This document shows, piece by piece, positions 1-64,000 of a stretch of 64,000 nucleotides of DNA. Position 1 is the first letter of the stretch. The number at the start of each line of letters is the position of its first letter. The stretch is from Bacteroidota bacterium (GTDB taxonomy: Bacteria > Bacteroidota > Bacteroidia > Chitinophagales > Chitinophagaceae), in assembly GCA_016868775.1 (NCBI GenBank), contig VGFT01000002.1, positions 259,830 to 323,829 on the forward strand. The letters run 5' to 3'. The position numbers were made by a program, and so were the translations under genes. The notes under the pieces are model-generated. The model made no database searches. It saw only the letters and a list, made by a program, of their open reading frames with translations, and had not been told where the DNA came from.

Positions 1-1
1 A

Positions 2-838
2 GTCTTGCAACGTCCGGTAAAAAAAGTTCCTTCCCTGCGTGACGTCACGATTGTGAACCTTTTTTACGAGAATTCCACCCGCACGCGCTTCTCATTTGAA
101 CTCGCTCAAAAACGCTTGAGTGCCGATACCTTAAATTTTGCTGCCTCCAGTTCCTCCGCGGCAAAAGGGGAGACCTTGCTCGATACCGTGAACAACATCT
201 TGTCGATGAAAGTAGACATGGTGGTGATCCGGCACAGTGCCACCGGCGCACCGCATTTTCTGGCGCAGCACATTCCCGCCGCCATCATCAATGCCGGAGA
301 TGGGATCAATGAACATCCGACACAAGCCTTGCTCGATGCCTTCTCCATTCAGGAGAAATTCGGCGAGCTGAAAGGACGCAAAGTGGCTCTGATCGGCGAT
401 ATCCTGCACAGCCGGGTGGCACAAAGCAATATCCACCTCCTGAATAAAATGGGAGCGGAAGTGGTGGTATGCGGACCACCTACCCTGATCCCCAAATACA
501 TCCAATCGGCCTGGAATGTAACGGTCAGTTATAATTTAAAGGAAACCTTGGAATGGTGTGAAGTGGCCAATGTACTGCGGATCCAATTGGAGCGACAAAA
601 CCAAGTATTGTTTTCTTCCCTTCGGGAATATCGACTGCATTACGGGATCAACCGTGAATTGTTGGATGGCCTACCCAAGCCCGTCACCATCATGCACCCC
701 GGCCCGATCAACCGGGGAGTAGAACTGGATAGCGACGTAGCCGATTCGCATCAATCCATCATCTTGCAACAAGTTGAAAATGGGGTGGCGGTTCGAATGG
801 CCGTGCTCTATTTACTCTCCAATCGCAATATTGCGTAG
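2..838 (+). CDS. pyrB: Aspartate carbamoyltransferase catalytic subunit, 5' end cut by window
   Basis: Catalytic subunit of aspartate transcarbamoylase, which joins carbamoyl phosphate and aspartate in pyrimidine synthesis (cytosolic). Visible motifs are the carbamoyl-phosphate loop NSTRTRFSFE, a serine/lysine loop (SSSAAKGETLLDT), HPTQALLDAF and the late HPGPINRG motif. The reading frame is open to the left edge; about 30 N-terminal residues seem to be missing compared with the usual ~305, so the TTG at position 5 is not taken as a start. coaD follows after 9 nt, probably in the same transcript. pyrE lies 1.1 kb downstream, but the Nudix gene on the other strand separates them. Family assignment is firm. 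Confidence 0.96.
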   Translation, partial: VLQRPVKKVPSLRDVTIVNLFYENSTRTRFSFELAQKRLSADTLNFAASSSSAAKGETLLDTVNNILSMKVDMVVIRHSATGAPHFLAQHIPAAIINAGDGINEHPTQALLDAFSIQEKFGELKGRKVALIGDILHSRVAQSNIHLLNKMGAEVVVCGPPTLIPKYIQSAWNVTVSYNLKETLEWCEVANVLRIQLERQNQVLFSSLREYRLHYGINRELLDGLPKPVTIMHPGPINRGVELDSDVADSHQSIILQQVENGVAVRMAVLYLLSNRNIA

Positions 839-847
839 CTTTAATCC

Positions 848-1318
848 ATGAGCCGAATCTGCTTATTCCCGGGAACCTTCGATCCGGTCACCTTGGGTCA
901 TGTCGACATCATCGACCGGGCGCTTCCCTTGTTTGATAAGATCGTGGTTGGAATCGGATTGAATGCGGCCAAAGCTCCGATGTTTACCCCCGAAAAGCGC
1001 TTGCAATGGATTCGAGATTTATATGAGAACGATGCCCGGGTAGAGGGGGCGATCTATGAGGGATTGACCGTTGACTTTTGCCGCTCAATCGGAGCTCATT
1101 TTATATTGCGGGGCATTCGGTATGTAAGCGACTTTGAATATGAGAAAACCATTGCCGATGCAAACCGTACCATGGATCGATCCATCGAAACGATCTTCTT
1201 GACGGGAGAGCCCAAATACACTTCCGTCGCTTCCACCATCGTTCGCGACATCATACGAAATGGCGGAGACGCATCTCCGTTCCTGCCCGAACGCGTCGCC
1301 CGTTCGATCAGTCAATAA
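848..1318 (+). CDS. coaD: Phosphopantetheine adenylyltransferase
   Basis: Makes dephospho-CoA from 4'-phosphopantetheine and ATP, the penultimate step of CoA synthesis. It is 156 residues long, the normal size. The nucleotidyltransferase signature is at the N-terminus (FPGTFDPVTLGH, residues 7-18, containing the TxGH motif), the middle has RGIRYVSDFEYE, and the C-terminal part has the STIVRD motif that binds ATP phosphates. It starts 9 nt after pyrB and probably shares its transcript. Its 3' end overlaps the convergent Nudix gene by 11 bp. Confidence 0.97.
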   Translation: MSRICLFPGTFDPVTLGHVDIIDRALPLFDKIVVGIGLNAAKAPMFTPEKRLQWIRDLYENDARVEGAIYEGLTVDFCRSIGAHFILRGIRYVSDFEYEKTIADANRTMDRSIETIFLTGEPKYTSVASTIVRDIIRNGGDASPFLPERVARSISQ

Positions 1319-1892
1319 CCGTTGCCAACAGGGGTTGCAGGGAAGGATAGATCTCCTTCCAAACCAAGCGAATCTCCGTTTGATTCATCCAGCGAGCCGC
1401 GGTAATGTCCTCTTCGGTTTGTAATACCAATTCTTGTTCTGTTTCCAATTCAAAGACAAACCAATGCGTTTTCTTTATAAACCATTTCTCCTTCATTCTA
1501 TATACATGAAAGGTGGGTTCGCAATCGTCCATTTTTTTTAGGTGGGTAAGCCCGGTTTCCTCGGCAATCTCCCGGATGGCGGCTATCAAAGGGGTCTCGC
1601 CCGCGTTGATCTTTCCTTTTGGTAAATCCCAGTGTCCGCGTCGGTGTATCAGAAGTAATTCGCCTTTTTTGTTTTTGATGATTCCACCCGCCGCCTCGAT
1701 CCATTGAAAGCGGTTGGAAATTTGTGCGAGGGTTGTTTTTTCATCTTGCGTATTCAGAAGGGAATAAGACTGACTGAAATTCATCAGGTCCTCAATTTTT
1801 TGATCGATTTCCGAAAGGGAGGATGCCTCCACCGCCTGTGCGTTGCAGCGGATTTCCAAAGTGGCGGATCCATGGTGGATAAAGATTGGCAT
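1308..1892 (-). CDS. Nudix hydrolase
   Basis: Hydrolase of a nucleoside diphosphate linked to another moiety; the substrate cannot be told. The Nudix box is complete in the second half (GKINAGETPLIAAIREIAEE plus TGL), preceded by HRRGHWDLPKG. I start at the ATG at 1892 (protein begins MPIFIHHGSATL, 194 residues). Upstream in-frame starts at 1916 and 1952 would overlap the promoter or coding region of the divergent pyrE gene. The N-terminal ~65 residues before the Nudix fold are lineage-specific. The 3' end overlaps coaD by 11 bp. Domain call is firm; substrate is unknown. Confidence 0.88.
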   Translation of the reverse strand: MPIFIHHGSATLEIRCNAQAVEASSLSEIDQKIEDLMNFSQSYSLLNTQDEKTTLAQISNRFQWIEAAGGIIKNKKGELLLIHRRGHWDLPKGKINAGETPLIAAIREIAEETGLTHLKKMDDCEPTFHVYRMKEKWFIKKTHWFVFELETEQELVLQTEEDITAARWMNQTEIRLVWKEIYPSLQPLLATVID

Positions 1893-1911
1893 ACGAGGTT
1901 TTGATTTCCGA

Positions 1912-1919
1912 TACATTTG
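1912..1919 (+). promoter_or_regulatory. -7 promoter element TACATTTG upstream of pyrE
   Basis: Exact match to the Bacteroidota -7 consensus TAnnTTTG. It ends only 4 nt before the pyrE ATG at 1924, so transcription probably begins at or within a few nt of the start codon. No convincing -33 TTG at standard spacing. Confidence 0.6.
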
Positions 1920-1923
1920 ACAT

Positions 1924-2553
1924 ATGGATAATGCAACGGTGGTGGCGGACAAACTTCTTCAGGTCCGCGCCGTAAAATTAAGTCCCGAAGCCCCCTTTAC
2001 GTGGGCCAGCGGATGGAAATGTCCCATTTATTGCGACAATCGAAAAGTGTTGGCACATCCGCACGAGCGGGATTTCCTGAAAAGTGAGTTGGCCAATGTG
2101 ATCTTTGAGCAATTTGCGGATGCCGAAGTACTGGCCGGAGTGGCCACTGCCGGAATACCCTGGGGAGCAATGGCTGCCGATCAATTGAAGCTGCCGTTTT
2201 GTTATGTCCGTCCCAAACCAAAGGAACATGGTCTGGGGAATCAAATCGAGGGCAATCTTCAAGCCGGTCAGTCCGTTTTAGTAGTCGAAGACCTGATCTC
2301 TACCGGTAAAAGCTCCCTGCAATTGGTGGAAGTTCTCCGTAATGCCGGGGTTAAGGTTGTGGGCATGGTAGCTCTGTTTACCTACGGATTCCCCGCTGCG
2401 GACGAAGCGTTTAAGCAAGCAGACCTAAAACTGGTGACCTTGTCCAATTATCCGGCCCTGATCGATCGGGCCATTTCAAAAGGGCTGGTTAGTCTGGAGC
2501 AGCAACAAGTACTGATGGCCTGGCGGGAAAATCCAGCCAATTGGGGACGATAA
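1924..2553 (+). CDS. pyrE: Orotate phosphoribosyltransferase
   Basis: Converts orotate and PRPP to OMP in pyrimidine synthesis. It is 209 residues long. The PRPP-binding motif VEDLISTGKS lies at residues 121-130, and the catalytic-loop region RPKPKEHGLGNQIEG at 96-110. The start ATG at 1924 is fixed by the promoter element that ends 4 nt earlier. The next gene begins 11 nt after the stop. With pyrB nearby this suggests a loose pyrimidine gene neighbourhood, although the Nudix gene divides the two transcription units. Confidence 0.96.
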   Translation: MDNATVVADKLLQVRAVKLSPEAPFTWASGWKCPIYCDNRKVLAHPHERDFLKSELANVIFEQFADAEVLAGVATAGIPWGAMAADQLKLPFCYVRPKPKEHGLGNQIEGNLQAGQSVLVVEDLISTGKSSLQLVEVLRNAGVKVVGMVALFTYGFPAADEAFKQADLKLVTLSNYPALIDRAISKGLVSLEQQQVLMAWRENPANWGR

Positions 2554-2564
2554 ATTTTAACCAT

Positions 2565-2948
2565 ATGATACGTTTCTGTCTGCTGCTAGCCTGTTTGCTG
2601 CTTGTTAATCCCACCATCCAGGCCCAGGTAAAATCGGTTCAAACATTTACCCTCAAAACCCCTGAGATCCTTTGCGAGGCCTGCAAAGGGAGGGTTGAGA
2701 CCTACCTGAAGCGGCATGACGGACTGCTGGAAATTAATGTCAACTTTCGAAAAGGGGAAACCCGGGTCAAATTCCTATCCGACCGAGCCGACATCGAACA
2801 AATCAAAACCGCCATCGCCAACTGCGGGTTCGATGCCGATGACGTGACCGCCCTACCGGAGGCCTACCAGAAACTCCCCCGAACCTGTAAGAAAAAATCC
2901 GATGGGGGAGGACACCCAGCACCAAAAATTCCGCCTACTTTAAACTAA
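2565..2948 (+). CDS. Secreted heavy-metal-associated (HMA) domain protein
   Basis: Small exported protein of 127 residues. A signal peptide of about 20 residues (MIRFCLLLACLLLVNPTIQA) is followed by an HMA-like ferredoxin fold with one CxxC pair (LCEACKGR), as in metal-binding domains of copper chaperones and P-type ATPases. The tail is basic and proline-rich (KKKSDGGGHPAPKIPP). I choose the ATG at 2565, since an upstream TTG would only add residues ahead of the signal peptide. Probably co-transcribed with pyrE (11 nt gap). Periplasmic metal binding is inference from the fold and CxxC. Confidence 0.8.
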   Translation: MIRFCLLLACLLLVNPTIQAQVKSVQTFTLKTPEILCEACKGRVETYLKRHDGLLEINVNFRKGETRVKFLSDRADIEQIKTAIANCGFDADDVTALPEAYQKLPRTCKKKSDGGGHPAPKIPPTLN

Positions 2949-3368
2949 TTTTATTAGCATTTAATGATTTCTCTGATATCTAAGTTAATTAGCATAAACC
3001 TATTTATTCAATAATTTGAATAACATTATATTATATTGAATATTGCCATTTTAAATATTTAGTAATATCATTCTTTTTTTATGCTTATTTATTATTTTCT
3101 CAAAGCCTCATTGAGCTTGATAATTTATACTGTAAATATTTGATTAATAATTGATTAAATAATTTTATCTCAATATTATATATTGATAATCAAAACATAC
3201 GCTAAAAGAATTATTCATAAACCACTTTCATCAGGGTTAAATATCAAGCATTGATTGCGATCAACCCGATTGGTTTTTATTCGTTTAAACATTAAACCCG
3301 TGTATGACTTTTTCGTCTTATACGCTTAATTTTACCAACTGACCTTAACCTCTCCTTTCCAAACCATT
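2949..3368 (+). other. AT-rich intergenic region upstream of the giant PKD gene
   Basis: This 420-bp gap has no plausible gene. The first ~250 bp are strikingly AT-rich compared with neighbouring coding DNA. It holds short weak inverted repeats, such as CTAAT-TTT-ATTAG at 2945-2957 just at the end of the HMA gene, and GTATGAC...GTCTTATAC near 3302-3323. No full TAnnTTTG element was found; TAATTTTA near 3328 is the closest. It probably carries the promoter and regulatory leader of the 5.8-kb gene. Confidence 0.5.
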
Positions 3369-6300
3369 ATGCGTCATTTCCGGAACCTTTTACTAGTCAC
3401 CTTCTTGCTATCCGGTTTGGGGGTTGGTGCGCAGGATTTTTCCAACAAAGGCAAGGAGTTTTGGATTCCGTACAGTTATCACGTGGGGGCAGGTGGGGCC
3501 GGTCTGGTAATGACTCTTTACATAACATCTGATGTTGCCACTACTTATCAGGTTGCCATTCATGGGGGTGTTACGATTCAGAGTGGGAGCCTGACGGCCG
3601 GTCAGGTTGTGACCTGTATTGTTCCCAACACGTATTTTATACCTAACGAGGGGTTGTACAGCGGCAAGGCCATTGTGGTCACCTCAGATAAGGGGGTGGT
3701 GGTCTATTCATACATTACACAAAGTGCCGTGAGCGGGGCAACGGTATGCCTGCCTACCAATGTATTGGGAAGAGAGTACTACTCCATGAACTTTACCCAG
3801 GTCTCTAACGCGGCCAATTCAAACTCGTACTTTACGATCATTGCGGCGGAGGACAATACATCCGTTGAGATTACGCCCACCGCCAACACCAAAAATGGTT
3901 GGGTGGCCGGAACGACTTACACCATCAATCTAAACAAAGGGCAGATCTATCAGGTATTGGGTACCCATAACAATACCCCCACGGGTGGCTTGTATACCGG
4001 GGTGGACCTGACCGGTTCCAAGATCAAATCCGTCACTTCCGGACAAAATCCCTGTAAGCGGATTGCCGTTTTCTCCGGTGCTGGTAAGATCCGGATTGGA
4101 ACCAATTGTGGCACCAACAATTCATCGGATAATCTCTATCAGCAACTTTATCCTCAAGCCACTTGGGGCAAGAGCTATTTAACAGTGCCCAGTTTCAGCC
4201 GTCCCAATAATTTTTATCGGGTCATTCGTAGCACCTCTTCCACCAATGTATATGTGAATGGTACGTTGGTGCCGAGCGGCTCTTTCATCAATGGGTATTA
4301 TGAATTCTCTAACGGTACGCCCAATTACATTACGTCGGATGAGCCCATCAGCGTTGCTCAGTATTTTACGACTCAAGGGTGTTCGTCGAACGCTACTCCT
4401 TATGATCCAGACATGATCGTCCTGAATCCGATCGAGCAAAATATTTCAAAAGTCACCCTCGTCAGCTCTAATTTGGTAGCGACCGCCAACCGACAGCATC
4501 ATATGCATGTAATCATGCGAAGCGGCGGAACGGGAATTTCTTCTTTTCGCTTTGATGGGGCGGTGATCCCCAGTACGGCCTCGTGGGTGCCTCACCCGGC
4601 ACTCACCGGCTATTCCTATTTGTATCTATCCAACGTTACGGCAGGGTATCATACCCTATCCTCCGATTCGGGTTTCAACGCGCTTGCCTATGGTTATGCC
4701 GCTGCGGAATCATATGGTTACTCAGCCGGCGCCAACGTAAAGGACCTGTATCAGTACATATCGATCCAGAATCAGTTTGCCACGGTCAATTTTCCTGCTA
4801 CCTGTCGAAATACTCCCTTCTTTTTCTCAATGACCTTCCCGTATCAACCCACACAGATTCAGTGGATATTCGGATCAGCCCTTAACGGACAAGGGATATC
4901 GGATATTACGTTGCCTAATCCAACACCAACTGGAACGGTGGTGGTAAATGGGCGTACCCTCTATATATATAAATTGCCCAATCCTTATACCATCAGTACG
5001 GCAGGAACGTATCAAATCAAAGTACTGGCAACCAACCCCTCTCCGGATGGTTGTACGGGCCTGCAAGAGATCAATTTCGACTTGGATGTACAGCCCACTC
5101 CGATAGCCAATTTTACGCTAAGCAATGTGTGCGACGGGAATCCGGTACAGTTTACCGATGCTTCGTCTACTAACAGCAGGCCGATTTCAACGTATTACTG
5201 GGACTTTGGAGATAACACGACCGGATCCACTCTCAACCCTTCACACTTGTATCCCGGACCAGCCACCTATAACCCGCGCTATTCGATCATCACCGATATT
5301 GGGTGTATATCCGATACGATCACAAAATCGGTTACCGTTTTTCCCAAACCTACGGCAACACTTGTTGGAACAGTTGGCTTGTGTCAGGGAGCTCCGGAAC
5401 CCCAGATTACCTTCACCGGTGCAAATGGAACGCCACCCTATACGTTTACATACACGTTAAACGGCGGGCCTGCACAACAGATCGTGACCACTACCGGAAA
5501 CAGTGTTAGCATAAATGTCCCCACGGCAACCGTGGGCATTTATACCTACTCGCTCACCAATGTAAAGGATGCCAGTTCCCTGGCTTGCGAGCAAGCTCAA
5601 ACAGGCAGTGCAGTGGTTACGGTATTTGCCAAGCCCACCGGAGCTACGATAACCGGTTCCACGGCGGTTTGTCTGAACGGCACGGCACCAACATTGACTT
5701 TAACAGGGCAAGGCGGTTCGGGTAATTATCTATTTACGTATAATTTGAATGGAGGTCCCGATCAAACCCTTAGTTCCACGGGAGGTGCGGCAACCATCAC
5801 CGTTCCGACCAATGCAGTGGGCACTTTCACCTATAATCTTACCAGTGTAGAAGATCCCAGTAATGTTTTGTGCCGTACCAATATAAATACCTCTGCCACG
5901 GTAACGGTAAATCCATTGCCCACGGCTTCTATTACAGGAACCTTGTCTGTTTGTCAGAACGCTACACAACCCAACATAACCTTTACCGGTGCCGGTGGCA
6001 CGGCTCCTTACACGTTTGTTTATACGCTCAATGGAGGATCCAGCCAGCAAGTGATTTCTGGGGCAAACGGGATAGCAACAGTTTCTGTACCTACGGCAAC
6101 GCCGGGTACTTTCACTTATTCTCTGCAGAGCGTAACCGATGCCACGGCCTCTCTGTGTACACAACTTCAATCAGGGAATGCAATCGTAACGGTCAACCCG
6201 CTGCCCACAGCTTCCATTTCCGGAGCCACAGTGGTTTGTCAAAATGCAACCGCACCCACGGTTACGTTCACCGGCGCTGATGGCACGGCGCCCTATACGT

Positions 6301-9152
6301 TCGCGTATAGTATCAACGGTGGCGCCACGCAGACTGTAACGACCACCACCGGTAACAGCGTTACCGTTTCCGTACCTACAACAACACCCGGCAGCTTTGC
6401 ATACAACCTGATCAGTGTAACGGATGCCAGCAGCACGACTTGCTTGCAAAATCAGACCGGTACGGCAATTATTACCGTCAATCCGCTACCCACTGCATCG
6501 ATAGCCGGAACGACCAACGTCTGTTTAAATGCAACATCTCCCTTCATCACGTTCACCGGTGCCGTGGGCACGGCCCCATATACGTTTGCCTTTAACATTA
6601 ATGGTGGTACCACGCAAACGGTTACCACTACCACCGGCAATTCGGTAACGGTTTCCGTTCCTACCGCAACGGCTGGAACGTTTACGTATAACCTGATCAG
6701 TGTTACCGATGCCAGCTCAACGGTCTGTACGCAAAATCAATCCGGATCCGCCACGGTAGTTGTATATCCGCTGCCCACTGCCACTTTCAGTTCACTGACA
6801 CCCCGATGTGAAACAGGAATTATATCCTTTACGGATCAATCGGTTGCCAATGCCGGCAATGTAACCGGCTGGAGTTGGAATTTCGGTGATCCAATCAGTG
6901 GCGCGAACAATACCTCCACCTTGCAAAATCCCCAGCACGTTTTTGCAACGGCAGGAACCTATAGCGTTACCCTTACGGTTACTACGAATAACGGCTGTGT
7001 CAGCGTGAATCCTGCTATACCAGTTGTCATACATTCAAAACCCTTGGCCGGATTCATAAATCCCGAAGTTTGTTTGATTGATACCTATGCGCAATTCACC
7101 GATACCAGTTCGGTTGCTTCGCCCAGTGCCGTGAACAACTGGAATTGGGATTTTGGTGACCCAACCAGTGGGGCAAACAATACCTCCTCGCTTCAGAACC
7201 CCCAGCACAGTTATCTGGCCTTGGGATCTTATCCGGTGGTGCTGATTGTTACCTCCAATCAGGGATGCAAGGATACCGTCAATCAAACCTTGATTGTGAA
7301 CGGAAGCTTCCCGGTATCCAATTTTAGCATCAATAACACCAATAATCTCTGTGCGAATGATTCCATCTCAATTACAAATCTGTCAACCGTTTTACCGGGT
7401 GTGATCACAAAAGTGGAGATCTTCTGGGACGATGTTGCACAACCAACCGTGGTGGAAATCGATCAAAACCCAACCCCCGGCAAGGTATACAAGCATAAGT
7501 ATCCTAATTTCCAATCACCTCTGTCCAAGACCTACAACATTCGATACCGCTCCTATTCCGGTGGTGTTTGTTCGAATGATAAGGTGCTTCCGATTACCAT
7601 CAACGCGGCACCAAAAGTTCAATTCAATCCGATCCCGAATATCTGTCTGGATGCTCCACCATACCAGATCACACAGGCCTCTGAAATAGGAGGGGTGCCG
7701 GGTAGTTTGTTGTTTACCGGACCGGGCATTTCTTCAACCGGACTATTCAACCCTTCAACTGCCGGTGCAGGTACCCATACCATCCGTTATTATTTCACGT
7801 CTACGGCCGGCGGATGTATCGACAGCGCAACCCAAACCATCAAAGTGTGGATTCCACCGGTAGCAGATTTTACCGTGAGCAGTCCGGTTTGCGAACGCCA
7901 ATCCGTAACCTTTACCAATACCTCCACCTCAACGGAAGGCACCTTAACTCAGTGGCGTTGGGATTTTGGGGATGGAACACCGGTATTGGTACGTCCCAAT
8001 GGCAATCCCGTACAACACACTTACGCCACCTTTGGAACCTTTGTGGTGAAATTGAATGTAGTTACTTCAAACGGATGTGTGAGTGTTGCCAAAACGGTCA
8101 ATCTGGACGTGAAGCCGCTGGCCCGTCCCAACTTCAGTTTCCCCGCCGTCAGCTGTCTGCCGAACGCAAACATTCAGTTCACCAATCTATCTTCCATTCC
8201 TGACGGGACGCAAAGCAGTTTTACGTATCTGTGGAATTTCGGCGATCCCGTCAGCGGACCCGTCAATACGTCCACAGCGATGAATCCCGCGCATATCTAC
8301 ACCGCACTGGGTCCCTATAGTGTAAATCTTCAGGTCACCACGGGTGCTGGCTGTATTCGCGATACCATGCTCGTGCTTAATACACTTCATCCACAACCGA
8401 TCGCTTCGTTTACGACCGATAAGATCGATGTCTGTATCGGAGGCGCGATTCAGTTTAACAGCACCAGCAATGGAGCCGATGGCACCATCACACAATGGTT
8501 CTGGGATCTGGATAATGGAACAACACGCAACCAGCCAAATTTTTCCTATACGTATTCAGCAATAGGCAACTATAATGTAAGTCACTATATCGTAAATAGT
8601 TTTAATTGTCGCAGTACAACGGCTACCACTTCAGTATCCGTGAATCCGTATCCGGTAGCCGATGCCGGACCAGATAAGCTGATGTTGGAAGGCGGACAAA
8701 CCCAACTCACGCCGGTCAACAACAATACCATGCCGATCACGATTCGTTGGAGACCTTCCTCGTATTTAAGCGATCCCACCATACTTTCTCCAATTGCACG
8801 CCCAATAGATGATATCTATTACACCCTGTACCTTATAACAGATAAAGGTTGTGCGGCGCAGGATGTGGTCTTTGTAAAAGTGCTGAAAACGCCCATTGTT
8901 CCCAATATCTTCAGTCCCAACGGCGATGGCGTGCACGATACCTGGGTAATCCCGTATCTCGACAGTTATCCGGGCTGCACGGTAGAAGTCGTGAACCGGT
9001 ATGGACAACTTGTTTTCCGTTCAGTAGGTTATCCGACTCCTTGGGATGGAAGAATCAATGGGAACCCTGCCCCGGTGGGTACGTATTATTTTGTGATCGA
9101 TCCTAAAAATGGTCGTAAACGGGTTGCCGGCTATGTTGACATCATTCGATAA
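3369..9152 (+). CDS. Giant secreted PKD/repeat protein with gliding-type T9SS C-terminal domain
   Basis: Predicted surface or secreted protein of 1927 residues. In order: a signal peptide (MRHFRNLLLVTFLLSGLGVGA); an N-terminal domain of about 350 residues resembling IgGFc-binding-type adhesion domains (begins FSNKGKEFWIPYSYHV); a first PKD-like domain (YYWDFGDNTTG, ~residue 610); five tandem 95-residue repeats (residues ~660-1134, see repeat entry); then several more PKD-like domains (WNFGDPISG, WDFGDPTSG, WDFGDGTP, WNFGDPVSG). The end is a typical CHU_C/gliding-motility C-terminal domain with FSPNGDGVHDTW and YGQLVF, the type B sorting signal of the type IX secretion system. porP/sprF starts 3 nt downstream, as expected for a type B cargo and its dedicated outer-membrane partner. 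Role in adhesion or polymer binding is inference. Confidence 0.88.
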   Translation: MRHFRNLLLVTFLLSGLGVGAQDFSNKGKEFWIPYSYHVGAGGAGLVMTLYITSDVATTYQVAIHGGVTIQSGSLTAGQVVTCIVPNTYFIPNEGLYSGKAIVVTSDKGVVVYSYITQSAVSGATVCLPTNVLGREYYSMNFTQVSNAANSNSYFTIIAAEDNTSVEITPTANTKNGWVAGTTYTINLNKGQIYQVLGTHNNTPTGGLYTGVDLTGSKIKSVTSGQNPCKRIAVFSGAGKIRIGTNCGTNNSSDNLYQQLYPQATWGKSYLTVPSFSRPNNFYRVIRSTSSTNVYVNGTLVPSGSFINGYYEFSNGTPNYITSDEPISVAQYFTTQGCSSNATPYDPDMIVLNPIEQNISKVTLVSSNLVATANRQHHMHVIMRSGGTGISSFRFDGAVIPSTASWVPHPALTGYSYLYLSNVTAGYHTLSSDSGFNALAYGYAAAESYGYSAGANVKDLYQYISIQNQFATVNFPATCRNTPFFFSMTFPYQPTQIQWIFGSALNGQGISDITLPNPTPTGTVVVNGRTLYIYKLPNPYTISTAGTYQIKVLATNPSPDGCTGLQEINFDLDVQPTPIANFTLSNVCDGNPVQFTDASSTNSRPISTYYWDFGDNTTGSTLNPSHLYPGPATYNPRYSIITDIGCISDTITKSVTVFPKPTATLVGTVGLCQGAPEPQITFTGANGTPPYTFTYTLNGGPAQQIVTTTGNSVSINVPTATVGIYTYSLTNVKDASSLACEQAQTGSAVVTVFAKPTGATITGSTAVCLNGTAPTLTLTGQGGSGNYLFTYNLNGGPDQTLSSTGGAATITVPTNAVGTFTYNLTSVEDPSNVLCRTNINTSATVTVNPLPTASITGTLSVCQNATQPNITFTGAGGTAPYTFVYTLNGGSSQQVISGANGIATVSVPTATPGTFTYSLQSVTDATASLCTQLQSGNAIVTVNPLPTASISGATVVCQNATAPTVTFTGADGTAPYTFAYSINGGATQTVTTTTGNSVTVSVPTTTPGSFAYNLISVTDASSTTCLQNQTGTAIITVNPLPTASIAGTTNVCLNATSPFITFTGAVGTAPYTFAFNINGGTTQTVTTTTGNSVTVSVPTATAGTFTYNLISVTDASSTVCTQNQSGSATVVVYPLPTATFSSLTPRCETGIISFTDQSVANAGNVTGWSWNFGDPISGANNTSTLQNPQHVFATAGTYSVTLTVTTNNGCVSVNPAIPVVIHSKPLAGFINPEVCLIDTYAQFTDTSSVASPSAVNNWNWDFGDPTSGANNTSSLQNPQHSYLALGSYPVVLIVTSNQGCKDTVNQTLIVNGSFPVSNFSINNTNNLCANDSISITNLSTVLPGVITKVEIFWDDVAQPTVVEIDQNPTPGKVYKHKYPNFQSPLSKTYNIRYRSYSGGVCSNDKVLPITINAAPKVQFNPIPNICLDAPPYQITQASEIGGVPGSLLFTGPGISSTGLFNPSTAGAGTHTIRYYFTSTAGGCIDSATQTIKVWIPPVADFTVSSPVCERQSVTFTNTSTSTEGTLTQWRWDFGDGTPVLVRPNGNPVQHTYATFGTFVVKLNVVTSNGCVSVAKTVNLDVKPLARPNFSFPAVSCLPNANIQFTNLSSIPDGTQSSFTYLWNFGDPVSGPVNTSTAMNPAHIYTALGPYSVNLQVTTGAGCIRDTMLVLNTLHPQPIASFTTDKIDVCIGGAIQFNSTSNGADGTITQWFWDLDNGTTRNQPNFSYTYSAIGNYNVSHYIVNSFNCRSTTATTSVSVNPYPVADAGPDKLMLEGGQTQLTPVNNNTMPITIRWRPSSYLSDPTILSPIARPIDDIYYTLYLITDKGCAAQDVVFVKVLKTPIVPNIFSPNGDGVHDTWVIPYLDSYPGCTVEVVNRYGQLVFRSVGYPTPWDGRINGNPAPVGTYYFVIDPKNGRKRVAGYVDIIR
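5346..6770 (+). repeat. Five in-frame 95-residue tandem repeats in the PKD protein
   Basis: Five units of 285 bp (1425 bp in total) begin with KPTATLVG, KPTGATITG, LPTASITG, LPTASISG and LPTASIAG. Each contains VCxNxTxPxxTFTG..GTAPYTF, an NGG turn, a NSVTVSVPT-like strand and a final xVTVNP. Units 4 and 5 are the most alike at protein and DNA level (for example both contain TTTTGNSVTVSVPT), which suggests recent duplication. Confidence 0.9.
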
Positions 9153-9155
9153 TCC

Positions 9156-10199
9156 ATGCGAGTAGTCTTAGTATCCATATTCATTTTGATTCAGGCTCTG
9201 TCGAACGCACAGCAACGACCGCATTATACGCAATACGTGATCAATCCCTTTATTATCAATCCGGCCATCGCAGGGATCGACAACTACACCGATCTTAAAA
9301 TGGCGATACGAGATCAGTGGGTTGGATTGCGCGGCGCGCCCAAGACCACTTATCTCAGTATTCATGGTCCCCTGGGCAAAAGTGATTACCGATCCTCCTC
9401 CACTTCGTTTGCCGTGCCCGGCGAAAATCCACGTGGAAAAGCCTATTGGGAAAATTATACCGCAGCAGAACCCCATCACGGCATCGGAATGAATTTGATC
9501 AACGATCGAACCGGTAGTTTCAATTTTTTCAGCGCGGCCCTTAGTTATGCGTATCATGTTGGGTTGAATCCGACCACCAACCTGTCGGGCGGATTCAGCG
9601 GTGGCGTCACCAAAGTATCGGTCGACAACACCCTGCACGATTACAATGGATCGGGAGATCAAAGCGATCCGGCAACCGGATCGGGATTTTTGACCGAATT
9701 GACCCGTATCAAACCGCAAATGGCCGCTGGTTTGTGGCTCTACTCCCGTAACTATTTCGTGGGCTTCTCGGCTCAGAACGTATTACCACAGACCCTCAAT
9801 TTTGTGGACGACAACACTGCTGTACTAACAAAAGGTCGATTCATTCCGCATCTGTTTTTGACAGCCGGCTATCGATTCCTGGTGGGGGATGACCTGAATG
9901 TCACGCCTTCCTTTATGCTGAAGTACATCCAGAACAGTTCCTTTCGTCAATATCAGCCCGAAGTAAACCTGAAGCTGCAGTACCGCGACCAACTCTGGAC
10001 CGGCGGGAGTTACCGGCTGGATGACGGCTATTCCGGTTACCTGGGTCTGAATGTGAGCAATACGTTCAACATCAGTTATTCTTTCGAAAAATCTGCAAAC
10101 AATAACATATTACGCGATTTCAATCGCGGCACACATGAAATGGTCTTTGGTTTTATTCTTGGAAATAAGTACAGCGAAAAATGTCCGCGTTGTTACTGA
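9156..10199 (+). CDS. PorP/SprF family type IX secretion outer-membrane protein
   Basis: Outer-membrane protein of 347 residues in the PorP/SprF family. A short signal peptide ends near SNAQQ. The classic family opening QRPHYTQYVINPFIINPAIAG follows, then DQWVGLRGAPKTTYLS and a run of amphipathic beta-strands. Proteins of this family are usually encoded directly after a large surface protein that carries the gliding-type C-terminal domain, and help secrete or attach it. Here the spacing is 3 nt, so the two are probably translationally linked. The transcript is closed by the hairpin at 10231-10249. Confidence 0.93.
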   Translation: MRVVLVSIFILIQALSNAQQRPHYTQYVINPFIINPAIAGIDNYTDLKMAIRDQWVGLRGAPKTTYLSIHGPLGKSDYRSSSTSFAVPGENPRGKAYWENYTAAEPHHGIGMNLINDRTGSFNFFSAALSYAYHVGLNPTTNLSGGFSGGVTKVSVDNTLHDYNGSGDQSDPATGSGFLTELTRIKPQMAAGLWLYSRNYFVGFSAQNVLPQTLNFVDDNTAVLTKGRFIPHLFLTAGYRFLVGDDLNVTPSFMLKYIQNSSFRQYQPEVNLKLQYRDQLWTGGSYRLDDGYSGYLGLNVSNTFNISYSFEKSANNNILRDFNRGTHEMVFGFILGNKYSEKCPRCY

Positions 10200-10230
10200 T
10201 CTGATAACAAAAGAAGTCAGCATAAAAAAA

Positions 10231-10249
10231 GTCCCGCCAGCGGCGGGAC
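10231..10249. terminator. Bidirectional intrinsic terminator
   Basis: Perfect 8-bp stem GTCCCGCC / GGCGGGAC with a 3-nt spacer, flanked by seven A on the left and a T-rich stretch on the right. It sits between the convergent porP/sprF and hppA genes and can serve both. Confidence 0.88.
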
Positions 10250-10272
10250 ATTTTACTTTTATCGTTTTCCGA

Positions 10273-12501
10273 TTATTGGATCGAAACTGTATTGGCCGGC
10301 TGAGTATTACCAGTAGCGGCAGGCATTTCGATGGATTTCGGAGCAGGCGTTTGTGTGGTGACGTTCTTGTTCATGTCGGCCAGGGTAGGGGCGATCACCA
10401 GCGATACGATCGACATGAGTTTGATGAGGATGTTCATCGACGGACCAGACGTATCCTTGAACGGATCCCCAACCGTGTCTCCGGTAACAGAGGCCTTGTG
10501 TGGGTCTGATTTCTTGTAATACATCTCTCCGTTGATCTCGACTCCTTTTTCAAAAGATTTCTTGGCATTGTCCCAAGCCCCACCGGCATTGTTTTGGAAC
10601 ATGCCCATAAGCACACCGCTCACCGTTGCACCGGCCAAGAAGCCGCCCAGGGCTTCCGGACCCATGAGAAATCCGATCAGCAGAGGTGAGACGATGGCAA
10701 TCGCGCCGGGAAGCATCATCTTACGAATAGACGCTTGGGTGGAGATGGCTACACATTTATCGTACTCCGGTTTGCCGGTTCCTTCCATGATGCCCGGGAT
10801 GCTGCGGAATTGACGACGAACTTCTTCCACCATACTCATCGCGGCTTCGCCCACAGCCCGAATGGCCAGCGAAGAGAAGAGTAGGGGAACCATTCCGCCA
10901 ACGAACAAGGCAGCCAATACATCTGCCTTATAGATATCGATGTGTTGATTGTCGGGCATCGCCACTCCGACAAAGGCCGCAAAAAGGGCCAGGGCGGTCA
11001 GTGCGGCAGAGGCAATAGCAAATCCTTTTCCGGTAGCTGCAGTCGTATTTCCAACTGCATCAAGAATATCAGTTTTTTCACGAACTTCTTTAGGAAGTTC
11101 ACTCATCTCGGCGATACCACCGGCATTATCGGCAATAGGACCAAAAGCATCGATGGCCAATTGCATAGCGGTTGTAGCCATCATACCGGCAGCGGCAATG
11201 GCTACGCCATAAAGACCCGCGAATTCATAAGAACCCCAGATGCCAGCAGCCAAAACTAGGATCGGCAGGAAAGTAGATTCCATGCCTACGGCAAGTCCGC
11301 CAATTACATTGGTGGCATGTCCGGTTGAAGACTGACGGATAATCGAGAGCACCGGGCGCTTGCCCATAGCAGTATAGTATTCGGTAATGATGGACATGAG
11401 CGTTCCAACGGCTAATCCAACCCCGATGGCACCGAGTACACCCCATTTGGTGAATTCAGCCCCACGAAGGATCATAGTTTCTGGAAGGATATAATTTACC
11501 AATCCGAAAGAGGCGATCGCGGTTAGAACGATCGATCCCCAGTTGCCCATATTCAACGCTTTTTGAACGGTATCGGTATTCAGACCGGCGTTTTCACTAA
11601 TGCGCACGAACCAGGTTCCGATTATCGAGAAAATGATTCCCACGCCAGCGATCAACATCGGAAGTAGGATGGGGGCTAACCCACCAAAAGCATCAACAGA
11701 TTTTGTTTCTTGTCCCAGTACCATGGTAGCTAGTACCGTGGCCACATACGATCCAAACAGGTCCGCACCCATTCCGGCCACATCACCCACATTATCGCCC
11801 ACATTATCAGCGATGGTGGCGGGGTTACGGGGATCGTCTTCCGGGATGCCGGCTTCCACTTTTCCAACAAGGTCGGCACCCACGTCAGCGGCTTTGGTAT
11901 AGATTCCACCACCTACACGGGCGAAAAGTGCGATTGACTCGGCTCCGAGTGAAAAACCGGTCAGCACTTCGATGGTGCGGAGCATTTCAGCATTGAAAAC
12001 ATCCGTTCCATTGGCAAGATCGCCAACGAAATAGGCTTTGAGAATAAAATAAAGTCCGCCCAGTCCCAATACGGCCAGTCCGGCTACACCCAATCCCATT
12101 ACTGCCCCACCGGTGAACGAAACGTTCAGGGCTTTGCTTAGACTGGTACGCGCGGCTTGTGCGGTACGGACGTTTGCCTTGGTGGCCACGCTCATACCCA
12201 CATAACCGGCAAAAGCACTGAAAATAGCACCCAGCACAAACGATACGGCAATCAGTACGTGGGAGTGGGGGTTACGGGTGGCCATGAAAGCCAGAAGGAG
12301 GGCTACAACGACCACGAAATACCCCAGGATTTTCAATTCTGCCCGCAAGAAGGCCATGGCTCCTTCAGCGATGTAGTTGCTGATCTCTTTCATGCGGTCG
12401 GTTCCGGAATCTTGTTTGCCTACCCAGTTGTATTTGATCAGGGTATAGAGGAGTCCGACCAGTCCCATCAAGGGCACCCAAATAAATAGATTGTTCATCA
12501 T
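10273..12501 (-). CDS. hppA: Membrane-bound K+-dependent type pyrophosphatase (ion pump)
   Basis: Integral membrane pyrophosphatase of 742 residues that couples PPi hydrolysis to H+ and/or Na+ export. Many hydrophobic segments run through the whole length. Substrate-binding motifs are clear: [33 protein letters not shown] and a C-terminal [10 protein letters not shown]. The sequence [10 protein letters not shown] carries alanine where K+-independent enzymes carry lysine, which assigns it to the K+-dependent subclass (established family marker). Whether it pumps Na+ or H+ cannot be settled by eye. The start is MM at 12501/12498. The leader carries a promoter element and a hairpin with a T-run. 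Confidence 0.95.
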
Positions 12502-12527
12502 ACGTTAGCTTGGTGTTTCAAAAAAAA

Positions 12528-12542
12528 CGGCTGATTCAGCCG
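12528..12542 (-). promoter_or_regulatory. Hairpin plus U-run in the hppA leader
   Basis: A perfect inverted repeat CGGCTGATTCAGCCG is followed on the minus strand by eight T (12527-12520), 19 nt before the hppA start. It has the form of a small intrinsic terminator but lies downstream of hppA's own promoter element, with no other minus-strand gene upstream. It could be an attenuator or a 5' stabilising stem-loop. Confidence 0.5.
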
Positions 12543-12547
12543 GGTCG

Positions 12548-12555
12548 CAAAGATA
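12548..12555 (-). promoter_or_regulatory. -7 promoter element TATCTTTG of hppA
   Basis: Exact TAnnTTTG match on the minus strand, 46 nt before the hppA start. The leader hairpin lies only 5 nt downstream of it. Confidence 0.55.
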
Positions 12556-12588
12556 AGGGCTGAGGCCATTATTTTCGAGGGGGACGGG

Positions 12589-12596
12589 TATATTTG
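12589..12596 (+). promoter_or_regulatory. -7 promoter element TATATTTG of serA
   Basis: Exact TAnnTTTG match ending 3 nt before the ATG at 12600. The mRNA is expected to start at or within a few nt of the initiation codon. Confidence 0.6.
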
Positions 12597-12599
12597 CCC

Positions 12600-13829
12600 A
12601 TGGCTCTAACCAGTTACCCCAAGGAGAAAATCCAGATCCTTTTTTTGGAGAATATCAGCGAATCGGCCGCCCGAAATTTCAGGGCGCAGGGCTATTCACA
12701 GGTGAACCGGATCGGCAAGGCGTTGACGGAAGATGAGTTGGTGGAGGCCGTACGGAATGTCCACATCCTAGGTATCCGCTCCAAGTCTCAGATCACCCCC
12801 CGGGTTTTGAACGCTGCAAAAAAGCTACAGGCCATCGGCTGTTTTTGCATCGGAGTGAACCAAGTGGATCTAGATGCTGCTCGCAAGAACGGGGTAGTGG
12901 TTTTCAACGCGCCCTATTCCAACACCCGCTCGGTGGCGGAATTGGTGATTGGGTCCTCGATTATGCTGATCCGACGCATCCCCGATAAAAATAAAGCGGC
13001 CCATAAGGGTATTTGGATGAAAGAAGCCAGCCGCAGTTATGAATTGCGCGCAAAGACACTCGGCATTATCGGATACGGAAACATCGGCAGCCAGGTGAGT
13101 GTACTGGCCGAATCGATGGGTATGCGCATTATTTTTTATGACATCGAGACCAAATTGCCACTGGGAAATGCTATTGATGGTAAATCGTTAAAAGAAGTTT
13201 TATCGAATTCCGATATCGTTACGTTGCATGTTCCGGAAACCCCGCAAACCAAGAACCTGATCGGGAAAGCCCAATTAAAGCACTGCAAGAAGGGCGCTAT
13301 CCTGATCAATTATGCCCGCGGTGAGGTCGTGGATCTGGAGGCGTTGCGAAAAGAGATTTTATCGGGACAAATTGGCGGCGCGGCGGTAGACGTATTTCCG
13401 GTGGAGCCCGAAAAGAATGGCGATCGGTTTCAGACACCGCTGCAAGATCTGCCCAACGTAATTCTAACCCCGCACATAGGCGGAAGCACCGAGGAAGCCC
13501 AGGCAAACATCGGAGAGGATGTCAGTCAAAAAATGCTACAGTATTTGGAGCGAGGAGTGACTTTAGGGTCGCATACGGTTCCGGCACTGGCTTTGCCGCC
13601 TCAAGAAGGCAGCCATCGTATTCTCCACATTCACGCCAACCAACCCGGCGTATTGTCGGCCATTAACGGACAACTTTCCAAAAACAACATCAACATCCTT
13701 GGGCAGTACCTGAAAACCAATTCTCAGATCGGTTATGTAGTGTTGGATGTCGACAAGCGGTTATCGACCCAGGCGATGAGCCTGCTTAAAGAGGTTAAGG
13801 GCACTATCAAAGTCCGGATGCTCTACTAA
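12600..13829 (+). CDS. serA: D-3-phosphoglycerate dehydrogenase
   Basis: First enzyme of serine synthesis, oxidising 3-phosphoglycerate with NAD. At 409 residues it matches the E. coli-type SerA with one C-terminal ACT domain. Visible are the Rossmann motif GYGNIGSQ, the NYARGEVVD arginine motif, the DVFPVEPEKN glutamate and TPHIGGSTEEAQ with the catalytic histidine. The last ~75 residues (HRILHIHANQPGVLSAIN onward) form the ACT domain that usually binds serine for feedback inhibition. I use the ATG at 12600, because an upstream TTG at 12594 lies inside the promoter element. Confidence 0.96.
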   Translation: MALTSYPKEKIQILFLENISESAARNFRAQGYSQVNRIGKALTEDELVEAVRNVHILGIRSKSQITPRVLNAAKKLQAIGCFCIGVNQVDLDAARKNGVVVFNAPYSNTRSVAELVIGSSIMLIRRIPDKNKAAHKGIWMKEASRSYELRAKTLGIIGYGNIGSQVSVLAESMGMRIIFYDIETKLPLGNAIDGKSLKEVLSNSDIVTLHVPETPQTKNLIGKAQLKHCKKGAILINYARGEVVDLEALRKEILSGQIGGAAVDVFPVEPEKNGDRFQTPLQDLPNVILTPHIGGSTEEAQANIGEDVSQKMLQYLERGVTLGSHTVPALALPPQEGSHRILHIHANQPGVLSAINGQLSKNNINILGQYLKTNSQIGYVVLDVDKRLSTQAMSLLKEVKGTIKVRMLY

Positions 13830-13887
13830 CATCTCAATATATTATTCTCATAATTTACATTATGTTAAGTAATATAGTGATAAAAAA

Positions 13888-13904
13888 GCCATCTCTGGGA
13901 TGGC
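13888..13904 (-). terminator. Intrinsic terminator of the TPR gene
   Basis: Stem GCCATC / GATGGC with a 5-nt loop, followed on the minus strand by six T (13887-13882). It lies 13 nt after the stop of the 13918-15258 gene. Confidence 0.75.
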
Positions 13905-13917
13905 CTCCTTATAGAAC

Positions 13918-15258
13918 TTATTTTACACTATCGTAGGTATCGTTCCATTTCTTTGCCTCTGCCCCCCATTTAGCGGCAAGAGCAGGATCTTTGACGGCGC
14001 GTTTTTGCTTGGACTCATAGATCTCAGCCAAATAACCGGCTATGTTCTTGTATTGTTGTTTTTCACGCGGGTCGAGTGTTTTGAGGCCGGCGTATAATTT
14101 GGCTGTAAGCAAATACGGTTCCAGGATTATGTCCATAGCTTCCAGATATTCTTTATCAAGTTGTTCACGCTTGGCGATATCGGCCGGGCTGGCTTTTGTT
14201 CCGGGTTTGGTTCTCTTTTGTAATTCTTCTGCAAATTTTCTACGCTCCTCGTTTGCCAGTTCTTTCTTAATTACATAATAGTTGCCTAGGTATTGGTGAT
14301 TCTTTATTTCCTCAGGACGAAGTTGGGCACATTTTTTTAGTGAGGTAAGCATGTCGGATTCCCATTGTGCTTTTTCAGTAGGTATTGCATCCCCTTCCTG
14401 AACATTTGCCAATGTATCATAGAGATAGGTCCAGCGCAATTCATGAGCCTTGTAACTATCAGGGTTATTTTGTATGAACCCGTTTAAAGCGCTCATCTTT
14501 TCTGCAATACTCTCCACTATTCCCACTGTAAAATCGAGTTCATCCAGTTTGAAAAATTCAGTTTCAGGATAAAGGGAAGCTCCCAAAGATTTGAACTTTT
14601 CAAAGTTTATCAGGTCCTTTGAAAGGAAGTTATAACGTACCAGGTATTGATAAACTATCTCAAAATCGGGTCCAGCCACCTTGCCATCGGCTAAACGCTT
14701 GTATGCCATCACCGCAACCTCATTATTGTTGGCCCGCTCCGCTACAAATCCGGTTAGGATCAACAAATTTGTGTCTAGTGGAAAATTCAATATTGATTTT
14801 CCGATCAGAAAATCAGAATAGTAAATAGCTTTTTCAAGTTTTGGAATAGCGGTTTCCCAATTTTTGGCATTGTAATCGGTTAACCCCTGGTTGTAATAAT
14901 TATAATAAATGTTGATGGGGCCATTCTTATACAAATCTTCCTCGTTCATCTTCTTTAGGTCGGGTTCCATCGATTTGTACTTTTCAAACGCATTGTGCGC
15001 CTCCTCTACCAGTGCGTTGCCGGTTGGCTTGGCACGATTTTCATCCGACATGGATAGAGACGCATAGATGGCCGTCTTTAAGATGTAAGCTTCTGCCTTG
15101 GCCATGAACTTTTGGTTGCTGGCGGCCTTGTCAATTTCGGCTTTTGCTTTGTCGGTTTGTCCCAGCAGCGTTAATGTTTTGACTGATTCAATACTTTGCG
15201 ACCAGCCGACCAGGGATAGGCTGATATTTGCGAATACGAGTAAGAGGATCTTTTTCAT
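13918..15258 (-). CDS. Secreted tetratricopeptide-repeat-like protein
   Basis: Exported helical protein of 446 residues. A signal peptide (MKKILLLVFANISLSLVGWSQ) is followed by TPR-like helices, for example ESVKTLTLLGQTDKAKAEID and YNQGLTDYNAKNWETAIPK. The C-terminal part is rich in K, E and Y. It probably acts as a periplasmic or outer-membrane-associated scaffold; no enzymatic motif is visible. It lies 15 nt downstream of gyrA on the same strand, so it may be co-transcribed with it. A clear terminator follows. Confidence 0.78.
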   Translation of the reverse strand: MKKILLLVFANISLSLVGWSQSIESVKTLTLLGQTDKAKAEIDKAASNQKFMAKAEAYILKTAIYASLSMSDENRAKPTGNALVEEAHNAFEKYKSMEPDLKKMNEEDLYKNGPINIYYNYYNQGLTDYNAKNWETAIPKLEKAIYYSDFLIGKSILNFPLDTNLLILTGFVAERANNNEVAVMAYKRLADGKVAGPDFEIVYQYLVRYNFLSKDLINFEKFKSLGASLYPETEFFKLDELDFTVGIVESIAEKMSALNGFIQNNPDSYKAHELRWTYLYDTLANVQEGDAIPTEKAQWESDMLTSLKKCAQLRPEEIKNHQYLGNYYVIKKELANEERRKFAEELQKRTKPGTKASPADIAKREQLDKEYLEAMDIILEPYLLTAKLYAGLKTLDPREKQQYKNIAGYLAEIYESKQKRAVKDPALAAKWGAEAKKWNDTYDSVK

Positions 15259-15273
15259 TTAGATGAATTTATA

Positions 15274-17859
15274 TTATTCGGTGGGCGGTGTTTCGAGTGA
15301 GGATGTGTTTGGCTCGCTCGGGGTTGCGGGAGTTGCATTATCGGAGATGTTAATATTCTCCTCTCCTTCTTCAGCGGATTTATCATCGAGGTTGGTGATG
15401 GCAGCAATCTCATCACCTTCATCGAGGCGAATCAGTTTTACGCCTTGCGTGGCCCTACCCTGCTCGCTGATACCACTCACCGGCATGCGGATCGTGACGC
15501 CGCTCTTGCAGGTGATTATGATGTCCTCTTGCCCGGCTACGTCCAACAAACCTACCAACGATCCGGTTTTATCGGTCACGTTGATGGTCTTTACACCTTT
15601 CCCGCCCCGGTTTGTGAAGCGGTATTCATCGATTGGCGTTCGTTTGCCATATCCTTTTTCACTGACCACCAAAACCGTCCGATCCGATTGAATGCTCGGA
15701 TTCACACAGATCATGCCCACCACCGAATCGTTTTCGCCTTCCACTTCGATGCCGGCTACGCCGATGGCACCTCGACCGGTGGGACGTACTTTCTCCTCTG
15801 AAAAACGAATGGCACGGCCACTTTGCACCGCCAACATGATCTCGCAGGATCCGTCGGTCATACGGGCTTGCAACAATTCATCGCCTTCCACGATGGTGAT
15901 CGCGTTCACACCCGTTTGACGGGGACGGGAGAAATCTTCCAAGGCCGTTTTCTTGATCACGCCTTTTTTGGTACAGAGCACGATGTTGTGTTGGGCGACG
16001 AAGGCCTCGTCTTTCAAATCTTTAACATCGATGATGGCTCGTACTTTATCGTCAGGCGGCAACTGCATCAAATTCTGAATGGCCCTTCCTTTTCCGGTCT
16101 TCTCCCCTTCCGGGATCTCCCACACATTCAGCCAATAACATCTTCCTTTTTCCGTAAAGAACAGAAGTGTATGGTGGGAAGAGGCAACGAAAAGATGTTC
16201 GATGTAATCTTCTTCGCGGGTTCTTCCGCCAATAACCCCTCTCCCGCCCCTTCGCTGCGCCCGGTATTCGTCAGCCGGTGTACGCTTGATGTATCCCAGA
16301 TGCGAGATGGTGATTACCACATTTTCTTCCTTGATAAGATCTTTGAGCTTCACTTCATCGTCGAGGTACGTGATCTCGGTCTTCCGCGTATCTCCGAATT
16401 TGTCTTTGATCTCCAGCAATTCAGTCTTGATGATGCCATACCGCATTCCCTCATCGCTCAGGAGTTGCTCTAGGTAGGCGATCAGTTTCATCAGCTCATC
16501 GTACTCAGCACGGATCTTATCGCGCTCCATGCCGGTCAGCCGCTGCAAGCGCAATTCCAAAATGGCCTTTGCCTGGATTTCATCTAATCCCCAGCCGGCA
16601 TTGACCAAATTATCTTTTGCCTCCTCCGGGTTGGGTGATTTACGGATTAGGGCGATCACTTCGTCGAGGTGATCCAGCGCGATTAAATATCCCTTGAGAA
16701 TATGCGCGCGTTTCTGGGCCTCATTCAGTTCAAAACGGGTACGACGCACTACCACCTCGTGCCGGAATTCGACAAATTCCGAGATAAGATCTTTTAGATT
16801 CAGCGTACGCGGCCGACCCTTGACGATTGCCACGTTGTTGATCCCATAAGAAGTCTGGAGATCGGTGAATTTATACAGCTGGTTGATGATCACATTGGCG
16901 ATGGCATCTTTTTTGAGATCCAGTACCAGCCGGGTTCCGTCTTTTTGCGTGGATTCATTGTTGATGTTGGAAACCCCCTCGATCACTTTATCATTGACCA
17001 GTTCGCCGATCCGGTTGACCAGCGCATCGCGGTTCACCTGATAGGGAACCTCCGTGATGATGATCTGCTCGCGTCCATTAGCCTTTGCTTCCACACTCAG
17101 TTTTCCACGCACCACTACCCGTCCCCTTCCGGTATGCATGGCCAACCGCACGCCTTCCATGCCATAGATCACGCCGCCCGTCGGAAAATCCGGGGCTTTG
17201 ATGTATTGCATCAGCGATTCAATATCGATCTGTCGGTTGTCGATATAGGCCACACACCCATCGATTACTTCCGAGAGGTTATGCGGCATCATGTTGGTGG
17301 CCATTCCCACCGCGATGCCACTGGAACCATTTACCAAAAGTTGAGGAATGCGGGTGGGCAGAACAGTGGGTTCTTTTTCTGAATCGTCAAAATTCAATTG
17401 GAAATCTACCGTGTCCTTGTCAATATCATCCAATAAATGTTCCGCCAAGCGCTCCAGACGAGCTTCTGTATAACGCATGGCTGCCGGTCCGTCACCATCC
17501 TGGTTCCCGAAATTTCCTTGTCCGTCAATGGTTGGGTACCGCATGCTCCACTCCTGTGCCATGCGTACCATGGCATCGTAAACCGATGAATCGCCGTGCG
17601 GGTGGTATTTACCCAATACCTCTCCCACGATACGTGCAGATTTCTTGTAGGGTTTATTGAAGTTGATGCCCAGTTCGTTCATGGCATAGAGGACGCGCCG
17701 GTGTACAGGTTTGAGTCCGTCTCGCACATCGGGCAGGGCCCGCCCTACGATCACCGACATCGAGTAATCGATGTAGGCCGTTTTCATCTGCTCCTCGATC
17801 TGTACCGGTAAGATCCGGTCCTGATCCTGCGTCCGCTCGGGTGTACGATTTTCGTCCAT
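15274..17859 (-). CDS. gyrA: DNA gyrase subunit A
   Basis: Breakage-reunion subunit of DNA gyrase, 861 residues. The catalytic tyrosine is Tyr130 in [10 protein letters not shown]. The quinolone-resistance region reads [12 protein letters not shown], with Ser91 and Asp95 at the positions of E. coli S83 and D87, that is, the usual sensitive residues. The GyrA-box (QRRGGRG), which marks gyrase rather than topoisomerase IV, opens the C-terminal beta-pinwheel region. The C-terminus is acidic ([11 protein letters not shown]). The start ATG is at 17859, about 72 nt downstream of a TACATTTG element. Confidence 0.97.
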
Positions 17860-17931
17860 CTGAAAACACCTGTTTTTTTACCCTTCGATCGACTTTCCAG
17901 GGGGTGGAAAAACGATCGAAATACAGGACGA

Positions 17932-17939
17932 CAAATGTA
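17932..17939 (-). promoter_or_regulatory. -7 promoter element TACATTTG of gyrA
   Basis: Exact TAnnTTTG match on the minus strand, giving a leader of roughly 65-70 nt before the gyrA start. Between them lies the inverted pair CGATCGA / TCGATCG-like around 17887-17920. Confidence 0.5.
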
Positions 17940-18097
17940 GTTTTTTCCATCGGTAGAACGGGGTAAAAACAGCTGCTTTTTAGACGGAAAATCGAGTGGT
18001 TTTATCCACGAATGTGAATTACTTTATTTGTCGAACTTTTATGCCAAAAACCAGGGGGATCCCTGTCTTGACTAGTAGAAAACGCGAACTTCGCAGC

Positions 18098-19411
18098 ATG
18101 TCGAAAATTCTTTTGTACGGAGCGGGAAAATCGGCCACCGTACTGATCGATTACCTGGTGGTACAATGTTCCCGGTTGAAGATCGGGCTGGAGGTGGTAG
18201 ATGCTTTTCCGGAACTGGCAAAACAAAAATTGCTAGAGGCTTGCCGCCTTGCATCCGTTCCGGAAGCGGTGTTTCAGGCCAATTGTTATTCGATCGATTC
18301 GGAAGAGGAGCGCAGCGCCAGCATTTCTTCCGCCTCCCTGGTCATATCCCTTTTGCCCCCTCACCTGCATGCAGTTGTGGCAGCCGTTTGCTTGTCGCTG
18401 CAGAAATCACTTTTTACGGCCTCTTATTTGGATGACACGGTATTGTCCGTGCAAGACGAGATTGCGTCTAAGGGACTTCTTTTTCTCTATGAAATGGGGC
18501 TCGATCCGGGGATCGATCACATGAGTCTTCTGTTGCTACTCGATCAAATCCGGCAACGGGGCGGTCGTCCGACAGAGATCCATTCGCATTGCGGGGGACT
18601 GGTCGCCCCCACCAGCGATGACAACATCTGGCATTATAAGATCAGCTGGAATCCAAAGAATGTGGTCATGGCCGGAAAAGCCGGTGCTAAATACTTGGAA
18701 GACGGAACAATACAGACCCGCACCCATGCGCAGTTATTCGAAACCTTGAATTTGGTAGAGGTGCCCGGAGCGGGACCGCTCGCCTATTATCCTAACCGTG
18801 ATTCACTTCGATATCTTGATCTCTATGGCATGTCTGAAATGCGCACGTTTTTGCGAACAACGTTGCGTCATCCTGATTTTATTCAGGGTTGGCACGAGCT
18901 CGTGCGTTTGGGGATGACCGACGATGAGCGACGGATCGATTTGTCGCCACAGATTTCCCTGGCGGAGGCATTGGTCAAGTGTTGTCCGTTGAACGATTCC
19001 CTTTCTCCCGATTTGCGTGACTTGCTGAATGATTTGGGTTGGGCCGATCGGGATACCCGCGTACCCTTTTCACAGGTAACGCCTGCTCAATTGCTTCAGT
19101 TTTGTATGGAGAACAAATGGGTGTTGAAACCGGCCGATAAAGACCGTATCGTTATGCTGCATGAGATCGAGTACCTGCAGCAATCGAAAAAAAAGAAAAT
19201 AAGGAGTTGGTTCATTCAAGATGGCGAAGATTCGGTTCGTACGGCAATGGCAAAAACAGTCGGACTGCCCCTGGGCATTGCCGCCATTCAATATGTAACC
19301 GGTAAGATTCAGGTTCGCGGCTTGAGGATTCCTACCCTGCCGGAGATCTATCTGCCGGTGTTGGAGGCGTTAAAAGAATATGGGATCGATTTTCAGGAGT
19401 CGGAAGGTTAG
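18098..19411 (+). CDS. Saccharopine dehydrogenase-like oxidoreductase
   Basis: 438-residue NAD(P)-binding enzyme of the saccharopine dehydrogenase (Lys9-like) family. The N-terminus is a Rossmann strand-turn (ILLYGAGKSATVLIDYL). The central part has the family segment YEMGLDPGIDHMS, and further on HCGGLVAPTSDDNIWHYKISWNPKN, typical of the saccharopine reductase C-terminal half. The start at 18098 puts the dinucleotide motif at residue ~8, as usual. An ATG at 18041 would add 19 residues and cannot be excluded. Probable role in lysine catabolism or a related step; the actual substrate is not proven. The 3' end overlaps the convergent EVE gene by 4 bp. Confidence 0.87.
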   Translation: MSKILLYGAGKSATVLIDYLVVQCSRLKIGLEVVDAFPELAKQKLLEACRLASVPEAVFQANCYSIDSEEERSASISSASLVISLLPPHLHAVVAAVCLSLQKSLFTASYLDDTVLSVQDEIASKGLLFLYEMGLDPGIDHMSLLLLLDQIRQRGGRPTEIHSHCGGLVAPTSDDNIWHYKISWNPKNVVMAGKAGAKYLEDGTIQTRTHAQLFETLNLVEVPGAGPLAYYPNRDSLRYLDLYGMSEMRTFLRTTLRHPDFIQGWHELVRLGMTDDERRIDLSPQISLAEALVKCCPLNDSLSPDLRDLLNDLGWADRDTRVPFSQVTPAQLLQFCMENKWVLKPADKDRIVMLHEIEYLQQSKKKKIRSWFIQDGEDSVRTAMAKTVGLPLGIAAIQYVTGKIQVRGLRIPTLPEIYLPVLEALKEYGIDFQESEG

Positions 19412-19815
19412 TGTCCGGCCATTTTCATCACCCATCCCCACTCTTCCGGGGTAACGGGCTGAACGGATAAGCGTCCAAGACGAACCAAGGCCATATTTGC
19501 TAATTTTTTTTCTGCTTTGATGGCAGCCAGCGGAACGGTTTTCTTCAAGGTGAGGTGTGGCTTTACCTCTACGACCACCCAATTGGGATCGTCGCTGGTT
19601 GGGTCGGGATATGCTTCTTTGACGATCTGCATCACGCCCACGATCTCTACTCCCTCGTTGCTGTGATAGAAAAAAGCCAAATCGCCTTTTTTCATGGCGC
19701 GCAGGTTGTTTCGGGCGCCATAATTGCGCACGCCATCCCAAAAAGTTTTTTTATCCTTCAGCAATTGATCCCAGGAGTACTTGAAGGGTTCGGATTTCAT
19801 CAGCCAGAATGCCAT
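19408..19815 (-). CDS. EVE (PUA-like) domain protein
   Basis: 135-residue EVE-domain protein of the thymocyte nuclear protein 1 family. It opens MAFWLMKSEPFKYSWDQL and continues with WDGVRNYGARNNLRAM and DLAFFYHS, the recognisable core of the family. The fold binds modified bases in DNA or RNA in other systems, but a specific role for this stand-alone bacterial form is not established. The chosen ATG at 19815 lies 11 nt after the stop of the lutA-like gene, so the two form an operon. Longer upstream starts would overlap lutA heavily and lack family residues. Confidence 0.9.
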   Translation of the reverse strand: MAFWLMKSEPFKYSWDQLLKDKKTFWDGVRNYGARNNLRAMKKGDLAFFYHSNEGVEIVGVMQIVKEAYPDPTSDDPNWVVVEVKPHLTLKKTVPLAAIKAEKKLANMALVRLGRLSVQPVTPEEWGWVMKMAGH

Positions 19816-19826
19816 ATGAGTATTTT

Positions 19827-20546
19827 TTACCAACCACTGGTTAACACATCCGCGAGGTGCATGGTTTTCAGCGAGAGTCCATTTTTTTGGACGTATCCTT
19901 GAAGGTGCATGAGGCAAGATAGGTCGGTGGAGATCAGGTACTCGGCCCCCAGCTGCAGGGCTTGTTCAACTTTTTGTTGTCCCATGGCAACCGATATATC
20001 GGGGTATTTAACGGCAAAAGTTCCTCCAAATCCACAGCAGGTTTCTGCATCGGGCAATTCGAGCAGTTCCAATCCCTCAACTCCGCTCAGCAGGGCTCTG
20101 GGTTCTTGTTTGATCTTGCATTCCCGCAACCCGGCGCAGGCGTCGTGATACGCTGCTTTGCCTACCAGACGGCCACCGAATTGGGTGGCATGCAGTGTAT
20201 TTACCAAAAATTCACTCAGCTCAAAGATCCGTTTGGGGGTGGATTGTGCTTCGTGGTGCAGAGAGGAGCTGTCGAATAATTTAGCGTAATAATTACGTAT
20301 GAACCCGGCGCAGCTAGCGCTGGGGGTAACGATGGTGGTGGCATCGGCAAAATCGGCCAGCCATTTTCCGCAGACCGATCGCGCGTCTTCCCAATAACCG
20401 GCATTGAAAGCGGGTTGTCCGCAGCAGGTTTGTTCTTCGTTATAGATAACCTGACAACCCACCCGCTCCAACAGTTTTATCACGTTGAAGGCGGTTTGCG
20501 GATACAATTGATCTACAAAGCAGGGGATGAATAGGTGAACTTTCAT
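19827..20546 (-). CDS. lutA: (Fe-S)-binding CCG-domain protein, LutA/LldE family
   Basis: 239-residue protein with two cysteine-rich CCG motifs (CCGQPAFNAGY near residue 41 and CCGFGGTF near residue 185), as in LutA/LldE, a subunit of the LutABC L-lactate oxidation complex that also resembles heterodisulfide reductase subunits. The partners lutB and lutC are not adjacent, which is unusual and leaves its exact role open. The start ATG at 20546 is supported by a TACATTTG element 9 nt upstream; the upstream start at 20558 would overlap that element. The EVE gene follows in the same operon. Confidence 0.87.
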   Translation of the reverse strand: MKVHLFIPCFVDQLYPQTAFNVIKLLERVGCQVIYNEEQTCCGQPAFNAGYWEDARSVCGKWLADFADATTIVTPSASCAGFIRNYYAKLFDSSSLHHEAQSTPKRIFELSEFLVNTLHATQFGGRLVGKAAYHDACAGLRECKIKQEPRALLSGVEGLELLELPDAETCCGFGGTFAVKYPDISVAMGQQKVEQALQLGAEYLISTDLSCLMHLQGYVQKNGLSLKTMHLADVLTSGW

Positions 20547-20555
20547 AGCAAGGAT

Positions 20556-20563
20556 CAAATGTA
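20556..20563 (-). promoter_or_regulatory. -7 promoter element TACATTTG of lutA
   Basis: Exact TAnnTTTG match on the minus strand, 9 nt before the ATG at 20546, immediately after the terminator of the preceding gene. Confidence 0.6.
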
Positions 20564-20574
20564 AATAAAAAAAA

Positions 20575-20596
20575 CCCCTGATGAAATCATCAGGGG
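20575..20596 (-). terminator. Intrinsic terminator of the pdhA-TPR operon
   Basis: Perfect 10-bp inverted repeat CCCCTGATGA / TCATCAGGGG separated by AA, followed on the minus strand by eight T (20574-20567). It lies 25 nt after the stop of the TPR membrane protein gene. Confidence 0.9.
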
Positions 20597-20621
20597 CTAT
20601 TCCTTACGGATCTGTACCGAT

Positions 20622-21308
20622 TCAGTCAGCATCCTCGTAAACACCTAATTGAGCCAGGTAAGTATCGGCTTGACTGGCCTCTTTAGAGAAAGGATATTTG
20701 TCTTTGATCTCTTGGTAAAGGTTAATGGCCAGATCGGATTTTTTCATGACCTGATCCGCCAATCGGGCTGCCAGGAAAAGATTTTCGGGGGCACCGGCAT
20801 TATCGTCTTTGAAATGACGTCCGGCTTTTTGGTAATACTCAAGCGCTTCGTCATTTTTCCCCCAGTCCGCATACGCATCAGCCATTAAACGATACGCTCT
20901 GACCTGCGTGAGTTTCTCATTCGTCTTGAACTTTCCCAAGTATTTTATCGCCATTTCATACTTATCCTGTTTCAGGTAACAGATACCCGCCTGATAGCAG
21001 GCCAGGTCGGCGATCTTGGTCCCATCGTATTTTTTGATAACATCCAACAAGCCTGGATACTGCCCGTCGCCGTTGAGCGCTTTTTGAACCGAATCAAGTC
21101 GGTAATATTCCTCCGCTTTAAATGCCGCATCTTGCGCCTTGGCCTCACGTGGTTTGAGATAAAACTCCGAGTATCCAAACCAGGCTCCGAGCGCGATTAC
21201 CAGGACACCGGCTGTCACCAGAACCCATTTTTCGGCAGCTTGCAGGCGGGGAGGCAAATGGGAGAGAATGTTGGGTGTTGAAGAGGTTATTTTCTGTTCT
21301 GCACTCAT
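20622..21308 (-). CDS. Membrane-anchored tetratricopeptide protein (YfgM-like)
   Basis: 228-residue protein with one N-terminal membrane anchor (WVLVTAGVLVIALGAWFGYSE, about residues 28-47) followed by TPR repeats such as ACYQAGICYLKQDKYEMAIKY and AYADWGKNDEALEYYQK. Layout and size resemble the YfgM/PF09976 family of periplasmic TPR proteins that assist the Sec translocon in other bacteria; that role is inference here. The start at 21308 (MSAEQK) leaves a 16-nt gap after pdhA and suggests an operon. A TTG-type extension into pdhA is less likely. Confidence 0.82.
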   Translation of the reverse strand: MSAEQKITSSTPNILSHLPPRLQAAEKWVLVTAGVLVIALGAWFGYSEFYLKPREAKAQDAAFKAEEYYRLDSVQKALNGDGQYPGLLDVIKKYDGTKIADLACYQAGICYLKQDKYEMAIKYLGKFKTNEKLTQVRAYRLMADAYADWGKNDEALEYYQKAGRHFKDDNAGAPENLFLAARLADQVMKKSDLAINLYQEIKDKYPFSKEASQADTYLAQLGVYEDAD

Positions 21309-21324
21309 AAAAAATGATTCAGCG

Positions 21325-22320
21325 TTAATCAACAATAAAAGGGTAATGAGGATCTACGTAGATGTCTTTTAAGACTTCACTGTCATCGGGCCAGGGACTT
21401 TCCTCCGCAAACCTAACCGATTCTGCCACCATTTTGTCGACCCGCTCGTTGATCTCGCGAATTTGATCGTCTGTGGCCAATTGGTTGGTTTGGATGGTTT
21501 GCATTATTTGCTGGATGGGATCTTTTGATTTGTAATCATCCACTTCATCCTTGCTTCGGTATTTCTGCGGGTCACTGATGGAATGACCTTTGTATCGATA
21601 CGTTTTGATCTCCAACAGTGTTGGTCCATCGCCTTCCCTTGCCCGGCGCACGGCCCGGGCCACGCCGTCGTGCACGGCTTCGGCACTCATCCCGTCGATG
21701 ACATCGGCGGGCATTTCATATGCATCGGCCAGTTTGTAGATGTCGGTGATGTTGGAGGTGCGTTCTACGGAGGTTCCCATTGCGTAGTGATTATTCTCGC
21801 AAATAAAGATCACCGGTAGTTTCCAAAGCATGGCCAGGTTGAAGGTTTCGTGCAGCATTCCCTGACGGGCCGCACCGTCTCCAAAATAAGTAAGGGTTAC
21901 TCGATCTGAACCTCGGTATTTTTCGGCAAAGGCCAATCCAGCACCGGTACCAATCTGCGCACCCACGATCCCGTGTCCGCCATAGAAATTGCATTCTTTG
22001 CTGAAAAAGTGCATGCTACCTCCTTTCCCTTTGGCGCAACCGGTAGCTTTTCCGTAAAGCTCCGCCATACAACTGTTCACCGAAACACCTTTGGCGATGG
22101 CGAGCCCGTGGTCGCGGTATGCCGTGATGAACAAGTCGTTGGGCCGGGTAGCGGTCATGCAACCGGCGGCGATGGCTTCCTGCCCCACATAGGCATGAAA
22201 GAATCCGCGGATCTTACCCTCCATTTTATACTTTTCCTCCGCCATCAGCTCAAATTGACGGATCAGCTGCATCAGCTCATACCAATAGAGGTAAGTTTCT
22301 TTCGAAAATTTAGTGACCAA
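21325..22320 (-). CDS. pdhA: Pyruvate dehydrogenase E1 component, alpha subunit
   Basis: Thiamine-diphosphate-dependent E1-alpha, decarboxylating pyruvate for acetyl-CoA synthesis. The ThDP motif begins at GDGAARQGMLHETFNLAML and ends with CENN; the phosphorylation-loop-like segment RYKGHSISDPQKYR and the C-terminal YPFIVD match the family. I start at TTG 22320, giving MVTKFSKETYLYWYELM as in Bacteroidota homologues. A TATATTTG element lies 20 nt upstream, and all longer starts fall upstream of it or in recF. The E1-beta gene is not adjacent. About 331 residues. Confidence 0.92.
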   Translation of the reverse strand: MVTKFSKETYLYWYELMQLIRQFELMAEEKYKMEGKIRGFFHAYVGQEAIAAGCMTATRPNDLFITAYRDHGLAIAKGVSVNSCMAELYGKATGCAKGKGGSMHFFSKECNFYGGHGIVGAQIGTGAGLAFAEKYRGSDRVTLTYFGDGAARQGMLHETFNLAMLWKLPVIFICENNHYAMGTSVERTSNITDIYKLADAYEMPADVIDGMSAEAVHDGVARAVRRAREGDGPTLLEIKTYRYKGHSISDPQKYRSKDEVDDYKSKDPIQQIMQTIQTNQLATDDQIREINERVDKMVAESVRFAEESPWPDDSEVLKDIYVDPHYPFIVD

Positions 22321-22340
22321 GGTCAAAAAAATTTGTGGCG

Positions 22341-22348
22341 CAAATATA
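22341..22348 (-). promoter_or_regulatory. -7 promoter element TATATTTG of pdhA
   Basis: Exact TAnnTTTG match on the minus strand, 20 nt before the TTG start at 22320. It helps to rule out starts further upstream. Confidence 0.6.
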
Positions 22349-22408
22349 GGGAAAAAGCCCCGGTCGGGCCGTCTTGTTGAACCACTTAGGGTGACTAACT
22401 TGCCTCCC

Positions 22409-23509
22409 ATGCTACGGCTCGAGCAAATACGGCTAACCCAATTCAAAAATCATCCGGATACCGACTATTCCTTTCACGCCCGGGTGGTCGGGATTACGGG
22501 ACCAAACGGTGTGGGTAAAACCAATTTGCTGGACGCCATTCATACCCTCTGTTTCGCCCGTAGCTATTTTACCCGAAACGATCAAACAATGGTTCGTCAT
22601 GGTGAAAATGGCTTTCGCTTGGATGGGCGTTTTCTGAAAGAGAACCAGCTGGAGGAGGTAGAGATGATCTGGCGTGAAACTGGGAAGAAAGAAGTTCGGG
22701 TAAACAAGGATCCATTGCCCAGACGGGTCGATCTGCTCGGCCGGTACCCTGTGGTGATGATCGCCCCCGATGATGCCGAGCTGATACAAGGCGACAGCAA
22801 ACTTCGCAGACAGTTTCTGGATGCCTTGATCTGTCAACTCGATTCCAATTATCTCTCTTCGCTCTCGCGTTTCAACAAAATCCTCGCCCAACGCCAGGTC
22901 CTGCTGCGGGAATGGGGAGCACAAGGCTCCTCTCCTGCTCGAACGGACCTACTGAATGTGTTGGATGAGCAGTTTGCAGAGGAAGTGCAACAGCTCGTGC
23001 CCGCGCGCCAAAAATGGATCACAGAATTACAGATAGGAGTTTTGGAACAATACGAGCGCATCGCCGGAATTACAGACAAGATCTCGATGAGATATGCCAT
23101 GAATTTGGAACCGGACGATTCGCTGGAGTTGATCCGATCAAACCGGGCCAGGGACCTGGCTGCTGAACGCAACACAGTCGGGCCGCATCGCGACGAACTA
23201 GTTTTTTCACTGAATACCTATCCTTTTAAACTGGTAGCCTCTCAGGGGCAACGCAAAACGCTTTTGTTTGCACTTAAATTGGCCGCTTGCCAAATGCTCG
23301 AGCAAAAACTGATTTTGCCGCCGCTGTTGCTGCTGGATGATATTTTTGAGAAATTGGATGCAGGCCGCACCTGTTCCCTTCTTCGCTGGCTAGCCGATCA
23401 AACGGAATCACAAGTGTTCATTTCGGATACAGACCCACATCGATTAGCATCCCAACTCGGTTCGATGTGTTCCGACTGGCAATTGATACAAATCCCCGAT
23501 CAATCATAA
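22409..23509 (+). CDS. recF: DNA replication and repair protein RecF
   Basis: SMC-like ATPase that loads RecA at gaps, 366 residues. Walker A is GPNGVGKTN near residue 32; the family segment FARSYF follows; the ABC-type signature region is VASQGQRKTL and Walker B is LLLLDDIFEKLD. The start ATG at 22409 (MLRLEQIRLTQFKNH) is the family-typical beginning and is preceded by a near-consensus TAACTTG. dciA starts 17 nt after the stop, an arrangement often seen for these two genes. Confidence 0.95.
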   Translation: MLRLEQIRLTQFKNHPDTDYSFHARVVGITGPNGVGKTNLLDAIHTLCFARSYFTRNDQTMVRHGENGFRLDGRFLKENQLEEVEMIWRETGKKEVRVNKDPLPRRVDLLGRYPVVMIAPDDAELIQGDSKLRRQFLDALICQLDSNYLSSLSRFNKILAQRQVLLREWGAQGSSPARTDLLNVLDEQFAEEVQQLVPARQKWITELQIGVLEQYERIAGITDKISMRYAMNLEPDDSLELIRSNRARDLAAERNTVGPHRDELVFSLNTYPFKLVASQGQRKTLLFALKLAACQMLEQKLILPPLLLLDDIFEKLDAGRTCSLLRWLADQTESQVFISDTDPHRLASQLGSMCSDWQLIQIPDQS

Positions 23510-23514
23510 TTTGG

Positions 23515-23522
23515 TACTTTCG
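23515..23522 (+). promoter_or_regulatory. -7-like element TACTTTCG of dciA
   Basis: TAnnTTCG, one mismatch from TAnnTTTG, ending 4 nt before the ATG at 23527. It may give dciA a separate, leaderless transcript besides read-through from recF. Confidence 0.4.
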
Positions 23523-23526
23523 TTCA

Positions 23527-23808
23527 ATGGGTGAATACCGGATACAAGAAGCCATACAAGCCTTTCTGACGGGCAGCCGGATTGAGGGCAACATGCGGGC
23601 CATGCAAATCACCGATGTGTGGGCAGACCTGATGGGACCGCTGATCGCCGTATATACCGACCGGATCCAGATCCTGGGCGATAAGCTTTTTATCTATACA
23701 CAGGTAGCTCCCTTGCGTCAAGAACTGAGTTTCCAACGCGATTCCATTCGAAAACGCGTGAATGAGGCCTTGGGCCAAGAGGTCATTCGGGAAGTGGTGA
23801 TTCAGTGA
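23527..23808 (+). CDS. DUF721 / DciA-like protein
   Basis: 93-residue protein of the DUF721 family. The family is known as DciA, the ancestral helicase loader that recruits DnaB in bacteria lacking DnaC. Visible core: QEAIQAFLTGSRIEGNMRAMQITDVWADLMGP, LFIYTQVAPLRQELSFQRD and a final VNEALGQEVIREVVIQ. The location next to recF supports a replication role (inference). Its end overlaps the convergent permease gene by 7 bp. Confidence 0.87.
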   Translation: MGEYRIQEAIQAFLTGSRIEGNMRAMQITDVWADLMGPLIAVYTDRIQILGDKLFIYTQVAPLRQELSFQRDSIRKRVNEALGQEVIREVVIQ

Positions 23809-24869
23809 TCCGACCGGATCCGCGGGTCCAGCCGCGCCTGTAATCCATCCGATAATAAATTCAATAGGGTAAACAAGAACGCGGAAAACAACAGCGATCC
23901 CATCACTACCGGGTAATCGAGTTTTTCCAGTCCCTCAACTGTAATCTTTCCAATCCCCTGCCATCCAAAAATATATTCAATGAAAAAGGCACCTGCCAGT
24001 AATTCGGCAAACCACCCCGTAACGGCCGTAATGACGGGATTCAGCCCATTGGGCAAGACATGCTTAAAGTATATGCGCCAATTTGATAGCCCCTTTGCCC
24101 GCGCGGTCCGGATATAATCCTGTTCAAGTACATCTAGCACGGCACTACGGGTTAGTTGCACGATGATCGAAAGGGGGCGAATGCCGAGGGTTGCGGCTGG
24201 CAAAATCAGGTGTTGCAAGGTTAGTGCCGGCCGACCATCTGCCTCGATCGTATACCAGCTTCCGGCAACCGGTAAACCCGTCCATTCATTCCAAATAAAA
24301 CCGAACAGATAAACCACGATCAACCCCACAAAAAAAGAAGGGGCAGAAATTCCTATCGTGCCCAAGAGGATCGAGCCTCGGTCGAGCAAACTGTTGCGTC
24401 GGATGGCAGCCAGTGCACCCAGCGGAATGCCAACGGCAATGGCGATGCACATCGCAGTCATTGCCAACAGCAACGTGCCCGGCAACGCATTAAACAATAG
24501 CTCATTCACTGGTCGCTTTGTTTGAAATGACCGCCGCAGATAGGGCCATTTAACGGCTAGCACCCGCTTCCCACCGATGAAAAATCCACGTAACTCTTTT
24601 TGTTTGATCTCAGCGCGTTCATGTATGGCAAGCGGAGAAACATCGTTCAAATAATATACGAATTGTTTCCATGCCGAAATCGGATTCCCCGATTGATCGA
24701 TCAGGTACATTTCTTGCTGGATGGTTCGAAGGGTTTTGGCATCACCGGATTGCCCCATCGACATACGAGCCGGATCCCCCATGCCCTGGAATAGAAAAAA
24801 GGATAATGCAGCCACACCGATCAATACAGTCAGACTATAAACAACTTTCTTTAGCAGGTAGGATAACAT
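23802..24869 (-). CDS. DppB-type ABC transporter permease
   Basis: Inner-membrane permease of the peptide/nickel (DppB/OppB) family, 355 residues with about six membrane segments. The N-terminus (LLKKVVYSLTVLIGVAALSFFLF) and the EAA-like loop DYIRTARAKGLSNWRIYFKHVLPN are typical. An insertion of about 60 residues after the first membrane segment (periplasmic side) is somewhat long. No DppC, ATPase or binding-protein genes are adjacent; instead it ends an operon with a DoxX-like gene (10 nt upstream) and DUF1599. The start is ATG 24869; a TTG one codon earlier is less likely. Substrate unknown. Confidence 0.88.
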   Translation of the reverse strand: MLSYLLKKVVYSLTVLIGVAALSFFLFQGMGDPARMSMGQSGDAKTLRTIQQEMYLIDQSGNPISAWKQFVYYLNDVSPLAIHERAEIKQKELRGFFIGGKRVLAVKWPYLRRSFQTKRPVNELLFNALPGTLLLAMTAMCIAIAVGIPLGALAAIRRNSLLDRGSILLGTIGISAPSFFVGLIVVYLFGFIWNEWTGLPVAGSWYTIEADGRPALTLQHLILPAATLGIRPLSIIVQLTRSAVLDVLEQDYIRTARAKGLSNWRIYFKHVLPNGLNPVITAVTGWFAELLAGAFFIEYIFGWQGIGKITVEGLEKLDYPVVMGSLLFSAFLFTLLNLLSDGLQARLDPRIRSDH

Positions 24870-24879
24870 CAACTGCGAT

Positions 24880-25992
24880 TCAATTGGTTGCGGGGATTTG
24901 TTTTACCAGCCCATCACCCCTCCGCGGGAAATCAATCAGGGCCCATTTGTTGATTATGGTTCCTTTTTTCAGGGCATATACGGTGGGATCGACACGGGCC
25001 ATGGTGCGAATCGGCGTACGATCGCTGCTTAACAAACTGACCATTGGATAATTAACGGACCAAATCTGTTTCCAACCCATGATCTGATTGGTGATAAAAT
25101 AAATAGGAATCCTCTTTTGGCTGCTTGCCTCGGTGAGATTTTTCCAGCCGGCACCCCATTTATCCGGGCCCGCACCGATCTCCTCACTGACCAGCAGGTA
25201 AACTTGCTCCATTTCCAACACGGCATCGGTGGAGTCCTTCCCGCTTGGCGTGGTCAGTGCAAATCCCTGAATTTTAGGCTCCGGGATCGTGCCGGTATCA
25301 TATCGGCGAACGAATTGATAGTTCTCGGCCGAAAAATCAGCTGGGAATTGATCGGCAGGAAATTCTATTTCAACCCCTGCCTTTTGATACACAAACATAG
25401 TGATGGAGCCAGGTGGACGAGGCGGTTGCTTGCGGGCTTCTGGTATGTTAATGCCAGCTTGATAGGGTAAACAATCGATGATCGGCAAATGATGTAGAAC
25501 ATAATACTCCAGTCCTACTGCCATTAAAAACACCACCAGCACCAAAAAATTCGAAAGCCCTTTTTTTAGTGCAGAAAGTTTGTTTTGATAAATTACCAGG
25601 AAAACGATCGTGATCAATAGGAAAATATCCTTGTAAAACGAGGTAGCGGCACGGATTGGCAAACAATCCCCAAAACACCCGCAGGTTTTTGGATAGCCCG
25701 TGAAGTAGGTGTATCCGGTTAGTCCTGTAAAAAAAACAATCAGACTCAACAAAAGCCGCAGGTTCCATTTGGTTTTCCAGCCAATGCAAAGGGCAAATCC
25801 GGATACGATCTCCAGCGCATTCATGCTCACGGCAAATACTTTTGCGTAGGGAATAAACCAAAACCATTTCCACAATTCGAAGAATTCCTCCATTTTGTAA
25901 GCCAACCCCATCGGGTCATTGGCTTTTACGAGGCCGGAAAAGATGAACAAAATTCCGACCACATAGCGCAAGAATTCGATCAGGCCTTTCAT
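24880..25992 (-). CDS. DoxX-like (BT_3928-type) membrane protein
   Basis: 370-residue membrane protein. The first ~180 residues form a DoxX/MauE-like four-helix membrane domain (RYVVGILFIFSGLVKANDPMGLAYKMEEFF, read in two parts) containing a CGCFGDCLP cysteine motif after TGYPKT, as in membrane oxidoreductase partners. The last ~180 residues are soluble and resemble a periplasmic thioredoxin-like region without a CxxC. It matches the BT_3928 family common in Bacteroidota. The start ATG at 25992 overlaps the DUF1599 stop by 4 bp (ATGA), so translation is coupled. A redox role is inference. Confidence 0.82.
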   Translation of the reverse strand: MKGLIEFLRYVVGILFIFSGLVKANDPMGLAYKMEEFFELWKWFWFIPYAKVFAVSMNALEIVSGFALCIGWKTKWNLRLLLSLIVFFTGLTGYTYFTGYPKTCGCFGDCLPIRAATSFYKDIFLLITIVFLVIYQNKLSALKKGLSNFLVLVVFLMAVGLEYYVLHHLPIIDCLPYQAGINIPEARKQPPRPPGSITMFVYQKAGVEIEFPADQFPADFSAENYQFVRRYDTGTIPEPKIQGFALTTPSGKDSTDAVLEMEQVYLLVSEEIGAGPDKWGAGWKNLTEASSQKRIPIYFITNQIMGWKQIWSVNYPMVSLLSSDRTPIRTMARVDPTVYALKKGTIINKWALIDFPRRGDGLVKQIPATN

Positions 25993-26525
25993 TCGGTCAA
26001 CAGGATTAATGCAAACACGGCATAATTGAGCATGTCCAGGTAATTTGCGTCCAACCCCTCGCTGATCAGAGTCTTTCCTTCGTTGCTGAGTATCTGACGC
26101 ATGCGTTGCAGCTTCATTAGGATCAGGTCCACGAAACTTTCCTGGCTCATCGATCGCCACGCCTCGCCGTAATCGTGATTTTTGTTTTGCATGAGTTCCT
26201 TGGCCTCTGAAAGAACCTTCTCAAAAAGGGGTTTTACTTGTTCGAGGGAAAGCTCTTCCGGGTCCTGGAGACTCAATTTCAATTGGAGCAGCCCGATCAC
26301 GGCATAGTTGATGATCCCTTTGAATTCATCGGCAATGCCATCACCTACCCTTTGCACCCCAAGTTCCTTGATTGTACGAATCCGTTGGGCTTTGATGAAA
26401 ATCTGATCGACGATCGATATGGGACGCAACACGCGCCAGGCCGTGCCGTAGTCCTTAGTTTTTTTGAAAAAGATCTCGGCGGCGGAGGATACTATCTGGT
26501 CGTATTGATGATTTGTATTGTTCAT
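25989..26525 (-). CDS. DUF1599 protein (two tandem domains)
   Basis: 178-residue protein made of two similar halves: KKTKDYGTAWRVLRP...KAQRIRTIKE...INYAVIGLLQL and QNKNHDYGEAWRSMS...KLQRMRQIL...LNYAVFALILL. This duplicated DYGxAWR...NYA pattern is the DUF1599 family, described in domain databases as associated with nucleotide modification; no function is proven for stand-alone Bacteroidota members. It heads an operon with the DoxX-like gene and the permease, and diverges from folP over a 45-bp intergenic space that carries a promoter element for each gene. Confidence 0.88.
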   Translation of the reverse strand: MNNTNHQYDQIVSSAAEIFFKKTKDYGTAWRVLRPISIVDQIFIKAQRIRTIKELGVQRVGDGIADEFKGIINYAVIGLLQLKLSLQDPEELSLEQVKPLFEKVLSEAKELMQNKNHDYGEAWRSMSQESFVDLILMKLQRMRQILSNEGKTLISEGLDANYLDMLNYAVFALILLTE

Positions 26526-26541
26526 GTTAACAGTACTGGCT

Positions 26542-26549
26542 TACCTTCG
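26542..26549 (+). promoter_or_regulatory. -7-like element TACCTTCG of folP
   Basis: TAnnTTCG, one mismatch from consensus, 21 nt before the folP ATG at 26571. It lies next to the oppositely oriented element of the DUF1599 operon. Confidence 0.4.
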
Positions 26550-26550
26550 T

Positions 26551-26558
26551 CAAAAGTA
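26551..26558 (-). promoter_or_regulatory. -7 promoter element TACTTTTG of the DUF1599 operon
   Basis: Exact TAnnTTTG match on the minus strand, 25 nt before the ATG at 26525. One base separates it from the opposing folP element, so the two promoters probably compete for polymerase. Confidence 0.5.
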
Positions 26559-26570
26559 ACAAAAGCGATC

Positions 26571-27401
26571 ATGTTTTCTCTATCTGGTGCCGGGAAGGTT
26601 TTGGTTTTAGAACGTCCCGTTGTGATGGGTATCATAAACTGTACCCCGGATTCCTTTTACAGCGGCAGCCGCGTTCAACAAATCGATCAGGGACTGCGTC
26701 TGGCGGAGGAACAGATCCGTCAAGGGGCAATGATCTTGGATCTGGGCGGACAAAGCACCCAACCCGGCAGCGAACCGGTTGCTGCTTCCGAGGAAATCGC
26801 CCGGGTTATTCCCCTGCTCAGCGAGATCCGAAAAGAATTCCCCGAAGTTTTTATCTCCATCGATACGTTTCAGGCGGCGGTGGCGCAAGCTGCGGTAGAC
26901 GCGGGTGCCGATATGATCAATGATATCAGCGGGGGGCAGATCGATCCGGATATCCGTCAAATCGTGGCCCGGCATCATCTGCCGTATGTACTCATGCATC
27001 TGAAGGGTACGCCCCAAACCATGCAGGGCATGACCAGCTATGCAGACGTTACCGATGCAGTACTGCAGTATTTTGAAAGGCAGATCGACGATTGCCAAGC
27101 ACAAGGAATCCACCAATTGATTTTAGATCCGGGAATTGGCTTTGCAAAGACAATTGAACAAAATTTTCAATTGCTTCGTGAATGGGATCGCTTCACAAAC
27201 CTCCCCTATCCTGTATTGGTGGGACTATCCAGAAAATCCTTGATCTATAAAACGTTGGATATCGATCCATTGTTGGCTGGAAACGGTACCACGGCACTAC
27301 ATATGCAAGCACTGTTGAAAGGCACTAAAATCCTCCGGGCACACGATGTTCGGCCCGCTTGGGAAACCATCCAACTCTTTCAAGCCCTGCAGACCGATTG
27401 A
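26571..27401 (+). CDS. folP: Dihydropteroate synthase
   Basis: Joins p-aminobenzoate to the pterin diphosphate in folate synthesis; target of sulfonamides. 276 residues. Family motifs are MGIINCTPDSFYSGSR (substrate loop 1), DLGGQSTQPGS (loop 2), SIDTF, NDISGG, LMHLKGTPQTMQ and the late GLSRKS. I choose the ATG at 26571 (MFSLSGAGKVL) because the family fold starts shortly after; earlier in-frame starts read through the divergent DUF1599 gene. Confidence 0.95.
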   Translation: MFSLSGAGKVLVLERPVVMGIINCTPDSFYSGSRVQQIDQGLRLAEEQIRQGAMILDLGGQSTQPGSEPVAASEEIARVIPLLSEIRKEFPEVFISIDTFQAAVAQAAVDAGADMINDISGGQIDPDIRQIVARHHLPYVLMHLKGTPQTMQGMTSYADVTDAVLQYFERQIDDCQAQGIHQLILDPGIGFAKTIEQNFQLLREWDRFTNLPYPVLVGLSRKSLIYKTLDIDPLLAGNGTTALHMQALLKGTKILRAHDVRPAWETIQLFQALQTD

Positions 27402-27403
27402 GC

Positions 27404-28360
27404 CTACTTATCGGAGCCTTTGCGTTTGTTTCCTTCGGTCGGTGGCGGCGGAGAAGTTGGAGGCGGAGGAAAACTTGTTGGGGGAGCCTCGGGAGCCTTG
27501 TTGGCAACGGATAAAATTTGAATTTCGAATTTTAGGTGCTCATATCCTTTTATGCCGTTGGATCCCATGGGGCCATACCCTTGCATCGAAGGCAAGTAAA
27601 GGATGCCTTTGGCTCCTGGTCGAAAAGATCGAATGCCCTCGTCAAATCCGGGAATCATTTGACCGGCTCCAACCGTAAAGCTTAAGGGTTCCGTATGTTG
27701 AAAACTGGTATCTACATTGCTGTCAAAAATCTTTCCATCAAACGTGCGACCGGTATAATTAACAGAAACGTATTTGCCGCTGTCGATCAAGTTGCCAGTA
27801 CCGGGTTCGAGAATCTGTACAAATACGCCGTTGGGGGTACGCGTTGCTGTTGCCGAATTCTTTTTTACATAGGCCGCTACTTCTTCGATCTCTTTTTTCT
27901 TGAATGCCTCAACTTCTTTGTCCGCGTCGATCATGCGCAAGTTGTCGTTATCAAAAATTGCCAGTACTTTCACTCGAGTAATAATCCGATCTCCCTTTTT
28001 AAAGGAGGGGGGTAAGCCTCCGGGACTTCTTTTCATGAAAGTATCAATCAGCTGTGTAGCGATGACGCTGTCGCCCAGCCGCAACTGAGACCAAATCTCA
28101 GATATATCGTAGGGGAATGACTGGTTTACGACAGGTATATAATTTGGTATTTTTCCTTTGTTGGTAAAAACCACACTGTCGTTGATTGACTGGGTAATCG
28201 CCAACTTTAGAAAGCCACCCATTTTTACTTTCGGCTGTTTGGCATCGGAGAAAATCTGATAAGGCATTCCTCCGGGGGTCTTTTTAAGGTTTGCCAGTTG
28301 ACAGGCAGTGATAAAAAGTGCGCCAAACAATAAAAGGCTTAGGTTGATTTTCAGGTTCAT
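27404..28360 (-). CDS. FKBP-type peptidyl-prolyl isomerase lipoprotein
   Basis: 318-residue exported isomerase. The signal peptide ends in a lipobox (LFITACQ, Cys20), so it is probably a lipoprotein. The C-terminal FKBP domain is clear: GKYVSVNYTGRTFDGKIFDSN, FTVGAGQMIPGFDEGIRSFRPGAKG and YLPSMQGYGPMG. The N-terminal ~150 residues resemble the chain-binding half found in other Bacteroidota FKBP lipoproteins. The tail is proline-rich (SFPPPPTSPPPPTEG) and basic. It overlaps the nrnA gene by 4 bp (ATGA), so the two are translationally coupled. Confidence 0.92.
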   Translation of the reverse strand: MNLKINLSLLLFGALFITACQLANLKKTPGGMPYQIFSDAKQPKVKMGGFLKLAITQSINDSVVFTNKGKIPNYIPVVNQSFPYDISEIWSQLRLGDSVIATQLIDTFMKRSPGGLPPSFKKGDRIITRVKVLAIFDNDNLRMIDADKEVEAFKKKEIEEVAAYVKKNSATATRTPNGVFVQILEPGTGNLIDSGKYVSVNYTGRTFDGKIFDSNVDTSFQHTEPLSFTVGAGQMIPGFDEGIRSFRPGAKGILYLPSMQGYGPMGSNGIKGYEHLKFEIQILSVANKAPEAPPTSFPPPPTSPPPPTEGNKRKGSDK

Positions 28361-29376
28361 GTGTTTGTTTTGTTTAACTCCGCCCGGTATTGAGGGAGTA
28401 TATTTTTAAAAAATTCAACGGTTCCATTTAACGTGTCGCTGCTTCTTCCGCCGGCTGCATGAAAATGTCCGCCGCCTTCAAAGTGCTTACGGGCAAATTG
28501 ATTGCAGTCAAAATCGCCCTTGCTGCGAAAACTCCACTTTCGTTCTTCGTCCCGATCGATGCAAAGCGCAACGAGGCGAATGCCCTGAATGGAATGAGGT
28601 ATATTCACTAGCCCATCCGTATCGCCGGTACGAATTTGAAAACGAAGCAAGTCTGATTTGGGGATCGCGATCAGGGCGGCATTGTACTCATAGAATACCT
28701 CCATCCGATTGCTTAGAACATGCCCCATGAAACGAAGCCTGTTTTCCAAATAATTATCGTAAAGCCCCTCATAGACCCGTCCATGATCCAGCCCCCGATC
28801 CTTTAAGTCGGCTACCATTCGATGCACGGCTGCGGTGGCCGAGTCGAACCGAAACGAGCCGGTGTCGCCTACCACCCCGGCGTATAAACAGGCGGCCAGA
28901 TCGCCATCAATTCGCTCCGCATTACCAGAACCAACAATAAAATCATAGATCAATTCGCAGGTGGAGCTTTTGGCCGTATCGCTGATGCCGAACTGAAAGG
29001 AAGGCGTATCGGGTTGTTGATGATGGTCGATCAAGATCTTCGTACAATTGGCCTGTGCCAAGGATTCAGCCAGATGTTTGGTGCGGTGAAAGATGTTAAA
29101 GTCCAAGCAGAAAAGCCAATCTGCCTCCGAGATCGTGTTCGCAACCCATTCTTTATGTTGTTCAAAGTCGACTACTTGTTTGGCACCCGGCATCCAACTC
29201 ACCCAGCCGGCCCAGTTGGTGGGTGAAACCGCTGTTACCGCGTGACCAAGTTTCTCCAAAAAGAGCTTCAGTCCCAACATGGATCCCATGGCATCTGCAT
29301 CCGGTTTTTGGTGTGTAGTAATCACAACCTTCCGGGGAGCGGAAAGCAAGGGATAGAGATCGGAAAGCGGTTTCAT
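28357..29376 (-). CDS. DHH/DHHA1 phosphoesterase, NrnA-like
   Basis: 339-residue cytosolic phosphoesterase of the DHH family, related to NrnA, which removes nucleotides from oligoribonucleotides and dephosphorylates pAp. Metal-binding motifs: THQKPDADAMGS, CLDFN, LIDHHQQPD (the DHH motif) and GVVGDTGSFRFDS. The C-terminal DHHA1 motif is GGGHFHAAGG. The start at 29376 lies 10 nt after a TACTTTTG element. The FKBP gene follows with a 4-bp overlap. Confidence 0.92.
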   Translation of the reverse strand: MKPLSDLYPLLSAPRKVVITTHQKPDADAMGSMLGLKLFLEKLGHAVTAVSPTNWAGWVSWMPGAKQVVDFEQHKEWVANTISEADWLFCLDFNIFHRTKHLAESLAQANCTKILIDHHQQPDTPSFQFGISDTAKSSTCELIYDFIVGSGNAERIDGDLAACLYAGVVGDTGSFRFDSATAAVHRMVADLKDRGLDHGRVYEGLYDNYLENRLRFMGHVLSNRMEVFYEYNAALIAIPKSDLLRFQIRTGDTDGLVNIPHSIQGIRLVALCIDRDEERKWSFRSKGDFDCNQFARKHFEGGGHFHAAGGRSSDTLNGTVEFFKNILPQYRAELNKTNT

Positions 29377-29386
29377 AAACAGGTTG

Positions 29387-29394
29387 CAAAAGTA
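29387..29394 (-). promoter_or_regulatory. -7 promoter element TACTTTTG of nrnA-FKBP operon
   Basis: Exact TAnnTTTG match on the minus strand, 10 nt before the ATG at 29376. Confidence 0.55.
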
Positions 29395-29415
29395 CTTCTT
29401 CTGCTCTATATGCCC

Positions 29416-29423
29416 TACCTTTG
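29416..29423 (+). promoter_or_regulatory. -7 promoter element TACCTTTG of ndk
   Basis: Exact TAnnTTTG match 18 nt before the ndk ATG at 29442. It implies that an in-frame start at 29421, inside the element, is not used. Confidence 0.55.
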
Positions 29424-29441
29424 CGGCGCAAATCTATTACA

Positions 29442-29858
29442 ATGAGTAACCGCACATTCACCATGATCAAGCCCGACGCCTTTCGAAAGGGACATACCGG
29501 CGCCATTCTGGATCAAATTCAAAAAGCAGGCTTTCAGTTGAAAGCCATGAAAATGCTAAAACTATCCCGTGAAAAAGCCGGAGAGTTTTATGCCATTCAT
29601 AAAGAACGCCCTTTCTACGGCGAACTGGTCGCTTTCATGAGCTCCGGTCCCATCGTGGCCGCGATCCTCGAAAAAGACAATGCCGTGGAGGATTTCCGAA
29701 AACTGATTGGAGCCACTGACCCCGCCAAAGCGGAGCCCGGAACCATCCGCAAGCAATTTGCCTCCTCCGTCGGGGAAAACGCGATTCACGGAAGCGACAG
29801 CGACGCCAATGCAAAAATTGAAGGCGATTTTATGTTCAGCGGACTGGAACAATTCTGA
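29442..29858 (+). CDS. ndk: Nucleoside diphosphate kinase
   Basis: Transfers the gamma phosphate between nucleoside triphosphates and diphosphates through a phosphohistidine. 138 residues, normal size. The family opening [13 protein letters not shown] is present and the catalytic histidine is His116 in NAIHGSDS. The start at 29442 ([12 protein letters not shown]) is set by the promoter element and family length. Single-gene transcript closed by a terminator. Confidence 0.97.
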
Positions 29859-29877
29859 TCGTAACCAAATCATCCCT

Positions 29878-29902
29878 AAAGCCCTTCTCCTGGAGGGCTT
29901 TT
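29878..29902 (+). terminator. Intrinsic terminator of ndk
   Basis: Stem AAAGCCCT / AGGGCTTT with an 8-nt loop, followed by a T-run up to 29903. The first bases after the run lie at the 3' end of the convergent DUF2141 gene. Confidence 0.8.
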
Positions 29903-30355
29903 TTATTGTCCCATTCGAAGCCGAATGGGGATTTCATTTTTTCCCGGTTGTAAGGTAAAACGGGCTTTGGAGAATTTAGGAGGACCAAAAGCGCCCATTA
30001 CTTTGTTTGAAAATCCGAGTGGCTCGGTTGGAATTCCAACAAAATTTACATTTAACCGGCCATCGCCATTTTGGTCGTGTATCACCGACAATGCGTAGGT
30101 GCCGGGGGGCAAGGAAGCAATATTCAAACTTAGGGCTCGCTCAGTGACATTCACAAAGCCACTGCGATAGGCTTTTTGCGGGTTGTCGGGAAAACCGTCG
30201 GCCGATGAATACAGACTATATAAGATCCGCCCCTGGGTTATTTGAATACCACTGATCGAAACAATCAAGGTTGACTGGGCATTTGCTCTAGTCCCCCCAA
30301 GTATCAATAGCAGCAGCAACAACAATTGCATATATCGTTCAACTTGAAAATTCAT
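29903..30355 (-). CDS. Secreted DUF2141-like protein
   Basis: 150-residue exported protein. The signal peptide is very leucine-rich (MQLLLLLLLILGGTRANAQ). The mature part is DUF2141-like: GRILYSLYSSADGFPDNPQKAYRSG (two parts), LPPGTYALSVIHDQNGDG and LGFSNKVMGAFGPPKFSKA. The start at 30355 overlaps the previous stop by 4 bp (ATGA), giving MNFQVERY before the signal peptide; an internal ATG at 30331 is also possible. Last gene of the hutU operon. Function unknown. Confidence 0.82.
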   Translation of the reverse strand: MNFQVERYMQLLLLLLLILGGTRANAQSTLIVSISGIQITQGRILYSLYSSADGFPDNPQKAYRSGFVNVTERALSLNIASLPPGTYALSVIHDQNGDGRLNVNFVGIPTEPLGFSNKVMGAFGPPKFSKARFTLQPGKNEIPIRLRMGQ

Positions 30356-30765
30356 TTGGCAGGAAATGAGGTGGCCGAACACAAAGTGACCGACGATTTC
30401 TGCGAGATAGAAAGTTCAGTCAGAATTTGATTACTCTTTTTTTCCAACGGTTTAAGGTTGAATTGGCTGACTTGGATCCGGTTGCCTTTGATCGTTCCCG
30501 TTACAACCGCCTGGCGAATGGCATTGCAAAATCCGTCCTCCTCGTGTGCATCACCGTGCGCATCGAGATTCGTACCATCGAGAAAATAGATCCTTCCCTT
30601 GACACGGATCGCCAGGTCACAACCCTGGGGTTCTTTAACCTTGAATTTGCACTGTGCACAGCTCGCTTCAACGGTTTTTTGATTGATGTTCTTGGACTTC
30701 TTCTGCGCTTGTAGGGCTTGTGTTAGAAGTCCAACCGTCAACAGCAGCAAATAAAACTTTTTCAT
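30352..30765 (-). CDS. Secreted cysteine-containing protein (DUF6370-like)
   Basis: 137-residue exported protein with a signal peptide (MKKFYLLLLTVGLLTQALQAQ). The conserved segment ASCAQCKFKVKEPQGCDLAI and the block GDAHEEDGFCNAIRQA, with four cysteines in total in these two blocks, resemble DUF6370. Metal or redox binding is suggested by the cysteines and histidines but is not proven. It overlaps the ABC ATPase gene and the DUF2141 gene by 4 bp each, so all three are translationally coupled. Confidence 0.78.
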   Translation of the reverse strand: MKKFYLLLLTVGLLTQALQAQKKSKNINQKTVEASCAQCKFKVKEPQGCDLAIRVKGRIYFLDGTNLDAHGDAHEEDGFCNAIRQAVVTGTIKGNRIQVSQFNLKPLEKKSNQILTELSISQKSSVTLCSATSFPAK

Positions 30766-31700
30766 GCATTGGGATTTAAGTCAACAAAAATACCAACTTC
30801 TTGTCCAATCGAATGATGACGATTTTGGTCCATCACGAGGAAGGTGTCTTCGTTCGATTGCACCGTGTAGAGCGCGCCGTTTCCCGCATATTGTTTTTTT
30901 TGGATCACACCAGATAGCGCGGATGAATTTGGTTCAACGATTCGTAACCGTTCGGGTCGAATGATCGTTAAATCTCCCTTCTTTCCCATCGGTATCAGGT
31001 TGTACGGACCCAACAGTTGGGCGATGTACGCATCTTTAGGGTTTTCGTAAAGTTCCTCCGGACTTCCAATTTGCATGCACGCTCCTTTGCGCATAGCCAA
31101 CATACGATCGGCCCAGCCCAGTATCTCGGTAGGATGATGTGATACGATCACCAGCGTTATGCCCTGGTGCTGATGCAAGTCGTCCAATACCTCTTGCAGG
31201 ATGTTCCGATGACTGTTATCCAAATGCGAAAAGGGCTCATCCAACAACAATAGCTGAGGATGTTTGGATAATTCTATGGCCAAGGCAACCCGTTGCCGCT
31301 CACCTCCCGAGAGCTGATCGGTCATGCGGTGAAGTAAGTCACCGATCCGACAAAGATCGGCCAGCTTCCGGTCCAGCTCTTGCTCTTGTAGGCTATGTCG
31401 CTCCAACAGATCCACCACCCGGTAATGGCTGCGTAAATCGACCGATTGCGAGAGGTAGGAAATTGCAGGGTGACCAGGAAGCAATCTTTCACTTGGACCT
31501 TTCACGCGCGCTCCTTCATAAAGGACCTGACCACCATCCAAATCCAATAGTCCCGATAAACATTTCAGCAGCGTCGTTTTTCCAGAGCCGGTTTCGCCAA
31601 TCACGGCCAAACGTTCTCTCGGTTCAATCGTGAGATCAAGCGGATGCAGTACGGTTTGCTCGGCGTAGGATTTGGTGATGGCGCGGGCGACTAAAGACAT
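30762..31700 (-). CDS. Orphan ABC transporter ATP-binding protein
   Basis: 312-residue ATPase of the PotA/FbpC-like class. Walker A is GETGSGKTT, the signature is LSGGERQRVAL, Walker B is LLLLDEPF, and the switch histidine is in IVSHHP. The C-terminal ~80 residues resemble a TOBE-type regulatory domain. No permease or binding protein is adjacent, so the transporter partner is unknown. The start at 31700 (MSLVARAITKSY) lies 16 nt after the hutU stop; longer starts would overlap hutU. It is coupled to two small secreted proteins downstream. Confidence 0.88.
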   Translation of the reverse strand: MSLVARAITKSYAEQTVLHPLDLTIEPRERLAVIGETGSGKTTLLKCLSGLLDLDGGQVLYEGARVKGPSERLLPGHPAISYLSQSVDLRSHYRVVDLLERHSLQEQELDRKLADLCRIGDLLHRMTDQLSGGERQRVALAIELSKHPQLLLLDEPFSHLDNSHRNILQEVLDDLHQHQGITLVIVSHHPTEILGWADRMLAMRKGACMQIGSPEELYENPKDAYIAQLLGPYNLIPMGKKGDLTIIRPERLRIVEPNSSALSGVIQKKQYAGNGALYTVQSNEDTFLVMDQNRHHSIGQEVGIFVDLNPNA

Positions 31701-31716
31701 GGCTCTGCGTAGGTGG

Positions 31717-33393
<1,677 letters not shown>

Positions 33394-33397
33394 GGTG

Positions 33398-33405
33398 CAA
33401 ATATA
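33398..33405 (-). promoter_or_regulatory. -7 promoter element TATATTTG of hutU
   Basis: Exact TAnnTTTG match on the minus strand, ending 4 nt before the ATG at 33393, so the mRNA is probably leaderless or nearly so. Confidence 0.6.
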
Positions 33406-33456
33406 CTGTGGATATTCGCGGGGAAAAGGATAACTTGAAGCCCCGAAATCCTACTT

Positions 33457-34164
33457 ATGAGTATTCACATTAGCGCACCAGAAGGTCAGATTGCCGAGGT
33501 TGTTTTGATGCCCGGTGATCCCCTTCGGGCTCGTTTCATGGTCAAGAAATTCCTGACTGGTGCCGAGCTGGTTAGCCAGACCCGAAACATTTATTTCTAC
33601 ACCGGCAATTACATGGGCAAACGGATCACCATCGGCGCCAGTGGCATGGGCTGTCCTTCCATCGGTATTTATTCCTATGAGCTCTTCTCCTTCTACGGCG
33701 TTCAAACCATCATCCGGATTGGAACCTGCGGGGCTTATCAAACCAATCTTTCTTTGTACGACCTATTACTCACCGATCTTGCCTGTAGTGAGTCGAGCTA
33801 CGCCCTTCATGCATGGGGACTACCCACCGAATCCATTCAGGCACCTGGTATAGCTACGAATAAGATTGAGTTAACAGCTTTAAATCAATCAAAATCAGTT
33901 AAAAAAGTAAATATTCATTCCTCTGATGTTTTTTATCGAAAGGAGTCTGGAATACCGGCTATTGCCACTAAATATCGGTGCCAGGCGGTGGAAATGGAGG
34001 CTTTTGCTTTGTTTGCCAATGCGCAGGAGTTGGGTAGATCGGCTGCTACCTTGTTGACGGTTTCGGATATCATTCCTACGCATGAAAAGATTTCTGCCGA
34101 TCAGCGCGAAACGGCTTTATTGCCCATGATGGAAATAGCGTTGGAATCGGCCCGAGCGCTTTGA
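33457..34164 (+). CDS. deoD: Purine nucleoside phosphorylase, DeoD type
   Basis: Phosphorolysis of purine nucleosides, 235 residues, the size of the hexameric DeoD type. Motifs: EVVLMPGDPLRARF (phosphate and nucleoside binding), GASGMGCPSIGIYS, RIGTCGAY, VEMEAFALF and the late VSDIIP with the catalytic aspartate. It lies between the hutU and hutH genes on the opposite strand. Its stop abuts the stop of hutH with no spacer. A near-consensus TAACTTG lies about 20 nt before the ATG. Confidence 0.94.
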   Translation: MSIHISAPEGQIAEVVLMPGDPLRARFMVKKFLTGAELVSQTRNIYFYTGNYMGKRITIGASGMGCPSIGIYSYELFSFYGVQTIIRIGTCGAYQTNLSLYDLLLTDLACSESSYALHAWGLPTESIQAPGIATNKIELTALNQSKSVKKVNIHSSDVFYRKESGIPAIATKYRCQAVEMEAFALFANAQELGRSAATLLTVSDIIPTHEKISADQRETALLPMMEIALESARAL

Positions 34165-35724
34165 TCAGAGGCTAAAGGCGGTAAATTCTCCGTTTAGGTT
34201 TATTTTTTCTGAGGTGGCGGCTTCTTCCGAGACCTGTACAAGGGTTCCTTCCCGTAGGTAGGTCCTCAATTTTTCAAGGTCGATCGAGAAGATTCGGTCC
34301 TCTTTCGCGAAGGGAACAACTTGTTGTACAGAATCGATGACTGCTTCGAGGATGGGCGAGTTTTTTAGCGGGCGGCGGAACTCAAATCCTTGTACGGCGC
34401 TTAGCAATTCAACGGCCAGGATGTATTCGAGGTTGTCGAGTATCTGGTGCAACTTACGTCCGCTGATCGATCCCATACTTACGTGATCTTCTTGCCCAAG
34501 CGAAGTTGGAATGCTGTCGGCGCTGGCCGGGAAGCAGAGGGTTTTGTTTTCGGTGACCAGCGCGGCGGATGTGTATTGGGGGATCATCAGTCCGGAGTTG
34601 AGTCCCACGTTCTCCATCAAGAGCGTTGGCAATCCAAATTTCCCTTCGATCAGCAGATAGGATCGACGGTCGCTGATGTTTCCGATTTCGGCGGCTGCCA
34701 GACATGCATAGTCGAGTGGCAGGGCCAGGGGTTGGCCGTGAAAATTGCCCCCGCTGATGGTATCATCGGCTCCAAAAAGAATGGGGTTATCGGTAATAGA
34801 ATTCAGTTCTACTTCGGTGAGTTGTTTGAGATGAAGCCAGGCGTTACGCGAAGCGCCATGAACTTGTGGCATGCAACGGATCGAGTACGGGTCTTGCACG
34901 CGGTTGCAGTTGGCGTGACTTTTCAGATTCGCTGAGTTCATCAATAGCATGCGCAATCGATGGGCCACCAGCATGGATCCGTTGAACGGCCGGAGTTGAT
35001 GCAACCGTTCATCGAAGGGAGCGTTGGTGCCTTGGAGGGTTTCGAGGGATAGGGCTCCGATCAGATCGGCTGATTGCAGTATTATATGAAAACGACTTAC
35101 AGCACTGACGGCATGCGCGAGAATGAATTGGGTTCCGTTGATCAGGGCTAGTCCTTCTTTGGGTCCAAGTATCAGCGCCTCCATTCCGGTTTGTTGAAAC
35201 AGCGCGTTGGTTGGCATTCGCTTTCCCTTCCAGATCACCTCCCCCATTCCGATCAACGGCAAAAAAAGATGGGATAAGGGGGCCAGGTCGCCCGAGGCGC
35301 CCACGCTTCCTTTTTCGGGCACGACCGGAAGTGCATCTTCATTTAGGTGCCAGAGAATACGATCCAGGGTTTGGGGACGGATGCCACTGTGTCCGTACGC
35401 AAGGGAATGAAGTTTGGTCAGCAGCATGAGTCGCACGATCTCGGAACTGACCGGCTCTCCTACGCCAACGCTGTGGCTTTGCAGGATCTTGTGTTGAAGA
35501 ATTTCTGCGTCCTCGGCATCGATGGCGGTATGGGCTAATATACCAAAGCCCGTATTGATGCCATAGACGGTCCGATTGCTGTCGAGGATCTGCTGCACCC
35601 AATTGGAAGAAACCTGAATTTTTTCCCGGGCCTTGTCAGATACTACCGGCATACCCGCTCCACGGACCATTCGAATGGCATCTGCCACCGACATACAATC
35701 AACACCAAGCTGAAATGATCTCAT
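34165..35724 (-). CDS. hutH: Histidine ammonia-lyase
   Basis: First enzyme of histidine degradation, releasing ammonia to form urocanate. 519 residues. The MIO cofactor is formed from Ala143-Ser144-Gly145 in GSVGASGDLAPLSHLF; the active-site tyrosine region is VYGINTGFG (Tyr54); further family segments are NGTQFILAHAVSAVSR and SISGRKLHQILDNLEYIL. The start ATG at 35724 follows a stretch of five AGTTTG motifs and sits 74 nt downstream of the split tRNA. hutU lies on the same strand beyond deoD; hutI and hutG are not in the window. Confidence 0.96.
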   Translation of the reverse strand: MRSFQLGVDCMSVADAIRMVRGAGMPVVSDKAREKIQVSSNWVQQILDSNRTVYGINTGFGILAHTAIDAEDAEILQHKILQSHSVGVGEPVSSEIVRLMLLTKLHSLAYGHSGIRPQTLDRILWHLNEDALPVVPEKGSVGASGDLAPLSHLFLPLIGMGEVIWKGKRMPTNALFQQTGMEALILGPKEGLALINGTQFILAHAVSAVSRFHIILQSADLIGALSLETLQGTNAPFDERLHQLRPFNGSMLVAHRLRMLLMNSANLKSHANCNRVQDPYSIRCMPQVHGASRNAWLHLKQLTEVELNSITDNPILFGADDTISGGNFHGQPLALPLDYACLAAAEIGNISDRRSYLLIEGKFGLPTLLMENVGLNSGLMIPQYTSAALVTENKTLCFPASADSIPTSLGQEDHVSMGSISGRKLHQILDNLEYILAVELLSAVQGFEFRRPLKNSPILEAVIDSVQQVVPFAKEDRIFSIDLEKLRTYLREGTLVQVSEEAATSEKINLNGEFTAFSL

Positions 35725-35735
35725 TAAAAATGTTT

Positions 35736-35776
35736 CAAACTACCCAAACTTTCAAACTTCTCAAACTTTTCAAACT
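35736..35776 (-). repeat. Five AGTTTG motifs at 8-9 nt period upstream of hutH
   Basis: Five AGTTTG hexamers (CAAACT on the plus strand) begin at plus positions 736, 745, 753, 762 and 771 of the 35-kb block, a spacing of 9, 8, 9, 9. They lie directly before hutH in its sense orientation. A very similar array stands upstream of ychF (51734-51774). Confidence 0.7.
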
Positions 35777-35794
35777 AGCGGGGCTTGCCCCGCT
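35777..35794 (-). terminator. GC-rich hairpin just after the split tRNA
   Basis: Perfect 8-bp inverted repeat AGCGGGGC / GCCCCGCT with a 2-nt centre, starting 3 nt after tRNA residue A73. No clear T-run follows, so it may be a 3' processing or stability element rather than a strict intrinsic terminator. Confidence 0.55.
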
Positions 35795-35836
35795 CTGTGA
35801 TCCGGATTGGATTCAAACCAATGACCTGCTGCTTAG

Positions 35837-36457
35837 CTTACCCGCTACGGCTTTCGCCGCTCCTATTGGATTTGGGGTCTGGACTATAACTTCACCATTT
35901 CAGGTGTGCCACGTTTAGTCTCTACGGAACCTTTCGAAAATCCTCGGCATAATGTATACGAAGGCGTTGGTAGTTTCGAGGCGTTTTTACTCTCAAGGAG
36001 ATTGAATTCTTGTAATTTTTCGGTTCTAAATAATTACAGGCATCCGTCTGTGGACAATAGATGGCGTATAGATCAATAAACGCTTTGTTTACTTTACGAG
36101 TTATTACGCCATGTGAGGTGCTGTATGAATTAGAAAAAGGGATTTCAATCTTACCGCTTTGTGTCATATTTCTGTATTTCACCTGAACAGATTTACATGT
36201 CCCCTTTTTATAAATAATAAGGTCAAAGGGGGCATGTTCCGTCTCCGGGGTAGAAATCAGAAATCCTTGCAGACACAAATCAATCTTGACCTTCAAAACG
36301 CCCAGATCTCCTTTGGTTTTCGTGTGATGTATGAACATCCATTAAAGATCTAAAGTTTCCTCGGGGTTGCCTTACTACTTATGGGTAGGTTAGGGTTCAC
36401 CGATACGGTGGCATCCACTTGGCCGGTTTTGTTTCCCGGACAAGGCTCCATTTGTTA
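35837..36457 (-). ncRNA. Group I intron (Azoarcus/cyanobacterial tRNA type) in tRNA-Arg
   Basis: 621 nt between the tRNA exons. The 5' exon ends in CUU, which pairs with the guide GAG at 36448-36446 (U-G at the splice site); the last intron base is G (35837), as the mechanism demands. Stems seen: P2 CTTG/CAAG plus CCGG/CCGG; P3 GCCAC(C)GT / ACGTGGC; P4 TCGG/CCGA; P5 CCT/AGG with CTAC/GTAG; P6 GGAAACTTT / AAAGGTTCC (8 of 9 pairs); P7 GACTA (35920-35916) / TAGTC (35886-35882); P8 CACC/GGTG; P9 with CGGC-GAAA-GCCG. The core phrase GTAGAGACTA and the AAGTTATAGTCC phrase match conserved group I core elements. An endonuclease ORF fills the P6 loop. Self-splicing is inferred, not shown. Confidence 0.93.
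35922..36338 (-). CDS. Intron-encoded PD-(D/E)XK homing endonuclease (putative)
   Basis: 138-residue protein encoded wholly inside the group I intron. It starts HHTKTKGDLG, followed by a nuclease-like core: PFDLIIYKKG (Asp39) and SVQVKYR (Gln52, Lys54), an order of KGD...D...QxK like the PD-(D/E)XK nucleases tied to group I introns (the I-Ssp6803I type, whose known host is also an intron in a tRNA gene). The C-terminus is basic and ends in RLRIHYAEDFRKVP. Its last four codons and the stop form the 3' strand of P6 and the start of the core joining region. The ORF is more AT-rich than its neighbours. Probable role: cutting intronless tRNA-Arg alleles to spread the intron. No membrane segment or signal peptide. 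Confidence 0.82.
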   Translation of the reverse strand: MFIHHTKTKGDLGVLKVKIDLCLQGFLISTPETEHAPFDLIIYKKGTCKSVQVKYRNMTQSGKIEIPFSNSYSTSHGVITRKVNKAFIDLYAIYCPQTDACNYLEPKNYKNSISLRVKTPRNYQRLRIHYAEDFRKVP

Positions 36458-36513
36458 AAGGCAGCTGCTCTATTCAACTGAGCTACCGGACCAATAAAAC
36501 AAAGAACCAATCA

Positions 36514-36542
36514 CCAATTTTTATAATTGGCTTTGGCAAAGC
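36514..36542. promoter_or_regulatory. Two abutting inverted repeats between tRNA-Arg and ung
   Basis: CCAATT-TTTAT-AATTGG (36514-36530) directly adjoins GCTTTG-G-CAAAGC (36530-36542), followed by CTAG-T7-CTAG. They fill the short divergent space that must contain the tRNA promoter (minus) and the ung promoter (plus). The role, operator or terminator, is open. Confidence 0.35.
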
Positions 36543-36567
36543 TAGTTTTTTTCTAGTTTGCATCCGT

Positions 36568-37239
36568 ATGTCAGTACAAATCCATCCTACTTGGAAAGCG
36601 GTGTTGAAGAAGGAGTTTGATTCGGAGTATTTCCAGCAATTGGCTACCCATATCCGTACGGAGAAGGAATTGGGTCGCACGATCTATCCGCCCGGACCGC
36701 TTATTTTCAATGCGTATAACTGCACGCCTTTCGATCAGGTAAAGGTGGTGATACTCGGGCAGGATCCTTATCACGGGCCCGGACAGGCACACGGCCTCTG
36801 TTTTTCGGTTCCGCCCGGCGTACCGCCTCCCCCATCGCTGCAAAATATATTTAAGGAACTTGCCTCTGATCTGGGACTACGTAAACCGGATCAGGGAGAT
36901 CTTACAGCGTGGACCCGCCAAGGGGTCTTTTTAATAAATGCCTCTCTGACCGTTCGAGCCAGTGAGCCCATGAGTCACGCTCAAATTGGTTGGGCACGCT
37001 TCACCGATGCGACCATCCGTGTTTTATCGGAGAAAAGGGAACACCTGGTCTTTTTGTTATGGGGGAAATTTGCACAGGAAAAAGCTTCCTTAATAGATGA
37101 GAATAAAAACCTGATCCTGAAAGCGGCACACCCCTCTCCGCTGTCAGCTCACAATGGTTTTCTGGGAAGCCGGCCCTTTTCACAAACCAATGCGTACCTT
37201 GTTACACACAAGGTGAATCCCATAGATTGGAGTGTATGA
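36568..37239 (+). CDS. ung: Uracil-DNA glycosylase
   Basis: Removes uracil from DNA as the first step of base-excision repair. 223 residues, family 1. The water-activating motif is GQDPYHGPGQAHGL and the DNA-intercalating loop is HPSPLSAH; INASLT completes the set. The start ATG lies 7 nt after TAGTTTG, a shortened promoter-like element. Its stop overlaps the plsC start by 4 bp (ATGA), so the two are coupled. Confidence 0.97.
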   Translation: MSVQIHPTWKAVLKKEFDSEYFQQLATHIRTEKELGRTIYPPGPLIFNAYNCTPFDQVKVVILGQDPYHGPGQAHGLCFSVPPGVPPPPSLQNIFKELASDLGLRKPDQGDLTAWTRQGVFLINASLTVRASEPMSHAQIGWARFTDATIRVLSEKREHLVFLLWGKFAQEKASLIDENKNLILKAAHPSPLSAHNGFLGSRPFSQTNAYLVTHKVNPIDWSV

Positions 37240-37985
37240 AAAAAAATGCTCACGCTTTTCTCTACCGAATAATGGCGCTGTGGGCGCTGTTGAGCTTTTC
37301 AATCAGTTTTTTGATTGTACTGATCCCCTCTTTGCTTTGTGGTTTGTTGCCGAATCCATCCGGACAAACCTGGTTTATTCGGATCGCACGAATATGGATG
37401 CGGATATGGATGCCGCTGGTTGGCTGTCCGCCGCGATTGATCGGTGAACAAAACTTTCGCGCGGGACAATCCTACATTGTTGTATGCAACCACAATTCCC
37501 TCATGGATCCGCCCATGTCTTCGGCTTTTATACCCGGACCAAACAAGACGATCGCCAAGGCCAGTTTTACGAAAGTCCCTCTATTTGGCTGGTATTATCG
37601 GTTGGGCGGGGTAATGGTTGACAGAAAAAGCGAAGACAGCCGACGAAAAAGCATAGAGAACATGCGCCGGGTTCTTGAAAATGGGATGCACATGTGTATC
37701 TATCCCGAAGGCACCCGAAACCGTACCGATCAGCCATTCAAATCCTTTTACGATGGCGCCTTCAAATTGGCTATTGATTCAGGCCACTCGATCCTTCCAG
37801 CGGTCATTTTCCACACCCGCACGATCCTCCCTCCCCAGCGATTTTTCTATTTCGTTCCTCATCCCATTGTGATGGAATTTCTGACGCCCGTTTCTCCTGT
37901 TGGGGAAACGGTTGAATCGCTAAAAGAAAAGGTATTTCAGCTCATGTGGGAGCGGTATGGAAACGGACCCTCTAGAAATTTGTGA
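37236..37985 (+). CDS. plsC: 1-acylglycerol-3-phosphate O-acyltransferase family protein
   Basis: Membrane-bound acyltransferase of phospholipid synthesis, 249 residues. An N-terminal hydrophobic segment (LLSFSISFLIVLIPSLLCGLL) precedes the catalytic motif NHNSLMD (NHx4D type) and the substrate motif YPEGTRN. The start ATG at 37236 overlaps the ung stop by 4 bp. Its 3' end overlaps the convergent lptD gene by 14 bp. The exact acceptor (lysophosphatidate or another lipid) is inference. Confidence 0.92.
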   Translation: MKKNAHAFLYRIMALWALLSFSISFLIVLIPSLLCGLLPNPSGQTWFIRIARIWMRIWMPLVGCPPRLIGEQNFRAGQSYIVVCNHNSLMDPPMSSAFIPGPNKTIAKASFTKVPLFGWYYRLGGVMVDRKSEDSRRKSIENMRRVLENGMHMCIYPEGTRNRTDQPFKSFYDGAFKLAIDSGHSILPAVIFHTRTILPPQRFFYFVPHPIVMEFLTPVSPVGETVESLKEKVFQLMWERYGNGPSRNL

Positions 37986-40668
37986 AAAAACGCGTCCGGT
38001 TGATCCGAAGGTCTTGGAGCATGGAGGCTTTTGGACTGATCGAGAAATTGAAAGAGCGGAACAAACCAACGGGGGTTACGTTGATCGATAACTGCCAGCA
38101 GTGCATTTCCCGGTTGATGCTCAGTTGAAAGGTTTGCAGTTTGGCCGAGCTGATGTCATAGTACCCGTTGGCGGAAACATTCCATTTGGTTGTCAGATTA
38201 AAGCTGCCGCTAAAATTGAGGTTTGAATTGACTTCGGTGGCAAACCCGGAATAGTCGGGCTTGATCCGGTTGCTGAAACTAAGCGAATAACCAAGGTTTA
38301 ATTGCCAGGGAATATTAAAATCCACAAACTGCCCCGGATTTTGTTGCATGAAGTCCATTAATTGCTGTTGTTGTCCGCGTAGATTCGGATCCTGCATCAT
38401 TTGTTCTAACTGTTGGGATTGTTTTTGGTCTTTTTTCTCGTCAGTAGGCTTGCTTCGAAAGGATGTACTGATAGCCACACTCCCGTAGGTTAATCTACCC
38501 AAACGGAATTTTCCTCCTTGCCAGGCATAGCGATCGATGGGAAATCCGTTGGCGTTCGTTTGATACGGATCCAGGACGCTGTTGGCGGTAATGCTGATCT
38601 TTTCAAAAAGCGTAGTACGGAAGTACAGATTGATCGGATCCAACTGCATGGAATCGCGCAGGAAATTATAACCGGTCGTAAACCCAAAGCCGTCGATGAG
38701 TTTCACTTTTTTGATGGCTTGTTCACCGGTGTCTTTTCGGGATCGCCATTTCATTTCCAGGTTGTTGTCGAATTGAAATCCCAACCCACCGGTTCGTCCT
38801 TCCGAAAAACCTGAATACAGGGCGCCTTCAAAAAGACTGAATCGACCGGTGACGCCTGGAAAAATTGTATCCGAGTAAAAGTTTTTCTTGGAAAGATCGG
38901 GGCGGTAGTTTAGGCTAAGAGTCGGCCGCACCACGTGTCGGATTGCCAGGACTCTTGATTTTTTGAAAGAATAGGTCCCAAACAACGCAGTATTGAAACC
39001 CAGAGAAAAAGAAGCTTGGTGATCCTGGTAAAAACCCTTGGTGATGGTTGTATCTACTTTTTGAAGGGCGGTATTCCAAGAGCGACGGAACTGCTGTGCG
39101 ATCCAGACCTGAGAATAACTCACGGTTGGCGAAATGATCACCGCACCGTTTAAAACAGGTGGAAGGGCCAAGGTTATGGGAAAATTGTGTTGGGCACCCC
39201 ATTGCAGGGTATCTATCAACCGTTTGAGGTTAAAAGCCGAATCATAAAAGGAGAGTTGATTACGGATATTGCCATTGTAGCCGATCCCGAGCTTTTCATA
39301 CCATTTAGCAGTCCCAACGCCTTCTTTTTGTTGAAAAGGATAAAGGGTGTTGACGGTGAAGCCCACATCCGGCAGGCTCAGGTTTATCAGCCGGGTGCGG
39401 TTGTTTTGGTTGTGGTTGGCACTTACGGTAAGATTATAGGGTTTGCCGGTCCAGGATTTCGAGTACGTGATGGAAGATCCCAATTGGTTTTGGAAATTAA
39501 GTTGGGTATTGTTGGGGATCAGCTGGTTAAATTGAGTGGAACCGGCATTCACGCTTGCGGAAAAGGTCGTTCCCGGTCGGGCCCTGCTATCGACATTGTG
39601 CGACCAGGTTAATAGGAAACTTTTGTTTTTGAGGTAATCGGGATCTCCTTTGAAATTGAGTTTGGTGGTCTGAATACTGAAATTTAGGTTTCCGCTGTAT
39701 CGGTATCGTTTTCGGTAAGTGGGATTGAAATTGATCGACCATCCCCCATAGGAATAGATGTTTCCGAAAACTTTGGCATCCCAATTTTCATTTAAGACTT
39801 TGTAATACCCCAGCCCTTCCAACCCCAATCCCCATCGTTCGTTGTTAGCAAATTGTGGTGGCAGAAATCCTGAGTGTCTTCCTTGACTTAAAGGATAAAA
39901 ACCAAATGGCAGATAAATAGGTACGGGAACCCCTTCGAATTCTGGGTGCGCCGGTCCGGATACGGCTAATTTTTGGTTGACCACTTTCATTTTGGGGGTC
40001 ACGAATGCAAAATGCGGCTCATCCAACATGCAAGTGGTAAATCTGGCCTTTTGAATAAACGTGGTGTTTTCATTTACTTTCTTGGCCAGGTCACCGATCA
40101 CCAGGATTTCCCCTTGTTGCGAGTAGGTATTTTTCGTTAAGCCAACCTGGCTTTGAAAATTGTATAAAATTGTATCACTTGAAAATTCAGATTCCCCACT
40201 CTTGAAATGCGCGGGTTCTAGGACTTGTCCGCCACTATCTTTTAGGTTCGTGGCGATAACCAATTGCCGGCCTTGATCGAGTTCAACTTTTGGCGCCGTC
40301 AATTGAATGTCTTGGTAGTCCGTTTGTGTTTTCCCGTAAAGAATGATTCTTTTGACGGCAATCAGAATGACAGCCGAATCAGCAGCTTGGTATTTTAGCG
40401 GAGCCTCTAAAGTGTCTTTGGAGACTCGCAAGGAAAAGGTATCTACTTTTTGTGTAGGAGGTAAAGTGTCTGTTCGAAAGCCCGCCGTATCCATCGCTTT
40501 TACACCCGGTTCAGTTGTCATTGAATCGTTGCGAGATGTTAAAGGCCTGCGAAAATTAGGATTTTGCGCCGATGAGATCATGGGGTTAACGGTGCTAAGA
40601 AAAATCAAAATCCCTATGATTTTCAACAACTCACGACGAAAAAATGTAGATTCGCAGTTGACTGACAT
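37972..40668 (-). CDS. lptD: LptD-like LPS-assembly outer membrane protein
   Basis: 898-residue outer-membrane protein of the Bacteroidota LptD family. A signal peptide (LLKIIGILIFLSTVNPMISS) is followed by an OstA-like N-terminal beta-jellyroll (KRIILYGKTQTDYQDIQLTAPKVELDQ in two parts), then a long beta-barrel with alternating aromatic residues ending in the aromatic TRFFTNF. The segment IYLPFGFYPLSQGRHSGFLPP is family-typical. Start ATG at 40668, 8 nt after a TACATTTG element; longer starts upstream overlap the divergent amidase gene. It faces the amidase, MlaD and OstA-like genes, an envelope-building neighbourhood. Confidence 0.88.
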   Translation of the reverse strand: MSVNCESTFFRRELLKIIGILIFLSTVNPMISSAQNPNFRRPLTSRNDSMTTEPGVKAMDTAGFRTDTLPPTQKVDTFSLRVSKDTLEAPLKYQAADSAVILIAVKRIILYGKTQTDYQDIQLTAPKVELDQGRQLVIATNLKDSGGQVLEPAHFKSGESEFSSDTILYNFQSQVGLTKNTYSQQGEILVIGDLAKKVNENTTFIQKARFTTCMLDEPHFAFVTPKMKVVNQKLAVSGPAHPEFEGVPVPIYLPFGFYPLSQGRHSGFLPPQFANNERWGLGLEGLGYYKVLNENWDAKVFGNIYSYGGWSINFNPTYRKRYRYSGNLNFSIQTTKLNFKGDPDYLKNKSFLLTWSHNVDSRARPGTTFSASVNAGSTQFNQLIPNNTQLNFQNQLGSSITYSKSWTGKPYNLTVSANHNQNNRTRLINLSLPDVGFTVNTLYPFQQKEGVGTAKWYEKLGIGYNGNIRNQLSFYDSAFNLKRLIDTLQWGAQHNFPITLALPPVLNGAVIISPTVSYSQVWIAQQFRRSWNTALQKVDTTITKGFYQDHQASFSLGFNTALFGTYSFKKSRVLAIRHVVRPTLSLNYRPDLSKKNFYSDTIFPGVTGRFSLFEGALYSGFSEGRTGGLGFQFDNNLEMKWRSRKDTGEQAIKKVKLIDGFGFTTGYNFLRDSMQLDPINLYFRTTLFEKISITANSVLDPYQTNANGFPIDRYAWQGGKFRLGRLTYGSVAISTSFRSKPTDEKKDQKQSQQLEQMMQDPNLRGQQQQLMDFMQQNPGQFVDFNIPWQLNLGYSLSFSNRIKPDYSGFATEVNSNLNFSGSFNLTTKWNVSANGYYDISSAKLQTFQLSINREMHCWQLSINVTPVGLFRSFNFSISPKASMLQDLRINRTRFFTNF

Positions 40669-40676
40669 GCCGTCGG

Positions 40677-40684
40677 CAAATGTA
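40677..40684 (-). promoter_or_regulatory. -7 promoter element TACATTTG of lptD
   Basis: Exact TAnnTTTG match on the minus strand, 8 nt before the ATG at 40668. It rejects the upstream start at 40851. Confidence 0.6.
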
Positions 40685-40773
40685 ACGGAAATGTTTGGGA
40701 GCGATCCTTTCTGCAACCCAAGAAATTGTGAATTTTGCCATAGACGCCATCCAATAACGGAAAAACTTGAAAC

Positions 40774-41802
40774 ATGACCTTTCGCCTTGCATTCATTATG
40801 GTCTTGGTTGCGGCAGTAGTTTCCTTTACCTCCCTCCGGCCGGAAACACAACCCAAATTCAACCCAAACACCAAACTAGTACGCACCATAATCATTGATC
40901 CCGGTCATGGAGGAAAAGACTATGGAGCCGGCGGCTCTTTCTCACATGAGAAAGATATCTGTCTGGCCGTATCACTCAAGTTGGGAAAATTGATTCAAGA
41001 AAAATATCCCGACATCAAATTGCTGTTTACCCGAACAACGGACACTTACCCGACGCTGTACGACCGGGCTAACTTTGCCAATAACAACAATGGCGATCTT
41101 TTTATCTGCGTACACGTGAACTCCGCTCCCGATCAAATCAAAAAAGAATTCATTGGCAACAAAACGGTAGTAACCTACGAGGGCAAGGGGAAAAAAAGAA
41201 AAAAAGTTACCCGTCAAGTTCCGCAGTACAAAACTTATCGGGTTGCGAGTACAGCCAAAGGAACCGAAACCTATATCTGGGGAGCCAACATAAGTGAGCA
41301 GAAAGAAGTGGCGGTAAGGGAAAATGCACCGATGTTGGCGGAGGACAATTATCAGACAACTTATGGCACAATGGATCCCAGTTCGCCCGAGTTTGTAGCA
41401 TTGGCGCTGCTGAAGACAAAACAATACTTCAAGCGCAGCGCCACCTTCGCCGGTTTTATTCAGGATGAATTTGTAAAAGTTGGTCGCGTTGACCGGGATG
41501 TTCGTCAACGTCCAGTGCCCATTTGGGTGTTACAGGCAACCGCCATGCCCAGTGTGCTAATTGAAACAGGATTTATTTCGAATCAAGAGGAAGAGCGTTA
41601 CTTGAATAGCGAGATCGGACAAAATGAGCTTAGCGAATGCATTTTGCGTGCTTTAGGTAACTACTTTACCTGGCTGGAGCAGCGACAAACGGAAGAGCCT
41701 CCCCCCACGCAATCAAAAGCACGATACATACCGGCCCCTATCAAAACAGAACGCTTTTTGGAATATGTGGAGGCGCGGGAAAGAGAACGATGGGGCAAAT
41801 GA
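40774..41802 (+). CDS. N-acetylmuramoyl-L-alanine amidase (Amidase_3)
   Basis: 342-residue cell-wall hydrolase of the zinc-dependent Amidase_3 family. An N-terminal hydrophobic export segment (LAFIMVLVAAVVSFTSL) is followed by the zinc motif DPGHGGKDYGA, the catalytic region FICVHVNSAP with the second histidine, and VLIETGFISNQEEE with the catalytic glutamate. An insertion of ~50 residues follows the HVNS motif (KTVVTYEGKGKKRKK). The C-terminus is charged (YVEARERERWGK). It begins the plus-strand run amidase, MlaD-like and OstA-like. Confidence 0.94.
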   Translation: MTFRLAFIMVLVAAVVSFTSLRPETQPKFNPNTKLVRTIIIDPGHGGKDYGAGGSFSHEKDICLAVSLKLGKLIQEKYPDIKLLFTRTTDTYPTLYDRANFANNNNGDLFICVHVNSAPDQIKKEFIGNKTVVTYEGKGKKRKKVTRQVPQYKTYRVASTAKGTETYIWGANISEQKEVAVRENAPMLAEDNYQTTYGTMDPSSPEFVALALLKTKQYFKRSATFAGFIQDEFVKVGRVDRDVRQRPVPIWVLQATAMPSVLIETGFISNQEEERYLNSEIGQNELSECILRALGNYFTWLEQRQTEEPPPTQSKARYIPAPIKTERFLEYVEARERERWGK

Positions 41803-41860
41803 GGATAAGCATTTTCCCTACCCGGCGAAATGGATTACCTTTACAGACCAACTGTCATTT

Positions 41861-42856
41861 ATGTCTATTTCCAACGAAACGAAAGTAGGAATACTTACGC
41901 TCACCGCGCTGACGCTTCTGTTCATCGGGTTTAATTACCTAAAGGGGAAGGATGTATTTCAAAAACAATTCCTGGTTCATGCGGTTTTTAAAGAATTGGG
42001 GACGTTGGAAAAGTCAAACGAGGTGAAAATTAACGGCTTGGCCGTTGGTACGGTATATGCCAAAAAAGAGTTAGACAAAGATGTAAGTGCGATCGTTGTT
42101 ACGATCAATTTGATCCGCGATATACACATTCCCAAAAATTCAGTCGCCTATATAGCATCTGAATTAGTAGGTTCCTCCTTTATCGTTATTGAACGGGGGG
42201 ACTCAAAAGATCTTATTCAACCGGGAGACACGTTGATCACGCGCGTGGAGTCCGGCCTTTTAGGGGATGTTAAAGCTCAACTAAATCCTACGGTAGCCAA
42301 AGTTCAAGAGGTGCTGAATGCCTTGCAAACCAGCCTGAACAACATCAACGCTACACTCAGTCCTGCTACCCGCGCCGACTTGCAAGCCAGTATCGCCAAT
42401 TTAAATGCGTCTACCAAGGGGATCTCGCTGATGTTGGATCCGGAAACAGGTAGCTTGAGCCAGACCTTGAAAAATGTAGAGCTGATTACCCAGAATTTGC
42501 GCAACAACAATGAGCGCATCACCACTACCCTTTCCAACGCGCAAACCGCTTCGGAAAAATTAGCTAAACTCAATATGCAGGCCTCGTTGGATTCACTTTC
42601 ACAAACCTTGTCTGCTGTTAAATCAACCCTTCAGAAGCTCACGGATCCGGGGGGCAGTCTGGGCGCACTTACGGCAGACAAAATGCTATACAACAAGCTA
42701 ACAGATGCCGTATTGAGCGCCGAAATCTTATTAGATGATTTGCGAACACACCCAAAACGATATGTTAACCTATCGGTATTTGGGAAAAAAGACAAAACAG
42801 GTCCGCTAACTTCGCCTGCTCAGAAAGGCCAAAAGCCTGCTGATACGCTTCGATGA
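41861..42856 (+). CDS. MlaD/Mce-domain protein
   Basis: 331-residue periplasmic lipid-transport component of the Mce family. One N-terminal membrane segment (VGILTLTALTLLFIGFNYL) anchors it. The Mce core follows: VFKELGTLEKSNEVKINGLAVGTV (two parts), AYIASELVGSSFIVIERG. The C-terminal ~170 residues are a long, mostly helical, coiled-coil-like region rich in S, T, N and L. Start at ATG 41861; longer starts run into the amidase gene. Its stop overlaps the OstA-like gene by 4 bp (ATGA). No adjacent MlaE/MlaF genes. Confidence 0.92.
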   Translation: MSISNETKVGILTLTALTLLFIGFNYLKGKDVFQKQFLVHAVFKELGTLEKSNEVKINGLAVGTVYAKKELDKDVSAIVVTINLIRDIHIPKNSVAYIASELVGSSFIVIERGDSKDLIQPGDTLITRVESGLLGDVKAQLNPTVAKVQEVLNALQTSLNNINATLSPATRADLQASIANLNASTKGISLMLDPETGSLSQTLKNVELITQNLRNNNERITTTLSNAQTASEKLAKLNMQASLDSLSQTLSAVKSTLQKLTDPGGSLGALTADKMLYNKLTDAVLSAEILLDDLRTHPKRYVNLSVFGKKDKTGPLTSPAQKGQKPADTLR

Positions 42857-44457
42857 CGCGCTGGTTTTATGTTTTTTTTCTAGTCTCCTGCGGAATGACG
42901 GGATCTACTCTTCATGCCCAACGCAGGGGTACGCCTCCCCCCGATTCTGTTTCGGTTTCACCTGCCGATACCACCAAACCATTGCTTATACGCAATGCCA
43001 ATCGGCTGCGTTTACAAAAAAAAGATAGTGTTGAATTACAAATCGCGGTTGGCAACGTTCAACTGCAACAAGGAACCTCTCTTTTTTATTGCGACAGTTG
43101 TGTGCTCAACGCAACCATGAACTCATTTGAGGCCTGGGGATCTGTTCGACTCATTGAAAAAGACACCACAGACGTTCGGGCACAACATCTTTTGTATCTA
43201 TTGGATAAGCGAGTCGCCTACCTGGATGGTGATGTTCGGCTGAACGACGGAAAAGGAAAACTTCAAACTCCCTCGTTGGAGTATGACCTGAACTCGGATG
43301 TCGGTATCTATCGAAACGGAGGCACGGTGCAAAATGGACGAACGACCCTCACCAGCAAAGAGGGCTATTATTACGCGGCTTTACGTGATATTTATTTTGT
43401 TCAACAGGTCCGGCTAAAAGATCCCGGCTATCAAATCAGTACCGATTCGCTGCTTTACAATTTGGATGCACGTATCTCTCGTTTTTTGACCACAACCGAG
43501 ATACGAGACAGCAACGGACGAATAGTGGAAACCCGGGAGGGGTTTTATAATATGACAACCGGGAAAGCCGAATTTGGAAAACGGCCGGTCATCAAGGATG
43601 GAAGTACGCGCATCACGGGCGATGCGATCCGTTTCGACGACGCTACCGGAATTTCCGAAGCGGAGGGATCGGTTGTATTTACCGATCCCGATCAGGGCAC
43701 AAAACTCCTTGCGGGTCGAGTAATTCGTAACAGCAAGGAAAATACAGTGATTGGTACAGACCACCCGGTGCTGATCGTGGAACAAGGGAAAGACTCTGTT
43801 TTTATCACTGCCGATACGCTATTCTCCGGCCCCCTGGCCAAAAGCCTTCAATCAAAAAAAGAAAACCATTCTACGACTGACAGCACCCTGCGTTTTTTCA
43901 AAGCCTTTCGCCAGGTCAAGATCTTTACAGACTCTTTACAAGCGGTCTGCGATAGCTTGTACTATAGTTATGCCGATTCCGTATTCCGCTTGTATCAAGA
44001 ACCAGTTGTTTGGTCAGGCGATAGCCAAATTAGCGGAGATACCATCCTGTTGCGGACTAAAAACAAAAAAGCCGAAAAGATGGATGTTTTTGAAAATAGT
44101 ATGCTGGTGCAGCGGCTCGATCCGGAAGTTTATAACCAGATCAAATCCATCCGGATGGCCGCTTTCCTGACTGCCGGGAGTATGGATTCGCTACAGGCCC
44201 GTTCCTACGCCGAATGCATCTATTTTATCCAAGACGACGATAGTGCTTACATCGGGATTAATGAATCATCCGCCGACCGACTTGATATTTATTTTCAGAC
44301 CGGCGAGCTATCGCGCGTCGTCTTCCGTTCTGAGGTAACAGGGACCGTCTGGCCCTTACGAGAAAAAAATCCAGCAACGATGCGTTTGCCCGGCTTCCGA
44401 TGGTTGGAAGGGCAACGTCCCAACAGTCGGTTTTCCATCCTGAATCTAAAAGACTGA
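42853..44457 (+). CDS. OstA/LptA-like envelope protein
   Basis: 534-residue exported protein with a signal peptide (FYVFFLVSCGMTGSTLHAQ). It consists of repeated OstA-like beta-strands, for example FEAWGSVRLIEKDTTDVRAQHLLY (two parts), YLDGDVRLNDGKGKLQTPSLEYDL and DSLLYNLDARI, as in LptA-like bridge proteins that carry LPS across the periplasm. It is larger than E. coli LptA. Coupled by 4 bp overlap to the Mce gene. With divergent lptD it suggests an LPS transport locus; the functional role is inference. Confidence 0.88.
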   Translation: MTRWFYVFFLVSCGMTGSTLHAQRRGTPPPDSVSVSPADTTKPLLIRNANRLRLQKKDSVELQIAVGNVQLQQGTSLFYCDSCVLNATMNSFEAWGSVRLIEKDTTDVRAQHLLYLLDKRVAYLDGDVRLNDGKGKLQTPSLEYDLNSDVGIYRNGGTVQNGRTTLTSKEGYYYAALRDIYFVQQVRLKDPGYQISTDSLLYNLDARISRFLTTTEIRDSNGRIVETREGFYNMTTGKAEFGKRPVIKDGSTRITGDAIRFDDATGISEAEGSVVFTDPDQGTKLLAGRVIRNSKENTVIGTDHPVLIVEQGKDSVFITADTLFSGPLAKSLQSKKENHSTTDSTLRFFKAFRQVKIFTDSLQAVCDSLYYSYADSVFRLYQEPVVWSGDSQISGDTILLRTKNKKAEKMDVFENSMLVQRLDPEVYNQIKSIRMAAFLTAGSMDSLQARSYAECIYFIQDDDSAYIGINESSADRLDIYFQTGELSRVVFRSEVTGTVWPLREKNPATMRLPGFRWLEGQRPNSRFSILNLKD

Positions 44458-44622
44458 TTATTAAATTTTTATCATTACAGTAAGGTTTTCTGGATTATCC
44501 ACATTTTTTTCTTTATCTATTTCTAAATCAGTGTCTTTCCTTATTTTAGTTGCTCGTTAACAATTATTCGGGCTATTCAGGCCTTGACATTGTTTGCCAA
44601 CCAAATTTTTAAACAAAAAACT

Positions 44623-47600
44623 ATGAGAAAATTTCGCTTTGTACTAGCGATGCTTTCCCTGTTTTTGCTCTGTTCTTCCTCCGCAGAAGCCCAGCTCAAA
44701 ACAATCACGGGAACGATCCTCGCTGAGGAAAATCAATCCCCCCTCTCGGGTGTAACCATTAAAGTCAAGGGCACACGCCGCGTGGCCCAAACCGATGCAA
44801 ATGGTAAGTTCAGCATCCAGGCATCCGACGGGGAAACCCTTCAGATCTCCTATGTCGGGTACACCACACAAGACATTAAAGTGGGATCCAGTACCAGCAT
44901 TGGCGTAAAGCTGAAAACAGCTGATAACACCATGGGGGAAGTGGTCGTTACCGCCATGGATATCAAGCGAAACCCCCGCTCCCTCGGATATTCGGTACAG
45001 ACGGTAAAAGGCGATGAGGTACAAGAAACGCAACGAGAAAACTTTTTGAATAGTTTGCAAGGACGGGTAGCCGGTCTGACACTTGATCAAACATCGGGTG
45101 TAGCCGGTGCTTCTTCTTCTGTAGTGTTGCGTGGTTTTAACTCCCTCTCCCTGAGCAACCAACCGCTTTACGTAGTAGATGGGGTTATCCTCGACAACCA
45201 AACCATCAACGAAACTTCCAGTGGTGGTCAAGGAATTGGACTTGCCTCAGATCGTCCAAACCGGAACAACGACTACCAAAACCGCATCGCGGATATCAAC
45301 CCCAACGATATCGAAATCATCACGGTGCTGAAAGGCCCGGAGGCAACCGCCCTATATGGTTCACAGGCCAGCTCCGGTGCAATTGTGATCACGACCAAGC
45401 GTGCCAAAACGAATAAACTATCCGTTCAATACGATAATAGTTTCCGTGTTCAGCGCGTGACTCGTTGGCCTGAGATCAACAATGAATATTCCAATGGTTC
45501 CAATGGATTACCCTCTAACATTTTCGCTTATTTCGGTCCCAAATGGGCCCCCGGCACCCAACTATTCGATAACAAGAGCGAGTTTTTCCGCACCGGGAAA
45601 GCTCAAACTCATAACCTCGGAGTTGATTTCGGATTCAAGAAATCCATTTTCCGTCTATCTGCCAGCTACTTCGATCAGGAGGGTGTAGTTCCGGAAAACA
45701 ATTTTCGCCGTTACAACCTGCGTTTAAGCAACACCACCAAACTCTTCAAGGATAAGGTGGAGATCCTGCCGTCAATCGCGTACATTAGGTCTGAGAACAA
45801 TAAAGTGCTTAGAAGTGCCGGTGGATACCTGCTGGCGCTACTGGCATGGCCGAATAACAACGACATCCGCAACTACGAAGACCTGAGCACCGGCGACAAG
45901 CTTGATCTTTTCTCTGGCCTATCTGCAAACGGGGAGGTCGATAACCCGCTGTTCAACGTAAAAAAGAATCGGGCTTACGATCAAACCGACCGCATTACCG
46001 CCTCGTTGGGTGTAAACATCAACCCCACCAAGTGGTGGAGCATCTCCGGACGTTTTGGATACGATACCTATGACCTGAATGGATACTGGTTCTATCATCC
46101 TCAGTCCTTTTACGTAACTGCCGGTTCAGGTGGTTCACTGGATCAATACTGGAGAAAATTCATTGGCTACAACCACACCATTACCTCTACCTTCAAAAAG
46201 AATATTGGCAAGAATTTCAATATGCGTTTGATGGTGGGTACCATGTGGCAAGATTATGAAACCCGTATGTGGGCCATCTCCGGTACCAACATCGTAGATA
46301 ACGTGAATACCGCCGATGGTAAAATGTATCGAGCTCCCCGGGATGCCAATGGTGATCCGGTCGTAGGTGGTACGCCCGTAGTAATCTCCGACCGCGACCT
46401 GCAAACCCTGCTTGGTAATTACATGGATAGCACCGTTACCCGCCGCAATACCCGGCTTCGTTTGTTGCGCAACGCGTTTGGCGAATACAACAAGCAGATC
46501 CTGCGTCAGGGAGCTTATTTTGGGGAGTTTGCCATGAGCTACAAAAACTTGGCTTTCTTCAGCTATACCCATCGTTTTGAAGAGGCTTCTACCCTGCCTG
46601 TCCAAAACCGCAAGTATAATTACCCCGGCGGAAGCCTCAGCTTGATTATGAGTGATATCTTCCCTGCTGTCAAGAAGAACGGGATCGTCAATTACTGGAA
46701 ACTGCGCACTTCATTGGCAGGTACCGCTCGTCTGAACACGCCCTACTCCACCCAGTCCGTATTCGTGAACAACTTCGCGAGTGGTGGTGGATTCTCCTAC
46801 GGCTTCTTTAACAACAGTCCGGATCTTTCCCCTGAGCGTCAAAGCACCTATGAGCTGGGTACCGAATTCCGCTTGTTTAACAGCCGTCTGAACTTAGAAA
46901 TGACCTATTACAATACTAAGAATAAAGGTCAGATCGTGCAGGCCTTCCGCTTGAGCTATGGAACCGGTTTCGTATTGAATACTCAAAATGCAGCCAGTAC
47001 CCAAAACCAAGGGGTCGAGATCAGTATGGACTACGACATGATCCGCAAAAAAGGGTTGACATGGAACATACGATTCAACTTCAACCGCATGTGGAATCAA
47101 GTGATCGGCTTACCGCGTAACGTATCCGAGTACTATATCTCCGATACCTGGCTCTATGGCAACGCCCGTGGTGGTCTGGTACTAGGTGGTGCTACTACCT
47201 CGATTACCGCGTTCGGATATGCGCGTAACAACGCCGGACAGATCCTGATCAATCCGGCCAACGGATTGCCGGTGGGCAACGGTATCTTCACCATCAAGGG
47301 AGATCGTAACCCCGATTTTACCCTGGGCTGGAACAATACCCTTCGTTTCGGTAACTGGAAGCTCAGCATGCTCTGGGACCTGAAAGTAGGTGGAGATATT
47401 TTCAACGGAACCAATGCCTACCTGACTCGTATCGGAAAGAGCAAACTCACCGAAGATCGGTATACCCCCCGGGTCATTCAGGGCGTGCTGAACAATGGAT
47501 TGCAAAACTCAGCAACCCCCACGGTAAATACCATATCAGTTATCCCTGCCTTCAATGAGCAGTATTATACCACTATGCCGGAAGAAGCCTTCATCGAGCG

Positions 47601-47853
47601 CGATGTAAACTGGTTCCGCTTGCGTGACCTGACCTTGAGTTATACGCTTCCCAAGAGTTTCATCAAAAACTTCAAGGCCGTCAGCCTGTTTGTCACCGGT
47701 AACGACCTAATCCTCTTGACCAACTATAGTGGAGCCGACCCGGCCGTAAACGGAAATACCGCCGGCAGTTTGGGTGTAGGGGCCTTCGGTTTTGATTATG
47801 GAACGCTTCCCTCTCCCATTCAATTCAATTTTGGTTTAAGAGCTTCCTTCTGA
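44623..47853 (+). CDS. SusC/RagA-type TonB-dependent receptor
   Basis: 1076-residue outer-membrane transporter. A signal peptide (FVLAMLSLFLLCSSSAEA) precedes a carboxypeptidase-like regulatory domain (ITGTILAEENQSPLSGVTIK) and a plug domain (MGEVVVTAMDIKR..., FLNSLQGRVAGL, LYVVDGVILDNQTINE and GPEATALYGSQASSGAIVIT). The remainder is a beta-barrel ending in the aromatic FNFGLRASF. Start at ATG 44623. The 165-bp space upstream is AT-rich and I see no clear promoter or riboswitch in it. SusD and a DUF4397 lipoprotein follow; no glycosidase or regulator is adjacent, so the imported substrate is unknown. Confidence 0.95.
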   Translation: MRKFRFVLAMLSLFLLCSSSAEAQLKTITGTILAEENQSPLSGVTIKVKGTRRVAQTDANGKFSIQASDGETLQISYVGYTTQDIKVGSSTSIGVKLKTADNTMGEVVVTAMDIKRNPRSLGYSVQTVKGDEVQETQRENFLNSLQGRVAGLTLDQTSGVAGASSSVVLRGFNSLSLSNQPLYVVDGVILDNQTINETSSGGQGIGLASDRPNRNNDYQNRIADINPNDIEIITVLKGPEATALYGSQASSGAIVITTKRAKTNKLSVQYDNSFRVQRVTRWPEINNEYSNGSNGLPSNIFAYFGPKWAPGTQLFDNKSEFFRTGKAQTHNLGVDFGFKKSIFRLSASYFDQEGVVPENNFRRYNLRLSNTTKLFKDKVEILPSIAYIRSENNKVLRSAGGYLLALLAWPNNNDIRNYEDLSTGDKLDLFSGLSANGEVDNPLFNVKKNRAYDQTDRITASLGVNINPTKWWSISGRFGYDTYDLNGYWFYHPQSFYVTAGSGGSLDQYWRKFIGYNHTITSTFKKNIGKNFNMRLMVGTMWQDYETRMWAISGTNIVDNVNTADGKMYRAPRDANGDPVVGGTPVVISDRDLQTLLGNYMDSTVTRRNTRLRLLRNAFGEYNKQILRQGAYFGEFAMSYKNLAFFSYTHRFEEASTLPVQNRKYNYPGGSLSLIMSDIFPAVKKNGIVNYWKLRTSLAGTARLNTPYSTQSVFVNNFASGGGFSYGFFNNSPDLSPERQSTYELGTEFRLFNSRLNLEMTYYNTKNKGQIVQAFRLSYGTGFVLNTQNAASTQNQGVEISMDYDMIRKKGLTWNIRFNFNRMWNQVIGLPRNVSEYYISDTWLYGNARGGLVLGGATTSITAFGYARNNAGQILINPANGLPVGNGIFTIKGDRNPDFTLGWNNTLRFGNWKLSMLWDLKVGGDIFNGTNAYLTRIGKSKLTEDRYTPRVIQGVLNNGLQNSATPTVNTISVIPAFNEQYYTTMPEEAFIERDVNWFRLRDLTLSYTLPKSFIKNFKAVSLFVTGNDLILLTNYSGADPAVNGNTAGSLGVGAFGFDYGTLPSPIQFNFGLRASF

Positions 47854-47866
47854 TAAACGAAAAAAA

Positions 47867-49513
47867 ATGATTATGAAACACATGCAAAAAATAGTAGCCC
47901 TGCCGCTGGTCGCCCTAACCTTATTGGGTATGTCTTCCTGCAGCAAAAAAATAGATGAGGCCTACAAGAATCCCAATGCAGCCGTTCGTGTACCGGTTGA
48001 AACATTACTACCGGGCATAATCGGCAATTTTGTGGGTAGCTCCTCCGCACAAGGAAGCGCCTATGGAACAGCCAACGACGGAATGCGTATTGGTCGATAT
48101 ATCCAATTTTGGGCAACCAATACCACCGGCAACCAATACGACCAGATGGGCGGTGCCACCGGCGCCAGCGATGAACTCGGATCCATTTGGGCCATGCATT
48201 ATTATGGTATGGGACAAAACCTCCAACGCATGATCGACTGGAGCAAGGAAGAGAAAAAATGGGACTACACAGGAGTAGGACATGCGATCTTGGCTTGGAG
48301 TTGGCTTACGCTAACGACTTCCTACGGCGAGGCTATTTTGAAGCAAGCCTTCGATGCCAACTTGCTCGTGTTCAATTACGACACCCAAGAAGATATGTAT
48401 GCCGAGTGTCGCAAACAGGCGCATATGGCTTTGTTCTATCTCAACCGTACTGATGATAATGTAAGCCAAGCCAACTTGGCTCTTGGGGATGCTTATTTCT
48501 ACAATGGAGACCGTGAAAAATGGAAAAAATTCGTTTATTCCGTATTGGCTCGCAGTTTCAATCACCTCACCAACAAGAGCATCTATCAGCCCGATTCCGT
48601 TATCACCTATGCAAATCTTGGCATCAACAGTGCAGCAGATGATGCCGCAGCCAAATTTCTGGCTACCGGATTATCCGGAACCTTCAATTTCTATGGTCCT
48701 TTCCGTAGCAACGTCGGAAGTATGCGTCAAGGTCGCTTTGTGGTTGACCTAATGACCGGCTTAAGCACTATGTTCACCGGTGTGACCGACCCGCGTACCC
48801 CTTATCTGCTCCGTGAGAATACCAATGGAACCTATCGGGGTATCCGACCCAACAAAGGCTCGGATGGTTTGGCTACCAACGACCAGCCTCAGAATTATTG
48901 GGGCGGCGCCTTCACGTCAACAGCTGCTCCCGGAACCGACGTTGATTCAAGGTATATTTTCCGAAACGGGGCACCCTTCCCGATTTTGACCGCTGCCGAG
49001 AACCATTTCATGAAGGCCGAAGCCTTTCTTCGTAAAGGAGATGCTGCGCAAGCCCGTCAATCCTATATCGCGGGCATCAACGCCAGTTTTGATATGCTGA
49101 TGAATACGCCGGATTATCACAACAGCGTACCAGCTACCAGACAAATTACGGCCGCAACCCGTGCTGCCTACCTAGCCAACCCGGCCGTTGTACCGGCTGT
49201 TGGCGCGCTTACCCGATCCCACATCATGCTTCAGAAATACATTGCGATGTATGGATGGGGTTTGCAGGAAACTTGGGTCGATATGCGTCGATATCATTAT
49301 ACGGATCTGGATCCGGTGACCGGACTGCAAGTTTACGCCGGCTTTACCCCTCCTTCCGGTATCGATCTGTTCACCAATAATGCGAGTAAGTTGGTTTATC
49401 GCTGTCGCCCCCGCTATAACTCTGAGTACTTGTACAACATCGCTGCCTTACAGAGCGTAGGCGCTTTGGCACTCGATTATCACACCAAAGAGCAATGGTT
49501 CTCTTTACCATAA
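47867..49513 (+). CDS. SusD/RagB-type surface lipoprotein
   Basis: 548-residue surface lipoprotein that captures nutrient for the SusC channel. The lipobox is LGMSSCSKK. TPR-like helices follow (WAMHYYGMGQNLQRMIDW, HAILAWSWLTLTTSYG) and the C-terminal half contains RYIFRNGAPFPILTAAENHF and AEAFLRKGDAAQARQSY, typical of SusD-like proteins. It starts 13 nt after SusC. A second in-frame start (MKHMQK) is two codons later. Confidence 0.93.
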   Translation: MIMKHMQKIVALPLVALTLLGMSSCSKKIDEAYKNPNAAVRVPVETLLPGIIGNFVGSSSAQGSAYGTANDGMRIGRYIQFWATNTTGNQYDQMGGATGASDELGSIWAMHYYGMGQNLQRMIDWSKEEKKWDYTGVGHAILAWSWLTLTTSYGEAILKQAFDANLLVFNYDTQEDMYAECRKQAHMALFYLNRTDDNVSQANLALGDAYFYNGDREKWKKFVYSVLARSFNHLTNKSIYQPDSVITYANLGINSAADDAAAKFLATGLSGTFNFYGPFRSNVGSMRQGRFVVDLMTGLSTMFTGVTDPRTPYLLRENTNGTYRGIRPNKGSDGLATNDQPQNYWGGAFTSTAAPGTDVDSRYIFRNGAPFPILTAAENHFMKAEAFLRKGDAAQARQSYIAGINASFDMLMNTPDYHNSVPATRQITAATRAAYLANPAVVPAVGALTRSHIMLQKYIAMYGWGLQETWVDMRRYHYTDLDPVTGLQVYAGFTPPSGIDLFTNNASKLVYRCRPRYNSEYLYNIAALQSVGALALDYHTKEQWFSLP

Positions 49514-49530
49514 CTATTTAAATTAAGCAT

Positions 49531-50265
49531 ATGAAAGTGAATAATAAACATATACTTGGACTGGGCGTTCTGCTGCTCACCGGTATCGTACTGGTATCCT
49601 GTGAGAAGACGTTCGATGAGAAAATAGCACTGCAAACTGATCTCAGTGCAAACAGCGTGGCACAGGTTTATGTGGCCACCGTGGGAGCCAGCAGAAACTA
49701 CGTTTATGTGGATGGCAAGCCCCAAAATGGTGCAGCCCTCACCTCCGGATCGGTTTTTCCGGGTACGGGCTATGGATTTTTTGTTCCGGCCGGACAGCGC
49801 GCCTTTTTAGTGCGTGATACACTGAGCACAACTACTCAGGTACCCCTCAGCTTCGCAAACGTATTGGGTGGTGGTAAGAATTATACCATTTTCACCTACG
49901 ATACCATCACTGCAGTGAAGCAAAAGACCGTGGAAACTATGATCACGATCCCAGCTGATACCACTTGTAGAATCCGATTTGCCCACTTTGCCTACTCGCC
50001 GATTCTGATGCCGAATGTGGACATCTATTCCTTCAAACGGATGGCGAATGTGTTTACCAACATTAACCCCACAGTTGTAAGCGGATATATTCCTTTCGCT
50101 TCCCGCCTCAGTGATACCCTGCAGGTGCGCGAAACGGGAACATCCAATGTGTTGGCACAGCTCAACGGTTTCTTTGGTACAGAAAAGCGTAGCTATACCC
50201 TGGTTTATCGGGGAAGCCACCGCGGACCCACCGCTCGTTTCCTCAGCTCATTCGTGAACTATTGA
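49531..50265 (+). CDS. DUF4397 lipoprotein
   Basis: 244-residue lipoprotein: lipobox VLVSCEKT, then an Ig-like DUF4397 domain (AQVYVATVGASRNYVYVDG, FPGTGYGFFVPAGQRAFLVRD and VPLSFANVLGGGKNYTIFTYD). The third gene of the SusCD unit; in Bacteroidota such small surface lipoproteins often assist ligand capture, but that is inference. It is followed by a strong terminator. Confidence 0.84.
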   Translation: MKVNNKHILGLGVLLLTGIVLVSCEKTFDEKIALQTDLSANSVAQVYVATVGASRNYVYVDGKPQNGAALTSGSVFPGTGYGFFVPAGQRAFLVRDTLSTTTQVPLSFANVLGGGKNYTIFTYDTITAVKQKTVETMITIPADTTCRIRFAHFAYSPILMPNVDIYSFKRMANVFTNINPTVVSGYIPFASRLSDTLQVRETGTSNVLAQLNGFFGTEKRSYTLVYRGSHRGPTARFLSSFVNY

Positions 50266-50286
50266 TACTTCACACGCATACATTTA

Positions 50287-50307
50287 AAGCCGCCCCTCAG
50301 GCGGCTT
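50287..50307 (+). terminator. Intrinsic terminator of the SusCD-DUF4397 operon
   Basis: Stem AAGCCGCC / GGCGGCTT with a 5-nt loop followed by six T (50306-50311). It lies 21 nt after the stop. Confidence 0.88.
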
Positions 50308-50329
50308 TTTTAGTTTATGTAGTCTAGGA

Positions 50330-51727
50330 TCAACTGAAAAATAGATAAGCTAAACCGATGGAAGTAATGATCCCCACCAGATCTGCCAGCAGCATCGAAC
50401 CAATGGCATAGCGCGTGTTCTTGATGCCCACAGAACCAAAATATACGGCAACAATATAAAAAGTTGTATCCGAAGACCCTTGCAAAATGGAGGATAAACG
50501 GCCGGCAAAGGAATCCGGACCAAAGGTCTTCATCGTATCGGCCATCAACCCACGTGCCGCGCCCCCGCTGAAGGGCTTAACCAGCGCCGTAGGCAATCCG
50601 TCCACAAAACGCGTATCCGCCCCCAGCGAGGAGAAAAGGGTTTTCATCCCTTCGATCACCGCATCGAAACTGCCACTCACCCGAAGCATGCTGATCGCAA
50701 CCAGCATTCCTACCAGATAGGGAATGATCCGCACCGCCGTTTCAAATCCACCCTTCGCGCCTTCCACAAAGGCAGAGAACAGATCGATCTTTTTGTAAAC
50801 GCCGCCCAGAACGATCAGAAAGATGATTAGCAACAGCAAGCCATTTCCCATTAAACCGGAAACCGACTCCAAATCGGTTCGAGATAAACTGGCCAAAAAA
50901 AGCACCAGACCGGCGACCAGCATTGAGGCCAGACCAATCCACATAAATAACACGGGCTGCAGCAGCCGAATCCCCTGCTTCCACGATACAATGATCAAAG
51001 CCGCCAACGTGGCCATATAGGTGGCGATCATACAGGGAATGAAAATATCGGTGGGGTTGGCCGCTCCGAGCCCTGTACGCATCGCAATGATGGTTACCGG
51101 AATCAGGGTTAAGCCAGAAGCATGTAGGCATAAAAAAAGGATCTGGGCATTGGAAGCACGATCGGTGGAGGGATTTAAGGTCTGCAGACTTTCCATGGCT
51201 TTAAGCCCGAACGGAGTGGCTGCATTGTCGAGCCCCAATAAATTCGCTGAAAAATTCATCATCATATGACCGTGCGCCGGGTGACCAGCCGGTACCTCTG
51301 GAAAAATGCGTGTAAAAAAAGGTGCAATCAGACGGGAAAGAAATCGTACCCCTCCTGCCCGCTCGGCAATTTGCATGAGTCCCATGAACAGCGTCATCAC
51401 CCCGATCAGTCCCAGACAAAGATTCACCGCGTCTTTGCAGGTCTCTAATATTCCGTTCACCGATTGGGGGCGCATCGCCACCACCTGGTCCCCCTCTCGC
51501 TTATAGGTGAGTTTACCTTCGGTGTACCGGGTCGATGCGGATAAGCCCGCAACCACCGACCCCGGCGCCTCCGACCAGCGCATCTGTCCTACCTTGGTCG
51601 AATCACCCGCCTTCCCGATCACCAACTGAGAAAAGATCGCCTTTTCCGAAGGGTGGCTGATGAATTGATAGGTTGCCACCAAGAGGGCGATGAGGATAAA
51701 AGCGGACCAGAGACGGGAGAGAGCCAT
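50330..51727 (-). CDS. Fused SpmA-SpmB nucleoside-recognition membrane protein
   Basis: 465-residue inner-membrane protein with about ten hydrophobic segments. It fuses two related halves: the first with MMMNFSANLLGLDNAATPFGLKAM (two parts) resembles SpmA, the second with FVEGAKGGFETAVRIIPYLVGMLVAISMLR resembles SpmB, both named in Bacillus after spore maturation but widespread in non-sporulating bacteria. The last part has SSDTTFYIVAVYFGSVG. Function in this lineage is unknown. It diverges from ychF across an AGTTTG-repeat region. Confidence 0.88.
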   Translation of the reverse strand: MALSRLWSAFILIALLVATYQFISHPSEKAIFSQLVIGKAGDSTKVGQMRWSEAPGSVVAGLSASTRYTEGKLTYKREGDQVVAMRPQSVNGILETCKDAVNLCLGLIGVMTLFMGLMQIAERAGGVRFLSRLIAPFFTRIFPEVPAGHPAHGHMMMNFSANLLGLDNAATPFGLKAMESLQTLNPSTDRASNAQILFLCLHASGLTLIPVTIIAMRTGLGAANPTDIFIPCMIATYMATLAALIIVSWKQGIRLLQPVLFMWIGLASMLVAGLVLFLASLSRTDLESVSGLMGNGLLLLIIFLIVLGGVYKKIDLFSAFVEGAKGGFETAVRIIPYLVGMLVAISMLRVSGSFDAVIEGMKTLFSSLGADTRFVDGLPTALVKPFSGGAARGLMADTMKTFGPDSFAGRLSSILQGSSDTTFYIVAVYFGSVGIKNTRYAIGSMLLADLVGIITSIGLAYLFFS

Positions 51728-51733
51728 ATAAAA

Positions 51734-51774
51734 AGTTTGGATAGTTTGGGAGTTTGGGCAGTTTGAATAGTTCG
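51734..51774 (+). repeat. Five AGTTTG-like motifs at 8-9 nt period upstream of ychF
   Basis: AGTTTG at 51734, 51743, 51751 and 51760, then AGTTCG at 51769, spaced 9, 8, 9, 9. It is in the sense orientation of ychF. The opposing CAAACT motif recurs at about 51829-51843, so the region could also fold back. It resembles the array before hutH. Confidence 0.65.
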
Positions 51775-51808
51775 AATTTAGGGATAATTAGTGTTGAACA
51801 CAGAGGGT

Positions 51809-51816
51809 TATCTTTG
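51809..51816 (+). promoter_or_regulatory. -7 promoter element TATCTTTG of ychF
   Basis: Exact TAnnTTTG match, 33 nt before the ATG at 51850. Confidence 0.55.
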
Positions 51817-51849
51817 CGCCCAACTTTCCAAACTCACAAACTTTACATT

Positions 51850-52947
51850 ATGGCGTTACAAGCAGGTATTATCGGTCTTCCAAACGTTGGAAAATCTACC
51901 CTTTTCAATGCTGTCAGCAACAGTGCCAAGGCGCAGGCCAGCAATTACCGTTTCTGCACCATCGATCCGAATGTAGGCTTGGTGGATGTGCCCGACCCCA
52001 GGTTGCAAAAACTGGCCGAGCTTGTTAACCCCCAGCGCGTCGTGCCTACCCAAATTGAGATCGTAGACATTGCCGGACTGGTCCGCGGTTCCAGCAAAGG
52101 CGAAGGTTTGGGAAATAAATTCCTGGCCAATATCCGCGAAGTGGATGCCATCATTCATGTCATCCGATGCTTTGAAGATGAAAATATCCTTCGAGAGGAA
52201 GGCGCCATCAACCCGGTGGGCGACAAAGAGATCATTGAAACCGAATTACAACTAAAAGACCTGGAAAGCGTCGGAAAAAAGGTTCAACGAACCGAAAAGC
52301 TTGCCAAAACCGATCCCAAAGCAAAAGCGGAACTCGAAATACTGAAACGCTGCCTGGCCCACCTCGAACAAGGAAAGAATATCCGAACCCTGGAGCTCAC
52401 CAAAGAGGATCGCCCTGCCATTGCCGACCTGTTCCTGCTTTCAGAAAAACCCGTACTGTATGTGGCTAACGTAGACGAAGCGTCGATGCATACCAGTAAT
52501 AAATATTCAGACAGTCTAGCTAAAGTTGCTCAAAATGAAGGAGCTGAACTGATTGTTATGAATAACAACATCGAGGCACAGATCGCAGAGATGGAAAATT
52601 CGGAGGACAAGCAATTGTTTATGGAGGAGTATCAGATGAAAGCTCCTGCGCTGGATCGGCTGATTCATTCGGCATACAGCCTGCTAAAACTATACACCTA
52701 TTTTACGGCCGGGGTGCAGGAAGTTCGGGCCTGGACGATCCAGCATGGATGGAAAGCCCCCCAGGCAGCAGGTGTAATTCACACCGATTTTGAAAAAGGG
52801 TTCATTAAGGCGGAGGTGATTGGATACGATGATTATGTGCAATATGGGTCCGAATCAGCATGCCGGGATGCCGGAAAACTACGTATTGAGGGAAAAGAGT
52901 ACGTGGTGAAAGACGGAGATGTCATGCATTTCCGATTCAACGTCTGA
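51850..52947 (+). CDS. ychF: Redox-regulated ATPase / Obg-like YchF
   Basis: 365-residue Obg-family P-loop protein that prefers ATP and binds ribosomes. Walker A is GLPNVGKST, the DxxG region is VDIAGLVRGSSKGEGLGNKFLANI (two parts), followed by the family FEDENI. The C-terminal TGS-like domain includes LLKLYTYFTAGVQEVRAW and the end KDGDVMHFRFNV. Start at ATG 51850, the family-typical MALQAGIIGLPNVGKS. Its stop directly abuts the stop of the next convergent gene. Confidence 0.97.
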   Translation: MALQAGIIGLPNVGKSTLFNAVSNSAKAQASNYRFCTIDPNVGLVDVPDPRLQKLAELVNPQRVVPTQIEIVDIAGLVRGSSKGEGLGNKFLANIREVDAIIHVIRCFEDENILREEGAINPVGDKEIIETELQLKDLESVGKKVQRTEKLAKTDPKAKAELEILKRCLAHLEQGKNIRTLELTKEDRPAIADLFLLSEKPVLYVANVDEASMHTSNKYSDSLAKVAQNEGAELIVMNNNIEAQIAEMENSEDKQLFMEEYQMKAPALDRLIHSAYSLLKLYTYFTAGVQEVRAWTIQHGWKAPQAAGVIHTDFEKGFIKAEVIGYDDYVQYGSESACRDAGKLRIEGKEYVVKDGDVMHFRFNV

Positions 52948-55900
52948 TCAAAACAAGGCCGTCACCCCTGCCCTACTCAGGTGTACGAACCGGGAACCTC
53001 CAGCTTTTCTACCATCGTATTGAACCGTCAGCTCCAGGTTATTGATAAGGCGCTTGGTGAATCCGAGCGACCAAACCAAGTTCGCTCCGGGCAGCAATCC
53101 CTCCAACATCATGAAGCTCACGGCAGTATTGGCTGGATGCGGATAATCGATGGATTGAAAATTTAGCCTACCCGTTAAACTGCTGCTCTGCCAGCGATTC
53201 CACCGGCTTTCTGCCTGAATGGAATGCGAGATGGAATGTTCCCCGCCAAACTGCAGAATATTTTTCTTTTGACTGAATTTATAGGAGGTCGTAATCCGAA
53301 GTTTGGTGGTTTGTACATAATTCAGGACTGGCTCCAGTGAGTAAAAGCGAATGTTGTAATTCCGGTTGGCAAATTGAGGCGTGAAAAGTCCCTGCTCACC
53401 CGTTTTCCCTATCAATTGAATGGAGACCGAACGGTTCAGGTTCCACCGTGCTTTGGTCTGCCACTCCTCCAGCAAACGACTCTCGTATCCATAGGTCAAA
53501 AGCGCTTTCCCGGCGTTTCGATAATAGATAAGGTCAACACCGGCTATGGCACTGAAACGGTTGTAGGTAATGGTGTGTGTCCAACTCGATTGTTGATTGA
53601 TCAGAGCGGTATCATTGATCGGCTTCCCGATCGGGATTTTTAGGGGACTGCCACCGGCGATTTGTTTTTGGCTCATCAGTAAGGCGGAATTCAATCCCCA
53701 GCGGGCAATGAATTTTCGAAATCCGGACAGGTTTTCACCATGCCAGTAATTACGAGGACTCACCTCGAGCCGATAATTCAAATTGCTGTAGTTGGCTTTC
53801 ACAAACTGATTGGTGGGTGTAAAAATTCGAATGAATTTGGCTTGGTCGGGGAAAATGGCTCGCTCGAACTCGTTCAGTTGCTGAATGCCGTCGTTGTTGT
53901 AATCGATCCAGGCATACTCGCCTTGCCCGGCCGGTACTTCAAAATAGGAAAAATCGCGTCGCTGTTCTTGTCCCGTTCCAGCCTCATACAGCGCATTCCC
54001 TTGCAATAGGCCTTTCCATTCTTTGAAAACGTATTCTACCCGTCCCAGAAAAGAAGATTCACTTTTTTGGCGGGAGACCTGTGGGTTCATGACCTGCAGC
54101 CGACGAAGGTTTAAATTGGCATATAATTGTCGGCGGGGACTACGTTCCAAACTGAGCTGTAAGTTTCCATTCAGACTTCGATCGGCCATTTTCCATTCTT
54201 TTCCAACGGCTCCTCGGTCGGCCCGCGTAAAAAATTGAAGATTCCATCGATTCTTCCACGAATCGGGTGCCCGCCAATAAGCGGTCAACACATCAAAATG
54301 AAACGAATTGAATTGAATCGTATCGGCGGCGCGGTCAAGGATCTGATTTCGTTCGAGCAAATAATTGACTCCCAACCGGGTTTTCCAGAGGGCGTTTAGT
54401 TGTTTAGACAGATCCAGACGGGGACGCAGGAAATCACCTTTCAGGTCAGTCTTGGAAAATTGCGTGCGTGTCCACTGATTATCCAACTGCCAACCTTTCC
54501 ATTCATGTCGGTGGTTCAAAACGGACTGAAATCCATTGTAATCCTTTCCCCGACGATACTGAAGCACCCGGGCGCGAATCATTTGGTTGCGGGAATCGGT
54601 TAGCGTCCATTGACCCTGCAAGATCCGCTCTTGTGCAAATAGGTCTGGGGGGAGGGCGTCCAGTCCCCAATCACGGGTAAATTCAATGCTGCGAAGTCGT
54701 TCCAACGGTCGAAATTTTGTATCTACCCACTCCCCTTCTAATAACACCTCCGATTTCATTTTTTTAAAGCGTTTCCATTCGCGGGCATCAATGAGTTGAA
54801 TTTTCCCGGCCCATCCGCGATCATCTTTTCCTTCCCTACTGGAAAGTGTATTTAAATCGTTGTTGCTGGTGGAGAGTTCTGCTTGCAGGGTTGCATACTT
54901 ATCGATCGTATAGGCTATACCGGCATTCATGATTTGTTGTCGGCGGGGCGCGATCAACAACTGAATGGGTTCATAACGTCCTTGTTTGATGCCTCCCACC
55001 GGGGCGATGTATTTATAAACCTTTCCGTTGGCCCCGTTGAAATCGGGCACATAATTGCCATTCCCCTGCCCCAAGTCGGTGAACGCTAATCGGAAACGGG
55101 CCGTAAGGGGATTGATGGAATAGCGATAGAATGAATCCGTACCGATATAGAACTTTTCGTAAAGAATCTTATCGGCGGCGAATGTGTCTACTTGTGCCGT
55201 GGGATAGAATGCCCGCTGCACGCTGTCGCCTATTTCAGCTAAAAATTGTTTTTGACGCGTATCGAGGGTTTGGTTGATGGGACTATTGCGCGCGTCTGCA
55301 TTGTTAAATGCACCCAGAAAAAATTTCCATTTGGATCCTACAGCGAGGTCTTGTCGGACAAAAAGATTCGAATTCAGGTAATTGCGTTCGGCGTATTCGA
55401 ACTCGACTTGTAGCCGACTGTCTTTGGTGATCATTCGCTTCGGAGTAAACGTAATCTCGACCGTGTTGTAATTGATGACATAATCCTGATCTTCTCCGCG
55501 CTGTATCAACACCCCATCGTAATACACGCGTTCGGAGTTTGCTAACACCACGAAAAAGAATTCCCCGTTCGGTCCCCTGAGTCGATAAGGACCTTGATTG
55601 CCTTCCTGCGGAAGGATCTCTTGGCGAGAAAATTTCCCTTTTGCGATCGAAGCGCTGACAAGCGTTGACGCCTGTACCAAACCGCCCAGATCATAACGGG
55701 TTTGAAAAGAGATACCCTGCATGCGTTTATAGAAACGCAGATAATGCGATCGGGTTTCGCGGATATCAATATCGCCCAAGTGCAATTGCCAGGGATCCTT
55801 TTGGAAGCGGATATAGACCTGATCGAACTCGTTTAGTTGTTGGGTGCTCCCGTCGGGCTGAATGGGTAGATTATTATCGGTGATCGCAGCTTCCAATTGA

Positions 55901-56415
55901 ATGGAGTCACCCAACATGCCGGTGAGTTGCAGGTTCAGGGTGCTGTTGACGACGGCGTCTTGGGCATTTCCAAAACCGATCTGCCTCCCAATGCTTCCAT
56001 CGGCTCGAATATTACTCAGCGAAAGCCCGCTACCTGCTTCTGTTCCGGATGGATTGCCCGCAAAGGGCATAACATAAAACCTGTTTTTTATACTGTCGTA
56101 TCGGTTTCTGGCCTGAATTTGATTGATACCAAACGGGAACACACGGTATTGGATGCGCACACTATCGGAGGGAGGGGGAATGATCCAAAACAAGCGGGCA
56201 CCGACCGATTCAATTCGATATTGATTCGGAGAAACCCCCTCGATGGTCCAACTGCCCGGGACTAAGCTTAGGGTGTCGATCGCCATACTATCCATCCGGG
56301 TAGAGATCACCCGGCTACGGAGATTTGATGCGGGTTTTGTTGCCGGCACAAATTGAGCCTGGCTGTAAAGCGACAGCAATCCAAGGATACCAAAAAGTAA
56401 GATAAAGCGATGCAC
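52948..56415 (-). CDS. Very large outer-membrane or surface protein of unknown function
   Basis: 1155-residue exported protein with a signal peptide (MHRFILLFGILGLLSLYSQA). The first ~400 residues contain strands such as IQLEAAITDNNLPIQ, FDQVYIRFQKDPWQLHLGDID, GPYRLRGPNGEFFFVVLANS and RVYYDGVLIQRGEDQDYVINY. The rest is dominated by alternating aromatic and charged residues typical of an outer-membrane beta-barrel, ending in FVHLSRAGVTALF. I do not recognise a named family. The start codon is GTG at 56415, and it is partly inside a stem-loop (56414-56431). No promoter was found. It faces ychF with no gap between stops. Confidence 0.72.
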   Translation of the reverse strand: MHRFILLFGILGLLSLYSQAQFVPATKPASNLRSRVISTRMDSMAIDTLSLVPGSWTIEGVSPNQYRIESVGARLFWIIPPPSDSVRIQYRVFPFGINQIQARNRYDSIKNRFYVMPFAGNPSGTEAGSGLSLSNIRADGSIGRQIGFGNAQDAVVNSTLNLQLTGMLGDSIQLEAAITDNNLPIQPDGSTQQLNEFDQVYIRFQKDPWQLHLGDIDIRETRSHYLRFYKRMQGISFQTRYDLGGLVQASTLVSASIAKGKFSRQEILPQEGNQGPYRLRGPNGEFFFVVLANSERVYYDGVLIQRGEDQDYVINYNTVEITFTPKRMITKDSRLQVEFEYAERNYLNSNLFVRQDLAVGSKWKFFLGAFNNADARNSPINQTLDTRQKQFLAEIGDSVQRAFYPTAQVDTFAADKILYEKFYIGTDSFYRYSINPLTARFRLAFTDLGQGNGNYVPDFNGANGKVYKYIAPVGGIKQGRYEPIQLLIAPRRQQIMNAGIAYTIDKYATLQAELSTSNNDLNTLSSREGKDDRGWAGKIQLIDAREWKRFKKMKSEVLLEGEWVDTKFRPLERLRSIEFTRDWGLDALPPDLFAQERILQGQWTLTDSRNQMIRARVLQYRRGKDYNGFQSVLNHRHEWKGWQLDNQWTRTQFSKTDLKGDFLRPRLDLSKQLNALWKTRLGVNYLLERNQILDRAADTIQFNSFHFDVLTAYWRAPDSWKNRWNLQFFTRADRGAVGKEWKMADRSLNGNLQLSLERSPRRQLYANLNLRRLQVMNPQVSRQKSESSFLGRVEYVFKEWKGLLQGNALYEAGTGQEQRRDFSYFEVPAGQGEYAWIDYNNDGIQQLNEFERAIFPDQAKFIRIFTPTNQFVKANYSNLNYRLEVSPRNYWHGENLSGFRKFIARWGLNSALLMSQKQIAGGSPLKIPIGKPINDTALINQQSSWTHTITYNRFSAIAGVDLIYYRNAGKALLTYGYESRLLEEWQTKARWNLNRSVSIQLIGKTGEQGLFTPQFANRNYNIRFYSLEPVLNYVQTTKLRITTSYKFSQKKNILQFGGEHSISHSIQAESRWNRWQSSSLTGRLNFQSIDYPHPANTAVSFMMLEGLLPGANLVWSLGFTKRLINNLELTVQYDGRKAGGSRFVHLSRAGVTALF

Positions 56416-56431
56416 GGAGGGGATTCTCCGT
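56414..56431 (-). promoter_or_regulatory. Stem-loop overlapping the GTG start of the large barrel gene
   Basis: ACGGAG / CTCCGT with a 6-nt loop on the minus strand; the 3' arm includes the first two bases of the GTG start codon. It could limit initiation, but might be chance. Confidence 0.35.
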
Positions 56432-56458
56432 AAAATTATCGCTTATTTATCCCATTTG

Positions 56459-58618
56459 CTACTGATGAATGCCTTCCAGCGCCAAAAGGAATGAATACTC
56501 CAATGCCACTTCTTTTAAGTAGTCGAAGCGTCCAGAGGAACCTCCATGGCCTGCCGCCATGTTGGTATGAAGCAGCAAGAGGTTTTTGTCTGTTTTCATG
56601 GTCCTTAACTTGGCTACCCATTTGGCGGGTTCAAAATATTGAACCTGGCTGTCGTGCAGGCCTGCGGTTACCAGTAGATGGGGATATTCCTTTCGCGCTA
56701 CGTTGTCGTAAGGAGAATAGGATTTCATGTAGGTGTAGGCGTCTTTGTCAGCCGGATTCCCCCACTCCGAGTATTCATTAGTTGTTAGCGGGATGCTCGG
56801 ATCAGACATGGTAGTAATTACATCCACAAAAGGTACTTGCGCAATCACACCGTTCCACATACTTGGCTCCAGGTTTACGATGGCTCCCATAAGGAGTCCG
56901 CCGGCACTGCCCCCCATGGCATAGAGATGTCCGGAGCCGGTAAATTTCTCCGACAATAAATATTTTCCGCAATCGATGTAGTCGTAAAACGTATTTTTCT
57001 TTTTCAGGAGTTTTCCGTCCTCATACCAAGAACGACCCATTTCTTGCCCCCCCCGAACATGCGCAATGGCATAAACAAAACCACGGTCCAACAAGCTCAG
57101 TCGGTTTGAAGAGAAGCTTGCATCCATACTCGCTCCGTAGGACCCGTAGGCATACAATAAACAGGGTGCCGTACCATCCAAACGGGTTCCTTTTTTGTAG
57201 ACGATGGAAAGGGGTACGCGCGCCCCATCCCGAGCGGTCAAAAACCGTCTTTCGGTTACATAGTTTTTTCGATCAAATCCGCCCAGAACCTTTTGTTGTT
57301 TCCGGAGTTCTTTTTTACGAGGAGCAACCGAATAGTCATAGGTGCTGTTCGGCGTGGTTAAGGATGTATACTGGTACCGAAACGTGGCACTGTTGTAATC
57401 CGGTGTATTTCCGGCATATGCCAGATAGGCCGGCTCACCAAAATCTAGGTAATGCTCTTTTCCCGATGGCATTTCCCGAATTCGCATTTGGAGAAGACCT
57501 TCCTTTCGTTCGGTGATCACCCAAAAATTACGAAACGCATCGATCCCTTCCAGCAGCACATCGGGTCTGTTGCCAATTCGTTCGGTCCAGTTTTCACGTG
57601 TTGTTTTGTCAAGCGGACAACTCATCAACCGAAAATTCTTTGCCTCCCAGTTGGTGGCAACCAGAAACTCCCCTTCCCAATGCTCCACGCTGTACAAAAC
57701 ATCTTTCATTCGGGGCTGAAATACCTGAAACGAGCCGGTGGGATTGTCGGCCGCGAGCAAACGGCATTCGCTGGACAGAATGCCAGCCGATGTAATCAGT
57801 AGGAACTTATTGGAACGGGTCTTACTAATATAAATGTAATTGGTTAGATTGGTCTCTGTGTAAACCGTTACATCTTGATTCTCGGATGAATTGAGTTGGT
57901 GTCGACGGATCTTTTCCGACAAGAGAGTAACAGGGTTGTTGGAAGTGTAGAAGATGTATTTACTCTCGGCCGACCAAACCGGATCCCCTGCCGTTCCGGT
58001 AATCTTTTCCGATAACATCCCTCCTGTTTTCAAATTCTTGATATAAATCGTGTATTGTCTGCGGGAGACTTCATCCACGCCGTAAGCCAGCCATTGGTTA
58101 TCGGGACTGACCGTCAACCCCCTGACCGAAAAATATCCTTTCCCCTCTGCCATTTTATCCACGTCCAACAACAACTCTTCTTGCCCCCCGGGCGCCAGCG
58201 ATTTTCGGTAATATTGGTAGTACTGCTTCCCTTCCTGCGTTTTACTGTAGTAGCTGTAGCCGTTATCGGTTACAGGCACCGACTCGTCCTTTTCCTGAAT
58301 GCGACCCCGCATTTCCCGGATGAGGTTCTGCTGAAAATCCTTTGTTCCGGCCATCATCGTGTCCAGATAAGCATTTTCGGCTTGGAGGTATTCGACAACG
58401 TTGCTACTATCGGGACCATTTTTAAAGAAATCGTTCATCCAGTAATAATCATCCACCAGCGTGTCGCCATGCTGAACGAACGTCCGGGGCTTTTTCATGG
58501 CAACAGGTGCCGATACGTCCTCCGGCCAAGGGTGGGGTTCGCGTTTCATGGTTTTGGTTTGACAGGCGGCAAAAACGAGTAATACCCAGAGTGCCGCGAA
58601 TGGAAAGATCTTTTTCAT
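56459..58618 (-). CDS. S9 family prolyl oligopeptidase-type lipoprotein
   Basis: 719-residue serine peptidase of the prolyl oligopeptidase / oligopeptidase B family. The signal peptide ends in a lipobox (VFAACQTK), so it is probably a surface or periplasmic lipoprotein. The catalytic triad is Ser571 (GGSAGG), Asp656 (LHDSQVQ) and His691 (GHGGSSGRF). The N-terminal half is a beta-propeller domain (WLAYGVDEVSRRQYTIYIKNL). It lies downstream of the sdhB terminator on the same strand; no separate promoter is visible. Confidence 0.93.
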   Translation of the reverse strand: MKKIFPFAALWVLLVFAACQTKTMKREPHPWPEDVSAPVAMKKPRTFVQHGDTLVDDYYWMNDFFKNGPDSSNVVEYLQAENAYLDTMMAGTKDFQQNLIREMRGRIQEKDESVPVTDNGYSYYSKTQEGKQYYQYYRKSLAPGGQEELLLDVDKMAEGKGYFSVRGLTVSPDNQWLAYGVDEVSRRQYTIYIKNLKTGGMLSEKITGTAGDPVWSAESKYIFYTSNNPVTLLSEKIRRHQLNSSENQDVTVYTETNLTNYIYISKTRSNKFLLITSAGILSSECRLLAADNPTGSFQVFQPRMKDVLYSVEHWEGEFLVATNWEAKNFRLMSCPLDKTTRENWTERIGNRPDVLLEGIDAFRNFWVITERKEGLLQMRIREMPSGKEHYLDFGEPAYLAYAGNTPDYNSATFRYQYTSLTTPNSTYDYSVAPRKKELRKQQKVLGGFDRKNYVTERRFLTARDGARVPLSIVYKKGTRLDGTAPCLLYAYGSYGASMDASFSSNRLSLLDRGFVYAIAHVRGGQEMGRSWYEDGKLLKKKNTFYDYIDCGKYLLSEKFTGSGHLYAMGGSAGGLLMGAIVNLEPSMWNGVIAQVPFVDVITTMSDPSIPLTTNEYSEWGNPADKDAYTYMKSYSPYDNVARKEYPHLLVTAGLHDSQVQYFEPAKWVAKLRTMKTDKNLLLLHTNMAAGHGGSSGRFDYLKEVALEYSFLLALEGIHQ

Positions 58619-58634
58619 GTTTTAATTATTAAAA

Positions 58635-58655
58635 AAGCCTGCTCCAGGCAGGCTT
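58635..58655 (-). terminator. Intrinsic terminator of the sdhCAB operon
   Basis: Stem AAGCCTGC / GCAGGCTT with a 5-nt loop, followed on the minus strand by a T-run (58636-58631). It lies 10 nt after the sdhB stop and before the S9 peptidase. Confidence 0.85.
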
Positions 58656-58665
58656 AGGGTTTTAA

Positions 58666-59427
58666 TCAATCGTCTGACAAGCCAGTCATCATATATTCAC
58701 GATTCAGCCGGGCGATGTTTTCGATGGATATGCCTTTGGGACAAACCGCCTCACAGGCTCCTGTATTGGTACAGGCGCCGAAACCTTCTTTATCCATTTG
58801 CGCAACCATGTTCATCGACCTGGTTTTTCGCTCCGGAGAACCTTGTGGCAACAAGGCCAGGTGTGAAACCTTAGCCGATACAAAAAGCATTGCGGAGGAA
58901 TTCTTACAGGCGGCCACGCAGGCACCACAACCGATACATGCAGCTGCGGCAAAGGCTGCATCGGCATGATCTTTCTCCACTGCAATCGCGTTGGCATCCA
59001 CCGCACTTCCTGTATTTACCGAGATATAACCGCCGGCCTGAATGATCCGGTCAAATGCGGAGCGATCTACCATCAGGTCTTTGATGACCGGAAACGCATT
59101 GGCACGCCAGGGCTCAACGGTGATGGTATCACCATCCTGATAGGCACGCATATGCAGTTGACAGGTAGTATTTTTTTGCCAGGGTCCGTGAGGTCGACCG
59201 TTAATATACATCGAGCACATGCCACAAATACCTTCACGGCAATCGTGGTCGAATGCCACCGGATCTTTTCCCTCTTTGATGAGTTGCTCATTCAATACAT
59301 CGATCATCTCCAAAAAGGACATCTCGGAGGAGATGTTCTTGACCGGATAGGTCTCAAAACGACCGGGCGTTTGCGTGTTTTGCTGCCGCCAGATCTTGAG
59401 CGTGAGATTCATGGTATAGTGTTCCAT
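58666..59427 (-). CDS. sdhB: Succinate dehydrogenase iron-sulfur subunit
   Basis: 253-residue Fe-S subunit passing electrons from the flavoprotein to the membrane anchor. The [2Fe-2S] motif is [19 protein letters not shown]; the two further clusters use [11 protein letters not shown] and [14 protein letters not shown]. The start at 59427 ([15 protein letters not shown]) may instead be the internal ATG at 59412. It follows sdhA by 17 nt in the sdhCAB operon. Confidence 0.96.
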
Positions 59428-59444
59428 CTCGTTGTTTTTTCTGC

Positions 59445-61436
59445 TTATTTATAACTCCGTTGAGAAGGTTTAGCGACTTCAAACGTGAGGGGTTCCTTGT
59501 GGAGCGCCCACTGGTGTTCCGCCTTGTGCTCCCAGGCCGCAACATAGGAGAATTGTTCGTCGTTTCGAAGTGCTTCCCCCTCATCCGTTTGACTTTCCTC
59601 GCGAAAATGACCTCCGCAACTCTCGGTTCGATCCAACGCATCTAGGCACATCAGTTCGCCGAGTTCGATGAAATCAGCCACTCGGCCTGCCTTATCCAGT
59701 TCCGGATTCATGCCATTAACAATTCCGGGGATGCGTACATCTGACCAGAATTCTTTTTTCAGGGCTTGGATCTCGGCAATGGCCTCTTTCAACCCTTTTT
59801 CACTTCTTGCCATGCCACATTTGTCCCAAATGATCTTTCCCAGTCTTTTGTGAAAACTTTCCACAGTTTGTTTTCCCTGTATGCCCATCAGCTTTGCGAT
59901 TCGATCGGCGGCTGATTGTTCTGCCTCCACAAAAGCCGGGTGATCGGTAGCGATCGCTTTTAAGGCAATGTCATCGGCCAGGTAATTTCCAAGGGTGTAA
60001 GGGATCACGAAGTACCCGTCAGCCAGTCCTTGCATCAATGCAGAAGCCCCCAATCGGTTGGCTCCATGGTCGCTGAAATTGGCTTCTCCGAGGGCATACA
60101 AGCCTTTTACGGAGGTCATCAGTTCATAATCAACCCAAAGTCCGCCCATGGTATAGTGAACCGCCGGATAAATCCGCATGGGTACTTCGTAGGGGTTTTC
60201 GCCTGTGATCTTTTCGTACATGTCGAACAAATTGCCATACTCCTCTTTCACCACTTCTTTTCCGAGGCGGATCAGCGTGTCGGTATCGGGATTTTGAATG
60301 CCCAGTTTATTGGCCTCTGCCCGACCGTATTTGTTGATCAAATTGTACTTGAAATCCAGGTAAACGGCTTGTCCGGTTGTTCCCACGCCATAGCCGGCGT
60401 CGCAGCGTTCTTTAGCGGCTCGGGAGGCCACGTCACGGGGCACCAGATTTCCGAAAGCCGGATAGCGACGTTCCAGATAGTAGTCTCTTTCGTCCTCGGG
60501 AATGTCGTTGGGCTTGCGTTTATCTCCTTTTTGCTTGGGTACCCAAATACGTCCATCGTTTCGTAGCGATTCGGACATCAAGGTCAATTTTGACTGATGG
60601 TCGCCACTTACCGGTATACACGTGGGGTGAATTTGTGTAAAGCAGGGATTTCCAAAAAAGGCCCCTTTTTTATGTGCTTTCCAAGCAGCGGTCACGTTGC
60701 TACCCATGGCATTGGTCGAAAGATAAAATACGTTGCCGTATCCGCCGGTGCACAGTAGAACGGCGTGGCCGAAATGTCTTTCCAACTCACCCGTCACCAG
60801 ATTGCGACAAATGATTCCGCGGGCTTTTCCGTCGATCACCACGACTTCCAACATTTCATGACGGCTGTGCATAGTTACGTTGCCCAAGGCAACCTGACGC
60901 TCCAGCGCCTGATAGGCACCGATCAACAGTTGCTGTCCGGTTTGTCCGGCCGCATAGAAAGTACGTTTAACCTGCGTACCTCCAAAAGATCGGTTATTGA
61001 GCAATCCGCCATAATCACGGGCGAAAGGAACTCCTTGAGCCACACATTGGTCGATGATGTTGACACTGACCTCGGCCAGGCGATGCACGTTAGCTTCTCG
61101 CGCTCGGTAATCGCCCCCCTTGATTGTATCATAAAAAAGACGAAATACTGAATCGCCGTCGTTCTGATAATTCTTGGCTGCGTTAATGCCCCCTTGTGCG
61201 GCAATCGAGTGTGCACGGCGCGGAGAGTCCTGAAAGCAAAAGGCCTTGACTTTATATCCCAACTCACCAAGTGAGGCCGCTGCGGAGGCGCCGGCCAGTC
61301 CGGTGCCAACAACAATGACCTCTAGTTTTCTTTTATTGGCAGGATTGACGAGCTTGCAGTGGCCCTTGTAGTAGTTCCATTTCTGTTCGAGCAGTCCTGC
61401 AGGTATTTTAGCGTCCAACATGGAGTTCATTTTCAA
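59445..61436 (-). CDS. sdhA: Succinate dehydrogenase/fumarate reductase flavoprotein
   Basis: 663-residue flavoprotein. The FAD site includes [17 protein letters not shown] and the covalent-flavin histidine region [17 protein letters not shown]. The active-site segments [33 protein letters not shown] and [18 protein letters not shown] are present, as in the Bacteroidota and Bacillus-type enzyme that works with a single diheme cytochrome b. sdhC is 16 nt upstream and sdhB 17 nt downstream. Confidence 0.96.
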
Positions 61437-61452
61437 GTTAAGAGTGAATCAT

Positions 61453-62139
61453 TCATTTTACCCATCCCATGTACATGCTGATGGGCATGAGGGCAAAAGC
61501 GGTACATACAACAAGTGAAAAAACTAAACCGGTATTTTCAATAAAAGCAAGGTATCTGGGATTGGTAACGCCCAACGTTCGAAAAGCACTTTGGAAACCG
61601 TGCAACAAGTGCCAAAAAAGAGAAATACAGCCCAAAGTGTAGAGCCCAACCACCAGCGGATTGTTTTGAAAGACAGTCAGCATCTCGCGATACAGATCGT
61701 GATACTGTTTTCCGTCGATCGTAACGGCATCGAGTCCCGTAATTCGGCTGGGTACCCAGAAATGGTTGATGTGCATGACCAAGAAAAGAAAAAGCAGGGT
61801 TCCCAGGATGCCCATGCTGCGGCTGTACCACTTGCTTCCCTGGTTTCCCATCGATACGGCATAGCCTTGTTTGCGCTTCGATCGGTTTTGCCATTCGAGC
61901 ATCCATCCTTGGATCATATGCAACAGAAAACCGGCGAACAAGCCCACCTCCAAGATCCGCGGAACGGCATTGGATCCCATAAAATGGGCCGCCCGGTTGA
62001 ACATCTCTCCATTGTCCATTGCCCAAATACAGGCATTGAGACCCACGTGTACGATCAGGAAAAGGACCAGGAAAATTCCGGTTAGTCCCATTACCCATTT
62101 CTTTCCAACCGAAGAAGTGAAAATTTCAGACCATTTCAT
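61453..62139 (-). CDS. sdhC: Succinate dehydrogenase cytochrome b subunit
   Basis: 228-residue membrane anchor with five hydrophobic helices (for example KKWVMGLTGIFLVLFLIVH, ILEVGLFAGFLLHMIQGWM, GILGTLLFLFLVMHINHFW). The several histidines in helices fit a diheme cytochrome b of the B. subtilis-like single-anchor type; no sdhD is present. Promoter TAATTTTG lies 28 nt upstream. First gene of the sdhCAB operon. Confidence 0.93.
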   Translation of the reverse strand: MKWSEIFTSSVGKKWVMGLTGIFLVLFLIVHVGLNACIWAMDNGEMFNRAAHFMGSNAVPRILEVGLFAGFLLHMIQGWMLEWQNRSKRKQGYAVSMGNQGSKWYSRSMGILGTLLFLFLVMHINHFWVPSRITGLDAVTIDGKQYHDLYREMLTVFQNNPLVVGLYTLGCISLFWHLLHGFQSAFRTLGVTNPRYLAFIENTGLVFSLVVCTAFALMPISMYMGWVK

Positions 62140-62167
62140 AGAAGCAATTTTTTTCAGTACAACAGGG

Positions 62168-62175
62168 CAAAATTA
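62168..62175 (-). promoter_or_regulatory. -7 promoter element TAATTTTG of the sdhCAB operon
   Basis: Exact TAnnTTTG match on the minus strand, 28 nt before the sdhC start. Confidence 0.55.
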
Positions 62176-62210
62176 CGGTCGGAAATCCAAATAACTCGTC
62201 CGAAAACCGA

Positions 62211-62777
62211 TTATTCGAGACGGGGCAATTCAAATTCGGCTTTTAATTTTCGGAATAAATGGATGGGCTTAAAATTTCGCCAGTCGAGCTGTTCTCGAAG
62301 GGGCAAAAATCGATCCAGTCCCGCTTGTTCAAATTCATTGCGGGATGCTTCGGGCATATTTAAACAGACGACCCAGCCGCCCAATTCGGCCAGTTCCTCA
62401 GCCAGCTCCTCGTAATAATCGGAGATATCACTGTGAAAATTCAGTACGTTCTCTGCGATGAGGATGAAGGAACGGATCCCTTCGGACTCAAAGGGCTCCA
62501 GCACCTCCCGTTTCAAGGTCATGATGTCGTTTTCCACTGCATCATTCCACTCCCCGATCAGCTCCAAGATCACATATCTTTCCTCGTAATCAGCGATCAG
62601 CACTTTGCCATATAAGGTTTTGCTACCGAGGTCATCCCACTGCGGATGGATATAGAAATTATAAATGGTGTGTGAATATTCGAACTCCGAATGCTGTCGG
62701 CCATAAAAAGGCGAGCGGGGGTCTGCTTCGCTCACATATTGATGTTGCCAGTTGTAAAAGGGTTCAAGGGCGTGCAT
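62211..62777 (-). CDS. Conserved hypothetical cytosolic protein
   Basis: 188-residue soluble protein, acidic in the middle (EELAEELAELGGW), with no signal peptide and no motif I recognise. Features: MHALEPFYNWQHQYVSEADP at the start, EFEYSHTIYNFYIHPQWDD and YVILELIGEWNDAVEND. The 14-bp overlap with murQ and the shared strand place it in the BadF-murQ operon. Function unknown; context hints at cell-wall sugar recycling, but weakly. Confidence 0.78.
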   Translation of the reverse strand: MHALEPFYNWQHQYVSEADPRSPFYGRQHSEFEYSHTIYNFYIHPQWDDLGSKTLYGKVLIADYEERYVILELIGEWNDAVENDIMTLKREVLEPFESEGIRSFILIAENVLNFHSDISDYYEELAEELAELGGWVVCLNMPEASRNEFEQAGLDRFLPLREQLDWRNFKPIHLFRKLKAEFELPRLE

Positions 62778-63594
62778 CTTCGTTTGGTATCGCTTCCATG
62801 GCCTTTTTAACGCTGCCGTGTTTTAGCAACAAGACGCGGGCCTGGTCATAGTCCTGAATGTTTCTTTTTTCCATGAGCATGCGGGTACCCCGGTCGAGTA
62901 GTTTATCGTTGACCAGTTGCATGTTCACCATCCGATTGTCCTCTACCCGGCCCAGCTGGATCATCAGCGTGGTGGAAATCATGTTCAATACCAGTTTTTG
63001 AGCCGTTCCGCTTTTCATCCGGGTGCTGCCGGTAATGAACTCCGGACCCACGATCACGTCGATGGGATGTTCGGCGGCCTGGCTGACCGGCGAGTCGGGA
63101 TTGCAACAGATGCTGGCGGTCAATAGTCCCTTTTCTCTGGCCTTATTGAGTGCCCCGATCACATAGGGCGTGGTGCCACTGGCGGCAATGCCAATCAAAA
63201 TATCTTTCTCGGTTGGATGATGCAGCTGAAGATCTTTCCAGCCCTGTTCGGGATCGTCCTCCGCATGCTCTACCGCACGGGTAATGGCTTTTTCACCTCC
63301 GGCAATCAGCCCAATCACCAATCCATATGGAACCCCAAAAGTAGGCGGACACTCACTGGCATCCACAATACCTAAACGACCACTGGTGCCCGCTCCGATA
63401 TAAAAAAGCCTGCCCCCCGCCAACATTTTATCGGCAGCGGCCTCAATGAAAAGCGTTAACTGGGGAATGACTTTTGCCACCGACGCGGCAACCGTTCTGT
63501 CTTCTTCATTGATTCCATTTAGCAAATCCGGTATGGATTGCTGTTCCAAATACCGGTGCTTACTGGGTGATTCCGTAATGCGTTCAAATGCCAT
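62764..63594 (-). CDS. murQ: N-acetylmuramic acid 6-phosphate etherase
   Basis: Cleaves the lactyl ether of MurNAc-6-P in peptidoglycan recycling. 276 residues, SIS-domain enzyme. Motifs: YIGAGTSGRLGIVDASECPPTFG (two parts, sugar-phosphate loop), GIAASGTTPYVIGAL and EFITGSTRMKSGTAQKL. It follows the BadF-type kinase gene by 6 nt, a pairing common in Bacteroidota. Confidence 0.96.
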   Translation of the reverse strand: MAFERITESPSKHRYLEQQSIPDLLNGINEEDRTVAASVAKVIPQLTLFIEAAADKMLAGGRLFYIGAGTSGRLGIVDASECPPTFGVPYGLVIGLIAGGEKAITRAVEHAEDDPEQGWKDLQLHHPTEKDILIGIAASGTTPYVIGALNKAREKGLLTASICCNPDSPVSQAAEHPIDVIVGPEFITGSTRMKSGTAQKLVLNMISTTLMIQLGRVEDNRMVNMQLVNDKLLDRGTRMLMEKRNIQDYDQARVLLLKHGSVKKAMEAIPNEDARP

Positions 63595-63600
63595 GGCTGC

Positions 63601-64000
63601 TCATTTTTGGTGATAACGAATCAGTCCCGGCATGGGCTTATGAAGGATCTGCCCAAGCGTATAGCCGTGTGACTGACACAGAAACCGGATCCAATCCCGA
63701 AATACATATGCGATCGAACCCGTAAAATGAATGGGCACCCGATCGGTCGCTTTGTACCTGCGAATGTGATGAAAAAAGAAATCCTGAAATCCATCTTCCA
63801 AGATGTTCTCGATCATGTAGTGTCCTCTATTCTCAGATAAAAAGGTTGTAAAGGAAGCGAGTAGTCGACTGGGATTGGGCTTTTTGTAAACCGCCTCCAG
63901 AATAACTGCTCGATCCATTTTGTATTTCGATTTAAATTTCTTCTCTAATTCCCTGTCAAATAGTTCATATAAAAAGTACTGGATCAATTTTTTACCCAAA
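63601..64000 (-). CDS. BadF/BadG-type kinase (C-terminal part, cut by window)
   Basis: The last 132 residues of a protein that runs off the right edge, probably a BadF/BadG/BcrA-type ATPase acting as an N-acetylglucosamine-type kinase. The end shows FTGSIAYVFRDWIRFLCQSHG and a C-terminal MPGLIRYHQK, typical of this group. The TTG near 63999 is not the true start. The murQ neighbour supports an amino-sugar kinase role in peptidoglycan recycling (inference). Confidence 0.8.
   Translation of the reverse strand, partial: LGKKLIQYFLYELFDRELEKKFKSKYKMDRAVILEAVYKKPNPSRLLASFTTFLSENRGHYMIENILEDGFQDFFFHHIRRYKATDRVPIHFTGSIAYVFRDWIRFLCQSHGYTLGQILHKPMPGLIRYHQK

Follow-up and report, generated by a model that had tools for sequence, protein, structure and literature searches.

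Small group I introns of bacterial tRNA genes are inserted in the anticodon loop and combine a short guide with a P3/P7 core, and an intron is also known in the tRNA-Arg(CCU) of Agrobacterium. The title of Bonocora and Shub 2001 reportedly places the tRNA-fMet intron at the anticodon region, and I-TslI / T3 gene 5.3 is said to be an example of collaborative homing. Synthetic home-and-rescue or cleave-and-rescue drives encode a nuclease directed against a gene, along with a differently spelled spare of that gene. Three papers describe the closest systems. I-Ssp6803I is a 150-aa PD-(D/E)XK homing endonuclease of a group I intron in the cyanobacterial tRNA-fMet of Synechocystis PCC 6803 (PMC1995217), and the fMet intron sits in the anticodon region or loop (PMC8450103). 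Small tRNA group I introns are recorded in Azoarcus tRNA-Ile, cyanobacterial tRNA-Leu and the tRNA-Ile2 of Acidovorax and Burkholderia (PMC3984707, PMC8450103). Collaborative homing and free-standing endonucleases are presented there as phage cases, and the assembly of mobile introns from a ribozyme and an endonuclease as an open question with two proposed routes from phage genes (PMC3984707).

The window, i.e., the whole 64-kb stretch of Chitinophagaceae DNA analyzed here, contains on its minus strand a 74-nt tRNA-Arg(UCU) gene which, as confirmed at the level of sequence, is interrupted by a 621-nt group I intron (Table 1). As in the I-Ssp6803I system, a tRNA gene is split by a group I intron that encodes a PD-(D/E)XK endonuclease, the fold being the same over most of its length; unlike that system, the gene is tRNA-Arg(UCU) rather than fMet, the phyla are others, the structural-alignment identity is about 18%, and the window family also occurs free of introns. 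It shares with the small tRNA introns its nature as a group I intron in a bacterial tRNA, yet those are described for Ile, Leu and fMet, and the passages concerned name neither tRNA-Arg(UCU) nor Bacteroidota (PMC3984707, PMC8450103). As in collaborative homing, endonucleases of the window family are intron-borne as well as free-standing at the same target gene; in contrast to the phage cases, the target gene encodes a tRNA and is occupied in several bacterial phyla as well as on viral contigs, and endonuclease-free introns lie beside the free gene in Neobacillus and Cytobacillus. The viral cassettes described below resemble the synthetic rescue drives, being composed of a nuclease and a differently spelled spare copy of the target gene, but they are natural, the gene is that of a tRNA, and the addition at the L151 site is 569 nt. 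Among the matches listed in a literature search (titles and abstract openings, most subscription papers lying outside), neither a bacterial tRNA-Arg(UCU) group I intron nor an endonuclease with a spare tRNA appeared, which is not proof of absence.

Table 1. Features of the interrupted tRNA-Arg(UCU) locus (window coordinates)
Feature	Position	Strand	Description	Basis
tRNA-Arg(UCU) 5' exon	36458..36492	-	acceptor 5' strand, D arm, anticodon stem 5' strand, C32 U33 U34	ARAGORN intron mode; exon motif in intron-borne relatives
tRNA-Arg(UCU) 3' exon	35798..35836	-	C35 U36, remaining anticodon arm, variable loop, T arm, acceptor 3' strand, discriminator A; CCA not encoded	ARAGORN; 39-nt half matches in 16/16 intron genomes
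Group I intron, 621 nt	35837..36457	-	between U34 and C35	ARAGORN; RF00028 at 15.8 bits, short of its cut-off; stems covarying across 43 distinct related cores
Internal guide GAG (P1)	36446..36448	-	pairs with exon CUU 36460-36458; U.G at splice site	
P3 5' strand UGCCAC	36408..36413	-	pairs with GUGGCA 35912-35907	
P6 5' strand GGAAAC	36355..36360	-	pairs with GGUUCC 35931-35926	by sequence
PD-(D/E)XK homing endonuclease (by homology), 138 aa	35922..36338	-	in P6 loop, between GGAAAC (36360-36355) and GGTTCC (35931-35926)	PF11645 PDDEXK_5
P6 3' strand GGUUCC	35926..35931	-	final codons of endonuclease ORF	
P7 5' strand GACUA	35916..35920	-	pairs with UAGUC 35886-35882	invariant 43/43 but extraction anchor
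P3 3' strand GUGGCA	35907..35912	-		covariation across 43 cores
P8 5' strand CACC	35903..35906	-	pairs with GGUG 35896-35893	
P7 3' strand UAGUC	35882..35886	-		invariant 43/43; extraction anchor likewise
hutH (presumed; named from its sequence)	34165..35724	-	downstream neighbour of tRNA	tblastn against loci with and without intron
Uracil-DNA glycosylase (UDG) gene	36568..37239	+	upstream neighbour of tRNA	PF03167; synteny

Run without introns, ARAGORN finds zero tRNAs in the window; with introns allowed it returns a single tRNA-Arg(tct), whose 75 bases run one beyond the discriminator and whose 621-nt intron, once removed, leaves the junction gcctt/ctaag. The first-pass annotation had joined two halves into a 74-nt tRNA-Arg(UCU) by removing 621 nt, and the ARAGORN intron mode arrives at identical coordinates, the joined exons (36492-36458 and 35836-35798) forming the full cloverleaf of a tRNA-Arg with the anticodon UCU.

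That the intron is spliced we infer from its sequence and from comparison with its relatives. A U precedes the intron and its final base is a G. Rfam at the gathering score gave zero hits in the window, and RF00028, the family to which the first-pass annotation had looked for verification, scores the intron at 15.8 bits (E=0.2) against a curated cut-off of 50. Within the 2.03-Mb genome the window intron is the only sequence that RF00028 matches at E values up to 10, a threshold at which 8 of 14 control genomes also match, two of these above the cut-off. The gathering score was reached by none of seven relatives tested, and an endonuclease-free relative (Neobacillus L069) also stays below the cut-off at 24.9 bits (E=2.1e-4). 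Since the Rfam score lies below its cut-off, the stems were compared across related introns instead. From 65 candidate cores, 13 without the anchor (mostly free-standing; L087, L094 and L104 are intron-borne) and four more without a 3' match (L070, L078, L081, L093) were dropped, which left 48 and, after removal of five identical ones, 43 distinct cores. The motifs used for extraction (exon UU, P4/P6, the two P7 strands, final G) were required or nearly so; the guide, P2, P3, P8 and P9 were left free. The exon UU, the P4 3' and P6 motifs and P7 being anchors, their constancy is partly built in and counts little; the final G of the 48 cores was likewise demanded by the script.

Compensatory change is observed in P2, P3, P8 and P9 among the 43 distinct related introns. 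P3 forms six of six pairs in every core, with two-sided change at five of the six, against 0.48 for its best slid version and a mean of 0.74 (maximum 0.78) for shuffled ones. All four P8 pairs are likewise formed in 43/43 cores, with two-sided change at three (shuffled mean 0.86); P2 is 0.99 formed, changing on both sides at 3/4 pairs, and P9 0.87 formed, doing so at 4/4 (shuffles 0.63). The P1 guide has C-G and U.G in 43/43 and U-A in 42/43 distinct cores (exon UU demanded, guide not), with pairing still at 0.91 when slid by 2. Four pairs of P6, partly demanded by the script, are 0.936 formed, equal to the shuffled maximum of 0.936, and its fifth position, A-G, never pairs; P7, like P6, does no better than shuffles. 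Counted over cells, P3, P4, P7 and P8 are formed at 1.00 and P6 at 0.94, compared with at most 0.70 (P6) and 0.55 (others) in slid versions, and strong covariation within the P3/P7 core with P4, P6 and P8 is contributed by P3 and P8 only. The sequence and the 43-core comparison bear out what had been proposed on first reading, namely the stem order, the U before and the G ending the intron, and the pairing of guide GAG with exon CUU. Variation occurs as well: in L087, where a strict anchor is lacking, a P7 variant seen by eye, GGCCA/UGGUC, was the ground for counting the locus as intron-borne. ARAGORN places the insertion two bases further on in two Ignavibacteria loci, and the full reading of L078 (Ignavibacteria) gives the junction CTTCT/AAGC with a guide GGA that pairs with UCU.

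An additional set of interrupted tRNA genes occurs in the window's genus, where tRNA-Leu(UAA) is split by introns of 234-736 nt in five genomes (L173-L177 in G017, G025, G023, G029 and G041). Their 3' part resembles the core of the window intron and is group I-like, and tRNA-Gly(GCC) adjoins four of the five. The intron of L176 (G029) holds an HNH-like reading frame (by eye), and G041 has both the tRNA-Arg and the tRNA-Leu introns.

The 138-aa reading frame in the intron matches Pfam PF11645 PDDEXK_5 over residues 4-135 (E=1.4e-28), a match which, together with its position between the P6 strands, upholds the early view of a PD-(D/E)XK nuclease ORF in the P6 loop. An AlphaFold model built with 53 homologues has a mean pLDDT of 88, and its best PDB hit in Foldseek is 2OST, I-Ssp6803I (E=3.6e-10, TM 0.76, 18% identity). 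The same entry alone was recovered by a profile search (hmmsearch) of PDB sequences (E=8.4e-9); phmmer with the single window protein returned from the PDB two cytochrome chains only (E=0.16). By modelled fold and by sequence family, then, the protein belongs to the I-Ssp6803I type of PD-(D/E)XK enzymes, and it may be expected to cleave DNA. Residues H4, T6, K7, K9, G10, D11, E34, H35, F38, D39 and K54 are invariant in 53 endonuclease sequences, and Q52 is nearly so. Among PHROG families, phrog_5018, listed as of unknown function, is matched by the window protein and by the three viral copies tested; PADLOC left the window protein unmatched.

Homologues of the endonuclease were collected from named genomes with an alignment (100 loci, 80 kept; a single-protein scan of the same contigs found no homologue) and from viral contigs (23 loci from two scans); plasmids gave no match. 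Nearly all of the 103 homologous loci in these two collections lie inside, or within 250 nt of, tRNA-Arg(UCU), and three arrangements are seen: the endonuclease inside the intron, beside an endonuclease-free intron, or without any intron. The genome loci comprise 42/80 intron-borne copies (38 plain, L070 and L104 with N runs, L093 and L094 decayed), 3/80 in which the gene lies some 120-190 nt downstream of an endonuclease-free intron (Neobacillus L069 and L079, Cytobacillus L076), 34/80 that stand free at no more than 250 nt from an intact tRNA-Arg(UCU), and 1/80 at a distance of 953 nt. Cyanobacteria account for 22 of the free-standing copies, whose listed identities are 30-38%, for most of them across just 103 residues. 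The intron-borne tree rows carry the labels of seven phyla (Bacteroidota, Bacillota, Pseudomonadota, Ignavibacteriota, Rhodothermota, Chloroflexota and Acidobacteriota), many of the host records being MAGs in which misbinning is possible. This breadth, seven phyla plus the intron-free placements, could not be seen on first reading. A carrier in culture is Niastella yeongjuensis DSM 17621 (L062). On viral contigs, 2 of the 23 loci are intron-borne (L136, L195), 12 are free-standing beside or overlapping tRNA-Arg(UCU), and nine lie in cassettes; in Acinetobacter phage Herod a 40% identical endonuclease directly follows tRNA-Arg(tct). Four tested neighbours of L136 yielded one weak PHROG match. 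L195 (IMGVR_UViG_2901228672_000001, listed as viral) has its intron-bearing tRNA-Arg at the extreme end of the contig, perhaps a prophage edge.

The assignment of loci to these arrangements required some correction of program output. The ARAGORN intron mode labelled some intron-bearing tRNAs Leu, Ser, SeC or Stop, and its intron spans in L085, L106, L108 and L113 (genome) and in L137, L138 and L144 (viral) are false; these loci were counted as free-standing because an intact tRNA adjoins the gene. The group I anchor was not found in L085, L106 and L108, nor were tRNA halves found beside L085, L106, L108, L113, L138 and L144. For the tRNA next to L085 and L137 ARAGORN gives CTA, the loop CTTCTAA being read by eye as UCU. 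The idea that free-standing loci generally conceal orphan tRNA halves was dropped after a search of 39 loci, in which 5' and 3' halves stood at the edges in L141, L148, L151, L152 and the N-broken intron of L104; L094 showed a 3' half, and L114, L134 and L051 gave one hit each. In L051 (G472) and L134, both from Bacteroidota and possibly one genome, a PDDEXK protein that branches with the cyanobacterial ones, 216 aa long in L051, is separated by about 950 nt from an intact tRNA-Arg(UCU).

A tree of 74 endonucleases implies at least five changes between the intron-borne and free states, two of them forced by well-supported branches; it includes the frame-broken L110 as a long branch, and, with few columns and many open branches, it serves as a guide only. 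L097, which has a stop codon, is left out of A3/A4. The free copies of Neobacillus cluster with intron-borne Bacillota copies, and the endonuclease-free intron of L069 retains the final codons of the ORF. Taken together, these two sequence features indicate that in Neobacillus the endonuclease probably moved out of the intron, the intron staying behind.

Nine viral contigs, with five distinct sequences, present a further arrangement in which the endonuclease and a complete spare tRNA lie inside the anticodon loop of another tRNA. L141-L143 do not differ within the stretch compared, and L148-L150 are near-identical; in these contigs, as in L151 and L152, a spare tRNA-Arg(UCU) and the endonuclease are placed inside another tRNA-Arg, whose upstream half ends in ...TTCT and whose downstream half begins with TAAG. 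L193 shows the mirror order, endonuclease and then spare tRNA, with less certain edges; the acceptor strands of its outer tRNA pair 7/7 (by eye, G-U included), the anticodon cannot be fixed, and a neighbour is a phage-type helicase. A viral scan for the 16-base left edge gave 14 hits, the 5 cassettes and 9 by chance. Searching with 18 bases of the L151/L152 3' half retrieved 18 contigs, of which two are the cassettes and 16 have an intact tRNA-Arg(tct) without endonuclease in the stretch examined. One of the intact sites, L235, represents an empty allele: the distance is 54 nt there vs 623 nt in L151, so that the occupied site is 569 nt longer. Its anticodon stem is unlike the halves beside the L151 cassette, a difference that might stem from co-conversion of flanks from the donor. 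The same endonuclease (87.6%) is carried by Synechococcus phage Sf-FR1 (host WH8102), along with a tRNA-Arg and a short left-half remnant.

An unlikely alternative, though one to be weighed, is that the cassettes are products of rearrangement within tRNA arrays and not of homing. They do occur in tRNA-rich regions, the L148-type outer halves are unpaired in the acceptor stem (ARAGORN finds no tRNA in the joined flanks), and L235 and L151 agree only near the tRNA, their flanks differing beyond about 60 nt and the contigs over 400 nt; the anticodon stem of L141 is damaged. Rearrangement accounts poorly for edges at the same anticodon-loop bases in four of the five distinct cassettes (L193 being less certain), for outer halves in L151 and L152 that complete a cloverleaf when joined, with a single additional T where they meet, for an intact tRNA in L235 whose near flanks equal those of L151 at 57/60 (left) and 60/60 (right) positions, counted by eye, and for the opposite order of endonuclease and spare tRNA in L193. 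The stem of the spare tRNA reads TTCGC/GCGAA, vs ACTGC/GCAGT in the outer tRNA of L151, a stem that also surrounds many Chitinophagaceae introns, and the altered stem may protect the spare tRNA from cutting.

Further elements were seen around the cassettes. A 12-base inverted repeat, CTTAGAACAACC / GGTTGTTCTAAG, encloses the spare tRNA in L141, L148, L151, L152 and L155 (changed in L141 and L152), as if its acceptor stem had been lengthened. In the same five loci the endonuclease is preceded by TATAAATA, which we take to resemble a T4 late promoter. Past the endonuclease stop in L144, at 3433-3540, lies a fragment resembling the 3' end of a tmRNA (by eye).

Among the closer relatives of the host, the intron shows a sporadic distribution. 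Endonuclease homologues are present in 6/147 relatives and in 16/394 genomes of the family (own included), scattered over genera; 13 of the 16 lie in a tRNA-Arg(UCU) intron, G051, G371 and G472 being the exceptions, and exon motifs identify tRNA-Arg(UCU) at the family-level intron loci. A pattern for the intact anticodon arm, allowing one mismatch, occurs in 80 of the 147 genomes and in 0/6 carriers, but 61 non-carriers also lack it, and its absence alone therefore proves little. At distances of up to about 3 kb, the tRNA has both hutH and UDG as neighbours at 5/15 intron loci and 3/8 intron-free loci, one of the two at 4/15 and 3/8, and neither at 6/15 and 2/8. The three intron-free loci with both neighbours belong to the window's own genus, and since these relatives have an intact site between hutH and UDG, occupied and empty alleles exist at one locus and the intron, by this comparison of sequences, is sporadic and probably mobile.

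The opposite view, that of a vertically inherited and now immobile tRNA intron with the ORF as a relic, draws on decayed copies: the ORF of G015 is in two frames, a large deletion in G274 has left only both protein ends, and Sporosarcina L093 and L094 are broken. We consider it improbable, in view of the scattered homologues and of the intact sites within the genus. The closeness of an endonuclease to the window copy is not mirrored by GyrA identity (r=0.23 in 13 genomes, -0.20 minus the closest; the broken G015 and G274 excluded, and split-contig GyrA values of G040, G027 and G353 merged by hand). Bacillota copies are 47-57% identical to the window endonuclease, the best (55-57%) approaching the value of 59% for two copies from the same genus; the remaining intact copy of the genus stands at 67%. 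The endonuclease is furthermore held at a dN/dS of 0.06-0.13 in eight pairs, with dS above 1.3 in 4/8, as is expected less of a relic than of a protein under selection.

Integrases use the 3' end of tRNA genes, and it could be argued that the PDDEXK_5 protein is no homing enzyme, being found near tRNA-Arg(UCU) since tRNA genes are integration sites. The 34/80 genome loci that merely adjoin the tRNA, and several homologues among viral tRNA arrays, would fit such a reading, which is nonetheless very improbable given that the isoacceptor is nearly always the same, that insertion occurs inside the anticodon loop and not at the 3' end, and that the fold is that of I-Ssp6803I.

The importance of splicing to the host depends on other copies of the gene. 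A second tRNA-Arg(UCU), whose search the first-pass annotation had called for, was not found in the 2.03-Mb genome (10 contigs) by RF00005 tRNAs, anticodons, the intact-arm pattern or a tRNA query: the Arg anticodons among 32 RF00005 tRNAs include CCT, ACG and CCG, with no TCT, and the pattern search detected no intact tRNA-Arg(UCU) anticodon arm. The 32 tRNAs also lack Asp, Ile and Ala(UGC) and include only two CAU, so contig gaps or further interrupted genes are possible. The tRNA-Arg query was run in 24 genomes, 16 intron-bearing (own included) and eight intron-free controls. In 16/16 intron genomes it matches as two halves meeting or slightly overlapping at 35/36, with additional weaker matches of at most 86% to other tRNAs, so that no carrier shows an intact copy; in 8/8 controls it matches at 92-100% over 70-74 nt. 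The view that the split gene is a dead tRNA and AGA is read by another is scarcely credible: an intact copy could sit in a gap of this 10-contig assembly, as the missing Asp, Ile and Ala(UGC) suggest, yet none appears in any of the 16 intron genomes, the exons keep a full cloverleaf, and AGA is in use, accounting for 44 of the 818 Arg codons counted across 29 long mechanical ORFs in the window.

The best explanation of the whole, to which we assign a probability of about 0.9, is a self-splicing, homing intron with an endonuclease lineage dedicated to tRNA-Arg(UCU), whose insertion is tolerated in several ways. Anatomy, distribution, empty sites, cassettes and selection on the protein are all read here from sequence, and the following course of events is proposed for them. 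The precursor tRNA would be transcribed, the intron would fold (P1-P9) and bind guanosine, and it would then excise itself and join U34 to C35, making AGA codons readable. The PD-(D/E)XK protein, a distant relative of I-Ssp6803I, would cut those tRNA-Arg(UCU) genes that lack the intron, doing so at the anticodon loop, and the intron would be copied into the target during repair. The insertion may be tolerated inside the ribozyme, or beside the tRNA with an endonuclease-free intron; in phages, a complete spare tRNA-Arg(UCU) packed with the endonuclease may replace the copy that is broken.

It appears fairly likely that a single endonuclease lineage, specialised on the anticodon arm of tRNA-Arg(UCU), meets the cost of its insertion in two ways: with a self-splicing intron in bacteria of seven phyla or, in phages without a ribozyme, with a differently spelled spare tRNA, homing there destroying and replacing the resident at once as a natural form of home-and-rescue. 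Exit from the intron, with the intron left behind, would have taken place in Bacillaceae. One family at one tRNA site is met in several states, i.e., alone beside the gene, in an intron, next to an intron minus its endonuclease, and with a spare gene, and all of these states can be tested with the same short target. The work further offers a proposed function for the phage family phrog_5018. If splicing is real, the decoding of AGA in the carrier bacteria depends on a ribozyme.
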